Assembly (NCBI GenBank): GCA_902785105.1
Contig: CACZXF010000051.1
Location: 1-43,466 of the forward strand
Length of the DNA stretch: 43,466 bases
Source of the DNA: an uncultured Eubacteriales bacterium
Lineage (GTDB): Bacteria > Bacillota > Clostridia > Christensenellales > Aristaeellaceae
Direction of reading: 5' to 3'
Part shown: positions 1 to 43,466 of the stretch, in pieces
Position numbering within the stretch: the stretch's first letter is position 1
Layout of the letters: each line of letters begins with the position of its first letter
Notes under the pieces: generated by a model
What the model was told of the DNA's origin: nothing
The model's input: only the letters and a program-made list of their open reading frames with translations
The model's database searches: none
Program-made: the position numbers and the translations under genes

Positions 1-216
1 TTCGGCAAACTCGTCGACCTTGGACTCTTCTTCCGTGGCTTCGACAGACTCGTCAACCTCGGACTCTTCTTCTGTGGCTTCGCCAGACTCGTCAACCTCG
101 GGCTCTTCTTCGGCGGTTTCGGCAGACTCGTCGACCTCGGACTCTTCTTCCGTGCCTTCGGCAGATTCGTCGCCCTCGGCTGCTTCATCGGTGGCTTCGG
201 CAGACTCGTCGCCCTC
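1..216 (-). repeat. 39-bp tandem repeat inside the surface protein gene
   Basis: About five and a half consecutive units of 39 bp (13 codons, EGDESAEATDEAA drifting to EVDESVEATEEES) fill positions 216 down to 1 and continue out of the window. The period keeps the reading frame, so copy number can vary without breaking the protein. Confidence 0.85.
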
Positions 217-1254
217 AGTGGCTTCGACGGTCGTCTCGTTGATTTCAGATTGCTGTTCGTCTATAGCGGCTTCGGCGGGCTGTTCCACAGGCTCTTCCGC
301 CGGGGTGTGGGTATCGTCGTTGGGCGCTTCCGCGTCTGTGGCCTCCCCGACGGGCGGCTCAGCTTCCTCAAGCACCGGCACATACTCTTCCACAGGGGCT
401 TCCAGTTCCGCCTCAGGGGACGTCTGAACCTCCTCATCGGCGACGGGCTGAGTCTCACTGCTCTCCACCGGCGCGATGCCGTAGAGCAGCTCCACGACCT
501 CCACATTCCCGGCCGTGGAAATCACCAGCTCGGCCCGCTCAAAGTCCTGATTGACATACAACGCAACATCCCCGTCCATGAGTTCATAAGTGAACAGGAT
601 GGGGTCATCGTCATTTTCAATGGCCTGGCCGATCTCGACCACATCATCGACGGACAGATCTATGCCCTGCTGCGCGATCACATCGCTCAGATAAAAGGGA
701 TACTGGCTGCCCACGATGTAACCATTCTTCTCCTCCGGCTCTGCCTGGGCATTCACGCTTTCCACGGGTTCCGATTCAAGGGTATAGTCCTCGTCCTCCT
801 CCCCGCCCAGCATCACCACGCCCAGCTCCTCCGGCGGGGCCTGAAGATCAGAGCTTTCATACACAACATCGTCCGCGGGGGCCGCAGGGATGTTTTCCTC
901 AGCTTCAACGGTCTGGCTGTCGTCTCCCAGCTCAAGCCCCTGCAATTCTTCCACAGGCTGCTCGATGTCCGGCGCGCCGCTATCTCCCTTCGGCCTCTCC
1001 TGATAGCAGGCGTCGGTGTGGAGGTGCTCGGCCAATTCGCAGATAAGGTTTCCGGCCTCGTCAAAGCAGGTCTCCACATGCACATGCTCTTCAAAACCGC
1101 ACGTGGGTATCCTTTCCAGTGTATCCGCCTCAAATTTCAGGGAATTCATGGTAACAAGCAGTACTATCGCCGACATCATGGAAACAATGCGCCGCAGAAC
1201 GCGCTTTTGTTTCACCTTTTGGAGCAGTTCTCCAATACGTGCGTTGTTATTCAT
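1..1254 (-). CDS. Large acidic surface/secreted protein, N-terminal part (runs off the window)
   Basis: Partial gene: 418 codons are open from the ATG at 1254 to the left edge, with no stop. A good ribosome site (AAAGGGGTGATATAG) precedes the ATG. Residues 1-20 are basic and 22-38 hydrophobic, consistent with a signal peptide or membrane anchor. Residues 52-83 carry two copies of a C-x4-H-x-H-x3-C motif (C52, H57, H59, C63; C72, H77, H79, C83), a signature I associate with large clostridial surface proteins. The rest is strongly acidic and Glu/Pro/Ala rich, ending in 13-residue tandem repeats of the type EVDESxEATEEES. The function of the missing C-terminal part is unknown; adhesion or cell-wall attachment is only a guess. 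Gene call is firm, role is not. Confidence 0.8.
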   Translation of the reverse strand, partial: MNNNARIGELLQKVKQKRVLRRIVSMMSAIVLLVTMNSLKFEADTLERIPTCGFEEHVHVETCFDEAGNLICELAEHLHTDACYQERPKGDSGAPDIEQPVEELQGLELGDDSQTVEAEENIPAAPADDVVYESSDLQAPPEELGVVMLGGEEDEDYTLESEPVESVNAQAEPEEKNGYIVGSQYPFYLSDVIAQQGIDLSVDDVVEIGQAIENDDDPILFTYELMDGDVALYVNQDFERAELVISTAGNVEVVELLYGIAPVESSETQPVADEEVQTSPEAELEAPVEEYVPVLEEAEPPVGEATDAEAPNDDTHTPAEEPVEQPAEAAIDEQQSEINETTVEATEGDESAEATDEAAEGDESAEGTEEESEVDESAETAEEEPEVDESGEATEEESEVDESVEATEEESKVDEFAE

Positions 1255-1325
1255 CTATATCACCCCTTTACAGGTTCATCACATTTATCATTTAGATGAC
1301 AAACACCCCGCGCTGCTACACGTGG

Positions 1326-1351
1326 GGGAAATCGTCATGTTGTGATTTCCC
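1326..1351. other. Inverted repeat in the surface-protein leader
   Basis: GGGAAATC and GATTTCCC (8 bp each) face each other across a 10-bp spacer about 70 bases upstream of the surface-protein start codon. There is no T-run, so it looks more like a protein-binding site or leader hairpin than a terminator. No function can be assigned from sequence alone. Confidence 0.4.
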
Positions 1352-1512
1352 GAATCATTGTACTCCCGTTTCTTTTTTCGAAGCTATCGTCTGTATTCAG
1401 GAAATCTTTGCAGTTTTCTGTCCTGACTGTTAAATCGGCTCAACTGTATCGGCATTCTATCGTGTTCAGAGGATACCATTCATTAAAATCAGTCTTTATC
1501 TATTGTAATACT

Positions 1513-1518
1513 ATTATA
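1513..1518 (-). promoter_or_regulatory. Extended -10 promoter, candidate for the surface protein
   Basis: Read leftward, TGGTATAAT is an extended -10 element with no good -35. It would give a 5' leader of about 250 bases before the start at 1254. The 1255-1725 interval is AT-richer than the rest of the window; apart from this promoter, the inverted repeat at 1326-1351 and a CCATTGTCCATTGTCAATTT-type repeat near 1706-1725, I see nothing in it. Confidence 0.4.
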
Positions 1519-1725
1519 CCACAACATTGTTACTTCAGAGGTTACCAAACTGCCAAAGTCGTGATATCGAATAATTATTTTTCCGCGGAATGTGATAGGA
1601 GCAACATAGGATGGTCAGAAAATGCAGGGCATCGTTGGTCAAAGCGAAGCAACGCGCTTCCCACTAAATGTAAAAACAGACAATGAACAGCGGTGATACC
1701 GTTATCCATTGTCCATTGTCAATTT

Positions 1726-3090
1726 TTAAATGCTGATCATCCCGAAGGCGTCCAGTATGGAGCTGATCAGTATGATGGCCAGCAGCGCGATGGCGAGATA
1801 GCGGACGACGAAGCGGTAGACGCCGCGGCGCTTGAATTTGGAGGAGCTGGCAATCTCGGCCTCCATGTTGTCCAGCCCGATGACCTTCAGCACCAGCAGG
1901 CAGATGGCCGCGGCGGCGATGGGCATCATGACGGAATTGGTCATGAAATCGAAGAAGGAGAGTATATCCATGCCCAGGGGCGCGATGTGCGAAAGCGCGT
2001 TGAAGCCCAGGCAGGACAGGGAGCCCAGAGCCACGAGGATCACGCTGACCAGCGCGGCGGCCTTCGGGCGGGACCATTTCAGCTCGTCCTCGAATGTGGC
2101 GCAGGCGCTCTCGGCCAGGGAGACGGAGCTGGTCAGCGCCGCCATCAGCACCAGCAGGAAGAACAGTATGCCGATCCACGCACCGCCCATGCTCTCAAAA
2201 ACCCTTGGCAGCGTGACGAACATCAGCGCCGGGCCCTTGTTCAGCGCGGCGGTGTCGCCGCCGGAGAAGGCGAACACGGCGGGGATGACCATCAGGCCCG
2301 CCAGCACGGCGATGGCGGTGTCGAATACCTCCACCTGTGCCGTGGTCTGCTCGATGTCCACATCCCGCTTGGTGTAGGAGCCGTAGGTGATCAGTATGCC
2401 CATGGCGATGGACAGGGAATAGAACATCTGGCCCAGGGCGGAGACGATGGTCATCAGCGAGAAATTCTTGAAGCTGGGGATCAGGAAGTACTTCACGCCC
2501 TCCATCGCGCCGGGGCGGGTGACGGAGAAGCCCACCACCACCAGCGTCAGCAGCGCCAGTATGGGCATCATGATCTTGGAGACCTTCTCAATGCCGTTCT
2601 CCACGCCGCCGAATATGACCGCCATGGTCATGGCCGCGAACACGAGGAAGCAGACCTCCACCATCGCGGGGCTGGCCAGGAAGCCGGTGAAGGCGGACTC
2701 CTCCGCCATGGCCGCCGCGCCGCTGGTGATGTAGCCCCAGAGATAGCGGCACACCCAGCCGCCGATGACGGAATAGTAGGGCACGATGAGCATGGGGATG
2801 ACGGCGTTGATCCAGCCCCCCGCCTTCACCCAGCCCTTTTTGCTGAAGTGAGAAAAGGCGCTCACCGGGCTCTTGCCGGTCATGCGGCCGATGGCCGTTT
2901 CGGACATGATCATCGTGTAGCCGAAGGTCAGCGCCAGTATGATGTACACCAGCAGAAACGCGCCGCCGCCGTATTTCGCCGCCAGGTAGGGAAAGCGCCA
3001 GATGTTGCCCAGCCCCACTGCGGAGCCCGCCGTCGCCAGCACATATCCTAACTTTCCAGAAAAGCTGCCTCTTCCGTTCTTTTGATCCAC
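1726..3090 (-). CDS. Sodium-dependent transporter, NSS (SLC6/LeuT) family
   Basis: Membrane symporter expected to import an amino acid with Na+. The 454-residue length is typical of short bacterial NSS proteins with 11-12 membrane helices. The first helix (about residues 14-45) carries the family signature ATAGSAVGLGNIWRFPY followed by GGGAF; this is the unwound Na+/substrate-binding segment, with Ser where LeuT has Asn27. The remainder is a regular series of hydrophobic segments. The start is a GTG at 3090 preceded by GGGGGAG. It is transcribed alone, with a family 1 repeat upstream. The substrate cannot be read from sequence; the family call is strong. Confidence 0.93.
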   Translation of the reverse strand: MDQKNGRGSFSGKLGYVLATAGSAVGLGNIWRFPYLAAKYGGGAFLLVYIILALTFGYTMIMSETAIGRMTGKSPVSAFSHFSKKGWVKAGGWINAVIPMLIVPYYSVIGGWVCRYLWGYITSGAAAMAEESAFTGFLASPAMVEVCFLVFAAMTMAVIFGGVENGIEKVSKIMMPILALLTLVVVGFSVTRPGAMEGVKYFLIPSFKNFSLMTIVSALGQMFYSLSIAMGILITYGSYTKRDVDIEQTTAQVEVFDTAIAVLAGLMVIPAVFAFSGGDTAALNKGPALMFVTLPRVFESMGGAWIGILFFLLVLMAALTSSVSLAESACATFEDELKWSRPKAAALVSVILVALGSLSCLGFNALSHIAPLGMDILSFFDFMTNSVMMPIAAAAICLLVLKVIGLDNMEAEIASSSKFKRRGVYRFVVRYLAIALLAIILISSILDAFGMISI

Positions 3091-3159
3091 TGTTTACTCT
3101 CCCCCTAAATTGAAAATGGATGACGCCGCCGTCATTGTCCATTGCAGATAATCCGTATT

Positions 3160-3165
3160 ATTATA
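3160..3165 (-). promoter_or_regulatory. Extended -10 promoter for the NSS transporter
   Basis: Read leftward, TGGTATAAT occurs about 70 bases upstream of the GTG start. No convincing -35 is present, as is usual for extended -10 promoters. It lies between the family 1 repeat and the gene. Confidence 0.4.
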
Positions 3166-3238
3166 CCATGACGGTGTGCTTTCTGAAAGCAAAATAACGT
3201 TTATTCTGATGAAAGGGGCGGGAGGGAGGTCTGGAAAA

Positions 3239-3402
3239 TTCGGATTTATCGGGGAGTTGCCCGCTCTCCTGTAGGGGCGGCGTTGCGCCGCTGGGAGCGG
3301 TCCCACCGCCCGCCGGGTAGGACGATGTGCTTCGTACAAGGCGGGCGCCGAAACGGCGCCCCTACAAGGATAGTTTGATTACCCGATAAACTTCAATTTG
3401 TC
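3239..3402. repeat. Family 1 palindromic element, copy 1
   Basis: Carries both ends (GGATTTATCGGGG and CCCGATAAACTTCAATTT) and the core palindromes GTAGGGGCGGCGTTGCGCCG and GGCGCCGAAACGGCGCC. It lies between livF and the NSS gene. With the promoter at 3160 it accounts for this gap. Confidence 0.85.
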
Positions 3403-3500
3403 AATCCTTTGCCTATCATCACTCCGCATCAAAAAAGGACTCCCCCGACATCACAAATTACAACATCGGTGGGAATCCTCTCTGCACAAAAGGGTCTGGT

Positions 3501-4220
3501 TTACCGTGCGGTGGAGCCGAGGTAGGCGTCTCGGACGCGCTGGTCGGCGAGGAGGGCCTCGCCGGTGCCGGACATGGTGATGCGTCCGGTTTCGAGGACG
3601 TAAGCCTGGTCGGCGCAGCGGAGGGCGGCGTTGGCGTTCTGCTCGATGAGGAGGATGGTGATGCCCTCGGATTTCAGCTCTCGGATGATGGCGAAGATAT
3701 CGCGCACCACCAGCGGCGCGAGGCCCAGGGAGGGCTCGTCCATCATCAGCAGCTTGGGGCGGGCCATCATGGCGCGGCCCACGGCCAGCATCTGCTGTTC
3801 GCCGCCGGAGAGGGTTCCGGCGAGCTGCCATTCGCGCTCTTTCAATCTCGGGAAGCGCTGGAAGATGTCCTCGATGCCGGCCTCGATCTCATCCTTATCC
3901 TTGCGGAGGTACGCGCCGATGCGGAGGTTTTCCATGACGGTGAGGTTATCGAAGACCCGGCGCCCCTCGGGCACCAGGGCGATGCCCTCGGCCACCACCT
4001 GCTGGGCGTTGAAGGGGATGATGTCCCGACCCTGGAAGTTGATGGCGCCGGAGGCAGTCTTGACCAGGCCGGAGATGGCGCGCAGCGTGGTGGACTTGCC
4101 CGCGCCGTTGGCGCCGATGAGGGTGACGATCTGGCCCTGCTCCACCTCGAAGGAGATGCCCTTGAGGGCCTCGATGCCGCCATAATTGACCTTGAGGTCC
4201 TTGACGATCAGCATACTCAT
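3501..4220 (-). CDS. livF: Branched-chain amino acid ABC transporter, ATPase LivF
   Basis: One of the two ATPases that drive branched-chain amino acid uptake at the cytoplasmic membrane. 239 residues. Walker A is GANGAGKST (about residues 36-44), the signature LSGGEQQM is near 138, Walker B LLMMDEPSLGLAP near 157. The PSLGL form after Walker B and the short length are typical of LivF rather than LivG. The ATG at 4220 directly abuts the livG stop, indicating translational coupling. Last gene of livKHMGF. Confidence 0.95.
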   Translation of the reverse strand: MSMLIVKDLKVNYGGIEALKGISFEVEQGQIVTLIGANGAGKSTTLRAISGLVKTASGAINFQGRDIIPFNAQQVVAEGIALVPEGRRVFDNLTVMENLRIGAYLRKDKDEIEAGIEDIFQRFPRLKEREWQLAGTLSGGEQQMLAVGRAMMARPKLLMMDEPSLGLAPLVVRDIFAIIRELKSEGITILLIEQNANAALRCADQAYVLETGRITMSGTGEALLADQRVRDAYLGSTAR

Positions 4221-5000
4221 TTACTGCACCCCCTCATCCTCGTCCACGCCCAGATAGGCCGCGATGACCGCGGGATTGTTCTGGACCTCCGCGGGCGTGC
4301 CCTGGGCGATCTGCTTGCCGAAGTCGATGACGTAGATTCGGTCGGAGATGCCCATGACCAGGTTCATGTGGTGCTCGATGAGGAACACCGTCAGGTCGAA
4401 TTTATCCTTGATCTGCTTGATGAACGCGCCCAGCTCCTCAGTCTCCTGGGGGTTCATGCCCGCGGCGGGCTCGTCCAGCAGCAGCACCTTGGGCTGGGTG
4501 GACAGCGCGCGGGCGATCTCCAGCAGCCTCTGCTTGCCGTAGGGCAGGCTGGTCGCCATCTCGTCCCGGAACTCGGAGAGGCCGACCTCCTTTAGCAGCG
4601 CCTCCGTCTCCTGCCGCATCTTCCTTTCCTCGGCGGCATTCAGGCGGAAGGTGGCGGTGAGGAAGTTGCTGGTGCGCCGCAGGTGGCGGGCGGTCAGCAC
4701 GTTGTCAAAGACGGTCATGGAGCCGAACAGGCGGATATTCTGGAAGGTGCGGGCGATGCCCAGCTTGGTGATCTCGTCCGGGCGATGGCCGGTGATGTCC
4801 TGGCCGGCCAGCACGATCTTGCCCTCGGTGGGGGTGTAGACGCCGGTGACCATGTTGAAGGCCGTGGTCTTTCCCGCGCCGTTGGGGCCGATGAGGGCCA
4901 CGATCTCGCCCCGGTTGATGTCCATGGACAGGTTGTTGACGGCCACGACGCCGCCGAAGCGCATGGTCAGGTGCTCGATGTGAAGGACGTTTTCACTCAT
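4221..5000 (-). CDS. livG: Branched-chain amino acid ABC transporter, ATPase LivG
   Basis: Second ATPase of the Liv complex, 259 residues. Walker A is GPNGAGKTT (about 38-46). Walker B VLLLDEPAAGMNPQET has the PAAGMNP form characteristic of LivG, and the C-terminal stretch IDFGKQIAQGTPAEV is also typical. The start ATG overlaps the livM stop in an ATGA arrangement (4997-5000), so translation is coupled. Confidence 0.95.
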   Translation of the reverse strand: MSENVLHIEHLTMRFGGVVAVNNLSMDINRGEIVALIGPNGAGKTTAFNMVTGVYTPTEGKIVLAGQDITGHRPDEITKLGIARTFQNIRLFGSMTVFDNVLTARHLRRTSNFLTATFRLNAAEERKMRQETEALLKEVGLSEFRDEMATSLPYGKQRLLEIARALSTQPKVLLLDEPAAGMNPQETEELGAFIKQIKDKFDLTVFLIEHHMNLVMGISDRIYVIDFGKQIAQGTPAEVQNNPAVIAAYLGVDEDEGVQ

Positions 5001-6109
5001 TTATCGGCACCCCCTTTGTTTTTCCCCTGCAATTGTCGTATCAAATCTGGCAATTCCTTATTGCCCATGATGCCCTGACGGAAGAACAGCACCACGATCA
5101 TGATGATGATGGAGAACACCACCAGGCGGAAGCCGTTTCTCAAAAGAGGCACTTCAAAGTTGCCGATCATCTGCTTCTGATCCAGGAACCTGAGCCACCA
5201 TTCGGAGCAGGCCACGAACAGGAAGCTCGACAGGCAGGAGCCCGTAACGGAGCCGATGCCGCCGATGACGACGATCAGCAGTATCTCATAGGTCATGGCC
5301 GTGGTGAAGGACTTGGCCTGCACGGTGGTCTGGTACATGGCCAGCATCGCGCCGCCCACCCCCGCGAAGAAGGAGGAAATGCAGAAGGCCAGGCGCTTGT
5401 GGCTCGCCAGGCGGATGCCCATGGCCTCGGCGGCGATCTCGTCGTCGCGCATGGCCATCAAGGCGCGGCCATAGGTGGAGTTGATCAGCATGATGATGAC
5501 GCCGATGCACACGCCCGCGATCAGCAGGGGCACCAGCGTGGAGAAATACACCGCCACGGTGCCGTCGGCGTTCTTGATGTTGAAGTCGTTGAAGTTGGGG
5601 AACAGGCGGAGCATGTTTGAGCCGTTGGTGACGGGGCCCAGCTTGTCCCACTGGAACAGGGCGCGGATGATCTCCGCGAAGCCCAGCGTCGCGATGGCTA
5701 AATAGTCGCTCTTCAGGCGCAATACCGGCAGGCCGATGAGGAAGGCCAGGAACGCCGCCGCCAGACCGGCGCACAGCATCGCCAGGAACACCGGCATGGT
5801 GAACTGGACGAGGCCGCCGTTATAATACTGATACACGTCGGCGCGGGCCGCCACGGGGATGGTGAATATGCCGTAGACGTAAGCGCCGATGAGCATGAAG
5901 CCCGCCTGACCCAGCGAGAATATGCCCGTGAAGCCGTTCAGCAGGTTCATGGACACGGCCACCAGCGCGTAGGTCGCGCCCTTCTTGATGACCGTGAACA
6001 GCATGGACGTCGCCGGGATGATCTGCTCCGCGATGAACACCGCCACGAACAGCGCCAGCACGATGACGGCGGAGATGATGGTTGCGGAATCAATTTTCTT
6101 CTTGTTCAT
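4997..6109 (-). CDS. livM: Branched-chain amino acid ABC transporter, permease LivM
   Basis: Membrane permease, 370 residues, with about ten hydrophobic segments. The stretch LNGFTGIFSLGQAGFMLIGAY (about 58-78) is the conserved LivM/LivH region preceding a transmembrane helix. The cytoplasmic EAMGI loop, which contacts the ATPases, is also present (AAEAMGIRLA). The gene starts 12 bases after the livH stop and overlaps livG by 4 bases. Confidence 0.95.
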   Translation of the reverse strand: MNKKKIDSATIISAVIVLALFVAVFIAEQIIPATSMLFTVIKKGATYALVAVSMNLLNGFTGIFSLGQAGFMLIGAYVYGIFTIPVAARADVYQYYNGGLVQFTMPVFLAMLCAGLAAAFLAFLIGLPVLRLKSDYLAIATLGFAEIIRALFQWDKLGPVTNGSNMLRLFPNFNDFNIKNADGTVAVYFSTLVPLLIAGVCIGVIIMLINSTYGRALMAMRDDEIAAEAMGIRLASHKRLAFCISSFFAGVGGAMLAMYQTTVQAKSFTTAMTYEILLIVVIGGIGSVTGSCLSSFLFVACSEWWLRFLDQKQMIGNFEVPLLRNGFRLVVFSIIIMIVVLFFRQGIMGNKELPDLIRQLQGKNKGGADK

Positions 6110-6121
6110 ACATCCGCCCCC

Positions 6122-7045
6122 TTACACCTTGTCCGTAATCTTCTCACCAAACAGGCCGGTGGGCTTCACCGCCAGAATGATGATGAGCAGCGCGAAGGTA
6201 AAGGCGTCGGAGAAGGTGGCCAGACCCATGGGGCCGGAGATGACGCCCGCCTTGAACAGTATGATGTCCAGGCCCTTGATGATGTTCTCGGCGATGCCGA
6301 TGATGAAGGCCCCGACGACCGCGCCGGGAATGGAGCCGATGCCGCCGAACACCGCCGCCACGAAGGCTTTAAGTCCGGGCATCGCGCCGGAGGTCTGAAT
6401 GACCGTAGTGTAGTTGGTGAAGTAGAGTATCGAGGCCACGCCCGCCAGGAAGGTGCCGATGACGAAGGTGGTGGAGATGACCTGGTTGATCTTGATGCCC
6501 ATGAGCTGGCTGGTCTCGAAGTCGCGGGACACGGCGCGCATGGCCATGCCGATCTTGGTGTGGTTGATGAGCTGCACCAGCGCCACCACGAGGATCAGCG
6601 TCAGGAAGGGGGTGATGACCGTCACCATCTTGGTGGTCGCGCCGAAGATGGTCACGGAGTCGGAGATCCAGGGGATGGTCGGGTAGATCTGGTTCAGACC
6701 GCCGGTGACGTACAGCACCAGATTCTGGAGGGTGTAGCTCACGCCGATGGCCGAGATCATCGCGGACATCCTCGGCGCGCTGCGCAGGGGCTTATAGGCC
6801 ACGCGCTCGATCACGAAGCCTATCAGCGCCGTCAGCACCAGCACCAGCGGTATGCACAGCCACAGCGGCACGCCGCTGGCCGCCATGTACACCATGATGA
6901 TGCCCGCCACCATGAACACGTCGCCGTGGGCGAAGTTGATGAGGCGCAGTATGCCGTACACCATCGTATACCCGATGGCAATCAGCGCGTACTGCCCGCC
7001 CACCGATATGCCCGAGAGCAGGTAGGGAAATACAGTGTTCCACAT
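6122..7045 (-). CDS. livH: Branched-chain amino acid ABC transporter, permease LivH
   Basis: Partner permease of LivM, 307 residues. The N-terminus (SGISVGGQYALIAIGYTMVYG followed by INFAHGD) is the LivH signature. About eight membrane helices follow. It is separated from livK by 366 bases that contain a strong hairpin and a family 2 repeat, so livHMGF may be expressed at a lower level than the binding-protein gene. Confidence 0.95.
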   Translation of the reverse strand: MWNTVFPYLLSGISVGGQYALIAIGYTMVYGILRLINFAHGDVFMVAGIIMVYMAASGVPLWLCIPLVLVLTALIGFVIERVAYKPLRSAPRMSAMISAIGVSYTLQNLVLYVTGGLNQIYPTIPWISDSVTIFGATTKMVTVITPFLTLILVVALVQLINHTKIGMAMRAVSRDFETSQLMGIKINQVISTTFVIGTFLAGVASILYFTNYTTVIQTSGAMPGLKAFVAAVFGGIGSIPGAVVGAFIIGIAENIIKGLDIILFKAGVISGPMGLATFSDAFTFALLIIILAVKPTGLFGEKITDKV

Positions 7046-7112
7046 AGGGGGAGACGCTCCTTACTTGTTGGAATGGACTAAAAAAATGGGATATATAGGG
7101 GGCTGCGGGAAT

Positions 7113-7298
7113 CCACCTCATCCGGCGCTTCGCGCCACCTTCCCCTCAAGGGGAAGGCTTTTGGTTACCGGTAACCCAGTCCCTTGCCTTCCCCTTGAGG
7201 AGCATCGAGCGCCCGGAAAACAGTCCAGTGGACTGTTTTCAGTGAGATGGGGCCAGCAGGCCCTTGTCAAGTGCCCGTGTGAGGGCGGATGAGGTAGC
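7113..7298. repeat. Family 2 palindromic element, copy 1
   Basis: Core CACCTCATCCG... and ...GGGCGGATGAGGT with internal hairpins CCTTCCCCTCAAGGGGAAGG and AAACAGTCCAGTGGACTGTTT. The usual outer ends are not recognisable. It lies between livK and livH, inside the transporter operon. Confidence 0.85.
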
Positions 7299-7369
7299 TT
7301 ACCGCCAAGGCTGCGCTTTCCGGAAGCGGTTCCCGTCAATTCTCAATTGCTATTCATTAACCTAAATAT

Positions 7370-7392
7370 CGGCGGAGGCAATGCCTCCGCCG
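7370..7392 (-). terminator. Hairpin after livK (attenuator or mRNA-stabilising)
   Basis: A near-perfect palindrome with arms CGGCGGAGGCA/TGCCTCCGCCG lies 20 bases past the livK stop. It lacks a proper U-run, so partial termination or 3'-end protection of the livK message is more likely than full termination. Such hairpins commonly set a higher level of the binding protein relative to the membrane genes. Confidence 0.55.
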
Positions 7393-7411
7393 AATGGCTC
7401 AACGGAATGAA

Positions 7412-8560
7412 TTATTCGACGGTCTGCTCGGTCACGAACTCCCAGTCGCCGGTCTCGTTGTTGATCTTCTTGATGAAGGCGGAGGTGCGGATGGCGTCGC
7501 CCACCTCGTCGAAGGCGATGGCGCCGGAAACGCCGGTGTAGGTCACGCCGGGCATGGCGGCCAGGACGGCGGCGGAGTCGGTGGAGCCGGCGGCCTTCAG
7601 GGCCTCGAGGGCGGTATAGTAGGCGTCATAGCCCATGGCGGACACGGCGGAGATCATGTCGTTGCCGCCATTGTTGGTCATGGCCTCAGCGTCGCTGTTC
7701 AGCCAGGCCTTGAAGCCCTCGTCGAACGCGGCGGCAGCGCCTTCCTGATAGAAGGTGGTGATGATGACCTGCACGTTGGTGCCCTTGGCTGCGTTGGCCA
7801 CGACGTTGGAGTCCAGGGTGTCGGAGCCCAGGATGGGGAAGGTCACGCCCTGGCTGGCGGCCTGCTGCACGATCTGGGTGGAGTAGGCGATGGACACGGG
7901 GCAGAAGAACACGTCCGCCTGATACATGGCCGCGTTGGTCAGGTAGGAGGTGAAGTCAGCGGTGTTGGTGGGGAAGCTCTCGGTGACGACGGTGCCGCCC
8001 AGACCCTCGAAAGCCTGCTTGAAGTAGGTCAGGAGGCCCTGGTCATAGTCGTTGCCCAGCTCGCCCAGGCAGTAAGCGGTCTTGGCGCCCAGCTCCTTGG
8101 AGGCGTAGTTCGCCAGAACCGTGCCCTGGAAGGGGTCCAGGAAGCAAATGCGGAAGTAGTGGCTGTTGCCCGCGGTGACCTGCGGATTGGTGCAGGTAAC
8201 GCCGATGGCGGGGATGTTGGCATCCGCGAAATACTGGGAGCCGGCGATGGAGACGCCGGAGCCGTAGGAGCCCAGCACCACGGAGACGCCCGCGGAGACG
8301 AGCTGCTGCGCGGCGGAGGGAGCCTTGTCGGTGGAGGAGCCGTTGTCCGCGTAGACCAGCTCCACATCGTAGGTGGTGCCGCCGATCTCAACGGTGGGGG
8401 TCTCGGTGTTCGCGTACTGCATGCCCAGCATCTCCTGCTTGCCGCCCGCGCCAGAGTCGCCGGAGGCCGGCTCGAACACACCGATCTTCACGGTCTCGGC
8501 CATCGCCGCCGCGGAAAGAACCAGCATCATTGCCAATACAATCGCAAGTACCTTTTTCAT
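7412..8560 (-). CDS. livK: Branched-chain amino acid ABC transporter, substrate-binding protein LivK
   Basis: Extracytoplasmic binding protein of the Liv system, 382 residues, periplasmic-binding-protein type I (Leu/Ile/Val) fold. Residues 1-20 form a signal peptide ending AAAMA before ETVKIG. There is no lipobox cysteine, so it does not look like a lipoprotein; how it stays with a Gram-positive membrane is not evident. The mature chain follows the family pattern: an AQQLVSAGVSVVLGSYGSG ligand-loop region and a C-terminal segment with GVSGAIAFDEVGD. It is the first gene of the operon, with its own promoter at 8593-8621 and a GGGAGGAA ribosome site. Confidence 0.93.
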   Translation of the reverse strand: MKKVLAIVLAMMLVLSAAAMAETVKIGVFEPASGDSGAGGKQEMLGMQYANTETPTVEIGGTTYDVELVYADNGSSTDKAPSAAQQLVSAGVSVVLGSYGSGVSIAGSQYFADANIPAIGVTCTNPQVTAGNSHYFRICFLDPFQGTVLANYASKELGAKTAYCLGELGNDYDQGLLTYFKQAFEGLGGTVVTESFPTNTADFTSYLTNAAMYQADVFFCPVSIAYSTQIVQQAASQGVTFPILGSDTLDSNVVANAAKGTNVQVIITTFYQEGAAAAFDEGFKAWLNSDAEAMTNNGGNDMISAVSAMGYDAYYTALEALKAAGSTDSAAVLAAMPGVTYTGVSGAIAFDEVGDAIRTSAFIKKINNETGDWEFVTEQTVE

Positions 8561-8592
8561 AGGAAAATTCCTCCCATAATTATGATGAAATC

Positions 8593-8621
8593 ATTATACA
8601 TAATTCATGCAGAAATTGCAA
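8593..8621 (-). promoter_or_regulatory. Promoter of livKHMGF
   Basis: Read leftward: TTGCAA, a 17-base spacer, TATAAT, about 35 bases upstream of the livK start. The stretch from about 8624 to 8890 holds no gene. It contains an 18-bp palindrome, AATGTATATTTATACATT, at 8786-8803 that could be an operator. Confidence 0.75.
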
Positions 8622-8902
8622 TAGCTACAGATGTTATTTCTGAAATAAGCCGAACCTTTTTCATCCAGGTGTCTACATCATTCCGTTCATGGCGGACAAA
8701 AAGTCCCAAATTTTGAGGTTCTTAACGCTTTGAAGCTGCATATGTTCGGAAGGTTAAGGGAAGTTATGCAGGCAAAAGCATAAATAATGTATATTTATAC
8801 ATTCCAATACCCTTTTCCCTCAAATCTGTCCCCGCCCTGCGGACGAAGCCTCACGGCAAACGCATGAATTACAAATGTATGACCAAATAAAGCCGTACGA
8901 CC

Positions 8903-9036
8903 TTGTAGGGGCGGCGTTTCGCCGCCCGCCGGGTAGGACGATGCGTTTCGTTGGGGCGGGCGCCGAAACGGCGCCCCTACAAGGTTGGTTCGTATCTCCG
9001 ACAAATTCCAATTTACCGAGGACGCTGAGTAGTAAC
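8903..9036. repeat. Family 1 palindromic element, copy 2
   Basis: Core palindromes GGCGGCGTTTCGCCGCC and GGCGCCGAAACGGCGCC, with the right end CGACAAATTCCAATTTACCG and outer GGACGCTGAGTAGTAAC. The left end is missing. It lies next to the convergent promoter locus. Confidence 0.8.
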
Positions 9037-9064
9037 ACTTGTCCTGATCTATTTTTGTCATGGC

Positions 9065-9093
9065 TTGACAACCGTGCCCTCTCGCGGTATAAT
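9065..9093 (+). promoter_or_regulatory. Consensus promoter, rightward (antitoxin-like RNA)
   Basis: TTGACA, 17 bases, TATAAT: a perfect sigma-A consensus. It points at the facing consensus promoter at 9433-9461 and would start an RNA near 9100. Confidence 0.8.
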
Positions 9094-9099
9094 AATAAC

Positions 9100-9205
9100 G
9101 AAGAGCGAACCACGCACGCGGTTGCTCCTCAAGTTTTAACTATTTTGCTTGTAGCCTTTCGACTACGAAAACAGCCGTCACTGTGCAGAGTGGCGGTTGC
9201 TTTCT
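9100..9205 (+). ncRNA. Candidate antisense antitoxin RNA of a type I toxin-antitoxin locus
   Basis: About 105 bases from the predicted start to a hairpin at 9174-9197 (CCGTCACT...AGTGGCGG, then a T-rich stretch). It begins GAAGAGCG and contains GCGGTTGCTCCT at 9118-9129. The same two words occur, in the sense direction, in the facing leftward RNA (9406-9413 and 9379-9390). Its 3' part is complementary to the 3' end of the leftward message. Facing promoters, shared direct repeats and a shared terminator region are the layout of the enterococcal par (fst/RNAII) locus. I see no open frame of note in it. Function is inferred from layout only. Confidence 0.5.
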
Positions 9206-9353
9206 TTGCGTTCCTTTTTCTTCACGACGATCGTGATTGGAAGGTTGCAAACCCAGAGGGTTTGCAAGTCTGGTCAAAGGCCAGACCGAGGCATCACGAA
9301 TCAAAGATTCGGGATGCCTCGCCTACTTCCCCTATATGGAATGTAATACGCAT
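9178..9353 (-). pseudogene. Short toxin-like frame, interrupted
   Basis: An ATG at 9353 follows a very strong ribosome site (AAAGGAGGTGGGGACC) that can be hidden in a CTCCGAAAGGAG hairpin. The frame reads MRITFHIGEVGEASRIFDS and stops. The 76 bases at 9245-9320 form three back-to-back hairpins, a block resembling the one at the right edge of the window. Beyond them, in another frame, PITIVVKKKERKESNRHSAQ runs to a stop at 9178. The simplest reading is one small basic peptide gene split by the hairpin block. The pieces are less hydrophobic than known membrane toxins, so the toxin label rests mainly on the locus layout. Confidence 0.45.
9245..9320. repeat. Triple-hairpin block, copy 1
   Basis: Three adjacent inverted repeats: TTGCAAACCC/GGGTTTGCAA (9245-9267), GTCTGGTC/GGCCAGAC (9268-9286) and GAGGCATC/GATGCCTC (9288-9320). 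The middle hairpin is nearly the same as the one at 43426-43444. Confidence 0.75.
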
Positions 9354-9432
9354 GGTCCCCACCTCCTTTCGGAGATGTAGGAGCAACCGCCTGCGCGTTT
9401 GTGTCCGCTCTTCGACCCTTTCGGGCTTTTTT

Positions 9433-9461
9433 ATTATACAGGAAGTATTATTATCTGTCAA
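9433..9461 (-). promoter_or_regulatory. Consensus promoter, leftward (toxin-like mRNA)
   Basis: Read leftward: TTGACA, 17 bases, TATAAT, a perfect consensus. It would start an RNA near 9426 whose 5' region contains GAAGAGCG and GCGGTTGCTCCT, both shared with the facing RNA. Confidence 0.8.
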
Positions 9462-9527
9462 TCCATAGATTTCTTTTCGCAAAACAGGAACCGCCCTCCC
9501 GGTATGGGAAAGGCGGTTCCTTTGATG

Positions 9528-11948
9528 TTATCCGACCACGATGTTGACCAGCCGTCCCGGCACGAACACCAGCTTTTTGACGTTCTTCCCGGCGATGAGC
9601 TTCTGGACCTCCTCGGTATCCATGAAGTAGGCCTGGGCGTCGTCGCGGGTGAGGGAGGCGGGGACGTTCATGCGGCCGCGGACCTTGCCGTTGATCTGGA
9701 GGGCGACCTCGACGGTGTCCTTCACCAGCGCGGCGGGGTCGTACTTGGGCCACTGGGCGCGGATGAGCTCCGCGTCGGACAGCTTGCAGAGCTGGTTGAT
9801 CTCCTCGGTGATGTGGGGCGCGACGGGGTTGAGGAGCTGAATGAGGGCCAGCAGCTCGCCCCGGGTGACCTGTCCCTTGGCGTAGAAGGCGTTCACCAGC
9901 GTCATCATGGCGGCGATGGCGGTGTTGAACTTCATCTTCTCGTAGTCCTCAGAGACCTTCTTGATGCAGCTGTGCACGTCGAAGGCCAGATCCTTGGAGA
10001 TGCCCTCGCCGTCGTTCAGCATGTCCATCAGACGCCACACGCGGTCCAGGAAGCGGCGGCAGCCCTTGACGGAATCGTCGTTCCAGGGGGCGGCGGCGGT
10101 GTAGTCGCCCATGAACAGCACATACAGCCGCAGGGTGTCCGCGCCGTACTGCTTCACGATGTCCAGCGGGTCCACCACGTTGCCCTTGGACTTGGACATC
10201 TTCTCGCCGTCGGAGCCGAGGATCAGACCCTGATAGCTGCGCTTGGCGTAGGGCTCGGGGGTGTTGACCTCGCCGATGTCGTAGAGGAAGCGGTGCCAGA
10301 AGCGGGAGTACAGCAGGTGGCGGGTGACGTGCTCCATGCCGCCGTTGTACCAGTCCACGGGCATCCAGTACTTCATCTCGTCCATGGAGGCAAATGCTTT
10401 ATCGTTGTGGGGATCGACGAACCGCAGGAAGTACCAGGAAGAGCCGGCCCACTGGGGCATGGTGTCGGTCTCGCGCTTGGCGGGGCCGCCGCACTTGGGG
10501 CAGGTGCAGTTGACGAAGCTCTCGATGCGGGCCAGCGGGCTCTGGCCGTCGGTGCCGGGCTCGAAGTTCTCCACATCCGGCAGGGTCAGCGGGAGCTGGT
10601 CGTAGGGCACACCCACGGTGCCGCACTTGGGGCAGTGGATCAGCGGGATGGGCTCGCCCCAGTAGCGCTGGCGGTTGAAGGCCCAGTCCTTCATCTTATA
10701 CTGTATGCCCTTCCGGCCGATGCCCTTCTTCGCCAGGAAGTCGATCATGGCAGCGATGGAGTCCTTCTTGTTGTCGTAGGCATTGAGGAAGTCGGAGTTG
10801 ATCATCTTGCCGTCGCCGGTGTAGGCCTCGACGGAGATGTCGCCGCCCTCGATGACCTGTATGATATCCGCGCCGAACTTCTTCGCAAACTCATAGTCGC
10901 GCTGGTCGTGGGCGGGCACGGCCATGATCGCGCCGGTGCCGTAGCCCATCATGACGTAGTCCGCGATGAAGATGGGGATCTGCTTGCCGTTGACGGGGTT
11001 CACCGCGGCCAGCCCCTCCAGCTTCACGCCGGTCTTGTCCTTCTGGAGCTGGGTGCGCTCGAACTCGGTCTTCTTGGCGCAGGCGTCGCGGTAGGCTTCC
11101 ACGGCGTCCCAGTTGGTGATCTTTTCCTTATACTTGTCCAACAGCGGATGCTCGGGGGCCATGACCATGAAGGTGACGCCGTAGAGCGTGTCCGGGCGGG
11201 TAGTGTAGATTTCAAGCTGCTCCGGGATGCCGTCCAGCGTGAAGTCCACGAACGCGCCGGTGGAGCGGCCGATCCAGGTCACCTGCTGCTGCTTGATGGA
11301 TTCGGGATAATCGACGGTCTCCAGGCCCTCCAGCAGCTTGTCGGCGTACTCGGTGATGCGCAGGTACCAGACGTCCTTCGGGAGCTGCACCACGTCGCTG
11401 TGGCACACGTCGCACTTGCCGCCCTGGCTGTCCTCGTTGGAGAGCACCACCTTGCAGTGGGGGCAGTAGTTCACCAGCGTCTTGGCCCGGAATACCAGGT
11501 TGTGGTCGAACAGCTTCAGGAAGATCCACTGGGTCCACTTGTAGTAGTCCGGCAGGGAGGTGGAGATTTCGCGGCTCCAGTCGAAGGAGAAGCCGATCTG
11601 CTTCATCTGGTCCTTGAAGTGCTCCACGTTGCGGGTGGTGATGACGTGGGGATGGGTGTTGGTCTTGATGGCGTAGTTCTCGGCGGGCAGGCCGAAGGAG
11701 TCAAACCCCATGGGGAACAGCACGTTGTAGCCCTCCATGCGGCGCTTGCGGCTGACGACCTCCAATCCGGAATAGGCCTTGATGTGGCCCACGTGCATAC
11801 CCGCGCCCGAGGGATAGGGGAACTCCACCAGGCCGTAGAACTTGGGCTTGTCGTGGCTGGCCTCCGCGGCAAAGGCGTTGGTGGCGTCCCAGTGCTTCTG
11901 CCATTTGCCCTCGATGCTGGCCGGATTGTAGGCGGGAATGTTGTTCAT
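9528..11948 (-). CDS. leuS: Leucyl-tRNA synthetase
   Basis: Class I synthetase charging tRNA-Leu, 806 residues, bacterial type. The HIGH-type motif is in PYPSGAGMHVGHIKAYS (about 49-65). A zinc module follows (CPHC...CDVC). The inserted editing domain carries TTRPDTLYGV, a CxxC-containing segment lies near TMPQWAGSSWYFLR, and KMSKSKGNVVDP is at about 583. The C-terminal anticodon-binding region ends in the expected small domain. The ATG at 11948 follows GAGGAG. Expression is controlled by the upstream leucine T-box. A long rightward open frame over the same bases is a shadow. Confidence 0.97.
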   Translation of the reverse strand: MNNIPAYNPASIEGKWQKHWDATNAFAAEASHDKPKFYGLVEFPYPSGAGMHVGHIKAYSGLEVVSRKRRMEGYNVLFPMGFDSFGLPAENYAIKTNTHPHVITTRNVEHFKDQMKQIGFSFDWSREISTSLPDYYKWTQWIFLKLFDHNLVFRAKTLVNYCPHCKVVLSNEDSQGGKCDVCHSDVVQLPKDVWYLRITEYADKLLEGLETVDYPESIKQQQVTWIGRSTGAFVDFTLDGIPEQLEIYTTRPDTLYGVTFMVMAPEHPLLDKYKEKITNWDAVEAYRDACAKKTEFERTQLQKDKTGVKLEGLAAVNPVNGKQIPIFIADYVMMGYGTGAIMAVPAHDQRDYEFAKKFGADIIQVIEGGDISVEAYTGDGKMINSDFLNAYDNKKDSIAAMIDFLAKKGIGRKGIQYKMKDWAFNRQRYWGEPIPLIHCPKCGTVGVPYDQLPLTLPDVENFEPGTDGQSPLARIESFVNCTCPKCGGPAKRETDTMPQWAGSSWYFLRFVDPHNDKAFASMDEMKYWMPVDWYNGGMEHVTRHLLYSRFWHRFLYDIGEVNTPEPYAKRSYQGLILGSDGEKMSKSKGNVVDPLDIVKQYGADTLRLYVLFMGDYTAAAPWNDDSVKGCRRFLDRVWRLMDMLNDGEGISKDLAFDVHSCIKKVSEDYEKMKFNTAIAAMMTLVNAFYAKGQVTRGELLALIQLLNPVAPHITEEINQLCKLSDAELIRAQWPKYDPAALVKDTVEVALQINGKVRGRMNVPASLTRDDAQAYFMDTEEVQKLIAGKNVKKLVFVPGRLVNIVVG

Positions 11949-11991
11949 AGTTTTTACGCTCCTCTGCTGAAATTATATAGGAAGGGGATTA

Positions 11992-12174
11992 TGAGTTGGG
12001 AGTTGGAAGTGGGGAGTTAGAAGTTGGGACGGCGTACTGCGCGGAGGGGGCGGGCGGCGAAACGCCGCCCCTACAGGCAAAGGCAGTTGGCAGGGCATTG
12101 AACGCCTTTTGATGCACAAGTTCCGCGGAGGATTTGCGCTTCAACTTCCCACTTGCCACTTCCAACTTCCCACT
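11992..12174. repeat. GTTGGGA/TCCCAAC inverted repeat element
   Basis: Left arm of GAGTTGGGAGTTGGAAGTG-type short repeats (about 11992-12029) faces a right arm CAACTTCCCACTTGCCACTT (about 12141-12174). A half family 1 core lies between them. It separates the T-box terminator from leuS. A relative lies at 36221-36367. Confidence 0.65.
12046..12077. repeat. Family 1 palindromic element, half copy (copy 3)
   Basis: Only the half core GGCGGGCGGCGAAACGCCGCC followed by CCTACAGG is present, inside the inverted-repeat element upstream of leuS. Confidence 0.7.
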
Positions 12175-12175
12175 G

Positions 12176-12409
12176 AAAAAAACGTCCTCCCGCCTCGCTA
12201 AGAGACGGAAGGACGTGTGCCTTTCGCGGTACCACTCTTATTGATTCCCGGAGGAATCCACTCGATGCCGGTAACGGCGGCAGCCGCCCGCGAGGGGACG
12301 CTCCGGAACGAGTTCAGCGCTGCGCGACGCCGCCTTGCAGCCTGTGGGCGGCTCTCTGTGGACGCGGTGAACGCCTACTGCTTTCCATCCACGCGATGGT
12401 GTGTTATAA
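12176..12409 (-). ncRNA. T-box leader of leuS (leucine-responsive)
   Basis: Senses uncharged tRNA-Leu and prevents termination. Read leftward: stem I with the distal AGAGAGCC...GGCGGC arm; a specifier CTC (Leu, 12310-12312) in the context GAACTCG...CCGGAGC; the T-box sequence TGGTACCGCG at 12225-12234; and a terminator at 12176-12216 (ACGTCCTTCCGTCTC facing GAGGCGGGAGGACGT, then a T-run). It begins directly after the secG stop, and I find no clear promoter between, so it may be reached by read-through from secG. Confidence 0.93.
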
Positions 12410-12970
12410 TTAGCCCTCGGTCTTGGCTTCGGCCTCGGCGGCAGCGCCTTCGGCGGCCTCGGTCGCCTCGGTGGCAGCCTCTTCGACGGCGGCCTCAGCG
12501 GTCTCGGCAGTCTCAGCGGCGGCTTCCTCCACCTTCTCGGCGGCGTCAGCAGCGGCTTCCTCGGCCTTTTCGGCGGTCTCTTCGACGGCGGCAGCGGCCT
12601 CTTCGACGGCCTCGCTGGCGGTCTCAGCGGCCTCAGCGGCGGTCTCCTCTACGGCCTCGGCAGCCTCTTCGGCGGTCTCAGCGGCTTCCTCCACGGCGGG
12701 AGCGGCCACGGGGGCGGGATTCTTGACGATATGAGAAGTGATGATGGTCGCCACGATGGCCAGGATGACGAAAGCGGCCACGGCGATGCGGGTGATGCGC
12801 TGGAGCTTGCCCTCCATGGACTGAGCCTTGTTCTTGCCGAAGAAGGTTTCAGCACCGCCGCCAATCGCGCCCAAACCCTGGCGCTGGCCCTCCTGCATCA
12901 GCACGACGACGATCAGCAAAATGGAAATCAGGATCAAAACGATATCGACGAAAATAGACAAACCGGTCAT
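12410..12970 (-). CDS. secG: Preprotein translocase subunit SecG with long Ala/Glu-rich tail
   Basis: Accessory membrane subunit of the SecYEG export channel. Residues 1-80 are a normal SecG: helix about 3-25, the loop VLMQEGQRQGLGAIGGG, and a second helix about 60-80. Ordinary SecG ends there. Here about 105 more residues follow, almost only Ala, Glu, Thr and Val in a repeating EEAAE pattern, likely a long acidic helix. In known SecG topology both ends face outward, so the tail would be extracytoplasmic. The tail-coding DNA is itself repetitive. Own promoter at 13045-13073. Confidence 0.9.
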   Translation of the reverse strand: MTGLSIFVDIVLILISILLIVVVLMQEGQRQGLGAIGGGAETFFGKNKAQSMEGKLQRITRIAVAAFVILAIVATIITSHIVKNPAPVAAPAVEEAAETAEEAAEAVEETAAEAAETASEAVEEAAAAVEETAEKAEEAAADAAEKVEEAAAETAETAEAAVEEAATEATEAAEGAAAEAEAKTEG

Positions 12971-13044
12971 GAAACATCCTCCTCAAGCTCTGTGACCCTC
13001 GCCCCGGCGGCAAACGGTCATTGTATCTCACAATATGCTAAAGT

Positions 13045-13073
13045 ATTATAGCACGGTTCAAACCAAAACGCAA
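13045..13073 (-). promoter_or_regulatory. Promoter of secG
   Basis: Read leftward: TTGCGT, 17 bases, TATAAT, about 75 bases before the secG ATG, which is preceded by GAGGAGG. It may also feed the T-box and leuS. Confidence 0.7.
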
Positions 13074-13132
13074 CCGTATTTTCACGGCTTCTACTTCATT
13101 TAACGTAGGGAGATGGCATGGCGCAGTCTGCC

Positions 13133-13283
13133 TGATAAATTGAGGTTTATCGGGTAATCAAACTATCCCTGTAGGGGCGCCGTTCCGGCGCCCGCCTTGT
13201 ACGAAGCACATCGTCCTACCCGGCGGGCGGCGCAACGCCGCCCCTACAGGAAAGCGGGCAACTCCCCGATAAATCCCCGTTTA
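13133..13283. repeat. Family 1 palindromic element, copy 4
   Basis: Both ends are present (GATAAATTGAGGTTTATCGGG and CCCCGATAAATCCCC). It ends 4-5 bases from the rsmI stop codon and fills much of the rsmI-secG gap. Confidence 0.85.
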
Positions 13284-13287
13284 ACAC

Positions 13288-14151
13288 CTATTCCCCGTCC
13301 TCCTCAAACATTTCGCCGATTCTGACCTTGGCGCGGTAGACGTCGTTGCGGGGATACCCCTCGTTCATGGCGGCCTCAGCGACCTCGCGGATGGACTGGC
13401 CGTCCAGGATTTTGGCGAGCATCCAGGCGGTGACATCGACGCGCTCGGCCTGGATTACGGCAGGGGGCAGCATGGAGATGTCCACGGCCATGCAGTATTC
13501 GCCCTTTTCCACGCCGGGATTGGCCCTCAATTCCGCGAGGACCTCCGGGGCGGCGCCGCGATAGAGGCGCTCGAACTTCTTGGTCAGGTCGCTGCACACG
13601 CAGAGGCGGCAATCCGGCCATTTTTCCGCGAGCTGCGCCACCAGCTCCACCACCCGGTGTGGGGACTCATACAGCACGAACACCGGCACGCCGGCCCGGT
13701 GAATGGCATCCAGCTTGTCGTTGAGGGGCTTCTTCTCACGGGGAAGGAAGCCGTAAAAGGCGAATTCCCGCGCGTCGAACCCGGAGGCCGACAGGCAGGT
13801 GACCACTGCCGACGGGCCGCAGACCGGCTCCACGGGAATCCCCGCCGCCCAGCAGGCGTCCACCAGCATATGGCCGGGGTCGGAGATGCCGGGGGTGCCG
13901 GCGTCGCAGGTCAGCGCCACGGTCAGGTCCTCGGCCAGCATTTTTTCGACGATGCGCGGGGCTTTGGCCTCCTCGTTGTGCCGGTGACAGGACACCATGG
14001 GCCGATGCAGGTCGAACTGGTTCAGCAGCTTCATCGTCACCCGCGTGTCCTCGGCGGCGATCAGGTCCGCCGCCTCCAGCGCCTCCCGCATCCGCGGCGT
14101 CAGGTCGTTCAGGTTCCCGATAGGCGTGGCCACCACATAGAGCTTGGGCAT
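13288..14151 (-). CDS. rsmI: 16S rRNA (cytidine-1402 2'-O)-methyltransferase RsmI
   Basis: Methylates the ribose of C1402 in the ribosomal decoding centre; 287 residues, tetrapyrrole-methylase fold. Markers: LYVVATPIGNLNDLTPR at the N-terminus, IAAEDTR (about 31-37), the CDAGTPGISDPG loop (about 83-94) and GPSAV (about 112-116). The ATG at 14151 is preceded by AGGAG. Lies close to rsmH, which methylates the base of the same nucleotide. Confidence 0.96.
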   Translation of the reverse strand: MPKLYVVATPIGNLNDLTPRMREALEAADLIAAEDTRVTMKLLNQFDLHRPMVSCHRHNEEAKAPRIVEKMLAEDLTVALTCDAGTPGISDPGHMLVDACWAAGIPVEPVCGPSAVVTCLSASGFDAREFAFYGFLPREKKPLNDKLDAIHRAGVPVFVLYESPHRVVELVAQLAEKWPDCRLCVCSDLTKKFERLYRGAAPEVLAELRANPGVEKGEYCMAVDISMLPPAVIQAERVDVTAWMLAKILDGQSIREVAEAAMNEGYPRNDVYRAKVRIGEMFEEDGE

Positions 14152-14183
14152 GGATAGTCTCCTTCACTATAGAACGATTAGGG

Positions 14184-14364
14184 CGATAAATGGGGATTTG
14201 TCGGGGTGTTTGTTCGAGGCCACCTCATCCGCCCCTTCGGGGCACTTGACAAGGGCCTGCCGGCCCCATCTCACTGAAAACAGTCCACTGTTCCCCTTGA
14301 GGGGAAGGTGCCCGTGAGGGCGGATGAGGTGGACTTCCGCTCACCCCGACAAATTCCAATTTGT
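14184..14364. repeat. Family 2 palindromic element, copy 2
   Basis: Complete copy: left end GATAAATGGGGATTTGTCGGGG, core with CACCTCATCCGCC and GGCGGATGAGGTG, right end CACCCCGACAAATTCCAATTTG. Its left boundary is about 33 bases upstream of the rsmI start. Confidence 0.9.
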
Positions 14365-14380
14365 TTATCAGCCAAACTCG

Positions 14381-15166
14381 TCAACTTTCCTTCAATATAT
14401 AGAACATCTCATTGGCCGTCTCAAACTGTCCCTCGATGGTCCTGTTTCCGGGCAGGTGTTGGGCCATCCATTCGCCGTAGTGCGCCGCCATGCCCACGTT
14501 GCGCCCGCCGAGGGTGCGGGTGGGAAAGGAAACGACGATATAGGCGGCGTCGATGGCATTCATCACGTCCATGGCCGCGCCGGGGCGCTGGCGCTCCAGC
14601 AGGGGCAGGACCTTGAAGAGCAGGGCGACGTCGTAGCGCTTTCGGGGAATGGCGTTTGGGCAGAGCAGGTCGGCGCAGACGGCGTCCACGGGCATGCCGT
14701 AGGTCTGCCCGAAGGCGTTGATGAGGTTCACCGCCGCGCCGGAGATGTCCGTGCCGGTGGTCCGTATGCCCCGCGCGCCGAGGTAGAGCGGATTGATGCC
14801 GCAGGCCAGGTCGAGGATGTGGGCGGGCCTGCCTGTAGTTTCAAATATTCGGGCATAGAGGGCGTCCATGTCCTCCAGGGGGAGGCGCTCACGGGTGGAG
14901 GCGTGCTTGTTGAGTATGTTCTCGAGCTGGCCCTCCGTGCGCCCGCCCACGGCCCAGCAGTGCATCGAGTAAGCGCAGCCGCTGGCCTCGGCGGGGGTCA
15001 GGAACGCGCCGGTGATGCCGTGCAGCGCCTCACGGACGGCCTTGTCCACATCCTTGGGCTTCTTGTACTTCGGTTCACACTCCGCCCAGACCCGGCGGAT
15101 GGTGTCCGGGCAGACCTCGCGGTATTTTTTCGACTGAAGCAGCTTGTCCAGATAATCGTTACTCAT
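14381..15166 (-). CDS. 16S rRNA (guanine-1405 N7)-methyltransferase, ArmA/RmtB-like
   Basis: Predicted to methylate N7 of G1405 in 16S rRNA, which blocks 4,6-disubstituted 2-deoxystreptamine aminoglycosides such as gentamicin and amikacin. 261 residues with every landmark I know from RmtB: SKKYREVCPDTIRR (12-25), LHGITGAFLTP (48-58), HASTRERL (88-95), the SAM loop LDLACGINPL (118-127), LLFKVLPLLERQRPGAAM (182-199) and VVSFPTRTLGGRNVGM (211-226), then Y230 and W233. Its ATG lies inside the end of tgt (ATGAGTAA, 8-base overlap), so translation is coupled. Alternatives within the superfamily (NpmA-type A1408 enzymes) lack these motifs. Whether it confers resistance in the host is not known. Confidence 0.9.
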   Translation of the reverse strand: MSNDYLDKLLQSKKYREVCPDTIRRVWAECEPKYKKPKDVDKAVREALHGITGAFLTPAEASGCAYSMHCWAVGGRTEGQLENILNKHASTRERLPLEDMDALYARIFETTGRPAHILDLACGINPLYLGARGIRTTGTDISGAAVNLINAFGQTYGMPVDAVCADLLCPNAIPRKRYDVALLFKVLPLLERQRPGAAMDVMNAIDAAYIVVSFPTRTLGGRNVGMAAHYGEWMAQHLPGNRTIEGQFETANEMFYILKES

Positions 15167-16241
15167 CGCGCAGCAGCTCCATCAGGCGTCCGTAGAAGCG
15201 CAGGTTGTGGGCGGTGGCGAGGCGCAGGGCATAGGGGTCGCCCACCTTGAAGAGGTGGTGCAGGTAGGCGCGGGAATGGTTCTTGCAGAGGATGCAGTCG
15301 CAATGCTCGTCCACCGGCCCGGCCTCCCGGCGGTGCTCGTCGTCCAGGATGTAGAGGAATTTGTAGAATTTGCCGTCGGCGCGGCGGACGCCCTCGGGGG
15401 TGTCCATGCCGGGGAGCCATGTATAGAGCCGCTGGTGCCGGGCTTCGCGGGTGGGAATCACGCAATCGAACAGGCCGTAGCCCATCTCCACCAGCGCGGC
15501 GATCTCCTCCGGGCGGCCCAGGCCCATGGCATATTTCACCTTGTGGTCCGGCATGGCGTCCGCGGCCATCTTCAAAATATCCAGCCGGAACGCGCCGCTT
15601 GCATCCAGCGGCCAGCCGCCGAAGCCGTAGCCGTCGAAGCCGATTTCCTCCAGACGACGGCCACATTCCATCCTCAGCTCCGGGTCGCTGCCGCCCTGGA
15701 CGATGCCGAACAGCTTGGGCTTCTTCTCCATCTTTTTGGACAGCTTGTCGAATTCCGCCCGGCAGCGCTCGCCCCACTTCACCGTCAGCTCCACACTTCG
15801 GCGCTGGACCTCGGGCGGGTCGTCGGGATGGGTGCACATGTCCAGCGACATCATGATGTCCGAGCCGTATTGGAATTGCACCTGTATGCACTTCTCCGGG
15901 GTGAAGGTCAGCTTTTCCTTCCCCAAATCCGGGCGGAAGATGATCTCCTTGTCGCGGATCTCGCCGTAGTCCGGGTTTTCACGGATCAGCGAATAAAGCT
16001 GGAACCCGCCGGAATCGGTGAGGATGGCCCCATTGTATCCCGTGAAGCCGTGAAGCCCGCCCAGGGACTTGATGAGCTTCGCGCCGGGCTTGGTCATCAG
16101 GTGATAGCTGTTCATCTCGCAGCCCTGAAGCCCCGCCGCGCAGACGTCCTCAAAGGCCCCGGCCCGTATCGCGCCGTAGGTGGCATCCGGGAAAAAGGCA
16201 GGCAGACGCACCGCGCCGCCGGGTGTTTCAAGATATTTCAT
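15159..16241 (-). CDS. tgt: Queuine tRNA-ribosyltransferase (TGT)
   Basis: Exchanges the wobble guanine of GUN-anticodon tRNAs for a queuine precursor. 360 residues from the ATG at 16241, chosen because GGAGGT sits 4 bases upstream and MKYLETPGGAVRLPAFFP is a normal TGT N-terminus; an in-frame extension upstream is repeat DNA. Key features: LTDSGGFQ with the catalytic-site Asp, SLDMCTHPDD, IVQGG, the second active-site segment DCVIPTREARH, and the zinc site CDCILC...H. The gene overlaps the downstream methyltransferase by 8 bases. Typical queuosine partners such as queA are not in the window. Confidence 0.95.
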   Translation of the reverse strand: MKYLETPGGAVRLPAFFPDATYGAIRAGAFEDVCAAGLQGCEMNSYHLMTKPGAKLIKSLGGLHGFTGYNGAILTDSGGFQLYSLIRENPDYGEIRDKEIIFRPDLGKEKLTFTPEKCIQVQFQYGSDIMMSLDMCTHPDDPPEVQRRSVELTVKWGERCRAEFDKLSKKMEKKPKLFGIVQGGSDPELRMECGRRLEEIGFDGYGFGGWPLDASGAFRLDILKMAADAMPDHKVKYAMGLGRPEEIAALVEMGYGLFDCVIPTREARHQRLYTWLPGMDTPEGVRRADGKFYKFLYILDDEHRREAGPVDEHCDCILCKNHSRAYLHHLFKVGDPYALRLATAHNLRFYGRLMELLRDE

Positions 16242-16270
16242 GCTGACCTCCGGGGGAGTTTGATTCATCT

Positions 16271-16471
16271 GGTTGATAAACAGGGATTTGTCGGGGTGTT
16301 TGTTCGAGGCCACCTCATCCGCCCCTTCGGGGCACCTTCCCCTCAAGGGGAAGGCTTTTGGTTACCCGGTAGCGACTGTTTTCAGTGAGATGGGGCCAGC
16401 AGGCCCTTGTCAAGTGCCCGTGAGGGCGGATGAGGTGGACTTCCGCTCACCCCGACAAATTCCAATTTGTC
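16271..16471. repeat. Family 2 palindromic element, copy 3
   Basis: Complete copy with ends GATAAACAGGGATTTGTCGGGG and CACCCCGACAAATTCCAATTTG. It fills the tgt-rsmH gap, 29 bases from the tgt start and 6 from the rsmH stop. Confidence 0.9.
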
Positions 16472-16477
16472 GCGCTG

Positions 16478-17422
16478 TTACAGCCTCTCTACAATTCTTA
16501 GGCTGGCGCTGCGGGACCTGGGGTTTTGTTCAAGTTCCTCGGCTGAGGCGGTGACGGGCTTGCGGGTGACGAGCTTCACCGTGGGCTTCTTGCCACAGAC
16601 GCAGACGGGGAAGGACTTGGGGCAGGTGCAGGGGTCGGCCAGATTGCGGAAGGTGTTTTTGACGATGCGGTCCTCTAATGAATGGAAGGTGATGACGCAG
16701 AGGTGGCCGCCGGGATTGAGAAGGTCTGACAACGCCCTCAGCGCCGGTTCCAGAGGTTCCAGTTCGTCGTTGACGGCGATGCGCAGGGCCTGGAAGGTGC
16801 GGCGGGCGGGGTGGGAGCCGTCGCCCTGGCGGAACTTTTTGGGGATGGCGGCGTCGATGATGTCCACCAATTGTGAGGTACGTTCGATAGGCGTGGACTT
16901 GCGGCGGTCACAGATGACCCTCGCGATCTGCCTCGCCCACTTTTCCTCGCCGTAGTCGCGGAATATGCGGTTCAGGTCGTCCTCAGACCAAACATTTACG
17001 ATTTCACGGGCGGACAGGGGCTGGCTCTGGTCCATCCGCATGTCCAGCGGGGCGTCGTCGTGGTAGGAGAAGCCCCGCTCCCGGACGTCCAACTGATGGG
17101 AGGACACGCCCAGATCGATGAGTATGCCGTCCAGCCCGGACTCGATGCCCGCTGACCGGAGCAGCGCCGGCGCGTCATGAAAATTGCCCCGCAGGGCGAT
17201 GAAGCTCGCGGGGGATTGAATGGCGTTCAGCCGGGCGGTGGCCGCCTCGATGGCGTCGGCGTCCCGGTCGATGCCGATGAGGGTGCCGGTGGTCAGCCGC
17301 TTCAATATCTCCGAGGAATGGCCGCCGCCGCCCAGGGTGCAGTCCAGATAGGTTCCACCCGGCTTGATGCTCAGCCCGTCCAGACATTCGTTCAGCAGCA
17401 CCGGCAGATGATGAAATTCCAT
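16478..17422 (-). CDS. rsmH: 16S rRNA (cytosine-1402 N4)-methyltransferase RsmH
   Basis: Methylates N4 of C1402 in 16S rRNA. 314 residues from the ATG at 17422 (GGGAG 7 bases upstream; start MEFHHLPVLLNECLDGL). Motifs: YLDCTLGGGGHS (SAM loop, about 25-36), GIDRDADAI, DGILIDLGVSSHQLD, and the C-terminal FRNLADPCTCPKSFPVCVCG cysteine cluster. The gene usually heads the dcw cell-division cluster (mraZ-mraW-ftsL); here no division genes flank it. Confidence 0.96.
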   Translation of the reverse strand: MEFHHLPVLLNECLDGLSIKPGGTYLDCTLGGGGHSSEILKRLTTGTLIGIDRDADAIEAATARLNAIQSPASFIALRGNFHDAPALLRSAGIESGLDGILIDLGVSSHQLDVRERGFSYHDDAPLDMRMDQSQPLSAREIVNVWSEDDLNRIFRDYGEEKWARQIARVICDRRKSTPIERTSQLVDIIDAAIPKKFRQGDGSHPARRTFQALRIAVNDELEPLEPALRALSDLLNPGGHLCVITFHSLEDRIVKNTFRNLADPCTCPKSFPVCVCGKKPTVKLVTRKPVTASAEELEQNPRSRSASLRIVERL

Positions 17423-17470
17423 GGTCAGCTCCCGCGCCGTAGGGTGGCGCTGTTGGGTTTCGTTGTTGCA

Positions 17471-17624
17471 AATAAAATGGGGATTTATCGGAGAGATGCC
17501 CACTCTCCTGTAGGGGCGGCGTTGCGCCGCCCGCCGGGTAGGACGATTCGTTTCGTTGGGGGGCGGGCGCCGAAACGGCGCCCCTACAAGGTTGGTTTGA
17601 CTGCTCGATAACTTCCAATCTGTC
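17471..17624. repeat. Family 1 palindromic element, copy 5
   Basis: Ends GGGGATTTATCGG and GATAACTTCCAATCTGTC around a full core. It lies between trpS and rsmH, about 50 bases upstream of the rsmH start. Confidence 0.85.
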
Positions 17625-17645
17625 AGTCAGCCATCTCCATCCGCC

Positions 17646-18656
17646 TCACAGCTTCCACGGCGCGATGCCCAGCTTTTTGCGGACCTTGAGCATGGTCCTG
17701 TGGGCGATGGCGGAGGCGCGTTCCCTGCCGGAGTCCATGACCTGCTGGAGGTAGGCCTTGTCGGCGGAGATGCGCTCGTATTCCTGCTGGATGGGCTCCA
17801 GCGTGGCGATGACGCTGTCGGCCACGGCGTCCTTGAACTTGCCGTAGCCCTGGCCGGAGTATTCGGCGGAGATGTCGTCCATGGTGCGGCCGGTCAGCGC
17901 GGACATGATGCTCATCAGGTTGGCGACGCCGGGCTTGTTCTCCGGGTCGTAGATGACGGCGTTCTCGCTGTCCGTGACGGCGCGGCGGAGCTTCTTGCGG
18001 ATGATGTCGGGCTTGTCGAGGATGGCGATGTAGGTCTCCTCCGGGTCGGACTTGCTCATCTTCCGGGTGGGCTCCTGGAGGCTCATGACCCTCGCGCCCA
18101 CCTTGGGGAAGTAGCCGTCCGGGATGACGAACACGTCGCCGTAGATGGCGTTGAAGCGCTCGGCGATGTCGCGGCAGATCTCGAGGTGCTGCTTCTGGTC
18201 CGCGCCGATGGGCACCAGGTCCGTCTGATAGAGCAGTATGTCGGAGGCCATCAGCACCGGATAGGTGAACAGGCCGCAGTTGATGTTGTCGGCGTGCTTG
18301 GCGGATTTGTCCTTGAACTGGGTCATGCGGCTCATCTCGCCCATGTAGGTGAAGCAGTTGAGTATCCAGCCCAGCTCCGCGTGGGCTGCCACCTGGCTCT
18401 GGAAGTAGATGATGTTCCTCTCCGGGTCCAGGCCGCTGGCCAGGAAGATGGCCATGGTGCGCATACACGCCTTGCGAAGCTCCGCGGGGTTCTGCCGCAC
18501 CGTCAGGGCGTGCAGGTCCACGATGGAATACAGGCAGTCGTATTCCTCCTGCAAGAGGTTGAAATTGCGCAGCGCGCCGATGTAGTTGCCCAGCGTCAGA
18601 TTGCCCGTGGGCTGTATGCCGGAAAATATGCGTTTCTTCTGAACCTGCTGTTCCAT
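17646..18656 (-). CDS. trpS: Tryptophanyl-tRNA synthetase
   Basis: Class I synthetase charging tRNA-Trp, 336 residues. Landmarks: FSGIQPTGNLTLGNYIGALRN (HIGH-type motif TLGNY, about 11-31), the tryptophan pocket region YPVLMASDILLYQTDLVPIGADQKQHLE (about 120-150) and RKMSKSDPEE (about 196-205). ATG at 18656 with GGAGG upstream. Leader of about 235 bases contains a family 1 copy but no T-box. Confidence 0.97.
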   Translation of the reverse strand: MEQQVQKKRIFSGIQPTGNLTLGNYIGALRNFNLLQEEYDCLYSIVDLHALTVRQNPAELRKACMRTMAIFLASGLDPERNIIYFQSQVAAHAELGWILNCFTYMGEMSRMTQFKDKSAKHADNINCGLFTYPVLMASDILLYQTDLVPIGADQKQHLEICRDIAERFNAIYGDVFVIPDGYFPKVGARVMSLQEPTRKMSKSDPEETYIAILDKPDIIRKKLRRAVTDSENAVIYDPENKPGVANLMSIMSALTGRTMDDISAEYSGQGYGKFKDAVADSVIATLEPIQQEYERISADKAYLQQVMDSGRERASAIAHRTMLKVRKKLGIAPWKL

Positions 18657-18754
18657 GGTGTGTCAAACCTCCGTTGTTTTTGGCAGAGCATTTCCGCTCA
18701 GGATTGAAAATTGAGCTGCTGGCCTTATAACAGACATCAGAAATAATACATCAT

Positions 18755-18834
18755 TGTAGGGGCAGCGTTTCGCCGCCCGCCTGGAGCAATTATCATAGCG
18801 TGGAGGGCGGGCGGCGCAACGCCGCCCCTACAGG
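18755..18834. repeat. Family 1 palindromic element, core only (copy 6)
   Basis: Only the two core palindromes with TTGTAGGGGCAGCG and CGCCGCCCCTACAGGG remain. It lies inside the predicted trpS leader. Confidence 0.8.
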
Positions 18835-18897
18835 GTTTATTCTTTGCATTATTATCTACGACTGCTATAGCGCGTCAGCGGACATTCATTTTCAATG

Positions 18898-18927
18898 ATT
18901 ATATCATGCGTTCAGCCTCCGCGTCAA
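18898..18927 (-). promoter_or_regulatory. Promoter of trpS
   Basis: Read leftward: TTGACG, 18 bases, TATAAT. It lies between two family 1 cores and gives a trpS leader of roughly 235 bases. The rest of the 18657-19079 gap shows nothing else recognisable. Confidence 0.6.
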
Positions 18928-18980
18928 TGTCGCGCAGGCGGGTTGCCGCGGCAAACGTTTGAGTTGCAGATGCCCAAAAG

Positions 18981-19076
18981 ACCTTGTAGGGGCGGCGTTG
19001 CGCCGCCCGCCGGGTACTAACGATGCGAATCGGGACAGGCGGGCGGCGAAACGCCGCCCCTACAGGGTTGGTCTGT
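18981..19076. repeat. Family 1 palindromic element, core only (copy 7)
   Basis: Core palindromes without recognisable outer ends, finishing within a few bases of the pepF stop codon. Confidence 0.8.
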
Positions 19077-19079
19077 AAT

Positions 19080-20810
19080 TTATGCGTTGTTCGCCAGGGC
19101 GGTGAGCGCGTTGAGCTTGTCCTCAAAGACCTTCAGCGACGTCCGCCAGAAATCGACGTCGGCCACGTCGATGCCCACGCTGTTGGCCACCTCGCGGATG
19201 TCGCCGCTGCCGGCGTCGCGCAGGAGCTTTTCGTAATCGGGCAGGAAGGCCGCGCCGCGCTGCCTGTACAGGGCGTAGACGCCGAGGGCGAAGAGCTGGC
19301 CGAAGGCGTAGGGGAAGTTGTAGAAGTGGACGTCGGTGGCGTAATAGTGGCTCTTGCAGGCCCACATGTAGGGGTGCAGGGCCTCGGGGTCCAGGCCGTC
19401 GCCGTAGGTCTTTTTCTGGGCGTCCAGCATGATGTTGCACAGCTCTTTGGCGGACAGCACGGCGTTCTTCCTGCGCTCCACCACCTCGGACTCAAAGAGG
19501 AAGCGGCTGTAGATGTCTACGATCACCTGCGCTCCGTCGGCGAGCTGCTGCTCCAGCAGGGCGATTTGGGCGTCCCTGTCCGCCTTTTCCAGCATACGTT
19601 CCGCCAGGAGCGTTTCATTGAATATGCTGGCCGTCTCCGCCAGGGGCATGGGGTAGTCGGACAGGAGGATGGACACCTCGTTCATGCACTCGTTCTGGTA
19701 GGCGTGGCCCAGCTCGTGGGCCAGCGTGCTGACGGCGCTGTAGCTGCCGTCGAAGTTGGTCAGCACGAAGGACTGTTTAAGCGGGTGCATCCCCTCGCAG
19801 AACGCGCCGCCGGCCTTGCCCTCCCGGGGGTACATGTCGATCCAGCGCTCGTCAAAGGCCCGGCTGATCATGCTGCCCATGCGGGGGCTGAACGCGCCCA
19901 GCTCGTCCACCAGTATGCGGCGGGCGTCCTCCGGGGTGTAGTCGCCGCGCATACGGCCCACCGGCGCGAACAGGTCCCAGAATTTGAGGCCGCCCTCATA
20001 GCCCAGCAGCTTCGCCTTTAAGCGGAAGTAGCGGCGGAACATGGGCAGGCTCTCGTCCATGGCGGTCAGCAGGGCGTCCAGCGTAGCCCGGTCCATCCGG
20101 GCGGAATCCAGCGCCATGTCCAGCACGGAATCGAAGTGCTTGAGCTCGGTCAGGGTGTTGGCCTCGCCCTTGATGCCATTGAGGCAGGCGGCCATGGGGA
20201 TCTCAATTTTCGGATAGGCGGCCAGCTCGGCGTCGTAGGCGGCCCTGCGGATTTTGGCGTCCGGGCTGTAGGCCAGGTTGCGCACGGCGGACAGGGGGAT
20301 GGCCTTGCCATCATAGTCCGCCGTCAGGTTGGCTTCGAGCTGGTCCCGGAGCTGCACCCAGGCGCTGCCGCCGGTGAGCTGCATTTTCAGCACCACGGGC
20401 TCCAGTGCCGGGTCGATGACATGGGCGGCGTCCCGCTTCAATACCTTCAATAAATAGGCATGTTCATGAAGCAGCGGGGAGCCGACGCACAGAGCATCGA
20501 TGTCCGCGTCCTTCAGCCGCATGGACAGCGCGGAATACACCTCTTTGGCCCGGTTCAATACGGGCAGCACCCGCCCGGTCGCCGCCATGGCGGGGGCGCA
20601 GTTGGCGTCCGCGGCCAGCGTGAGCTGGGCGAAGGCGTAAGTTTTCAGCGTCAGCGCGGACAGCGCCTTGAGGTCCTCGATGACGGCCTCCCACGGCATA
20701 TCGCCGCCATCGGCCAGCAGTTTTTCCGCGAGGGCTTTGCAGTCCTCGATGTCTTTATCATAGGAAGGGTCGTTAAAGTCCCGATACAGCTTTGTAAGGT
20801 CCCAGTTCAT
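19080..20810 (-). CDS. pepF: Oligoendopeptidase F family, M3 metallopeptidase
   Basis: Cytoplasmic zinc peptidase that degrades short peptides; 576 residues. The HExxH zinc site is in LAHELGHAYQNEC (about 360-372), with the third ligand region ASIFNETLLAERML downstream. The N-terminal MNWDLTKLYRDFND is the usual opening of the family. It starts inside the end of the upstream gene (38-base overlap; GAGG before the ATG), so the two are co-translated. Last gene of a four-gene run from 23222. Confidence 0.92.
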   Translation of the reverse strand: MNWDLTKLYRDFNDPSYDKDIEDCKALAEKLLADGGDMPWEAVIEDLKALSALTLKTYAFAQLTLAADANCAPAMAATGRVLPVLNRAKEVYSALSMRLKDADIDALCVGSPLLHEHAYLLKVLKRDAAHVIDPALEPVVLKMQLTGGSAWVQLRDQLEANLTADYDGKAIPLSAVRNLAYSPDAKIRRAAYDAELAAYPKIEIPMAACLNGIKGEANTLTELKHFDSVLDMALDSARMDRATLDALLTAMDESLPMFRRYFRLKAKLLGYEGGLKFWDLFAPVGRMRGDYTPEDARRILVDELGAFSPRMGSMISRAFDERWIDMYPREGKAGGAFCEGMHPLKQSFVLTNFDGSYSAVSTLAHELGHAYQNECMNEVSILLSDYPMPLAETASIFNETLLAERMLEKADRDAQIALLEQQLADGAQVIVDIYSRFLFESEVVERRKNAVLSAKELCNIMLDAQKKTYGDGLDPEALHPYMWACKSHYYATDVHFYNFPYAFGQLFALGVYALYRQRGAAFLPDYEKLLRDAGSGDIREVANSVGIDVADVDFWRTSLKVFEDKLNALTALANNA

Positions 20811-21921
20811 AGTGCTTTGCCTCTGTTTCTGTGATGAGTTGAAAGGTCAGTAAGACCGGATTGTGGTCCGACACGGCGAAGCCCTCGTCGATGACGCGGC
20901 ATTCCAGCGTCTCCACGTTGTTGGAGACGATGAAGCCGTCCGCGGTCAGCACGTAGGTCTTGCCCGGCTCGTAGGCGGCGTCCAGGTTGCGGCAGGTGGG
21001 GACGGGATGCTTTTTGTCCAGCGATTCCACCAGCTTCAATTCCTTGGGGATCATGTCCCGGTCGATGGGCTGGTTCCAGGTCAGCCCCTCCGGGGCCTTC
21101 ACGCCGAAAATGCGGTCGGAGTGGCCCACGAGGTCCTTGTTGAAGTCGCCGCCGGCCACGCAGTAGTTCCCCTTGCGGTACTCGGAGACCATGTCCTGCA
21201 AAACCATCTCCAATTGCCGGGTGGCGACGCTGCCGTCGCTGGTATAGGCGGACAGATGGAGGTTGTACAGGCAGAGCTGCCGCCCGTCGGTGGTGGGAAT
21301 GCGTATGATGGAATAGCAGCGGTCCAGGTCCAGCACCCGTATGAGCCCCGTCTCCACCGGCAGACTGTGGCGCTCGCCGCGATAGATGTCCAGCTTGGAA
21401 AAGCTCACCAGGCCGGACTGCGCCTCGCCCATGGGCTGATTGAACGGATAGAGCAGATAGGGCGAATTATAATTGCGCACGAAGTAATTCTGATAGCCCG
21501 AAAGCTCCAGGCGCAGCAGGTCCAGTTCGTCGATGTGCCAGCTTCGGGTGGCGCGGGTGTCCACCTCCTGAAGGAGTATGTGATCGACCTGCGCATCCTT
21601 CAACACCTGAGCGGCGTGACCCAGGTTTTGCTGGACCGCCTCCGGGGACGAGGCGCGGGACTGGTCGCCGCCGTCCATGAAGAAGGAAAAATCGGCGCTG
21701 TTGGCCCCGTAGCCCACGTTCCAGGTGGCGACGGTATAGGGCTGATAGAGCGCGGCCCGGTTGCTGATGTTCTGGGAATGCTGCTCCGCGCTGTCGGGCA
21801 GGCGGTGATAGTTCATGAACACCCAGGCCACATAGCCGCCCACCACCGCCACCGGCAGCAGCAGCACGCCCGCGATGATGCGCGGCAGCAGCCACCGCCA
21901 CCTCGACGTCCTTTGAATCAT
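20773..21921 (-). CDS. Membrane-anchored endonuclease/exonuclease/phosphatase-family protein
   Basis: 382 residues. An N-terminal membrane helix (about 8-33) precedes an EEP-fold domain: TWNVGYG (about 66), LLQEVD (about 117, metal-binding Glu), AGGDFNKDL (about 245) and SDHNPVL (about 352, catalytic His). Such domains cleave phosphodiester bonds in DNA, RNA, inositol phosphates or sphingolipids; the substrate cannot be chosen here. It starts 3 bases after the preceding gene with its ribosome site inside that gene. Confidence 0.85.
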   Translation of the reverse strand: MIQRTSRWRWLLPRIIAGVLLLPVAVVGGYVAWVFMNYHRLPDSAEQHSQNISNRAALYQPYTVATWNVGYGANSADFSFFMDGGDQSRASSPEAVQQNLGHAAQVLKDAQVDHILLQEVDTRATRSWHIDELDLLRLELSGYQNYFVRNYNSPYLLYPFNQPMGEAQSGLVSFSKLDIYRGERHSLPVETGLIRVLDLDRCYSIIRIPTTDGRQLCLYNLHLSAYTSDGSVATRQLEMVLQDMVSEYRKGNYCVAGGDFNKDLVGHSDRIFGVKAPEGLTWNQPIDRDMIPKELKLVESLDKKHPVPTCRNLDAAYEPGKTYVLTADGFIVSNNVETLECRVIDEGFAVSDHNPVLLTFQLITETEAKHYELGPYKAVSGL

Positions 21922-21924
21922 GGC

Positions 21925-22215
21925 TTACAGCTCCTGAAAGCGCTCCACGCGCATCCGCAGGCCGTACTTCTCCCGCAGCGCGGCGATCTTGCCCATCATC
22001 TCGGATTTGTGGTGGGCGTCGATGGCGGCCTGATTTTCCCAGCGGTCGATGAGCAGCACCGTCTCCGGGTCGTCCAGCGGGAAGAAGTATTCGTATTTCA
22101 GATTGCCCGGCTCCGCCCGAACCGCCGATACCACGCCGCTCTGGGTCATCTCCTGGGCAAAGTCCATCGCTGAGCCGTTTTTGCCGGTATAGTAGATGTT
22201 GATGGTGATAGCCAT
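21925..22215 (-). CDS. ABM/YgiN-like small monooxygenase-fold protein
   Basis: 96 residues from the ATG at 22215 (GGAGGA 6 bases upstream; a longer in-frame start lacks a site). One ferredoxin-like ABM domain: an N-terminal strand ITINIYYTGK, VRAEPGNLKYEYFFPLDDP, VLLIDRWENQAAIDAHH, and a C-terminal strand RMRVERFQEL. These proteins act as small dimeric monooxygenases or heme/quinone-related enzymes; no substrate is evident. Confidence 0.8.
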   Translation of the reverse strand: MAITINIYYTGKNGSAMDFAQEMTQSGVVSAVRAEPGNLKYEYFFPLDDPETVLLIDRWENQAAIDAHHKSEMMGKIAALREKYGLRMRVERFQEL

Positions 22216-22244
22216 GTTGATTCCTCCGTGAGGTTGATTTCCCG

Positions 22245-23222
22245 TCATATGATTCTCAGCAGCATCGTGTGCTGGTCGTCCATCTCGATGACCAGAAGGT
22301 TTTGCTTTTCCAGGGCCTTCATGACGTCGGAGAACTTCTTGAAGCCGATCTGCTTTTCCTCGAAGCCGGGGTAATCCTGCTGGATGGCAGCCTTTAAGAT
22401 CGAGGGGTTGACGCGCTCGAAGCCCTCGTCCTTGAAGTGCTCCAATGCCTGCTTAAAGGCGGGGAGCCAGTTGGACTTGTCCAGGTTCTTCTCCTCGGCG
22501 TCGTCGGTGGAGAGGCCGATCATCAGGCTGGAATTTTCCATCCAGCTCGTCAGCTTGTCGGAATTCTGGGTGATCTGCTGGACCAATTTTCCGAAGGTGG
22601 TACAGCCGTAGCTGCGCTCGGAGAAGTCGGGGCGCAGGCGGTTCAAGGTGTCCTTCAATTCACTGGCGTACATCTGCTCCTCGTCCTGGTCTGAGACGAT
22701 GGTCTCCACCTGGCTCACCAGCTCGTTGATGTCGCCGTCCAGGGCGATGCGCTCCTCCCGGGGCTTCTTCTTCGGCTGGCGCTTGGCCACGGATTCCAGG
22801 AACACGAACTCGTTGCAGGCGTTGACGAATATCCCCGAGGCCGCCTCCGAGCGGGAAATGCCCAGCACGTGCTTGCCCATGCTCTTCAGCCGGCCCACCA
22901 GCGGCGTGTAGTCGCTGTCGCCGGAGACGATGCAGAAGCTGTCGATCAGCGGGTTGGTGTAGGCCACCTCCATGGCGTCGATCACCAGCTGGATGTCCAG
23001 ATTGTTCTTCTGGACCTTCCCCCACCGCAGCGACGGCACCACGGCAAACGTATTGGACAACAGGCACTGCTTCAGATCCGTATACCTGTCCGTATAGCCG
23101 TACACCTTCCCCAGCAGTATGTCCCCGCGGATCTTCACCTTCTCTATGATGGAAAGCAGCAGCGATTCCTTCGCCCCGACGTTTTCCAGATCCACAAACA
23201 CGGCGAAATTGGATTTGCCCAT
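22245..23222 (-). CDS. NYN-domain (LabA-like) protein with LOTUS/OST-HTH domains
   Basis: 325 residues. N-terminal NYN (PIN-like nuclease) domain: AVFVDLENV (about 7-15) supplies the first acidic residue, IDAMEVAYTN and FCIVSGDSDYTPLV the others. A linker with many charged residues follows, then two winged-helix regions typical of LOTUS/OST-HTH (about 170-215 and 250-325). The combination points to an RNA-binding protein, probably a ribonuclease, in the cytoplasm. Head of the run NYN-ABM-EEP-pepF (gaps of 29 and 3 bases, then an overlap). Confidence 0.85.
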   Translation of the reverse strand: MGKSNFAVFVDLENVGAKESLLLSIIEKVKIRGDILLGKVYGYTDRYTDLKQCLLSNTFAVVPSLRWGKVQKNNLDIQLVIDAMEVAYTNPLIDSFCIVSGDSDYTPLVGRLKSMGKHVLGISRSEAASGIFVNACNEFVFLESVAKRQPKKKPREERIALDGDINELVSQVETIVSDQDEEQMYASELKDTLNRLRPDFSERSYGCTTFGKLVQQITQNSDKLTSWMENSSLMIGLSTDDAEEKNLDKSNWLPAFKQALEHFKDEGFERVNPSILKAAIQQDYPGFEEKQIGFKKFSDVMKALEKQNLLVIEMDDQHTMLLRII

Positions 23223-23252
23223 GGTTTAGCTCCTTTGTGATGGTTTGACAGG

Positions 23253-23357
23253 TTGATAAATTGGAATTTGTCGAGGGGACGAACTATCCCTGTAGGGGCG
23301 CCGTTTCGGCGCCCGCTCTCCTGCGAGACGGAACGCTCTATCGGGCGGGCGGCCGAG
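23253..23357. repeat. Family 1 palindromic element, left half (copy 8)
   Basis: Starts with the intact end GATAAATTGGAATTTGTCG and the first palindrome, then breaks off after GCGGGCGGCC. It is followed by copy 9, giving two partial cores within one outer pair of ends. Confidence 0.8.
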
Positions 23358-23394
23358 GTTCTGAAGCATTATCAGAAATATATATACCGCTACG

Positions 23395-23514
23395 TACCAA
23401 CCTTGTAGGGGCGCCGTTTCGGCGCCCGCCCTCAACGAAACGCATTGTCCTACCCGGCAGGCGGCGCAACGCCGCCCCTACAGGAGAGTGTGTATCTCCC
23501 CGATAAATCCCCGT
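23395..23514. repeat. Family 1 palindromic element, right half (copy 9)
   Basis: Full core and intact right end CCCCGATAAATCCCCGTC, touching the stop codon of the ABC-F gene. Confidence 0.85.
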
Positions 23515-25296
23515 CTATCCCTTCCCCGCCTCGATCCGCTCCGCCGAATCATTCAGATACACCCACCGCTCCATCTTGAAATCGAGCTGGGCGGCGAGGT
23601 CCTCCCGCTGTGCGGTGAGGGTTTGAAGTTTGACGTAATCGCTGGCGTTTTCGGCGATCTCGGTGTCGCAGGCGGCGATTGCTTCCTCCAATGCGGCGAT
23701 GTCATCGTCGATGGTGTCGTATTCCCGCTGCTCTTTGAAGGAGAATTTCAGCTTCTCCGGGCGGGCGCTCTGGCGGGGCGCGGGGGTCTTTTTCGGCGCG
23801 GCGGCGGGCTTTTCCTCGGGCGGGCGCTTGCGGAGGTAGTCGCCGAAGTTGCCGGGATACTGCCGCACCTCGCCGCCGGGACGGACCTCGAATATGGCCC
23901 CGGCTATTTTATCGAGGAAGTAGCGGTCATGGGACACGGCGATGACCGCGCCGGGGAAGGCGTCCAGATAGTCCTCCAGCACGGTCAGCGTCTCCACATC
24001 CAGATCGTTGGTGGGCTCGTCCAGCAGCAGTATGTTCGGCGCGGCCATCAGTATGCCCAGCAGGTACAGCCGCCGCCGCTCGCCGCCGGACAGCCGGCCG
24101 ATTTTGGAATACTGCAAATCCGACGTGAACAGGAACCGCTCCAGCATCTGCGTGGCGGTGAAGGTGCCCTCGTCGGTCTTGACGGAAGGCGCGATCTCCC
24201 GGACGTAATCCCAGGGCCGCTGGTTCAGGTCCAGCTCCCTGCCCTCCTGGGTGAAATAGCCCAGCTTCACCGTGCCGCCCACGTCCACCGTGCCCGCGTC
24301 GGGTTCAAGCGTCCCGGCGATGAGGTTCAACAGCGTGGACTTGCCCGCGCCGTTGGGACCGACGATGCCGATGCGGTCATCCCTCAAAAGGGTATAGGAG
24401 AAGTCACGGATGACCGCCTTGCCGTCGAAGGACTTGCTGACGTGCTCCAGGGCGATGGTCTTGCGCCCCAGCCGGGAGGCCGCGGCGGCCATGGTCACCG
24501 CGCCGTCGGTCTCCGGGGCGTCCTGGGCCTTGAGCGCCTCATAGCGGGCGATGCGCTCCACGGATTTGGTGGACCGGGCGCGACAGCCCCGCATGATCCA
24601 CTCCGTCTCCCGGCGAAGCAGCGCCTGACGCTTGCGCTCGCTGGCCTGGGCCATCTCCAGCCGCTCGGCCTTTAAGGAAAGATATTTGGAATAGTTGGCC
24701 TCGTACAGATACAATTTGCCGTGGCTCAGCTCGCCAATTTTATTGGTGACGCGGTCGAGGAAGTAGCGGTCGTGGGTCACCATCACCAGCGCGCCGGTGA
24801 AGCGGATGAGCCTTTGCTCCAGCCATTCCACCATGCCGCTGTCCAGATGGTTGGTGGGCTCGTCCAGCACCAGCACGTCCGCGGGCCGCACGAACACCGA
24901 CGCCAGCGCCACGCGCTTGCGCTGTCCGCCGGAGAGATCGCCCACCTTTTGCTCGAAATCCGGCACACCCAGCCGGGTCAGTATGGTCCGGGCCTCGTAC
25001 TCGTGCACCTGCCGTATGCCCTCGGGCAGACCGGCAAAGACCGCCTCCATCACCGTGGCGTCGTCGTCCATCACCGGGGTCTGGGGCAAGTAGGCGAGCT
25101 GAACGTTGGGGTCGGTGCTCACCCGCCCCGCGTCCGGCGTCTCCACCCCTGCCAGCACCTTCAACAGCGTGGACTTCCCCGTGCCGTTCACGCCGATCAG
25201 CCCCACCTTGTCGCCGGGGTTCAGAAACAGCGTCACATCATCGAGCAACTGTTTGTCCCCGTAATTCTTGAATAGCTTCTCGGCTGTCAGCAGCAT
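23515..25296 (-). CDS. ABC-F family ATPase, Uup-like
   Basis: Soluble protein with two ABC domains and no membrane part, 593 residues from the ATG at 25296 (GGAGG upstream; the in-frame extension is repeat DNA). First domain: Walker A GVNGTGKST, signature LSGGQRKRVALA, Walker B LVLDEPTNHLD. The linker RRETEWIMRGCRARSTKSVERIARYE is Uup-type. Second domain: GPNGAGKST, LSGGERRRLYL, LLLDEPTNDLD. A C-terminal coiled coil (about 520-593) also fits Uup. ABC-F proteins act on ribosomes or DNA intermediates. Close to Uup rather than to known antibiotic-protection types, though this cannot be settled by eye. Confidence 0.9.
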   Translation of the reverse strand: MLLTAEKLFKNYGDKQLLDDVTLFLNPGDKVGLIGVNGTGKSTLLKVLAGVETPDAGRVSTDPNVQLAYLPQTPVMDDDATVMEAVFAGLPEGIRQVHEYEARTILTRLGVPDFEQKVGDLSGGQRKRVALASVFVRPADVLVLDEPTNHLDSGMVEWLEQRLIRFTGALVMVTHDRYFLDRVTNKIGELSHGKLYLYEANYSKYLSLKAERLEMAQASERKRQALLRRETEWIMRGCRARSTKSVERIARYEALKAQDAPETDGAVTMAAAASRLGRKTIALEHVSKSFDGKAVIRDFSYTLLRDDRIGIVGPNGAGKSTLLNLIAGTLEPDAGTVDVGGTVKLGYFTQEGRELDLNQRPWDYVREIAPSVKTDEGTFTATQMLERFLFTSDLQYSKIGRLSGGERRRLYLLGILMAAPNILLLDEPTNDLDVETLTVLEDYLDAFPGAVIAVSHDRYFLDKIAGAIFEVRPGGEVRQYPGNFGDYLRKRPPEEKPAAAPKKTPAPRQSARPEKLKFSFKEQREYDTIDDDIAALEEAIAACDTEIAENASDYVKLQTLTAQREDLAAQLDFKMERWVYLNDSAERIEAGKG

Positions 25297-25316
25297 GATA
25301 GAACCTCCGAAGGTGG

Positions 25317-25568
25317 ATGAGCAGGGATTTGTTGAGGAGTTAGTTCGAGGCCACCTCATCCGGCGCTTCGCGCCACCTTCCCCTCAAGGGGAAGGCTTTT
25401 GGGTTACGGGGTAGCCCAGCCCCTGCCTTCCCCTTGAGGAGCATCGAGCGCCCGGAAAACAGTCCAGTGGACTGTTTTCAGTGAGATGGGGCCAGCAGGC
25501 CCTTGTCAGGTGCCCGTGGGCGGATGAGGTGGCTTACCCGCTCACCCCGACAAATTCCAATTCATCAA
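25317..25568. repeat. Family 2 palindromic element, copy 4
   Basis: Longest complete copy, ends GATGAGCAGGGATTTGTTGAGG and CACCCCGACAAATTCCAATTC. It lies 20 bases upstream of the ABC-F start. Confidence 0.88.
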
Positions 25569-25636
25569 CCAGACTTATACCCATCCATTATAGCATACAT
25601 TTACATTGCGTAAAAGCCCCGAAACATTAAACAATT

Positions 25637-25662
25637 CGGCCACCCGCGGGTGCGGGTGGCCG
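25637..25662 (-). terminator. Hairpin downstream of the small secreted protein
   Basis: CGGCCACCCGC facing GCGGGTGGCCG, 6 bases past the stop codon. Read leftward it is followed by AATTGTTTAATG. The stem is strong and the T-run weak. Confidence 0.6.
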
Positions 25663-25668
25663 ATGAGA

Positions 25669-26268
25669 TCAGGGATTGCAGTGCTTGCAGGGTTCATAGC
25701 CCATCCTGAGCAGTTCATCCCGGGAGCCTGTGAACTTCTCGCGGTTGGCGCTCTTCATGTTCTTAATGGTGGAGCAGTCCGTGCGGTGGAACTTCTTGGA
25801 GCTCTTGTTGATGATGTAGGACTGCCGCCCGAAGGCGCTCTTTGCGGTGGCGGGAACGTCCTCGGCCTGTCCGATGTAGGCGGTGACGTACTTGACGTAG
25901 TTGTTCAGCGTCTTGTAGCTCTTGACCGCCTCCACATCCGGGGCGTTATAGGCGAACTGCACCTGACCGTCGATGGCGTAATAGCAGGTATCCCAGGTGT
26001 GCATGGCGATGAGCTCGCCGTACAGCTCCCGGAGGCCGCGGCCGGGGCTGGTGGTGATGGTGTAGGTGCTGGAAGCGTCCGACCATTGCAGGGTGTCTCC
26101 GGTGTTATCCTCGGTCAGCCAGCAGCCCGCGAGCCTGGAGCGGTTCTTCGCCGTGATGGCCTTGAAGCCCTGCCGCGCGACGTAGGCGTTGATCCCCTCG
26201 GCGCTCTCCGCCAGCGCGAACCCCGCCAGCAGCATCAGCGCCAGCATCGCCGCGATGATTCTCTTCAT
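25669..26268 (-). CDS. Small secreted protein with C-terminal cysteine/histidine module
   Basis: 199 residues. Residues 1-20 form a signal peptide (MKRIIAAMLALMLLAGFALA). The middle is unrecognised. The last 55 residues (YIINKSSKKFHRTDCSTIKN ... GYEPCKHCNP) match a small module often fused to secreted nucleases and ComEC-like proteins, with H, C and CxxC positioned to bind a metal or form disulfides. No catalytic domain is attached here. A family 1 element lies 38 bases upstream. Role unknown. Confidence 0.8.
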   Translation of the reverse strand: MKRIIAAMLALMLLAGFALAESAEGINAYVARQGFKAITAKNRSRLAGCWLTEDNTGDTLQWSDASSTYTITTSPGRGLRELYGELIAMHTWDTCYYAIDGQVQFAYNAPDVEAVKSYKTLNNYVKYVTAYIGQAEDVPATAKSAFGRQSYIINKSSKKFHRTDCSTIKNMKSANREKFTGSRDELLRMGYEPCKHCNP

Positions 26269-26306
26269 GTTGTTGACCTCCTTCTTTTGTAAGATGTCGT
26301 GAAAGC

Positions 26307-26460
26307 TATAAACAGGAATTTATCGGGGAGTTACCTACTCTCCTGTAGGGGCGGCGTTGCGCCGCCCGCCCGATAGGACATGTAGTCTCGCGGAGGGGCG
26401 GGCGCCGAAACGGCGCCCCTACAGGGTTGGTTTGACTTCCCGACAAACTTCAATTTGTTC
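26307..26460. repeat. Family 1 palindromic element, copy 10
   Basis: Ends CAGGAATTTATCGGGGAG and CCCGACAAACTTCAATTTG with full core, between the GNAT-like gene and the secreted-protein gene. Confidence 0.85.
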
Positions 26461-26482
26461 GACAAACGAAACAGCGCCCCCG

Positions 26483-27610
26483 TCACCCCAGCTTCTTCAC
26501 AAAGCACCGCCGCCGCTTGTGCTGGGTGGTGTTGAAGAAGTTCCACTGATGCTGTATCTTTTCGTTGACCTCCAGGTTGGGCCCGGTCTCGGCGTACTTC
26601 ATGCCCATCTTCTGGGCGCCCTTCAGCACCTGATTGAGCAGTATGGCGTTGACGGCCTTGTTCTGGTATTCCGGAGTGACGGCCACCAGGAACAGGTCCA
26701 GGGTATCGTTGACCTTTAAGGCACGGAGCACGCCGATCCAGCCGAAGGGAAACAGCCTGCCGTTGGACTTTTTCAGCGCGTCGGCCATGGAGGGTGCAGA
26801 CACACCGAAGGCCACCAGGTTGTCCTGCTCGTCAGCCACAAAGCAGGCCAGGTCCGGGTTGATGAGGGGGATGAACTTCTTGGCGTAGCGCCTGATCTGT
26901 TCCTCGGACAGGGGCACCGTGCCGTAGAGGCCGGCATAGGCGGTGTTCGCCAGCTCAAAGACCTTCTCCACCAGCGGCCCGTATTCCCGGCGGGATTTCA
27001 CCTCGATGATGTGCAGCTTGGAGTAATTCATCACCCGCTGGGCCAGCTTGTCCAGGCGCGTGGTGGTGCGCTCGTCGTAGGGGACCTCGATGAGAAATTC
27101 TATCCAGTCCACGTCCTTGCCGTAGCCCAGCCGCTCCAGATGATCCTTGTAATAGGGGAAATTGTAATAGGTGATGAACATGCTCTTGCGGTCGAAGCCC
27201 TCGACGAGCATGCCCTCCCTATCCAGATCGGTGAAGCCCAGGGGCCCGTGGACCTCGTCGCAGCCCTTCTCCCGGGCGTAGTCCTCCACCGCCTTGAACA
27301 GCGCGGCGGACACCTCGTAGTCGTCGATGAAGTCCACCTGCGTGAAGCGCATCCGGTTCAGACCCCACTTTTCATTGGCGAGGCGGCTCAGTATCGCGCC
27401 GATGCGGCCCACGATCTTCCCGTCCTTGTATGCCAAAAAGCACTTCGCCTCGCTATAGGCGAAGGCGGGGTTCTTCTTCGGGTTCCAGTCGTCCAGATCG
27501 TCGCCGTACATCGCCGGGATGAACTGGGGCACGTCCTTGTAGAGTACGTTGACGTAATTGACGAACTTCCGAAGCTCGCTCCGGGTCTTGACCTCCCTGA
27601 TCTCCACCAT
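26483..27610 (-). CDS. GNAT-like N-acetyltransferase-fold protein
   Basis: 375 residues from the ATG at 27610 (an upstream in-frame TTG at 27628 is possible but less likely). The N-terminal half has a GNAT-like pattern: CFLAYKDGKIVGRIGAI, FTQVDFIDDYEVSAALFKAVEDYAREKG, EVHGPLGF. A second GNAT-like half ends in TPEYQNKAVNAILLNQVLKGA. I know similar proteins as conserved but uncharacterised. Function cannot be named. Promoter at 27656-27684. Confidence 0.6.
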   Translation of the reverse strand: MVEIREVKTRSELRKFVNYVNVLYKDVPQFIPAMYGDDLDDWNPKKNPAFAYSEAKCFLAYKDGKIVGRIGAILSRLANEKWGLNRMRFTQVDFIDDYEVSAALFKAVEDYAREKGCDEVHGPLGFTDLDREGMLVEGFDRKSMFITYYNFPYYKDHLERLGYGKDVDWIEFLIEVPYDERTTTRLDKLAQRVMNYSKLHIIEVKSRREYGPLVEKVFELANTAYAGLYGTVPLSEEQIRRYAKKFIPLINPDLACFVADEQDNLVAFGVSAPSMADALKKSNGRLFPFGWIGVLRALKVNDTLDLFLVAVTPEYQNKAVNAILLNQVLKGAQKMGMKYAETGPNLEVNEKIQHQWNFFNTTQHKRRRCFVKKLG

Positions 27611-27655
27611 AAACAACCCATCCCCCAAAATCGTTTGTCACCTTCCTGACTTAAC

Positions 27656-27684
27656 AGTATAGCATAATCAGGTAAAAAGTGCAA
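27656..27684 (-). promoter_or_regulatory. Promoter of the GNAT-like gene
   Basis: Read leftward: TTGCAC, 17 bases, TATACT, about 45 bases before the start codon. Confidence 0.65.
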
Positions 27685-27711
27685 ATCAATTGTGGGGGAC
27701 GGATCTATGGT

Positions 27712-28143
27712 TTATTTCACGACGCCCTTTCTGAGCATCACATTCGCGTACAGCGCGGATTCGCTGGAGGCCACCACGGCGTAGGCCTTTTTGGTCTCGT
27801 CGTAGAACTCAAAGCGGCCGATGTGGCCGATCTTCTTGCCGGGCTCGTGCTTTTCGATGATCTTCGCGTATTCGTCCCAGATGGGGGTCTCCACGTCGTC
27901 GCCGGGCACCACGGCCATCAGCGTCACCGGGGCGTCCACATAGGTGTCCAGGGGGAAGAATTGCAGTATGGCGTCCAGAATTTCGGGCACCGTGTGGCCG
28001 TCCAGGCGCACTAACTTGCTGTCCTTCGCCATCGAGGCCGCCGGGAAGTTGCCGTCGCCGATGACCAGCGTATCGCCATGGCCCATCTCCATCATGATCT
28101 TCAAAAGCTCAGGCGTCAAAATGCTCGGAATACCCTTCAACAT
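27712..28143 (-). CDS. fucU: L-fucose mutarotase, RbsD/FucU family
   Basis: Interconverts anomers of L-fucose or a related sugar; 143 residues from the ATG at 28143. The opening MLKGIPSILTPELLKIMMEMGHGD with the catalytic-site His, then VIGDGNFPAAS, and the C-terminal YANVMLRKGVVK fit FucU. No other fucose gene is adjacent, so the substrate is not confirmed. Its consensus promoter (28404-28432) is separated from the gene by an inserted family 1 element. Confidence 0.88.
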   Translation of the reverse strand: MLKGIPSILTPELLKIMMEMGHGDTLVIGDGNFPAASMAKDSKLVRLDGHTVPEILDAILQFFPLDTYVDAPVTLMAVVPGDDVETPIWDEYAKIIEKHEPGKKIGHIGRFEFYDETKKAYAVVASSESALYANVMLRKGVVK

Positions 28144-28182
28144 TGAAAAATACACGTCCTTTCATCCGTATAATGGTTTGTT

Positions 28183-28392
28183 GCAACGGGTCAGTTCTGT
28201 CGGTAAATGGGGATTTATCGGGGGTGTTACCCGCCCTCCTGTAGGGGCGGCGTTGCGCCGCTGGGAGCGGTCCCACCGCCCGCCGGGTAGTACGATGCGT
28301 TTCGTTGGGGACGGGCGCCGAAACGGCGCCCCTACAGGGTTGGTTTGACTCCTCGATAAACTTCAATTTACCGAAACGAACTGAACAGTTAC
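28183..28392. repeat. Family 1 element with 8-bp target duplication (copy 11)
   Basis: Bounded by GGTTTGTT at 28175-28182 and again at 28393-28400. Terminal repeats GCAACGGGTCAGTTC and GAACTGAACAGTTAC match at 12 of 15 positions. The 210-bp element lies between the fucU promoter and the fucU start. Confidence 0.88.
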
Positions 28393-28403
28393 GGTTTGTT
28401 AAT

Positions 28404-28432
28404 ATTATAATTTGCGGGCAATAAAATGTCAA
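28404..28432 (-). promoter_or_regulatory. Consensus promoter of fucU
   Basis: Read leftward: TTGACA, 17 bases, TATAAT. The predicted start (about 28397) falls in the target duplication of the inserted element, so fucU mRNA would carry the element as a leader of about 255 bases. Confidence 0.75.
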
Positions 28433-28441
28433 TGCCAATCG

Positions 28442-28482
28442 AAAAATGTGTCAACGGGAACCGTCCCCGCTGACACATTTTT
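28442..28482. terminator. Bidirectional terminator after trkH
   Basis: AAAAATGTGTCAACGGG faces CCCGCTGACACATTTTT with a short loop. It provides A/T runs on both sides and lies 3 bases past the trkH stop. Confidence 0.85.
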
Positions 28483-28485
28483 CTG

Positions 28486-29967
28486 TTACTGACGCCAGGC
28501 CGAGGGGGCGAAGAGCATCAGTATCGGGAAGACCTCCAGGCGGCCGATGAGCATACAGAGGGAGAGGATCAGCTTGGAGGCATCGGAATAGGCGGCGAAA
28601 TTGCCGGTGGGGCCGACCATGCCCAGGCCGGGGCCGATGTTGGAGAGGGTCGCCACCACGGCGGTGAAGTTGGTCTCGAAGGAGAAGCCGTCCTTGGCGA
28701 TGATGATGGCCGAGGCGAACAGCACGATCATGTAGGCGAAGAAGAAGCCCTGCACGCCGGAGAGTATGTTTTCGTCCACGGTATGGCCGTCCAGCTTGAT
28801 GGTGTTGACGGACTTGGGGTGGACGGTGCGGCGGATATCGCGGATCATGCTCTTGACCAGGAGCTGCACGCGGATGACCTTGATGCCGCCGCCGGTGGAG
28901 CCCGCCGACGCGCCGATGAACATGATCGCCACCAGCAGTCCGCGGGAGAGCTGGGGCCAGAGGTTGAAGTCCGCCGTGGCGTAGCCCGTGGTGGTCATGA
29001 CCGAGGACACCTGGAAGAAGCTGTAGCGCAGAGCCGTGAAGAAGTTTCCGGGAGGCGCGGGCACGCCGGAGATGGAATAGAAGTTCTGCGCCGCCGTGGG
29101 CATGATGTCGATGGCGATGATCAACGTCGTGCCCAGCATGATGGCCCAGTACAGCTTCATCTCACTGTTGCCCAGCGCCGCCTTCCAGTTGCCCCGGATG
29201 ACGAAATAGTACAGCGAGAAGTTCACGCCGAACAGCGCCATGAAGATGGCCGTCACGATGTCCACCGCCGCAGAATTGAAGTGGGCGATGGAGTTGGCGT
29301 AGGTGCCAAAGCCGCCGGTGCCCGCCGCGCCGAACATGTGGACCAGCGCGTCATAGGGGTTCAGGCCGCACAGCAGCAGGGCGATCACCATGATGACGGA
29401 CAGGCCGCCGTAGATCTCATACAGTATCTTGGCGTTGTTTGCCACGCGGGGGACGAGCTTGTCCGTGGAGGGGCCGGGCGACTCTGCCCGCATCAGGTGG
29501 ATGGACCGCGCGCCCATCTTCGGGATCAGCGCCAGCGACAGCACCAGCACGCCCATGCCGCCCGCCCAGTGGGTGAAGCTCCGCCAGAACAGCAGGCCCT
29601 TGGGCAGCAGCTCCACGTTGGGGATGATGGTGGCCCCGGTGGTGGTGAAGCCGGAGACCGTCTCAAAGAAGCAGTCCACCAGCGAGGGGATATAGCCGCT
29701 GAAATAGAAGGGCAGGCCCCCGAAGAAGGACACCAGTATCCAGCTAAAGGCCACCACCGCGAAGCCCTCGCGGGCGCGGAGGGTCTCCCGCCGGGGCCGT
29801 ATGAACGCCAGCGCCGAGCCCACCGCCACCGTGATGGCCATTGATTCCAGCAGCGGCAAGGCGTCCGACCCGCCGTAGATCAGCGAAACCAGCAGCGGCA
29901 GCAGCATCAGCGCCCCCGCCAGCCGCACCACGTTGCCGATCAGATGAAATGTCAAGCGTTTATTCAT
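28486..29967 (-). CDS. trkH: Potassium uptake protein, TrkH/KtrB family
   Basis: Membrane subunit of a K+ uptake system, 493 residues. Four pore-loop repeats are visible, the first as ETVSGFTTTGAT (about 102-113), a later one around AAGTGGFGTYAN. The segment GASAGSTGGGIKVIRVQLL is typical of TrkH. It follows trkA with a 113-base gap. ATG at 29967 with GGGGTGA upstream. Works with TrkA, which gates transport by binding nucleotide. Confidence 0.95.
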   Translation of the reverse strand: MNKRLTFHLIGNVVRLAGALMLLPLLVSLIYGGSDALPLLESMAITVAVGSALAFIRPRRETLRAREGFAVVAFSWILVSFFGGLPFYFSGYIPSLVDCFFETVSGFTTTGATIIPNVELLPKGLLFWRSFTHWAGGMGVLVLSLALIPKMGARSIHLMRAESPGPSTDKLVPRVANNAKILYEIYGGLSVIMVIALLLCGLNPYDALVHMFGAAGTGGFGTYANSIAHFNSAAVDIVTAIFMALFGVNFSLYYFVIRGNWKAALGNSEMKLYWAIMLGTTLIIAIDIMPTAAQNFYSISGVPAPPGNFFTALRYSFFQVSSVMTTTGYATADFNLWPQLSRGLLVAIMFIGASAGSTGGGIKVIRVQLLVKSMIRDIRRTVHPKSVNTIKLDGHTVDENILSGVQGFFFAYMIVLFASAIIIAKDGFSFETNFTAVVATLSNIGPGLGMVGPTGNFAAYSDASKLILSLCMLIGRLEVFPILMLFAPSAWRQ

Positions 29968-29987
29968 AAATGTTCACCCCGTTTTTA

Positions 29988-30074
29988 AATGGGGAATTGG
30001 GAATGAATAGCCTGGGAACGACGCGATGTGAGCGGCTATTTCATTCCCCATTCCCCATTTCCCATTCCCCATTG
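29988..30074. repeat. Short inverted repeat between trkA and trkH
   Basis: ATGGGGAATTGGGAATGAATAG faces CTATTTCATTCCCCATTCCC, with short ATTCCCC-type units repeated in the right arm. It resembles the GTTGGGA elements in design but not in sequence. Confidence 0.6.
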
Positions 30075-30080
30075 AATGAA

Positions 30081-31451
30081 TTACTTCTTTATCCCCGCCA
30101 CGTCAAACGCATCCTCCAGATTGATGACGGTCCCGGCCCTCGCGGTGAGTATGACGGTGTCGCCGGCCTCGATGTGGTCGGAGCCGAAGGGGATGATGGA
30201 CTTGCGCTCGCGGACGAGGACGGACACCAGTATGCCCTTGCGGATCTTCAACTGATTCAGCGGGATGTTGAGGTAGGGCGCGCCTTCCAGGGCGGTGAAC
30301 TCGTAGGCCTCGACGGAGCCGCCCAACATGCCGTAGACCTTCTCCACCACGGAATTGCGGGAGTTGTTCAGGGCGCGGACGGAGCGGAGGATGACGTTGG
30401 CGGTGGTGAGCTTGGGGCTGACGCAGCAGTCGATGCCCAGGTCGCTCATGACGTCCATGGCGTTGGTGCGGTTGACCTTGACGATGACCTTCTTCACGCC
30501 CCGACGCACGCCGTAGAGGCCGGTGATGAGGTTCTCCTCATCCCGGTCGGTCAGGCAGATCAGCGCGCCGCAGTCGGCCACGTTCTCGCTCTCCAGCGTC
30601 TCCTCGTCGGTGCCGTCGGCGCAGATGACCATCACGTTGTCCAGCTCGTCGGACAGCCTGAGGCACTTCTGCTCGTCGATTTCAATTAGCCGCAGATAGA
30701 CGCCCATGCCGGCGATGATCTTCGCCAGATAGTAGGCGATGTGGCCGCCGCCGATGAGCAGGGCGGACTTCAAGCGCTGGGTGTCCTTGCCCAGGTGCTT
30801 GAAGAAGCGGGTGACGGCCTCCCGGTCGCCGGTGGCGTAGACCCGGTCGCCGGGCAGCAGCACTGAGGAGCCGTCCGGTATGAAGGCCTGCCCCGCCCGC
30901 TGCACCGCCGTGAACTGTATGTGGGGGAAGCGGCTGTGGAGCTTGGAGAGGGGGGTGTTCAGTATGGAGTCGTCGTGCTCCGTGCGGAATTCCACCATCT
31001 CCACCCGGCCGTGGGCAAAGGATTCGATGTTGATGGCGAAGGGGAAGCGCAGCAGGCGCGAGATCTCCTGGGCCGTGGCGCGCTCCGGGTTGATGACCTG
31101 GTCGATGTCCAGCTTCTTTTGAAGCAGGGTCAGGCTCTCGGTGTACTCCGGGTCACGGATGCGGGCGATGGAATACTTCGCGCCAAGCTGCTTCGCCGCC
31201 AGACAGCAGACCATGTTCTGCTCGTCGTTGCCGGTGACGGCGATGATGGCGTCGCATTCCTCCACCCCCGCCTCGATCAGCACCTTGACGTTGGCCCCGT
31301 TGCCCCGGACGCACATCACGTCCAGCGTCTCGCTGGCCCGCAAGAGCGCCTGCTGGCTCTTGTCCAGTATCGTAACGTCGTGGCCGTCCTTCGATAGATA
31401 TTGGGCCAGCGTGTAGCCCACCTTGCCGTTGCCGACAATGATGATGTTCAT
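30081..31451 (-). CDS. trkA: Trk potassium uptake regulator TrkA
   Basis: Cytoplasmic NAD(H)-binding gating subunit for TrkH, 456 residues from the ATG at 31451 (GGGAG upstream). Two tandem RCK modules: the first begins MNIIIVGNGKVGYTLAQYLS with the Rossmann GxGxxG and DVTILDKS; the second begins near residue 230 with ALLIGGGHIAYYLAK. Each is followed by a TrkA_C domain. Forms an operon with trkH. Confidence 0.95.
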   Translation of the reverse strand: MNIIIVGNGKVGYTLAQYLSKDGHDVTILDKSQQALLRASETLDVMCVRGNGANVKVLIEAGVEECDAIIAVTGNDEQNMVCCLAAKQLGAKYSIARIRDPEYTESLTLLQKKLDIDQVINPERATAQEISRLLRFPFAINIESFAHGRVEMVEFRTEHDDSILNTPLSKLHSRFPHIQFTAVQRAGQAFIPDGSSVLLPGDRVYATGDREAVTRFFKHLGKDTQRLKSALLIGGGHIAYYLAKIIAGMGVYLRLIEIDEQKCLRLSDELDNVMVICADGTDEETLESENVADCGALICLTDRDEENLITGLYGVRRGVKKVIVKVNRTNAMDVMSDLGIDCCVSPKLTTANVILRSVRALNNSRNSVVEKVYGMLGGSVEAYEFTALEGAPYLNIPLNQLKIRKGILVSVLVRERKSIIPFGSDHIEAGDTVILTARAGTVINLEDAFDVAGIKK

Positions 31452-31544
31452 TGGATCGCTCCCTTCCAGTGTAGCGGAATGGAAATTTGAAAATTGAGTT
31501 ACCGGCTTCCGAGCGGCGTTCAATCCTGTTGTGCTCGGCATGAC

Positions 31545-31777
31545 CTTGTAGGGGCGGCGTTGCGCCGCCCGCCGGGTACAGCGTGGCGTTTCACGGAGAG
31601 CGGGCGGCGAAACGCCGCCCCTACAGGGATTGTGCGAATCCCTGGCGACTGCCTCTATCTCAGCGTCGCGGGGGCGGGCGGCGAAACGCCGCCCCTACAG
31701 GGATTGTGCGAATCCCTGGCGACTGCCTCTATCTCAGCGTCGCGGGGGGCGGGCGGCGAAACGCCGCCCCTACAGGG
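31545..31777. repeat. Family 1 element with internal tandem amplification (copy 12)
   Basis: A core at 31545-31628 is followed by two tandem copies of a 74-75 bp unit (starting 31629 and 31703). Each unit holds ATTGTGCGAATCCCTGGCG plus the half palindrome GGGCGGCGAAACGCCGCCCC. The array ends 6 bases from the stop codon of the isomerase gene. It fills most of the trkA-isomerase gap. Confidence 0.85.
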
Positions 31778-31783
31778 ATAGTG

Positions 31784-32560
31784 CTAATTTCTTTGGGCCT
31801 GCCTCAGGCAGAGGAGGGCGGAGCGGGCGTCGCTCTTGAAATCGACGCATTTGGCGCAGGTGACACTGACGCCGCCGGGGTAGCCGCTGCGCTTTAGGAC
31901 GCGCAGGAGCTTGAAGTAGTCCTCGCCGTCGGCCTCTCTGGGCATACGGCGGGTCAGGGGATGCTCGATGTGGACGTGGCAGAGGGTGCTGCCGGTCTGG
32001 GAAAGGGCGGTGACCGGCTCGGCGGCCATGGCCATGGCGGCGGTGTTGGCGGCGACGCCCACGTTGCCAAGCTGCAGCAGGCCGGTCAGCAGCGTGGCTT
32101 CGGAGACCAGGTTCAGCAGGTTGCACTCCGTCTTGCGCAGGGGTTCCACGGCCACGACCAGGCCGTTTTCCCGCGCGTGGCTCTGGCACAGCCGCAGGAA
32201 GTTGCCGAGCTGACGCCAGGCCTGGGGAAAGTCGCAGCCCTCCGGGACAGTTCTCGCCTGGGGTGCGTCCAGCACAGCCACACGAGCCTTTAGGCGTTTG
32301 AGACGTCCGAAGGCTTTGGTCAGATAGGCGTGCAGCTCCGTCGCCCGCACGTCCGGGCCGACGATGCTCAGGCCCTCCGGCAGCAAACGGTTCGCCGCCG
32401 CCACGCGAAGGCCGCTGCCCGCGCACCAGGCGGCAAATTCGTCAAAATAATTGTCGGACAGCGCCGCCAGCTCGCACAGCGGCACCTCCGCAAAGTCGTA
32501 GCCCAAAGCCCGCGCCTCGGGCAGATTGGTGAAATCGGTACATATGCCGATGGGAATCAT
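31784..32560 (-). CDS. Sugar phosphate isomerase/epimerase-like TIM-barrel protein
   Basis: 258 residues from the ATG at 32560 (AGGT upstream; the in-frame extension is repeat DNA). Xylose-isomerase-like (AP endonuclease 2) barrel: IGICTDF at the first strand, YDFAEVPLCEL, VVAVEPLRKTECN with the metal-binding Glu, VGVAANTAAM, and CHVHIEHP with a metal-binding His. Exact sugar substrate unknown. Promoter at 32794-32822, with a family 1 element between promoter and gene. Confidence 0.8.
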   Translation of the reverse strand: MIPIGICTDFTNLPEARALGYDFAEVPLCELAALSDNYFDEFAAWCAGSGLRVAAANRLLPEGLSIVGPDVRATELHAYLTKAFGRLKRLKARVAVLDAPQARTVPEGCDFPQAWRQLGNFLRLCQSHARENGLVVAVEPLRKTECNLLNLVSEATLLTGLLQLGNVGVAANTAAMAMAAEPVTALSQTGSTLCHVHIEHPLTRRMPREADGEDYFKLLRVLKRSGYPGGVSVTCAKCVDFKSDARSALLCLRQAQRN

Positions 32561-32589
32561 GGTTGGACCTCGTTCGTTGGGGCGGAGTT

Positions 32590-32758
32590 TGATAAACAAA
32601 GTTTTATCGGGGAGATACACACTCTCCTGTAGGGGCGGCGTTGCGCCGCTGGGAGCGGTCCCACCGCCCGCCGGGTAGGACGATGCGTTTCGTACAAGGC
32701 GGGCGCCGGAACGGCGCCCCTACAGGGTTGGTCTGACTCCCCGACAACTTCCAATTAA
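32590..32758. repeat. Family 1 palindromic element, copy 13
   Basis: Ends GATAAACAAAGTTTTATCGGGG and CCCCGACAACTTCCAATTAATC around a full core. It lies in the leader of the isomerase gene, 29 bases upstream of the start codon. Confidence 0.85.
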
Positions 32759-32793
32759 TCGTGTCTACCCACCCATTTTCTCATGCTACAACC

Positions 32794-32822
32794 AGTATAC
32801 GCCCATTCGCCAAAAACGTCAA
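32794..32822 (-). promoter_or_regulatory. Promoter of the isomerase gene
   Basis: Read leftward: TTGACG, 17 bases, TATACT. It lies just outside the family 1 element, giving a leader of about 225 bases. Back-to-back with the aldolase promoter at the strand switch of the window. Confidence 0.65.
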
Positions 32823-32902
32823 ATTATGTCGCCATATTTAACAGGTTGAACAGGGGAATGTACTCGTATTTAGCGCGGCTGTAACAAATTTGCGCTCACT
32901 GC

Positions 32903-32931
32903 TTGATTTTATGGCGTTCACCTGATATAAT
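32903..32931 (+). promoter_or_regulatory. Promoter of the aldolase gene
   Basis: TTGATT, 17 bases, TATAAT, 34 bases before the start codon. Confidence 0.8.
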
Positions 32932-32964
32932 GGAAACAACCTTAAAAACAAAGGAGTGTTTCAT

Positions 32965-33948
32965 ATGGCTCTTGTCACTTCCACCGAGATGTTCAAGAAG
33001 GCCTACAATGGCGGCTACGCCATCGGCGCTTTCAACGTCAACAACATGGAAATCATCCAGGGCATCACCGAGGCGGCGATCGAAAAGCGCGCTCCGCTGA
33101 TCCTCCAGGTGTCCAAGGGCGCCCGCGCCTATGCCAAGCACGTCTATCTGATGAAGCTCATAGAGGCCGCCATCCAGGACGCCGAGCAGTCCGCGGGCTT
33201 CGATCTGCCCATCGTGGTCCACCTCGACCATGGCGACAGCTTCGAGCTGTGCAAGAGCTGCATCGACGGCGGCTTCACCTCCGTCATGATCGACAAGAGC
33301 GGCCTGCCCTTCGAGGAGAACATCAAGATCACCAAGCAGGTCGTCGAGTACGCCCATGACCACGGCGTGGTCGTCGAGGCCGAGCTGGGCAGCCTGGCCG
33401 GCGTTGAGGACGAAGTGAACGTCTCCGCCGAGGATTCCTCCTACACCCGTCCCGAAGAGGTCGAGGAGTTCGTGAAGTCCACCGGCTGCGACTCCCTGGC
33501 CATCGCCATCGGCACCTCCCACGGCGCTTACAAGTTCACCGCCAAGCAGTGCACCCGCAATGAGAAGGGCATCCTCGTGCCCCCGCCGCTGCGCTTCGAC
33601 ATCCTGGACGAGGTCTCCAAGCGCCTGCCCGGCTTCCCCATCGTGTTGCATGGCTCCTCCTCCGTGCCCCAGGAATTCGTGAAGATCATCAACGCCAATG
33701 GCGGCAAGATGCCCGACGCCGTCGGCATCCCCGAGGAGCAGCTCCGTCAGGCTGCCCGCGGCGCGGTCTGCAAGATCAACATCGACTCTGACCTGCGCCT
33801 CGCCATGACCGCCTGCATCCGTCAGCACTTCGCCGAGCATCCGGATCACTTCGATCCCCGCCAGTATCTGAAGCCCGCCCGTGCCGCCATCAAGGAAATG
33901 GTCGAGCACAAGCTGGTTGACGTCCTGGGCTGCGACGGCAAGGCATAA
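32965..33948 (+). CDS. fba: Class II fructose-bisphosphate aldolase
   Basis: Zinc-dependent glycolytic aldolase splitting fructose 1,6-bisphosphate; 327 residues from the ATG at 32965 (AAGGAG 8 bases upstream). Motifs: GGYAIGAFNVNN (about 12-23), VVHLDHGDS with zinc ligands (about 81-89), EAELGSLAGVEDEV (about 137-150), IAIGTSHGAYKF with a further zinc His, and VLHGSSSVPQEF followed by a C-terminal ARGAVCKINIDSDLRLA. Stand-alone gene with its own promoter and terminator. Confidence 0.95.
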   Translation: MALVTSTEMFKKAYNGGYAIGAFNVNNMEIIQGITEAAIEKRAPLILQVSKGARAYAKHVYLMKLIEAAIQDAEQSAGFDLPIVVHLDHGDSFELCKSCIDGGFTSVMIDKSGLPFEENIKITKQVVEYAHDHGVVVEAELGSLAGVEDEVNVSAEDSSYTRPEEVEEFVKSTGCDSLAIAIGTSHGAYKFTAKQCTRNEKGILVPPPLRFDILDEVSKRLPGFPIVLHGSSSVPQEFVKIINANGGKMPDAVGIPEEQLRQAARGAVCKINIDSDLRLAMTACIRQHFAEHPDHFDPRQYLKPARAAIKEMVEHKLVDVLGCDGKA

Positions 33949-33975
33949 TTCCACGGAAACAGTCCATAGACCACA

Positions 33976-34016
33976 AACCACCCGACGAGGTCAGACGCCT
34001 TGTCGGGTGGTTTTTT
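33976..34016 (+). terminator. Terminator of the aldolase gene
   Basis: ACCACCCGACGAGG faces TTGTCGGGTGGT, followed by TTTTTTG, about 30 bases after the stop codon. Confidence 0.9.
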
Positions 34017-34033
34017 GTCGTGCGTTCTCTATG

Positions 34034-34262
34034 GTAAATTGGAATTTGTCAGGCTGTTCCGTTCCCCAAAAGCCTTCCCCTCTGGGGAAGGTGCCCCGTT
34101 GCCGAAGGCCTATCGAAGCGTTCAGGGGCGGATGAGGTCCTCGTCGTTAAAATCTCCTCAATTTGCAGAGCTTTTTGGGGCTACGGGGGACCTCATCCGA
34201 CCCGCTTCGCGGGCCACCTTCCCCAACGGGGGAAGGCTTTTGGGAGACGCGACTTCCCGTTT
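34034..34262. repeat. Family 2 elements, two diverged halves (copy 5)
   Basis: First half (about 34034-34140) opens with the shared end GTAAATTGGAATTTGTC and ends GGGGCGGATGAGGTCC. The second (about 34188-34262) opens GACCTCATCCGACCCGC. The 45 bases between are unrelated. Together with the operator region at 34303 they account for the gap between the aldolase and the Nif11 genes. Confidence 0.75.
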
Positions 34263-34302
34263 ATCGACGCCTCCGAGCCGTAACCAACGAATCACATCGG
34301 CA

Positions 34303-34345
34303 TAAATCTGTTGTTCTGCAATTCAATTTACAGGCAACAGATTTA
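34303..34345. promoter_or_regulatory. Candidate operator of the Nif11-like gene array
   Basis: Perfect 11-bp inverted repeat TAAATCTGTTG (34303-34313) and CAACAGATTTA (34335-34345), separated by 21 bases. The right arm lies between the -35 and -10 of the promoter. This is a natural place for a dimeric repressor; no regulator gene is nearby. Confidence 0.6.
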
Positions 34346-34355
34346 TTTTTATAAT
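34327..34355 (+). promoter_or_regulatory. Promoter of the Nif11-like gene array
   Basis: TTTACA, 17 bases, TATAAT, 36 bases before the first ATG and overlapped by the inverted repeat. Confidence 0.8.
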
Positions 34356-34390
34356 ATGGGAAGAAATTATATGTTAAGGAGGGCGAACCG

Positions 34391-34780
34391 ATGTCAAAGG
34401 AATCCGCGGGGGCGTTTGTGCAGGCGGTATTGGGAGATGAAGCGCTTCACCAGCGCACGGCGAACCTCGAGCCGGAGCGCGTGGCCGAAATCGCGAAGGA
34501 ACTGGGCTATGACTTCACGGCGGAGGAGCTTGCCGAAGCCGTCAACGACAGCGTGGAGCTGAACCCCGACGAGCTTGAAGCGGCGGCGGGCGGCAGGAAC
34601 AATTCCGGAAATAACAAAGAGATCTACTGCCGCGGCAGCAACAACACCCGCAGGCATGAGTTTGTGATGATCGGCCAATTTGAGGACCGCTATTTCGGGT
34701 GGACGGACAGCTATGAGGTCTATAAATGCAAGCTCTGCGGCTATCAAAAGAGAAAGAGCATATACAGAGGAGAAAGGTGA
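34391..34780 (+). CDS. Nif11-leader peptide with C-terminal CHCC module, gene 1
   Basis: 129 residues. Residues 1-68 look like a Nif11-type (nitrile-hydratase-related) leader of a ribosomally made peptide: an N-terminal helix with FVQAVLGDEALHQRT, the EIAKELGYDFTAEELAEAV segment, and ELNPDELEAAAGG ending in Gly-Gly at 67-68, the usual processing point. The part after GG is not a short cysteine-rich core. It holds C80, H89, C113 and C116 in the order C-x8-H-x23-C-x2-C, with VYKCKLCGY at the second pair, like a small zinc ribbon. Ribosome site AAGGAGGGCGAACCG. No modifying enzyme or exporter is adjacent. Function unknown. Confidence 0.8.
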   Translation: MSKESAGAFVQAVLGDEALHQRTANLEPERVAEIAKELGYDFTAEELAEAVNDSVELNPDELEAAAGGRNNSGNNKEIYCRGSNNTRRHEFVMIGQFEDRYFGWTDSYEVYKCKLCGYQKRKSIYRGER

Positions 34781-34829
34781 CCAATGCTCAGACGGTGCGC
34801 GAATAATATATAAAAAGGAGGACAATACG

Positions 34830-35261
34830 ATGGCAAAGGAAGCGGCGATGGGATTTTATCAGTTGATCCTGGAGGATGAGGAACTCCGCGAACGTACAGC
34901 GAATCTCAAGCCCGAGGAAGTGGCGGAGATCGCGAAGGGGATGGGCTTTGTCTTCACGGCGGACGAGCTGGCCGAAGCAGTGAAGGAAGACAACCGGGAG
35001 CTTACCCCCGAAGAGCTCGAAGGGGCAACGGGCGGCCATGATCGTGGAGGTTATAGCGGGTCTAAAAAAGAGAAGACACACTGTCACGGCATTGCGAAGG
35101 GTCCCCGGCATCAATGGGTATATGTCGGCCACAAAGAGCAAAACTGGGGACTTTTTACCTTGGGAATCAACGTATATAAATGTAAGCTCTGCGGCTATGA
35201 AAGGAATGTAGGCACAAAGGGCAATGGAGAACTGAAAACGGACATATTCCATGAAGATTGA
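34830..35261 (+). CDS. Nif11-leader peptide with C-terminal CHCC module, gene 2
   Basis: 143 residues from the ATG at 34830 (AAAAGGAGGACAATACG upstream; a longer in-frame start lies inside gene 1 and is not used). Leader 1-69 with EDEELRERTANLKPEEVAEI and ELEGATGG (Gly-Gly 68-69). The C-terminal part repeats the gene 1 module exactly: C85, H94, C118, C121 (C-x8-H-x23-C-x2-C), again VYKCKLCGY. It starts 49 bases after gene 1 and ends before a good terminator, so genes 1 and 2 form one transcript. Confidence 0.8.
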   Translation: MAKEAAMGFYQLILEDEELRERTANLKPEEVAEIAKGMGFVFTADELAEAVKEDNRELTPEELEGATGGHDRGGYSGSKKEKTHCHGIAKGPRHQWVYVGHKEQNWGLFTLGINVYKCKLCGYERNVGTKGNGELKTDIFHED

Positions 35262-35300
35262 CCGCCGGCCTGGCCGGTGATTTGACTGTGCCCTGTGAAT

Positions 35301-35323
35301 ACCCCGCCCGAAGCGGGGTTTTT
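35301..35323 (+). terminator. Terminator after Nif11-like gene 2
   Basis: CCCCGC, loop CCGAA, GCGGGG, then TTTTT; 40 bases past the stop codon. Confidence 0.85.
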
Positions 35324-35354
35324 GGTGTACGAAATGGGTATATGAAGGAACTTA

Positions 35355-35520
35355 GTAACTATTCAGTCCACCCATATAAATTGAAGTTTGCAGGGGAGTC
35401 AAACCAACCTTGTAGGGGCGCCGTTTCGGCGCCCGCCCCTAACGAAACGCATCGTCCTACCCGGCGGGCGGTGGGACCGCTCCCAGCGGCCCCTGTTTAT
35501 CGACAGGACTGAATAGTTAC
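35355..35520. repeat. Family 1 element with perfect terminal repeats and target duplication (copy 14)
   Basis: GTAACTATTCAGTCC (35355-35369) and GGACTGAATAGTTAC (35506-35520) are perfect 15-bp inverted ends. GGAACTTA flanks both sides (35347-35354 and 35521-35528). The right inner arm has a deletion. The element separates Nif11-like gene 2 from gene 3. This copy defines the element boundaries. Confidence 0.93.
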
Positions 35521-35556
35521 GGAACTTATTTGATTTCAGAAAAGGAGGACAATACA

Positions 35557-35991
35557 ATGGCAATCGAAGCAGCGATTGGATTTGTAAAGTTGGTCATGGA
35601 GGATGAGGAGCTTCGCCAGCGCACGGCAGACCTCAAGCCGGAGGAAGTGGTCGACATTGCGAAGGAGAAGGGCTTTGTCTTCACGGCGGAGGAACTGACC
35701 GAAGCATCGAACGAAGTCAGGGAGATTACTTCCGACGAGCTTGAAGCGGCAACGGGGGGAGGGTCTAAACAAGTAGTTCCTTCTAATAGTCATGCAAGGG
35801 CCAAGAAGATATGGTGTAAGGGTCAGCATAAAAATGGCAAACATAATTATGTTTTTTCCCGCCACACGGAGGAGAAATGTCTTTGGTGGACTAATGGATA
35901 TAATGTCTATAAATGCACACGTTGCGGGTTTGAATACAAAATATCTACAGACGGCAAAGGAATGGAGAAACATTCTTTAGCAGACATATAA
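35557..35991 (+). CDS. Nif11-leader peptide with C-terminal CHCC module, gene 3
   Basis: 144 residues from the ATG at 35557 (AAAAGGAGGACAATACA upstream, nearly identical to the gene 2 site). Leader 1-68 with EDEELRQRTADLKPEEVVDI and ELEAATGG (Gly-Gly 67-68). The C-terminal module keeps C87, H96, C120, C123 with identical spacing to genes 1 and 2, plus an extra C108, while the residues between differ considerably. No promoter is clear between the inserted element and this gene; the insertion probably separated it from the array promoter. Confidence 0.8.
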   Translation: MAIEAAIGFVKLVMEDEELRQRTADLKPEEVVDIAKEKGFVFTAEELTEASNEVREITSDELEAATGGGSKQVVPSNSHARAKKIWCKGQHKNGKHNYVFSRHTEEKCLWWTNGYNVYKCTRCGFEYKISTDGKGMEKHSLADI

Positions 35992-36057
35992 TAGCTGCAA
36001 GCTCCGCAATCATGAATTGTCAGGGCCAGTCTGATCGCTGAACAGCAGGACAAGGTC

Positions 36058-36111
36058 ATGTCAAAGGGCTGAGCAGGCGCATTCGCGCAGGCAGTTGTGG
36101 AGGATGAAGCG
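36058..36111 (+). pseudogene. Decayed fourth Nif11-leader gene
   Basis: ATGTCAAAGGGCTGAGCAGG aligns with the start of gene 1: MSKG-stop-AGAFAQAVVEDEA against MSKESAGAFVQAVLGDEA. One codon has become a stop, and the similarity ends after DEA. A terminator follows at 36161. This is a relic of another array member, too short for an ordinary gene finder. Confidence 0.75.
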
Positions 36112-36160
36112 CCGCGCGGGCAAGGTCCGATGGCGCGGGGCCTCTGCGCCAGCGCGCCTG

Positions 36161-36204
36161 AAAGGGGAGCCGGGGAGAGTCGTTCTTCCCGGCTCCCCTT
36201 TTTT
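36161..36204 (+). terminator. Terminator after the Nif11-like array
   Basis: GGGGAGCCGGG faces CCCGGCTCCCC followed by TTTTTT. It probably once ended the fourth gene and now ends the array. Confidence 0.9.
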
Positions 36205-36220
36205 GTGGATGCCGCCATTC

Positions 36221-36367
36221 GGGGGTTTTGAGGGAGTTGGAAGTTGGGAGTTGGGAGTTGGGAGTGGCGGTGCAAATCTGTTCCGGATTTGATTTTATTT
36301 GAAATCCGGAGGATTTCGACCGCAACTTCCCACTTCTCACTTCCAACTCCCAACTCAAACAACCCCC
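36221..36367. repeat. GTTGGGA/TCCCAAC inverted repeat element, second copy
   Basis: Left arm GGGGGTTTTGAGGGAGTTGG... of short GTTGGGA units (36221-36263) faces CTTCCCACTTCTCACTTCC... ending CAAACAACCCCC (36323-36367). The middle is unrelated to the copy at 11992-12174. The following 36368-36475 shows nothing I can identify. Confidence 0.65.
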
Positions 36368-36475
36368 TCTCCACTGTCAACTCTGAGCAGCAACAAATCC
36401 ATAGGTATAATTCCGTTTTCCGCCAGGACAAACGCACGAATTGCGATTGTATTACAAAACGGGGAACACCCATGC

Positions 36476-36616
36476 CCGTAGGGGCGGCGTTGCGCCGCCC
36501 GCCCGATAGAACGCGATGTCTCGCAGGGGGCGGGCGCCGAAACGGCGCCCCTACAGGGTTGGATTGACTCCCCGACAAATTCCCATCTGCGGATTGAGCA
36601 AAGGCTGAATGGTAAC
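36476..36616. repeat. Family 1 palindromic element, copy 15
   Basis: Left end missing; full core and right end CCCCGACAAATTCCCATC, continuing to GGCTGAATGGTAAC, which matches the outer terminal repeat of the copy at 35355. Confidence 0.8.
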
Positions 36617-36657
36617 GGAGGACTCTGAGCAGTAACCAATTTTCCCAAAATAAGTCC

Positions 36658-36686
36658 TTTACAAAGTCCGGTTTTTGTGGTATCAT
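36658..36686 (+). promoter_or_regulatory. Promoter of the cobalamin riboswitch transcript
   Basis: TTTACA, 17 bases, TATCAT, just upstream of the aptamer. Confidence 0.65.
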
Positions 36687-36699
36687 AGTATAAAATTGA

Positions 36700-36880
36700 A
36701 TATCGGGAAATCTGCGGGTTCCGGCGTTGGCCGGATCAAAAGGGAACGGGGTGAGAATCCCCGACAGGACCGCTGCTGTGTGGGCGAGTGATGCGCGGAA
36801 AGCCATTGGCGCAAGCCGAGAAGGCGCGTATCGCGATGAACCCGAGCCAGAAGACCTGCCCGTGGACGAAATATCAGTTT
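36700..36880 (+). ncRNA. Cobalamin riboswitch aptamer
   Basis: Contains the conserved core in order: AAAAGGGAACGGGGTGAGAA then TCCCCGACAGGACCGCTGCTGT, GCGCGGAAAGCCATTGG (B12-box-like GCCATTG), and GAGCCAGAAGACCTGCC near the 3' end. It would bind a cobalamin and repress a downstream gene through the hairpin at 36963-36995. No B12 transport or synthesis gene follows within the window. Confidence 0.9.
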
Positions 36881-36962
36881 CTTCGGCCTCAAGAAAGATA
36901 TGTCCTGCGTTATAGCATTTGTGCGCTGTGTGCCGCTGCGCCGAATGCGTTATAGCCATTGA

Positions 36963-36998
36963 CGGGATATATGGGCCTTCAGCCGATATATCCCGATT
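36963..36998 (+). terminator. Terminator-like hairpin of the cobalamin riboswitch
   Basis: CGGGATATAT faces ATATATCCCG with an inner GGC/GCC pair, followed by ATTTTC. It is the probable expression platform. The short T-run suggests decay or a weak terminator. Confidence 0.6.
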
Positions 36999-37044
36999 TT
37001 CATGCCGGAAACAGCGATTGGTACCCGATGTTCCCGGTTCGCCA

Positions 37045-37130
37045 ACGTCCCGGCGCGACAAGCGGGGAAGTGCCGTTCCCCAGTGGCCGTCGTTTTCCCC
37101 CTTTGCGACAGCCCCGCCGCGCCGGGCACC
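37045..37130. other. Structured element of unknown nature
   Basis: CCCGGCGCG and GCGGGG on one side face CCCCGC and CGCGCCGGG on the other, a 15-bp interrupted stem. Smaller pairs inside include GTCG/CGAC. Several short open frames cross it on both strands, none with convincing support. It could be an RNA gene on either strand or a remnant. Confidence 0.4.
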
Positions 37131-37200
37131 CCCTTTATAATAATTCGGAATGAACCAACAGCGTTCATTCCATTTTTTTGCCCATGGTGCGTTCTCTTTT

Positions 37201-37390
37201 GCTAATTATTTAGTCTATTCCTATAAATTGAAGTTTATCGAGGAGACAAACTATCCCTGTAGGGGCGCCGTTTCGGCGCCCGCCCCCTGCAAGACGTCGC
37301 ATCCTATCGGGCGGGCGGCGCAACGCCGCCCCTACAGGAGAGCGGGTAACTCACCGACAAATCCCCGTTTATAGAAGGACTGAATAGGTA
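37201..37390. repeat. Family 1 element with 8-bp target duplication (copy 16)
   Basis: Flanked by TCTCTTTT at 37193-37200 and 37391-37398. Terminal repeats are worn (GCTAATTATTTAGTC and GGACTGAATAGGTA) but the inner ends ATAAATTGAAGTTTATCG and CACCGACAAATCCCCG and the core are intact. Confidence 0.85.
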
Positions 37391-37490
37391 TCTCTTTTGA
37401 TTGATACCGGTATATCAACGCAACACCGCTTGCACAGTTTACATCCGTTCTATAGACTGATAGCGAAAACACAAATCAGGAGTATGCAAT

Positions 37491-39437
37491 ATGAGCGAGG
37501 ATGCCTACAGCAAAGCGCGCAAACAGGCCCTGAAGGTATTTCATGCCCGGCTTCAGAAGGGGGAGAACCCCTATCTGCCGGTGCTGGCGGAGATCGAGGA
37601 GCAGCTCAACGCACTGTCCCGGCAGTCGCTGGGGCTGATACAGGTGCCCATGTCGAAGGTGGTGGGCACGGTCTCCAAGGGCCGCACCAACGCCTTCGCG
37701 GCCAACTTCATGCCCCTGCTGGATCAGGGCAGCGAGTTCTCCATGAAGTGGAACACGCTGTACAATTCCGTGGTGGAAAGCGGCATGCGCGAGCCGGTGA
37801 AGGCCTACGAATATTTGAATAAATACTATCTGATCGAGGGCAACAAGCGGGCCAGCGTCATGAAATTTCTGGACGCCGTGGCCATCGAGGCGGAGGTCAC
37901 CCGCGTCATCCCGCCCCGGAAGGATGACCCGGAATATCAGATTTACTTCGAGTTTCTCTCCTTCTATTCGGACACTCAGATCAATTACATATGGTTCACC
38001 AAGCCCGGCGGCTACGCGAAGCTCTGCGCGCTGACGGGCCACACCCCCGGGGAGAAGTGGACCGCCGAGGAAAAGAGCGACTTCGAGGCCGCCTACAACC
38101 GCTTCCGCAACGCCTACAAGGCCAGGGAGCGCGATAGAAAGCTGCCCATCACCACCGGCGACGCCTTCCTGATCTACCTCACCGCCATCGGCTATGCCGA
38201 CGCGCCGAAGAAGTTCGACCGGGAGATCAAGGGCGAGGTCAGCGCCCTCTGGAGCGAGTTCGAGAAGAACAAGCAGCAGGAAAACGTGGAGCTCATCATG
38301 AAGCCCACGGCCATGAAGCAGAGCAAGAACCTCATCAACGCGCTGTTCGGGCCGACGTTCGTCAAGGTGGCGTTTCTCTACAGCAAGGAGCCCTCGGAAT
38401 CCGGCTGGATCTACTGGCACGACCTGGGGCGCATCAATCTGGAAAACGCCCTGGGAAATCAGGTCATCACCGACACGCGGGTCTGCACGGACCCCAGCCA
38501 GTACGAGGCCGAGATCGAGAAGCTGATCGAGGAGGACAGCGCGCTGATATTCACCACCTCCCCGACGATGCTCTCCGCCTGCATGAAGGCGTCGGTGAAG
38601 CATCCTCATGCGCGGATACTGAACTGCTCCCTGCTGGCAAGCTGGCAGCGGGTGCGCTCGTATTACCTGCGCATCTACGAGGCCAAGTTTCTGGTGGGCA
38701 TGATCGCGGGCGCCATGACCGAGACGGGCCGCATCGGCTATCTGGGCGACTATCCCATATTCGGCATGGCCTCCAGCATCAACGCCTTCGCCATGGGCGC
38801 ACGGATGGTGAACCCCAAGGCCAAGGTGATACTCTCCTGGTCCACGCTGGAGGATTTCGACAAGGACCACCCCTTCGCGGACCCGCGCATCGACGTGATC
38901 TCCAGTCTGGACGTGTCCGCCCCGCGCCATCAGGACGTGGAATACGGCCTGTATTCCATCCGGGGCGACGAGAAGCGGAGCCTGGCCATACCGGTTTTCG
39001 ACTGGGGCCGCATCTACGAATCCCTGACTCGCAGCGTCCTGAAGGGCAACTGGAAGGAGGACGGCGCGGAGGCCGCCAAGGCCGTCAACTACTGGTGGGG
39101 CATGAACTCCGACGCGCTGGACATCGTGATGTCCGAGGACGTGACTTCCGGCCTGCGCCGCCTGGTGGAGCTGGTCAAGGCCCACATCCGGGAGGGCGTG
39201 TTCTGGCCCTTCGAGGGACTCATCCGCGACCAGGCCGGCGTCGCCCGCTGCCCCGCCGACGGCAGACTCAGCCCCGCCGACGTGGTCTCCATGAACTGGC
39301 TCACCGACAACGTGGTGGGCGGCTTCCCCGAGACCAGCGCCCTCAAGCCCCAGGCCCGCGCCCTCGTGGAGCTCCAGGGCATCCGCGAGGTCAACACCCC
39401 GGCGGCCAACCAGTTTAGCTGGAAGGCGGAAGAGTGA
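37491..39437 (+). CDS. Cytoplasmic BMP-domain (PnrA-like) protein with ParB-like N-terminal region
   Basis: 648 residues. The ATG at 37491 follows AGGAGTATGCAAT. There is no signal peptide. Residues 1-130 include PMSKVVGTVSKGRTNAFA and EGNKRASVMKFLDA (about 116-129), resembling the GNxR motif of ParB/sulfiredoxin-like domains. From about 290 to 530 the chain follows the BMP/PnrA binding-protein pattern: VKVAFLYSKEPSESGWIYWH, LIFTTSPTM, EAKFLVGMIAGAMTETGRIGYLGD, FAMGARMVNP. BMP proteins normally bind nucleosides outside the cell for an ABC transporter; a version kept in the cytoplasm would more likely be a sensor. No transporter genes adjoin. Role is inference. Confidence 0.7.
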   Translation: MSEDAYSKARKQALKVFHARLQKGENPYLPVLAEIEEQLNALSRQSLGLIQVPMSKVVGTVSKGRTNAFAANFMPLLDQGSEFSMKWNTLYNSVVESGMREPVKAYEYLNKYYLIEGNKRASVMKFLDAVAIEAEVTRVIPPRKDDPEYQIYFEFLSFYSDTQINYIWFTKPGGYAKLCALTGHTPGEKWTAEEKSDFEAAYNRFRNAYKARERDRKLPITTGDAFLIYLTAIGYADAPKKFDREIKGEVSALWSEFEKNKQQENVELIMKPTAMKQSKNLINALFGPTFVKVAFLYSKEPSESGWIYWHDLGRINLENALGNQVITDTRVCTDPSQYEAEIEKLIEEDSALIFTTSPTMLSACMKASVKHPHARILNCSLLASWQRVRSYYLRIYEAKFLVGMIAGAMTETGRIGYLGDYPIFGMASSINAFAMGARMVNPKAKVILSWSTLEDFDKDHPFADPRIDVISSLDVSAPRHQDVEYGLYSIRGDEKRSLAIPVFDWGRIYESLTRSVLKGNWKEDGAEAAKAVNYWWGMNSDALDIVMSEDVTSGLRRLVELVKAHIREGVFWPFEGLIRDQAGVARCPADGRLSPADVVSMNWLTDNVVGGFPETSALKPQARALVELQGIREVNTPAANQFSWKAEE

Positions 39438-39452
39438 AACGAACGGTATTGA

Positions 39453-39669
39453 GTCGATGAATTGGAATTTGGCGGACTGAGCGGGAATCCACCTCATCCG
39501 CCCCTTCGGGGCACCTTCCCCTCAAGGGGAAGGCTTTTGGGTTACTGGTAGCCCAACCCCTGCCTTCCCCTCGAGGAGCATCGAACGCCCGGAAAACAGT
39601 CCAGTGGACTGTTTTCAGTGAGATGGGGCCGGCAGGCCCTTGTCAGGTGCCCGTGAGGGCGGATGAGGT
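39453..39669. repeat. Family 2 palindromic element, copy 6
   Basis: Left end GATGAATTGGAATTTGGCGG, full core, right side ending GGGCGGATGAGGTG. GGTATTGA occurs directly on both sides (39445-39452 and 39670-39677), a possible target duplication, although the right end is shortened. It fills the gap before the metallophosphoesterase gene. Confidence 0.8.
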
Positions 39670-39741
39670 GGTATTGAACTGGTATAAACCATCGCCAATT
39701 CTCAATTTTCCATTTTCAATTCATGAAAGGTTCTGACCCCT

Positions 39742-40335
39742 GTGAAAATACTGCTGCTTGCGGACGTGGCGGACAAGGCGCTTTGGGATTTCCTGAACCG
39801 GGACCTGCTGGAGGGCATCGACCTGGTGCTCTCCTGCGGCGACCTGCCCGCGCCGTACCTGGAGTTTCTGACCTGCTTCACCCACGCGCCGATACTCTAC
39901 ATCCACGGCAACCACGACACCGCCTACGACCACAAGCCGCCGGAGGGCTGCGTCTGCGTGGAGGACACCGTGTATGAATACGAGGGCGTGCGCATACTGG
40001 GCCTGGGCGGCAGCATGCGCTACGGTCCCTCCAATCACATGTACAGTGAAAAGGAGATGGCGCGGCGGGTCAGGAAGCTCTGGTGGAAGCTCCGGCGCAG
40101 CAAGGGCTTTGACATACTCTTGACCCACGCCCCCGCCCACGGCGTCGGCGACCAGGAGGACATCCCCCACCGGGGCTTTGAGACCTTCAACCGCCTCATG
40201 GAACGCTACAAGCCCAAATACATGGTCCACGGCCACGTCCACCCGCAGTACGCCGCCATGGATTTCAAGCGGGAGCAGCAGTACGGCGAGACCACCGTGG
40301 TCAACGCCTATAAGCGGTATGTGATCGAGATATGA
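39742..40335 (+). CDS. Metallophosphoesterase
   Basis: Calcineurin-like phosphoesterase, 197 residues, GTG start at 39742. The metal-binding motifs are present, though the first is altered: LLLADVAD (where D-x-H is usual, His is absent), SCGDLPAPY (GD), IHGNHDTAYD (GNHD), LLTHAPAHG (H) and MVHGHVHPQ (GHxH). Substrate unknown. It ends 21 bases before the next gene, which is probably co-transcribed. Confidence 0.88.
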   Translation: MKILLLADVADKALWDFLNRDLLEGIDLVLSCGDLPAPYLEFLTCFTHAPILYIHGNHDTAYDHKPPEGCVCVEDTVYEYEGVRILGLGGSMRYGPSNHMYSEKEMARRVRKLWWKLRRSKGFDILLTHAPAHGVGDQEDIPHRGFETFNRLMERYKPKYMVHGHVHPQYAAMDFKREQQYGETTVVNAYKRYVIEI

Positions 40336-40356
40336 CCGGGCAAGGGGAGAAATGGC

Positions 40357-40884
40357 ATGAGACAATTCCCACAGGTTACAGAGGTCAAGGGCGTTCCGGG
40401 CGTCATCGACGAGGCATCCGTACGGGAAAAATACCGGAGACTGACCCTGCGGCTCATCGAACGGGGACTGACCATCACCACCATGGAGAGCTGCACTTCC
40501 GGGCAGGTCGTCTCCCTCATCACGGACACCGAGGGGTCCTCGGCGGTGGTGAAGGGCGCGTTCGTCACCTATGCCAACGCGACTAAGGTTCAGCAGGGCG
40601 TTCCCGCCGAGGTCATCGAGAAATACGGCGTCTATTCCGCGGAAACCGCCGTCGAAATGGCGGAGGCGTGCAAAAAAGCCTATGGCGCGGACATCGGCGT
40701 CGGCGTCACCGGCAGCTTCGGCAATATAGACCCCAACAACGCAGACAGCGTGCCCGGCGAGGTCTACTTCGCCATCGCAGACCATGAGGGCACAAAACCC
40801 TTTCACTGTACTGTGCCTCCCCAGCCCTCCCGCCTGGCCTATAAGCTGTATATGGCGGATGTCATCGTGGACAAATTGATATAA
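40357..40884 (+). CDS. CinA C-terminal domain / nicotinamide-nucleotide amidase (PncC) family
   Basis: 175 residues; ATG at 40357 after AAGGGGAG. The catalytic segment TTMESCTSGQVVSLIT (about 46-61), VVKGAFVTYANATK, YSAETAVEMAEACKK and GVGVTGSFGN match PncC-type proteins that deamidate nicotinamide mononucleotide. The N-terminal CinA (MoCF) domain is absent, so it is a stand-alone amidase form. A terminator follows. Confidence 0.88.
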   Translation: MRQFPQVTEVKGVPGVIDEASVREKYRRLTLRLIERGLTITTMESCTSGQVVSLITDTEGSSAVVKGAFVTYANATKVQQGVPAEVIEKYGVYSAETAVEMAEACKKAYGADIGVGVTGSFGNIDPNNADSVPGEVYFAIADHEGTKPFHCTVPPQPSRLAYKLYMADVIVDKLI

Positions 40885-40888
40885 ATAA

Positions 40889-40931
40889 CGCGGCAGTCGA
40901 TGCGAGATCGGCTGCCGCGCTTCGTTCTTTT
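40889..40931 (+). terminator. Terminator after the PncC-family gene
   Basis: GCGGCAG and an inner CGAT face ATCG and CTGCCGC. It is followed by a loose T-rich run (CTTCGTTCTTTT). Confidence 0.75.
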
Positions 40932-40939
40932 GGGATTCA

Positions 40940-41101
40940 GTCAATTCCGATAAATTGGAATTTGTCGGGGAGTCAAACCAACCTTGTAGGGGCGCCGTTT
41001 CGGCGCCCGCCCCCAACGAAACGCATCGTCCTACCCGGCGGGCGGCGCGCAACGCCGCCCCTACAGGAGCGTGTGCATCTCCCCGACAAATCCCTGTTTA
41101 C
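40940..41101. repeat. Family 1 palindromic element, copy 17
   Basis: Left end CGATAAATTGGAATTTGTCGGGG is the clearest example of the shared terminus. The right end is CCCCGACAAATCCCTG. It lies upstream of the PepX promoter. Confidence 0.88.
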
Positions 41102-41165
41102 GAACGCCCCCCATTCCCTCCAAAAATCCCAAACAACAGGGGTACAAATTTCCCATCGGATGTGG

Positions 41166-41171
41166 TATTAT
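41166..41171 (+). promoter_or_regulatory. Possible extended -10 promoter of the PepX-type gene
   Basis: TGTGGTATTAT, 41 bases before the start codon; no good -35. Similar TGG-TATAAT forms precede two other genes in the window. Confidence 0.4.
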
Positions 41172-41212
41172 ATATTACAGGTAAATTTCAAAGTGACAAA
41201 GGAGCGTGTATA

Positions 41213-43336
41213 ATGAAAAAGAGTTTGAAATGGATAGGTCTGCTGCTGGCAGCGCTGATGGCGTTGGGCGCGGGGGCGCTGGCGGAGGGCGCGGGCGAGG
41301 GCGTGCTGCGCATCGAGAACGGCGCGCCGCAGCCGATCCTGGAGGTCCCTTTCATGCAGACGGCCGACTACACCAACGAGGGCAGCGACATCCTCCGCTT
41401 CTGCGTCTACGTGGAGACGGACCACGACACCGACGGCGACGGCATGGCGGACCTGGTGATGGCGCTGGTGCAGGTGCCGCGCCCGGCGGCGGAGGGGAAG
41501 TACAAGGCCGCCACCATCTACAACCCCACCCCCTACAACGCGGGCACCTACAATTATGACACCAGTGAGCTGTACAATGAGGTCCCCTTCGACTTTGACA
41601 GGCTGAACGCCCCCGGTGAACAGCGGACGCCGACGGGCGAGCAGACCACGCTGGAGGCCGCGGCAGAGGCAGATCCCTCAGACTGGAATTACTCCATTCC
41701 GGTGCCGGATGACGACGGCAGCAGCCAGACGTCCTTTTATGAGTGCAGCGCTTACGACTACTATCTGTCCCGCGGCTACGCCTACGTGATGTGCTGCGGC
41801 ATCGGCACCTACGGCTCCGAGGGCTATGAACTCTGCGCCACCCCGCTGGAGCGGGACAGCCACAAGGCCGTGGTGGAGTGGCTGACCGGCGACCGCGTGG
41901 CCTATACGGACATGATGAGCAACATCGCCATCAAGGCGGACTGGTCCAACGGCAATGTGGCCATGACCGGCACCTCCTATGGCGGCACCATCCCCTTTGA
42001 AGTGGCGACCACCGGCGTGAAGGGCCTCAAGACCATCATCCCCAACGCCGGCATCGGCAGTTGGTACGATTACACCAATTCCCAGGGCGTGCCGCTCAGG
42101 GGCAACGGCGAATATACCAATTTTCTCGCCGCCACGTGCTCCGGCGCAACCTTCAAGGACCGCGACTGGACGGTCTTTGACCGGGATTACGGCTCCTGGC
42201 TCTGGTCCATCTACCAGGCGGAGGACAAGGCCAACGGCAATTACACCGACATCTGGCGGGAATACGACTACACCCGGGACTGGGCGAACATCAAATGCTC
42301 GGCGCTGATCACCCACGGCCTGAACGACCTGAACGTCAGCGTCCATCAGGCCGACCTGATGGCGGAGGCCTTCCGGAAGGCGGGGCAGAACGTGAAGCTG
42401 GTGCTGCATCAGGACGGCCACACGTCGCCCCACAACACGCTGGTGCAGGGCGAGCTGTGGAACAATATCGAGAACCGCTGGCTGGCCCACTATCTCTATG
42501 ACATCGACAACGGGGCCGAGAACATGCCCGCCGTGCTGGCCCAGTCCAATATCGACGGCGAATATGTGGCCTACGACAGCTGGCGGGACTTCAATTACAT
42601 CGAAGCGCCGGTGGAGTGCGACGTGGACGAGGACGAGACCACCGTCACCACCGCGGGCCTGGCGGAATACGCCTCGCTGTACGTCAGCGCCAGTGACAGC
42701 GGCAGGGTCGAGCAGCGGGAAGCCTATTATATGACGCTGGAGGACGACCGCGCGGCCTATTACTACCTCACCCTGCCGGAGAACACCACCGTCTACGGCG
42801 TGCCGGAGGTCCATCTGAAGCTGTCCACCGAAAAGACGGAATACGAGGGCCTGATGATCTCCGCCATACTCATCGACGTGCAGAACGAAGGCGAGCCCTT
42901 CCCCGCCTATCAGATGAAGACCCGCCGGGGCGACAATCTGCCCGTCCGGATCGTCGGCGAATACGAGGGCGAGGCCATATATTACTCCAACGACATCCTC
43001 GAACCCGTCCAGGACTACGTCTACGGAAAGGCCATCGCCTACGGCTACACCGACCTGGCCAACCCCGGCGGCGGCTTCGACAGCAGCGATTACGCCGAGG
43101 ACGCCGACCTGGAGAGCGGCGTGTATTACGATTACACCTTTTACATGACCCCCACCGTCTACACCGTCGCCCCGAACCACAGCCTGATCCTGGTCCTCAC
43201 CAGCTGGGACCCCTACCGGGCCTTCCTCGATGAGAGCTTCGAGCTCGATCCCACCATCGAAAATGATAACATCGACTACGATTACAGCTATACCATCGAC
43301 AATAAGGCCATCGACGTGAGGATACCGGTGAGGTAA
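41213..43336 (+). CDS. Secreted Xaa-Pro dipeptidyl-peptidase-like S15 serine peptidase
   Basis: 707 residues from the ATG at 41213 (AAAGGAGCG upstream). Signal peptide about 1-24 (MKKSLKWIGLLLAALMALG, then AGALAEG). An alpha/beta-hydrolase core follows with the nucleophile in TGTSYGGT (Ser255), Asp372 in HGLNDLNV and His403 in HQDGHTSPH. The C-terminal third is the jelly-roll domain of the PepX/CocE family (PEVHLKLSTEK and later LTSWDPYRAF). Lactic-acid-bacterial PepX is cytoplasmic; this one appears exported, suggesting digestion of proline-rich peptides outside the cell. An X-Pro specificity rather than acyl-esterase specificity is likely but not proven. Confidence 0.88.
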   Translation: MKKSLKWIGLLLAALMALGAGALAEGAGEGVLRIENGAPQPILEVPFMQTADYTNEGSDILRFCVYVETDHDTDGDGMADLVMALVQVPRPAAEGKYKAATIYNPTPYNAGTYNYDTSELYNEVPFDFDRLNAPGEQRTPTGEQTTLEAAAEADPSDWNYSIPVPDDDGSSQTSFYECSAYDYYLSRGYAYVMCCGIGTYGSEGYELCATPLERDSHKAVVEWLTGDRVAYTDMMSNIAIKADWSNGNVAMTGTSYGGTIPFEVATTGVKGLKTIIPNAGIGSWYDYTNSQGVPLRGNGEYTNFLAATCSGATFKDRDWTVFDRDYGSWLWSIYQAEDKANGNYTDIWREYDYTRDWANIKCSALITHGLNDLNVSVHQADLMAEAFRKAGQNVKLVLHQDGHTSPHNTLVQGELWNNIENRWLAHYLYDIDNGAENMPAVLAQSNIDGEYVAYDSWRDFNYIEAPVECDVDEDETTVTTAGLAEYASLYVSASDSGRVEQREAYYMTLEDDRAAYYYLTLPENTTVYGVPEVHLKLSTEKTEYEGLMISAILIDVQNEGEPFPAYQMKTRRGDNLPVRIVGEYEGEAIYYSNDILEPVQDYVYGKAIAYGYTDLANPGGGFDSSDYAEDADLESGVYYDYTFYMTPTVYTVAPNHSLILVLTSWDPYRAFLDESFELDPTIENDNIDYDYSYTIDNKAIDVRIPVR

Positions 43337-43337
43337 G

Positions 43338-43466
43338 GCAAATTGGAATTTGTAGGGGAGACGGGGGGTTCACCTCATCCGCCCCTTCGGTGCCGCGCCT
43401 CAAATCTTCGATTTGAGCCGTGGCAGTCTGGCCTTTGGCCAGACCAACTTTGCCAAAGGCAAAGTT
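43338..43466. repeat. Family 2 element start fused to triple-hairpin block
   Basis: Begins CAAATTGGAATTTGTAGGGG and CACCTCATCCGCCCCTTCGG as family 2. It then changes into three hairpins: CTCAAATC/GATTTGAG (43399-43417), GTCTGGCC/GGCCAGAC (43426-43444) and AACTTTGCC/GGCAAAGTT (43446-43466). It continues beyond the window. Confidence 0.75.

Follow-up and report, generated by a model that had tools for sequence, protein, structure and literature searches.

Proteins that begin with a Nif11-type leader are annotated by default, through their NCBIfam name, as RiPP precursors. The locus described here raises the question of what such a leader is doing in front of a segment that resembles a small metal-binding domain. 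The window, by which we mean the entire 43,466-nucleotide stretch of DNA that was analyzed, contains three adjacent forward-strand genes of this design, and the sections below address in turn their conservation, their predicted fold, the possibility of modification, and the route of export.

Three adjacent Nif11-leader genes share a ligand frame

Genes 1, 2, and 3 encode putative precursors of 129, 143, and 144 amino acids (positions 34391 to 34780, 34830 to 35261, and 35557 to 35991, respectively, all on the + strand); the ATG starts of genes 2 and 3 lie inside longer, mechanically called open reading frames. Each open reading frame matches both TIGR03798 and the Pfam Nif11 model. The TIGR03798 scores of 58.9, 47.6, and 49.7 bits exceed the cutoff of 32.3 bits in all three cases, which bears out the preliminary description of three adjacent genes with a Nif11-type leader ending in Gly-Gly. 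The leaders occupy positions 34391 to 34594 (+; 68 residues; E value, 4.5e-16), 34830 to 35036 (+; 69 residues; E value, 1.4e-12), and 35557 to 35760 (+; 68 residues; E value, 3.3e-13), with the Gly-Gly end at residues 68, 69, and 68. Behind each leader, a pattern scan locates the spacing C-x8-H-x23-C-x2-C exactly (34628 to 34738, 35082 to 35192, and 35815 to 35925, all +), and the six translated frames of the window contain no other instance. When each module was shuffled alone 200,000 times, the exact frame arose in 2e-5, 5.5e-5, and 1.5e-4 of the shuffles.

A candidate sigma-70-like promoter (TTTACA-17-TATAAT, 11 of 12 consensus bases, 34327 to 34355, +) lies 35 bases 5' of gene 1, and a terminator-like hairpin (35301 to 35319, +) lies between genes 2 and 3. 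Both are consensus matches only, and three promoter-pattern matches were found in the region where 1.6 were expected. Given the candidate hairpin, genes 1 and 2 may be transcribed separately from gene 3. Downstream of gene 3, positions 36058 to 36112 (+) hold the decayed start of a fourth Nif11 leader with an early stop, identical to the start of gene 1 at 41 of 55 bases (blastn against 1,009 downstream bases; E value, 2e-6).

Conservation and divergence of the module

In all, 25 modules were compared. Of these, 19 were picked out by a strict pattern applied to 31 loci with 100 leader hits (the hits include at least one plainly false one, inside a large enzyme), and 6 with longer loops or a Tyr change were added by eye; one of the latter, on stretch L134, is absent from the 20-row alignment but forms part of the 21-row alignment. 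The 25 do not include a broken host gene (C28:7658), an L135 gene at 8433 that is cut by the contig end, or the leader-only locus L136. The four predicted ligand columns are the four most conserved in the set (C in 25/25, H in 25/25, C in 24/25, and C in 25/25, followed by Tyr in 21/25), although two near-identical pairs from related genomes mean that those rows are not independent. In the single exception, Tyr replaces a ligand Cys. The notion of a fixed ligand frame in an otherwise variable segment is thus upheld. The claim of identical spacing is correct for the three window genes and fails beyond them, given that the 25 modules range over C-x(5, 7, 8, or 14)-H-x(22 to 32)-C-x2-C; exactly invariant spacing is therefore ruled out as a general rule. 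The Gly-Gly is retained in all 25 module proteins.

Leader and core diverge unevenly. Over the 20 full-length rows, mean pairwise identity is 62% for leaders and 29% for cores. Six matched gene pairs were picked for the likeness of their cores. In every pair, the core shows less synonymous divergence than the leader (pooled, 0.14 versus 0.40), and pooled pN/pS is 0.40 for the cores and 0.28 for the leaders. The simplest reading of these sequence comparisons is that cores have been passed between leaders or that leaders have been converted by their neighbors.

Distribution of module genes

Elsewhere in the host genome, which spans 3.44 Mb and is 92% complete, contigs C18 and C22 also carry module genes, and contig C28 has one intact and one broken copy. 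When gene 2 was searched against 200 genomes of the bacterial family, 7 matched, and the match ran through the module in the host and one other genome (G120) only. Seven loci emerged from a scan of 84,980 species genomes, and six of them, from five genomes, carry the module. Two of these genomes are titled Ruminiclostridium (loci L130 and L134/L135), one Ruminococcaceae (L132), and the remaining two actinobacterium and Atopobiaceae (L131 and L133); these genomes are metagenome assembled and may have been misbinned, though L131 and L133 are mutually consistent. Of the five titled genomes, three were recovered from rumen, omasum, or ileum samples and are probably those of anaerobes. Gene arrangement varies from scattered copies to arrays: L130 holds eight module genes in tandem with gaps of 17 to 54 bases, and L132 holds 23 consecutive Nif11 genes, one with the module and 22 with other cores.

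The preliminary description had looked to homologues consisting of the module alone as support for a folded domain, and none turned up in genomes of the order, viral contigs, plasmids, or phage records. The module profile matched 21 of 396 genomes of the order at an E value of ≤0.01, with a best value outside the host of 1.7e-4; the four matches that were read (L040, L041, L043, and L044) proved to be CxxC redox-like proteins or large surface repeats and were rejected as relatives. A class-wide search with a full-length profile returned Nif11 proteins with other cores and, among the matches examined, no additional module outside the host. Two scans of viral contigs gave no module relative and plasmids gave no match. 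Among phage records, two records of one phage matched under half of the query at an E value of 0.4, and a second query matched none. The best PHROGs value was 0.002, in 1 of 21 members, for an unnamed family. An origin in a phage or mobile element is without support in these viral, plasmid, and phage searches.

Predicted fold of the module

For the isolated 54-residue module of gene 1, AlphaFold predictions built from 21 natural sequences gave five concordant models (mean pLDDT, 80.7 to 82.1; best model, 82.1), in keeping with the earlier suggestion of a folded domain. The predicted compact sheet has three strands (residues 16 to 26, 29 to 38, and 44 to 53). In this model, C38-x2-C41 sits in the turn after strand 2, and H14 immediately precedes strand 1, which places it opposite that turn. 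Residues 4 and 13 form a lone bridge that would put C5 beside H14 and close the site; the clustering of the ligands is deduced from this predicted secondary structure. The full-length model of gene 2 is weak (mean pLDDT, 67.4; pTM, 0.37): its leader is helical, its linker is disordered, and the three strands recur at lower confidence.

Comparison with known folds and families gave no match above threshold. Foldseek returned nothing at an E value of ≤0.001 for either model. In the PDB, the isolated module came closest to ZPR1 (E value, 0.30), followed by many copies of one ribosomal protein of the zinc-ribbon type, and the best match among viral models had an E value of 0.011. The full-length model matched pyrophosphatases best (E value, 0.28), a result with no bearing on the zinc-ribbon reading. 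No Pfam model matches the module above cutoff where cutoffs were shown; in the scan of 21 modules, for which curated cutoffs were given for the first member only, the best value was 0.001 for Desulfoferrod_N, at 19.1 of the required 23 bits. By sequence, the PDB offered nothing better than a 13-residue rubredoxin turn (E value, 0.04). The module has the Y-x-C-x2-C-G turn in common with zinc ribbons and rubredoxin-type knuckles. Where those have a second CxxC, the module has C-x5..14-H as its first pair. As in a zinc ribbon, its four C/H ligands are kept across diverged relatives (in 25, 25, 24, and 25 of 25 modules).

Search for modification enzymes

The absence of a maturase or peptidase-exporter gene from the window, as first reported, was supported by inspection of the open reading frame list and by tblastn with five query proteins (three radical SAM/SPASM proteins, the SCIFF maturase, and a C39 exporter), which retrieved ABC-ATPase matches only. 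Across the 92% complete host genome, there was no LanC-like match and no YcaO match, whereas the same searches matched 1 and 5 of 14 control genomes, respectively. The host search for radical SAM enzymes was directed at SPASM-bearing proteins and yielded one, the SCIFF maturase (770 bits). Neither the enzymes of lanthipeptide or azole formation nor a dedicated SPASM maturase was thus found in the host.

Radical SAM proteins do adjoin other Nif11 genes in three genomes, G119, G167, and G120, and those of G119 and G120 scored as radical SAM/SPASM. Three Nif11-linked radical SAM proteins have no relative in the window, at the host's other Nif11 loci, or in L130 to L136, in searches in which their source loci matched as positive controls. 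The G119 enzyme also had no match in the host genome, a silence that carries little weight because that search lacked a positive control and missed the host SCIFF maturase as well. The G120 locus does carry a radical SAM/SPASM gene on the opposite strand, separated from the module gene by three Nif11 genes, so modification is possible there.

These results bear on the view that the genes encode true RiPPs, with the core modified in trans by a radical SAM enzyme lacking SPASM or by an enzyme of another class and with the Cys and His residues serving as sites of modification or recognition. Nif11 leaders are indeed known from precursors of modified peptides, according to Haft (2010; PMC2887384), and the radical SAM proteins beside other Nif11 genes in G119, G167, and G120 point the same way. 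We nevertheless regard this view as unlikely: the host has no LanC-like or YcaO match and its sole SPASM protein is the SCIFF maturase, the Nif11-linked radical SAM proteins have no relatives near the modules in L130 to L136 or the window, and the predicted sheet, compact and with a conserved CxxC turn, is more in line with metal binding.

Presence and linkage of the exporter

The NHLM/C39 exporter model TIGR03796 scored above cutoff in all seven module genomes searched (the host, G120, and the five genomes of L130 to L134). This finding supports the earlier proposal of a leader that directs a folded mini-protein to secretion. The same model exceeded its cutoff in 0 of 14 control genomes and in 73 of 200 genomes of the bacterial family. 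The host exporter (TIGR03796, 922.7 bits; TIGR03797, 727 bits; both above cutoff) is encoded as a pair, alone on a 4.9-kb contig (C111) distinct from that of the window, and would therefore act in trans. Across the 200 family genomes, with Nif11 called at an E value of ≤1e-5 and TIGR03796 at ≤1e-150 (76 genomes), 25 of 27 Nif11-bearing genomes encode the exporter, compared with 51 of 173 genomes that lack Nif11, an odds ratio of 30 (P = 3e-10) that ignores kinship among the genomes. The two Nif11 genomes lacking an exporter match are perhaps incomplete assemblies. Ten genomes of the host's genus contained the exporter in eight cases and a Nif11 match in none, and the exporter must thus have other uses.

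Physical linkage was found outside the host. In G120, a module gene (L113:5385-5765) lies directly 5' of an exporter operon on the same strand, with the order SpoIIE, STAS-like, HATPase-like, HlyD-like, TIGR03796, and TIGR03797; the STAS and HATPase genes were recognized by eye against L130. In L130, the eight-gene array is divergent from genes for SpoIIE, STAS, HATPase, and HlyD-like proteins, at which point the contig ends. The SpoIIE phosphatase, STAS, and HATPase genes that precede the exporter (L130:239-2868, -; L113:6131-8624, +) may form a partner-switching set that controls secretion. Separately, the host contig C22 carries two paired ABC half-transporters, neither of which matches a C39 domain (L010:3348-7880, G000:C22), and the module gene of that contig follows by approximately 500 bases.

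The exporter data also address the proposal that the module is an intracellular metal-binding domain and that the Nif11 part serves for docking or dimerization, with no export. Zinc ribbons are commonest in cytoplasmic nucleic acid-binding proteins, and the window genes are not adjacent to an exporter. Against these points, the Gly-Gly is kept in 25 of 25 proteins, the exporter exceeds its cutoff in seven of seven genomes, module genes stand beside the exporter operon in G120 and beside the opening genes of that operon in L130, and Nif11 and exporter co-occur across the 200 genomes. We therefore judge an exclusively intracellular role to be distinctly improbable.

Other cargo behind Nif11 and double-glycine leaders

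The preliminary description had named homologues with the same leader and unrelated C termini as grounds for refutation, and such homologues exist. Within the same bacterial family, the leader precedes CxCV-GGGGT repeats, DGHEMGC and DYxC types, and short amphipathic segments, and a bond between this leader and this module is not supported. The leader is thus best viewed as a generic signal for processing and export, which leaves the reading of the module as a folded domain open. Tandem arrays with three C-x-C … G-G-G-G-T repeats behind Nif11 leaders were seen at L108 (G064:C38), L109 to L111 (G042), L117 to L120, L122, and L126, and in G064 the exporter is close by on the same contig as these genes. 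At L132:620-11100, 22 of the 23 Nif11 cores are of the W..(E/D)..DG(H/K)E..C..(C/S)YH/NL type. Cores of the DGHEMGC type adjoin the radical SAM genes in G119 and G167 (L116 and L124). At L127 (G031:C36), several genes in a row carry short amphipathic cores, such as DTVKEWFGSLFGK, behind their leaders.

Domain-like cargo is found behind other double-glycine leaders as well. In the host's genus, three GG proteins are encoded just upstream of an exporter (L141:10315-11415, -), and two of the three exceed the cutoff for SH3_3. As in the module genes, a GG leader is followed by a domain, and unlike in the module genes, the leader is short and not of the Nif11 type. The same likeness and the same difference apply to a four-Cys GG protein of G120 (L114:2082-2342, -), whose match to the PaaD zinc ribbon falls just below cutoff (25.4 of 27 bits). 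Together with L116:5203-5694 (+), this protein has a GG-like or Nif11-like start and four Cys residues in ribbon-like spacing, and one of the two heads an exporter operon in G120. When 16 exporter-side stretches were searched for a GG pattern, candidates appeared in 7, of which one is plainly spurious; domain-like GG cargo is therefore offered as an example and not as a census.

Proposed model

Taken with the exporter data, the conservation of the ligands, and the predicted fold, the most probable explanation in our view is that these genes encode exported, unmodified, metal-folded mini-proteins that behave as exchangeable cassettes. Each gene would give rise to a two-part precursor composed of a Nif11 leader and a cargo of about 60 to 90 residues. 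The leader would act as the address for an NHLM ABC exporter with a C39 peptidase, which would cut after the Gly-Gly. The cargo would undergo no chemical modification and would instead fold as a small domain around a single metal ion, in all likelihood zinc, with the C, H, C, and C residues holding the metal in a three-stranded, zinc-ribbon-like sheet. It would probably cross the membrane as a flexible apo chain and fold outside. Across the scattered copies and tandem arrays of these genes (three in the window and eight in L130), the ligand frame is kept and the segments between the ligands diverge, and cores would be exchanged between leaders as cassettes.

Export need not imply a metal. Disulfides are often used by secreted small proteins, and some cores contain further Cys residues, so the modules could instead be exported disulfide mini-proteins without a metal. 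The number of conserved Cys residues is odd (three), all 25 modules have His as the fourth conserved residue, and three of the five titled genomes derive from the rumen, omasum, or ileum, probably from anaerobes; we accordingly hold the chances of this alternative to be slim. That the genes are recent, functionless duplicates that have the ligand pattern in common by descent finds some encouragement in the broken host copy at C28:7658 and the remnant at 36058 and is scarcely credible when the ligands are kept at 29% mean core identity in genomes titled as different phyla and the pooled core pN/pS is 0.40.

For the metal-folded, exported mini-proteins that we favor, what they would do outside the cell is the least secure part of the model. 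Varied, unmodified bacteriocin-like proteins would be our first choice and surface-binding proteins our second. Of the features of class II-type bacteriocins, the Gly-Gly and the exporter are present, whereas the gaps of the L130 array (17 to 54 bases) leave no room for an immunity gene, which weakens the bacteriocin role.

Relation to known systems

The combination of leader and exporter is already known. In the accessible text of Haft (2010), N11P genes were found beside a TIGR03794/03796/03797 transporter in several genomes (PMC2887384), and the N11P family (TIGR03798) has its leader type, Gly-Gly site, exporter pair, and paralogous expansion in common with the module genes. That text presents N11P as substrates of azole or lanthionine machinery, enzyme classes that our searches did not find in the host, and the module cargo differs further in its greater length and its conserved C, H, C, C frame. 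Prochlorosins (PMC10783134) resemble the module genes in that numerous Nif11 precursors, whose cores differ from one another, depend on a single shared system. Prochlorosins are made by the ProcM enzyme, whereas the host lacks a LanC-like match. The nine Nif11-type precursors LahA1-9 of Lachnospiraceae C6A11, with their diverse cores and C39 transporter, offer a further parallel; according to the part of PMC6363468 consulted, the C39 protease domain of LahT cleaves these leaders at the double Gly.

Cargo of protein size for C39 transporters has precedents as well. In the excerpt of PMC6959990, the PCAT1 substrate CtA has 90 residues, and its cargo part is unstructured within the transporter cavity. 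For MAM of Faecalibacterium prausnitzii, export by a PCAT has been proposed, with the PCAT gene nearby in some strains and elsewhere in others (PMC8836110, in excerpt). Both resemble the module precursors in pairing protein-sized GG cargo with a C39 transporter, and the accessible portions of the two papers mention neither a metal-ligand domain nor a Nif11 leader. What appears to be new is the cargo, both to Pfam at its cutoffs and to the literature searched, as far as the retrieved text extends. Searches of the open-licence literature returned nothing on Nif11 with a zinc finger, nor on a zinc ribbon with a double-glycine leader peptide, and the titles and opening lines of abstracts on Nif11 with zinc did not concern such cargo. 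The initial impression of an undescribed design thus stands for the retrieved portions of the open-licence literature on Nif11 or double-glycine leaders in connection with zinc or the gut, a scope that excludes most subscription journals.

It is quite possible, if somewhat short of probable, that these observations reflect a broader principle: in bacteria of the rumen and gut that belong to two or more phyla, the NHLM/C39 exporter may secrete folded mini-domains in general (zinc ribbons and SH3b domains), not modified peptides only, and the C, H, C, C module may be an undescribed family of metal domains, a variable secreted scaffold diversified by the swapping of cores between leaders in tandem arrays. 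Should this be so, part of the RiPP annotation now attached to Nif11-leader proteins would be wrong, some of these proteins would be vehicles for folded metal domains, and catalogs of putative RiPPs in gut and rumen genomes would have to make room for a second class. The known cargo of peptidase-containing exporters would widen, and a compact secreted scaffold with loops already varied by nature would become available.

Other elements in the window

Two further features were observed in the window. A cobalamin riboswitch at 36699 to 36877 (+; 109.7 bits) is the only Rfam match over its gathering score. The 8-mer GTAGGGGC occurs 16 times on the + strand and 17 times on the - strand (for example, at 35412, 36478 to 36547, and 37259 to 37328), often as facing pairs approximately 70 bases apart in intergenic DNA, which marks it as an interspersed palindromic element.
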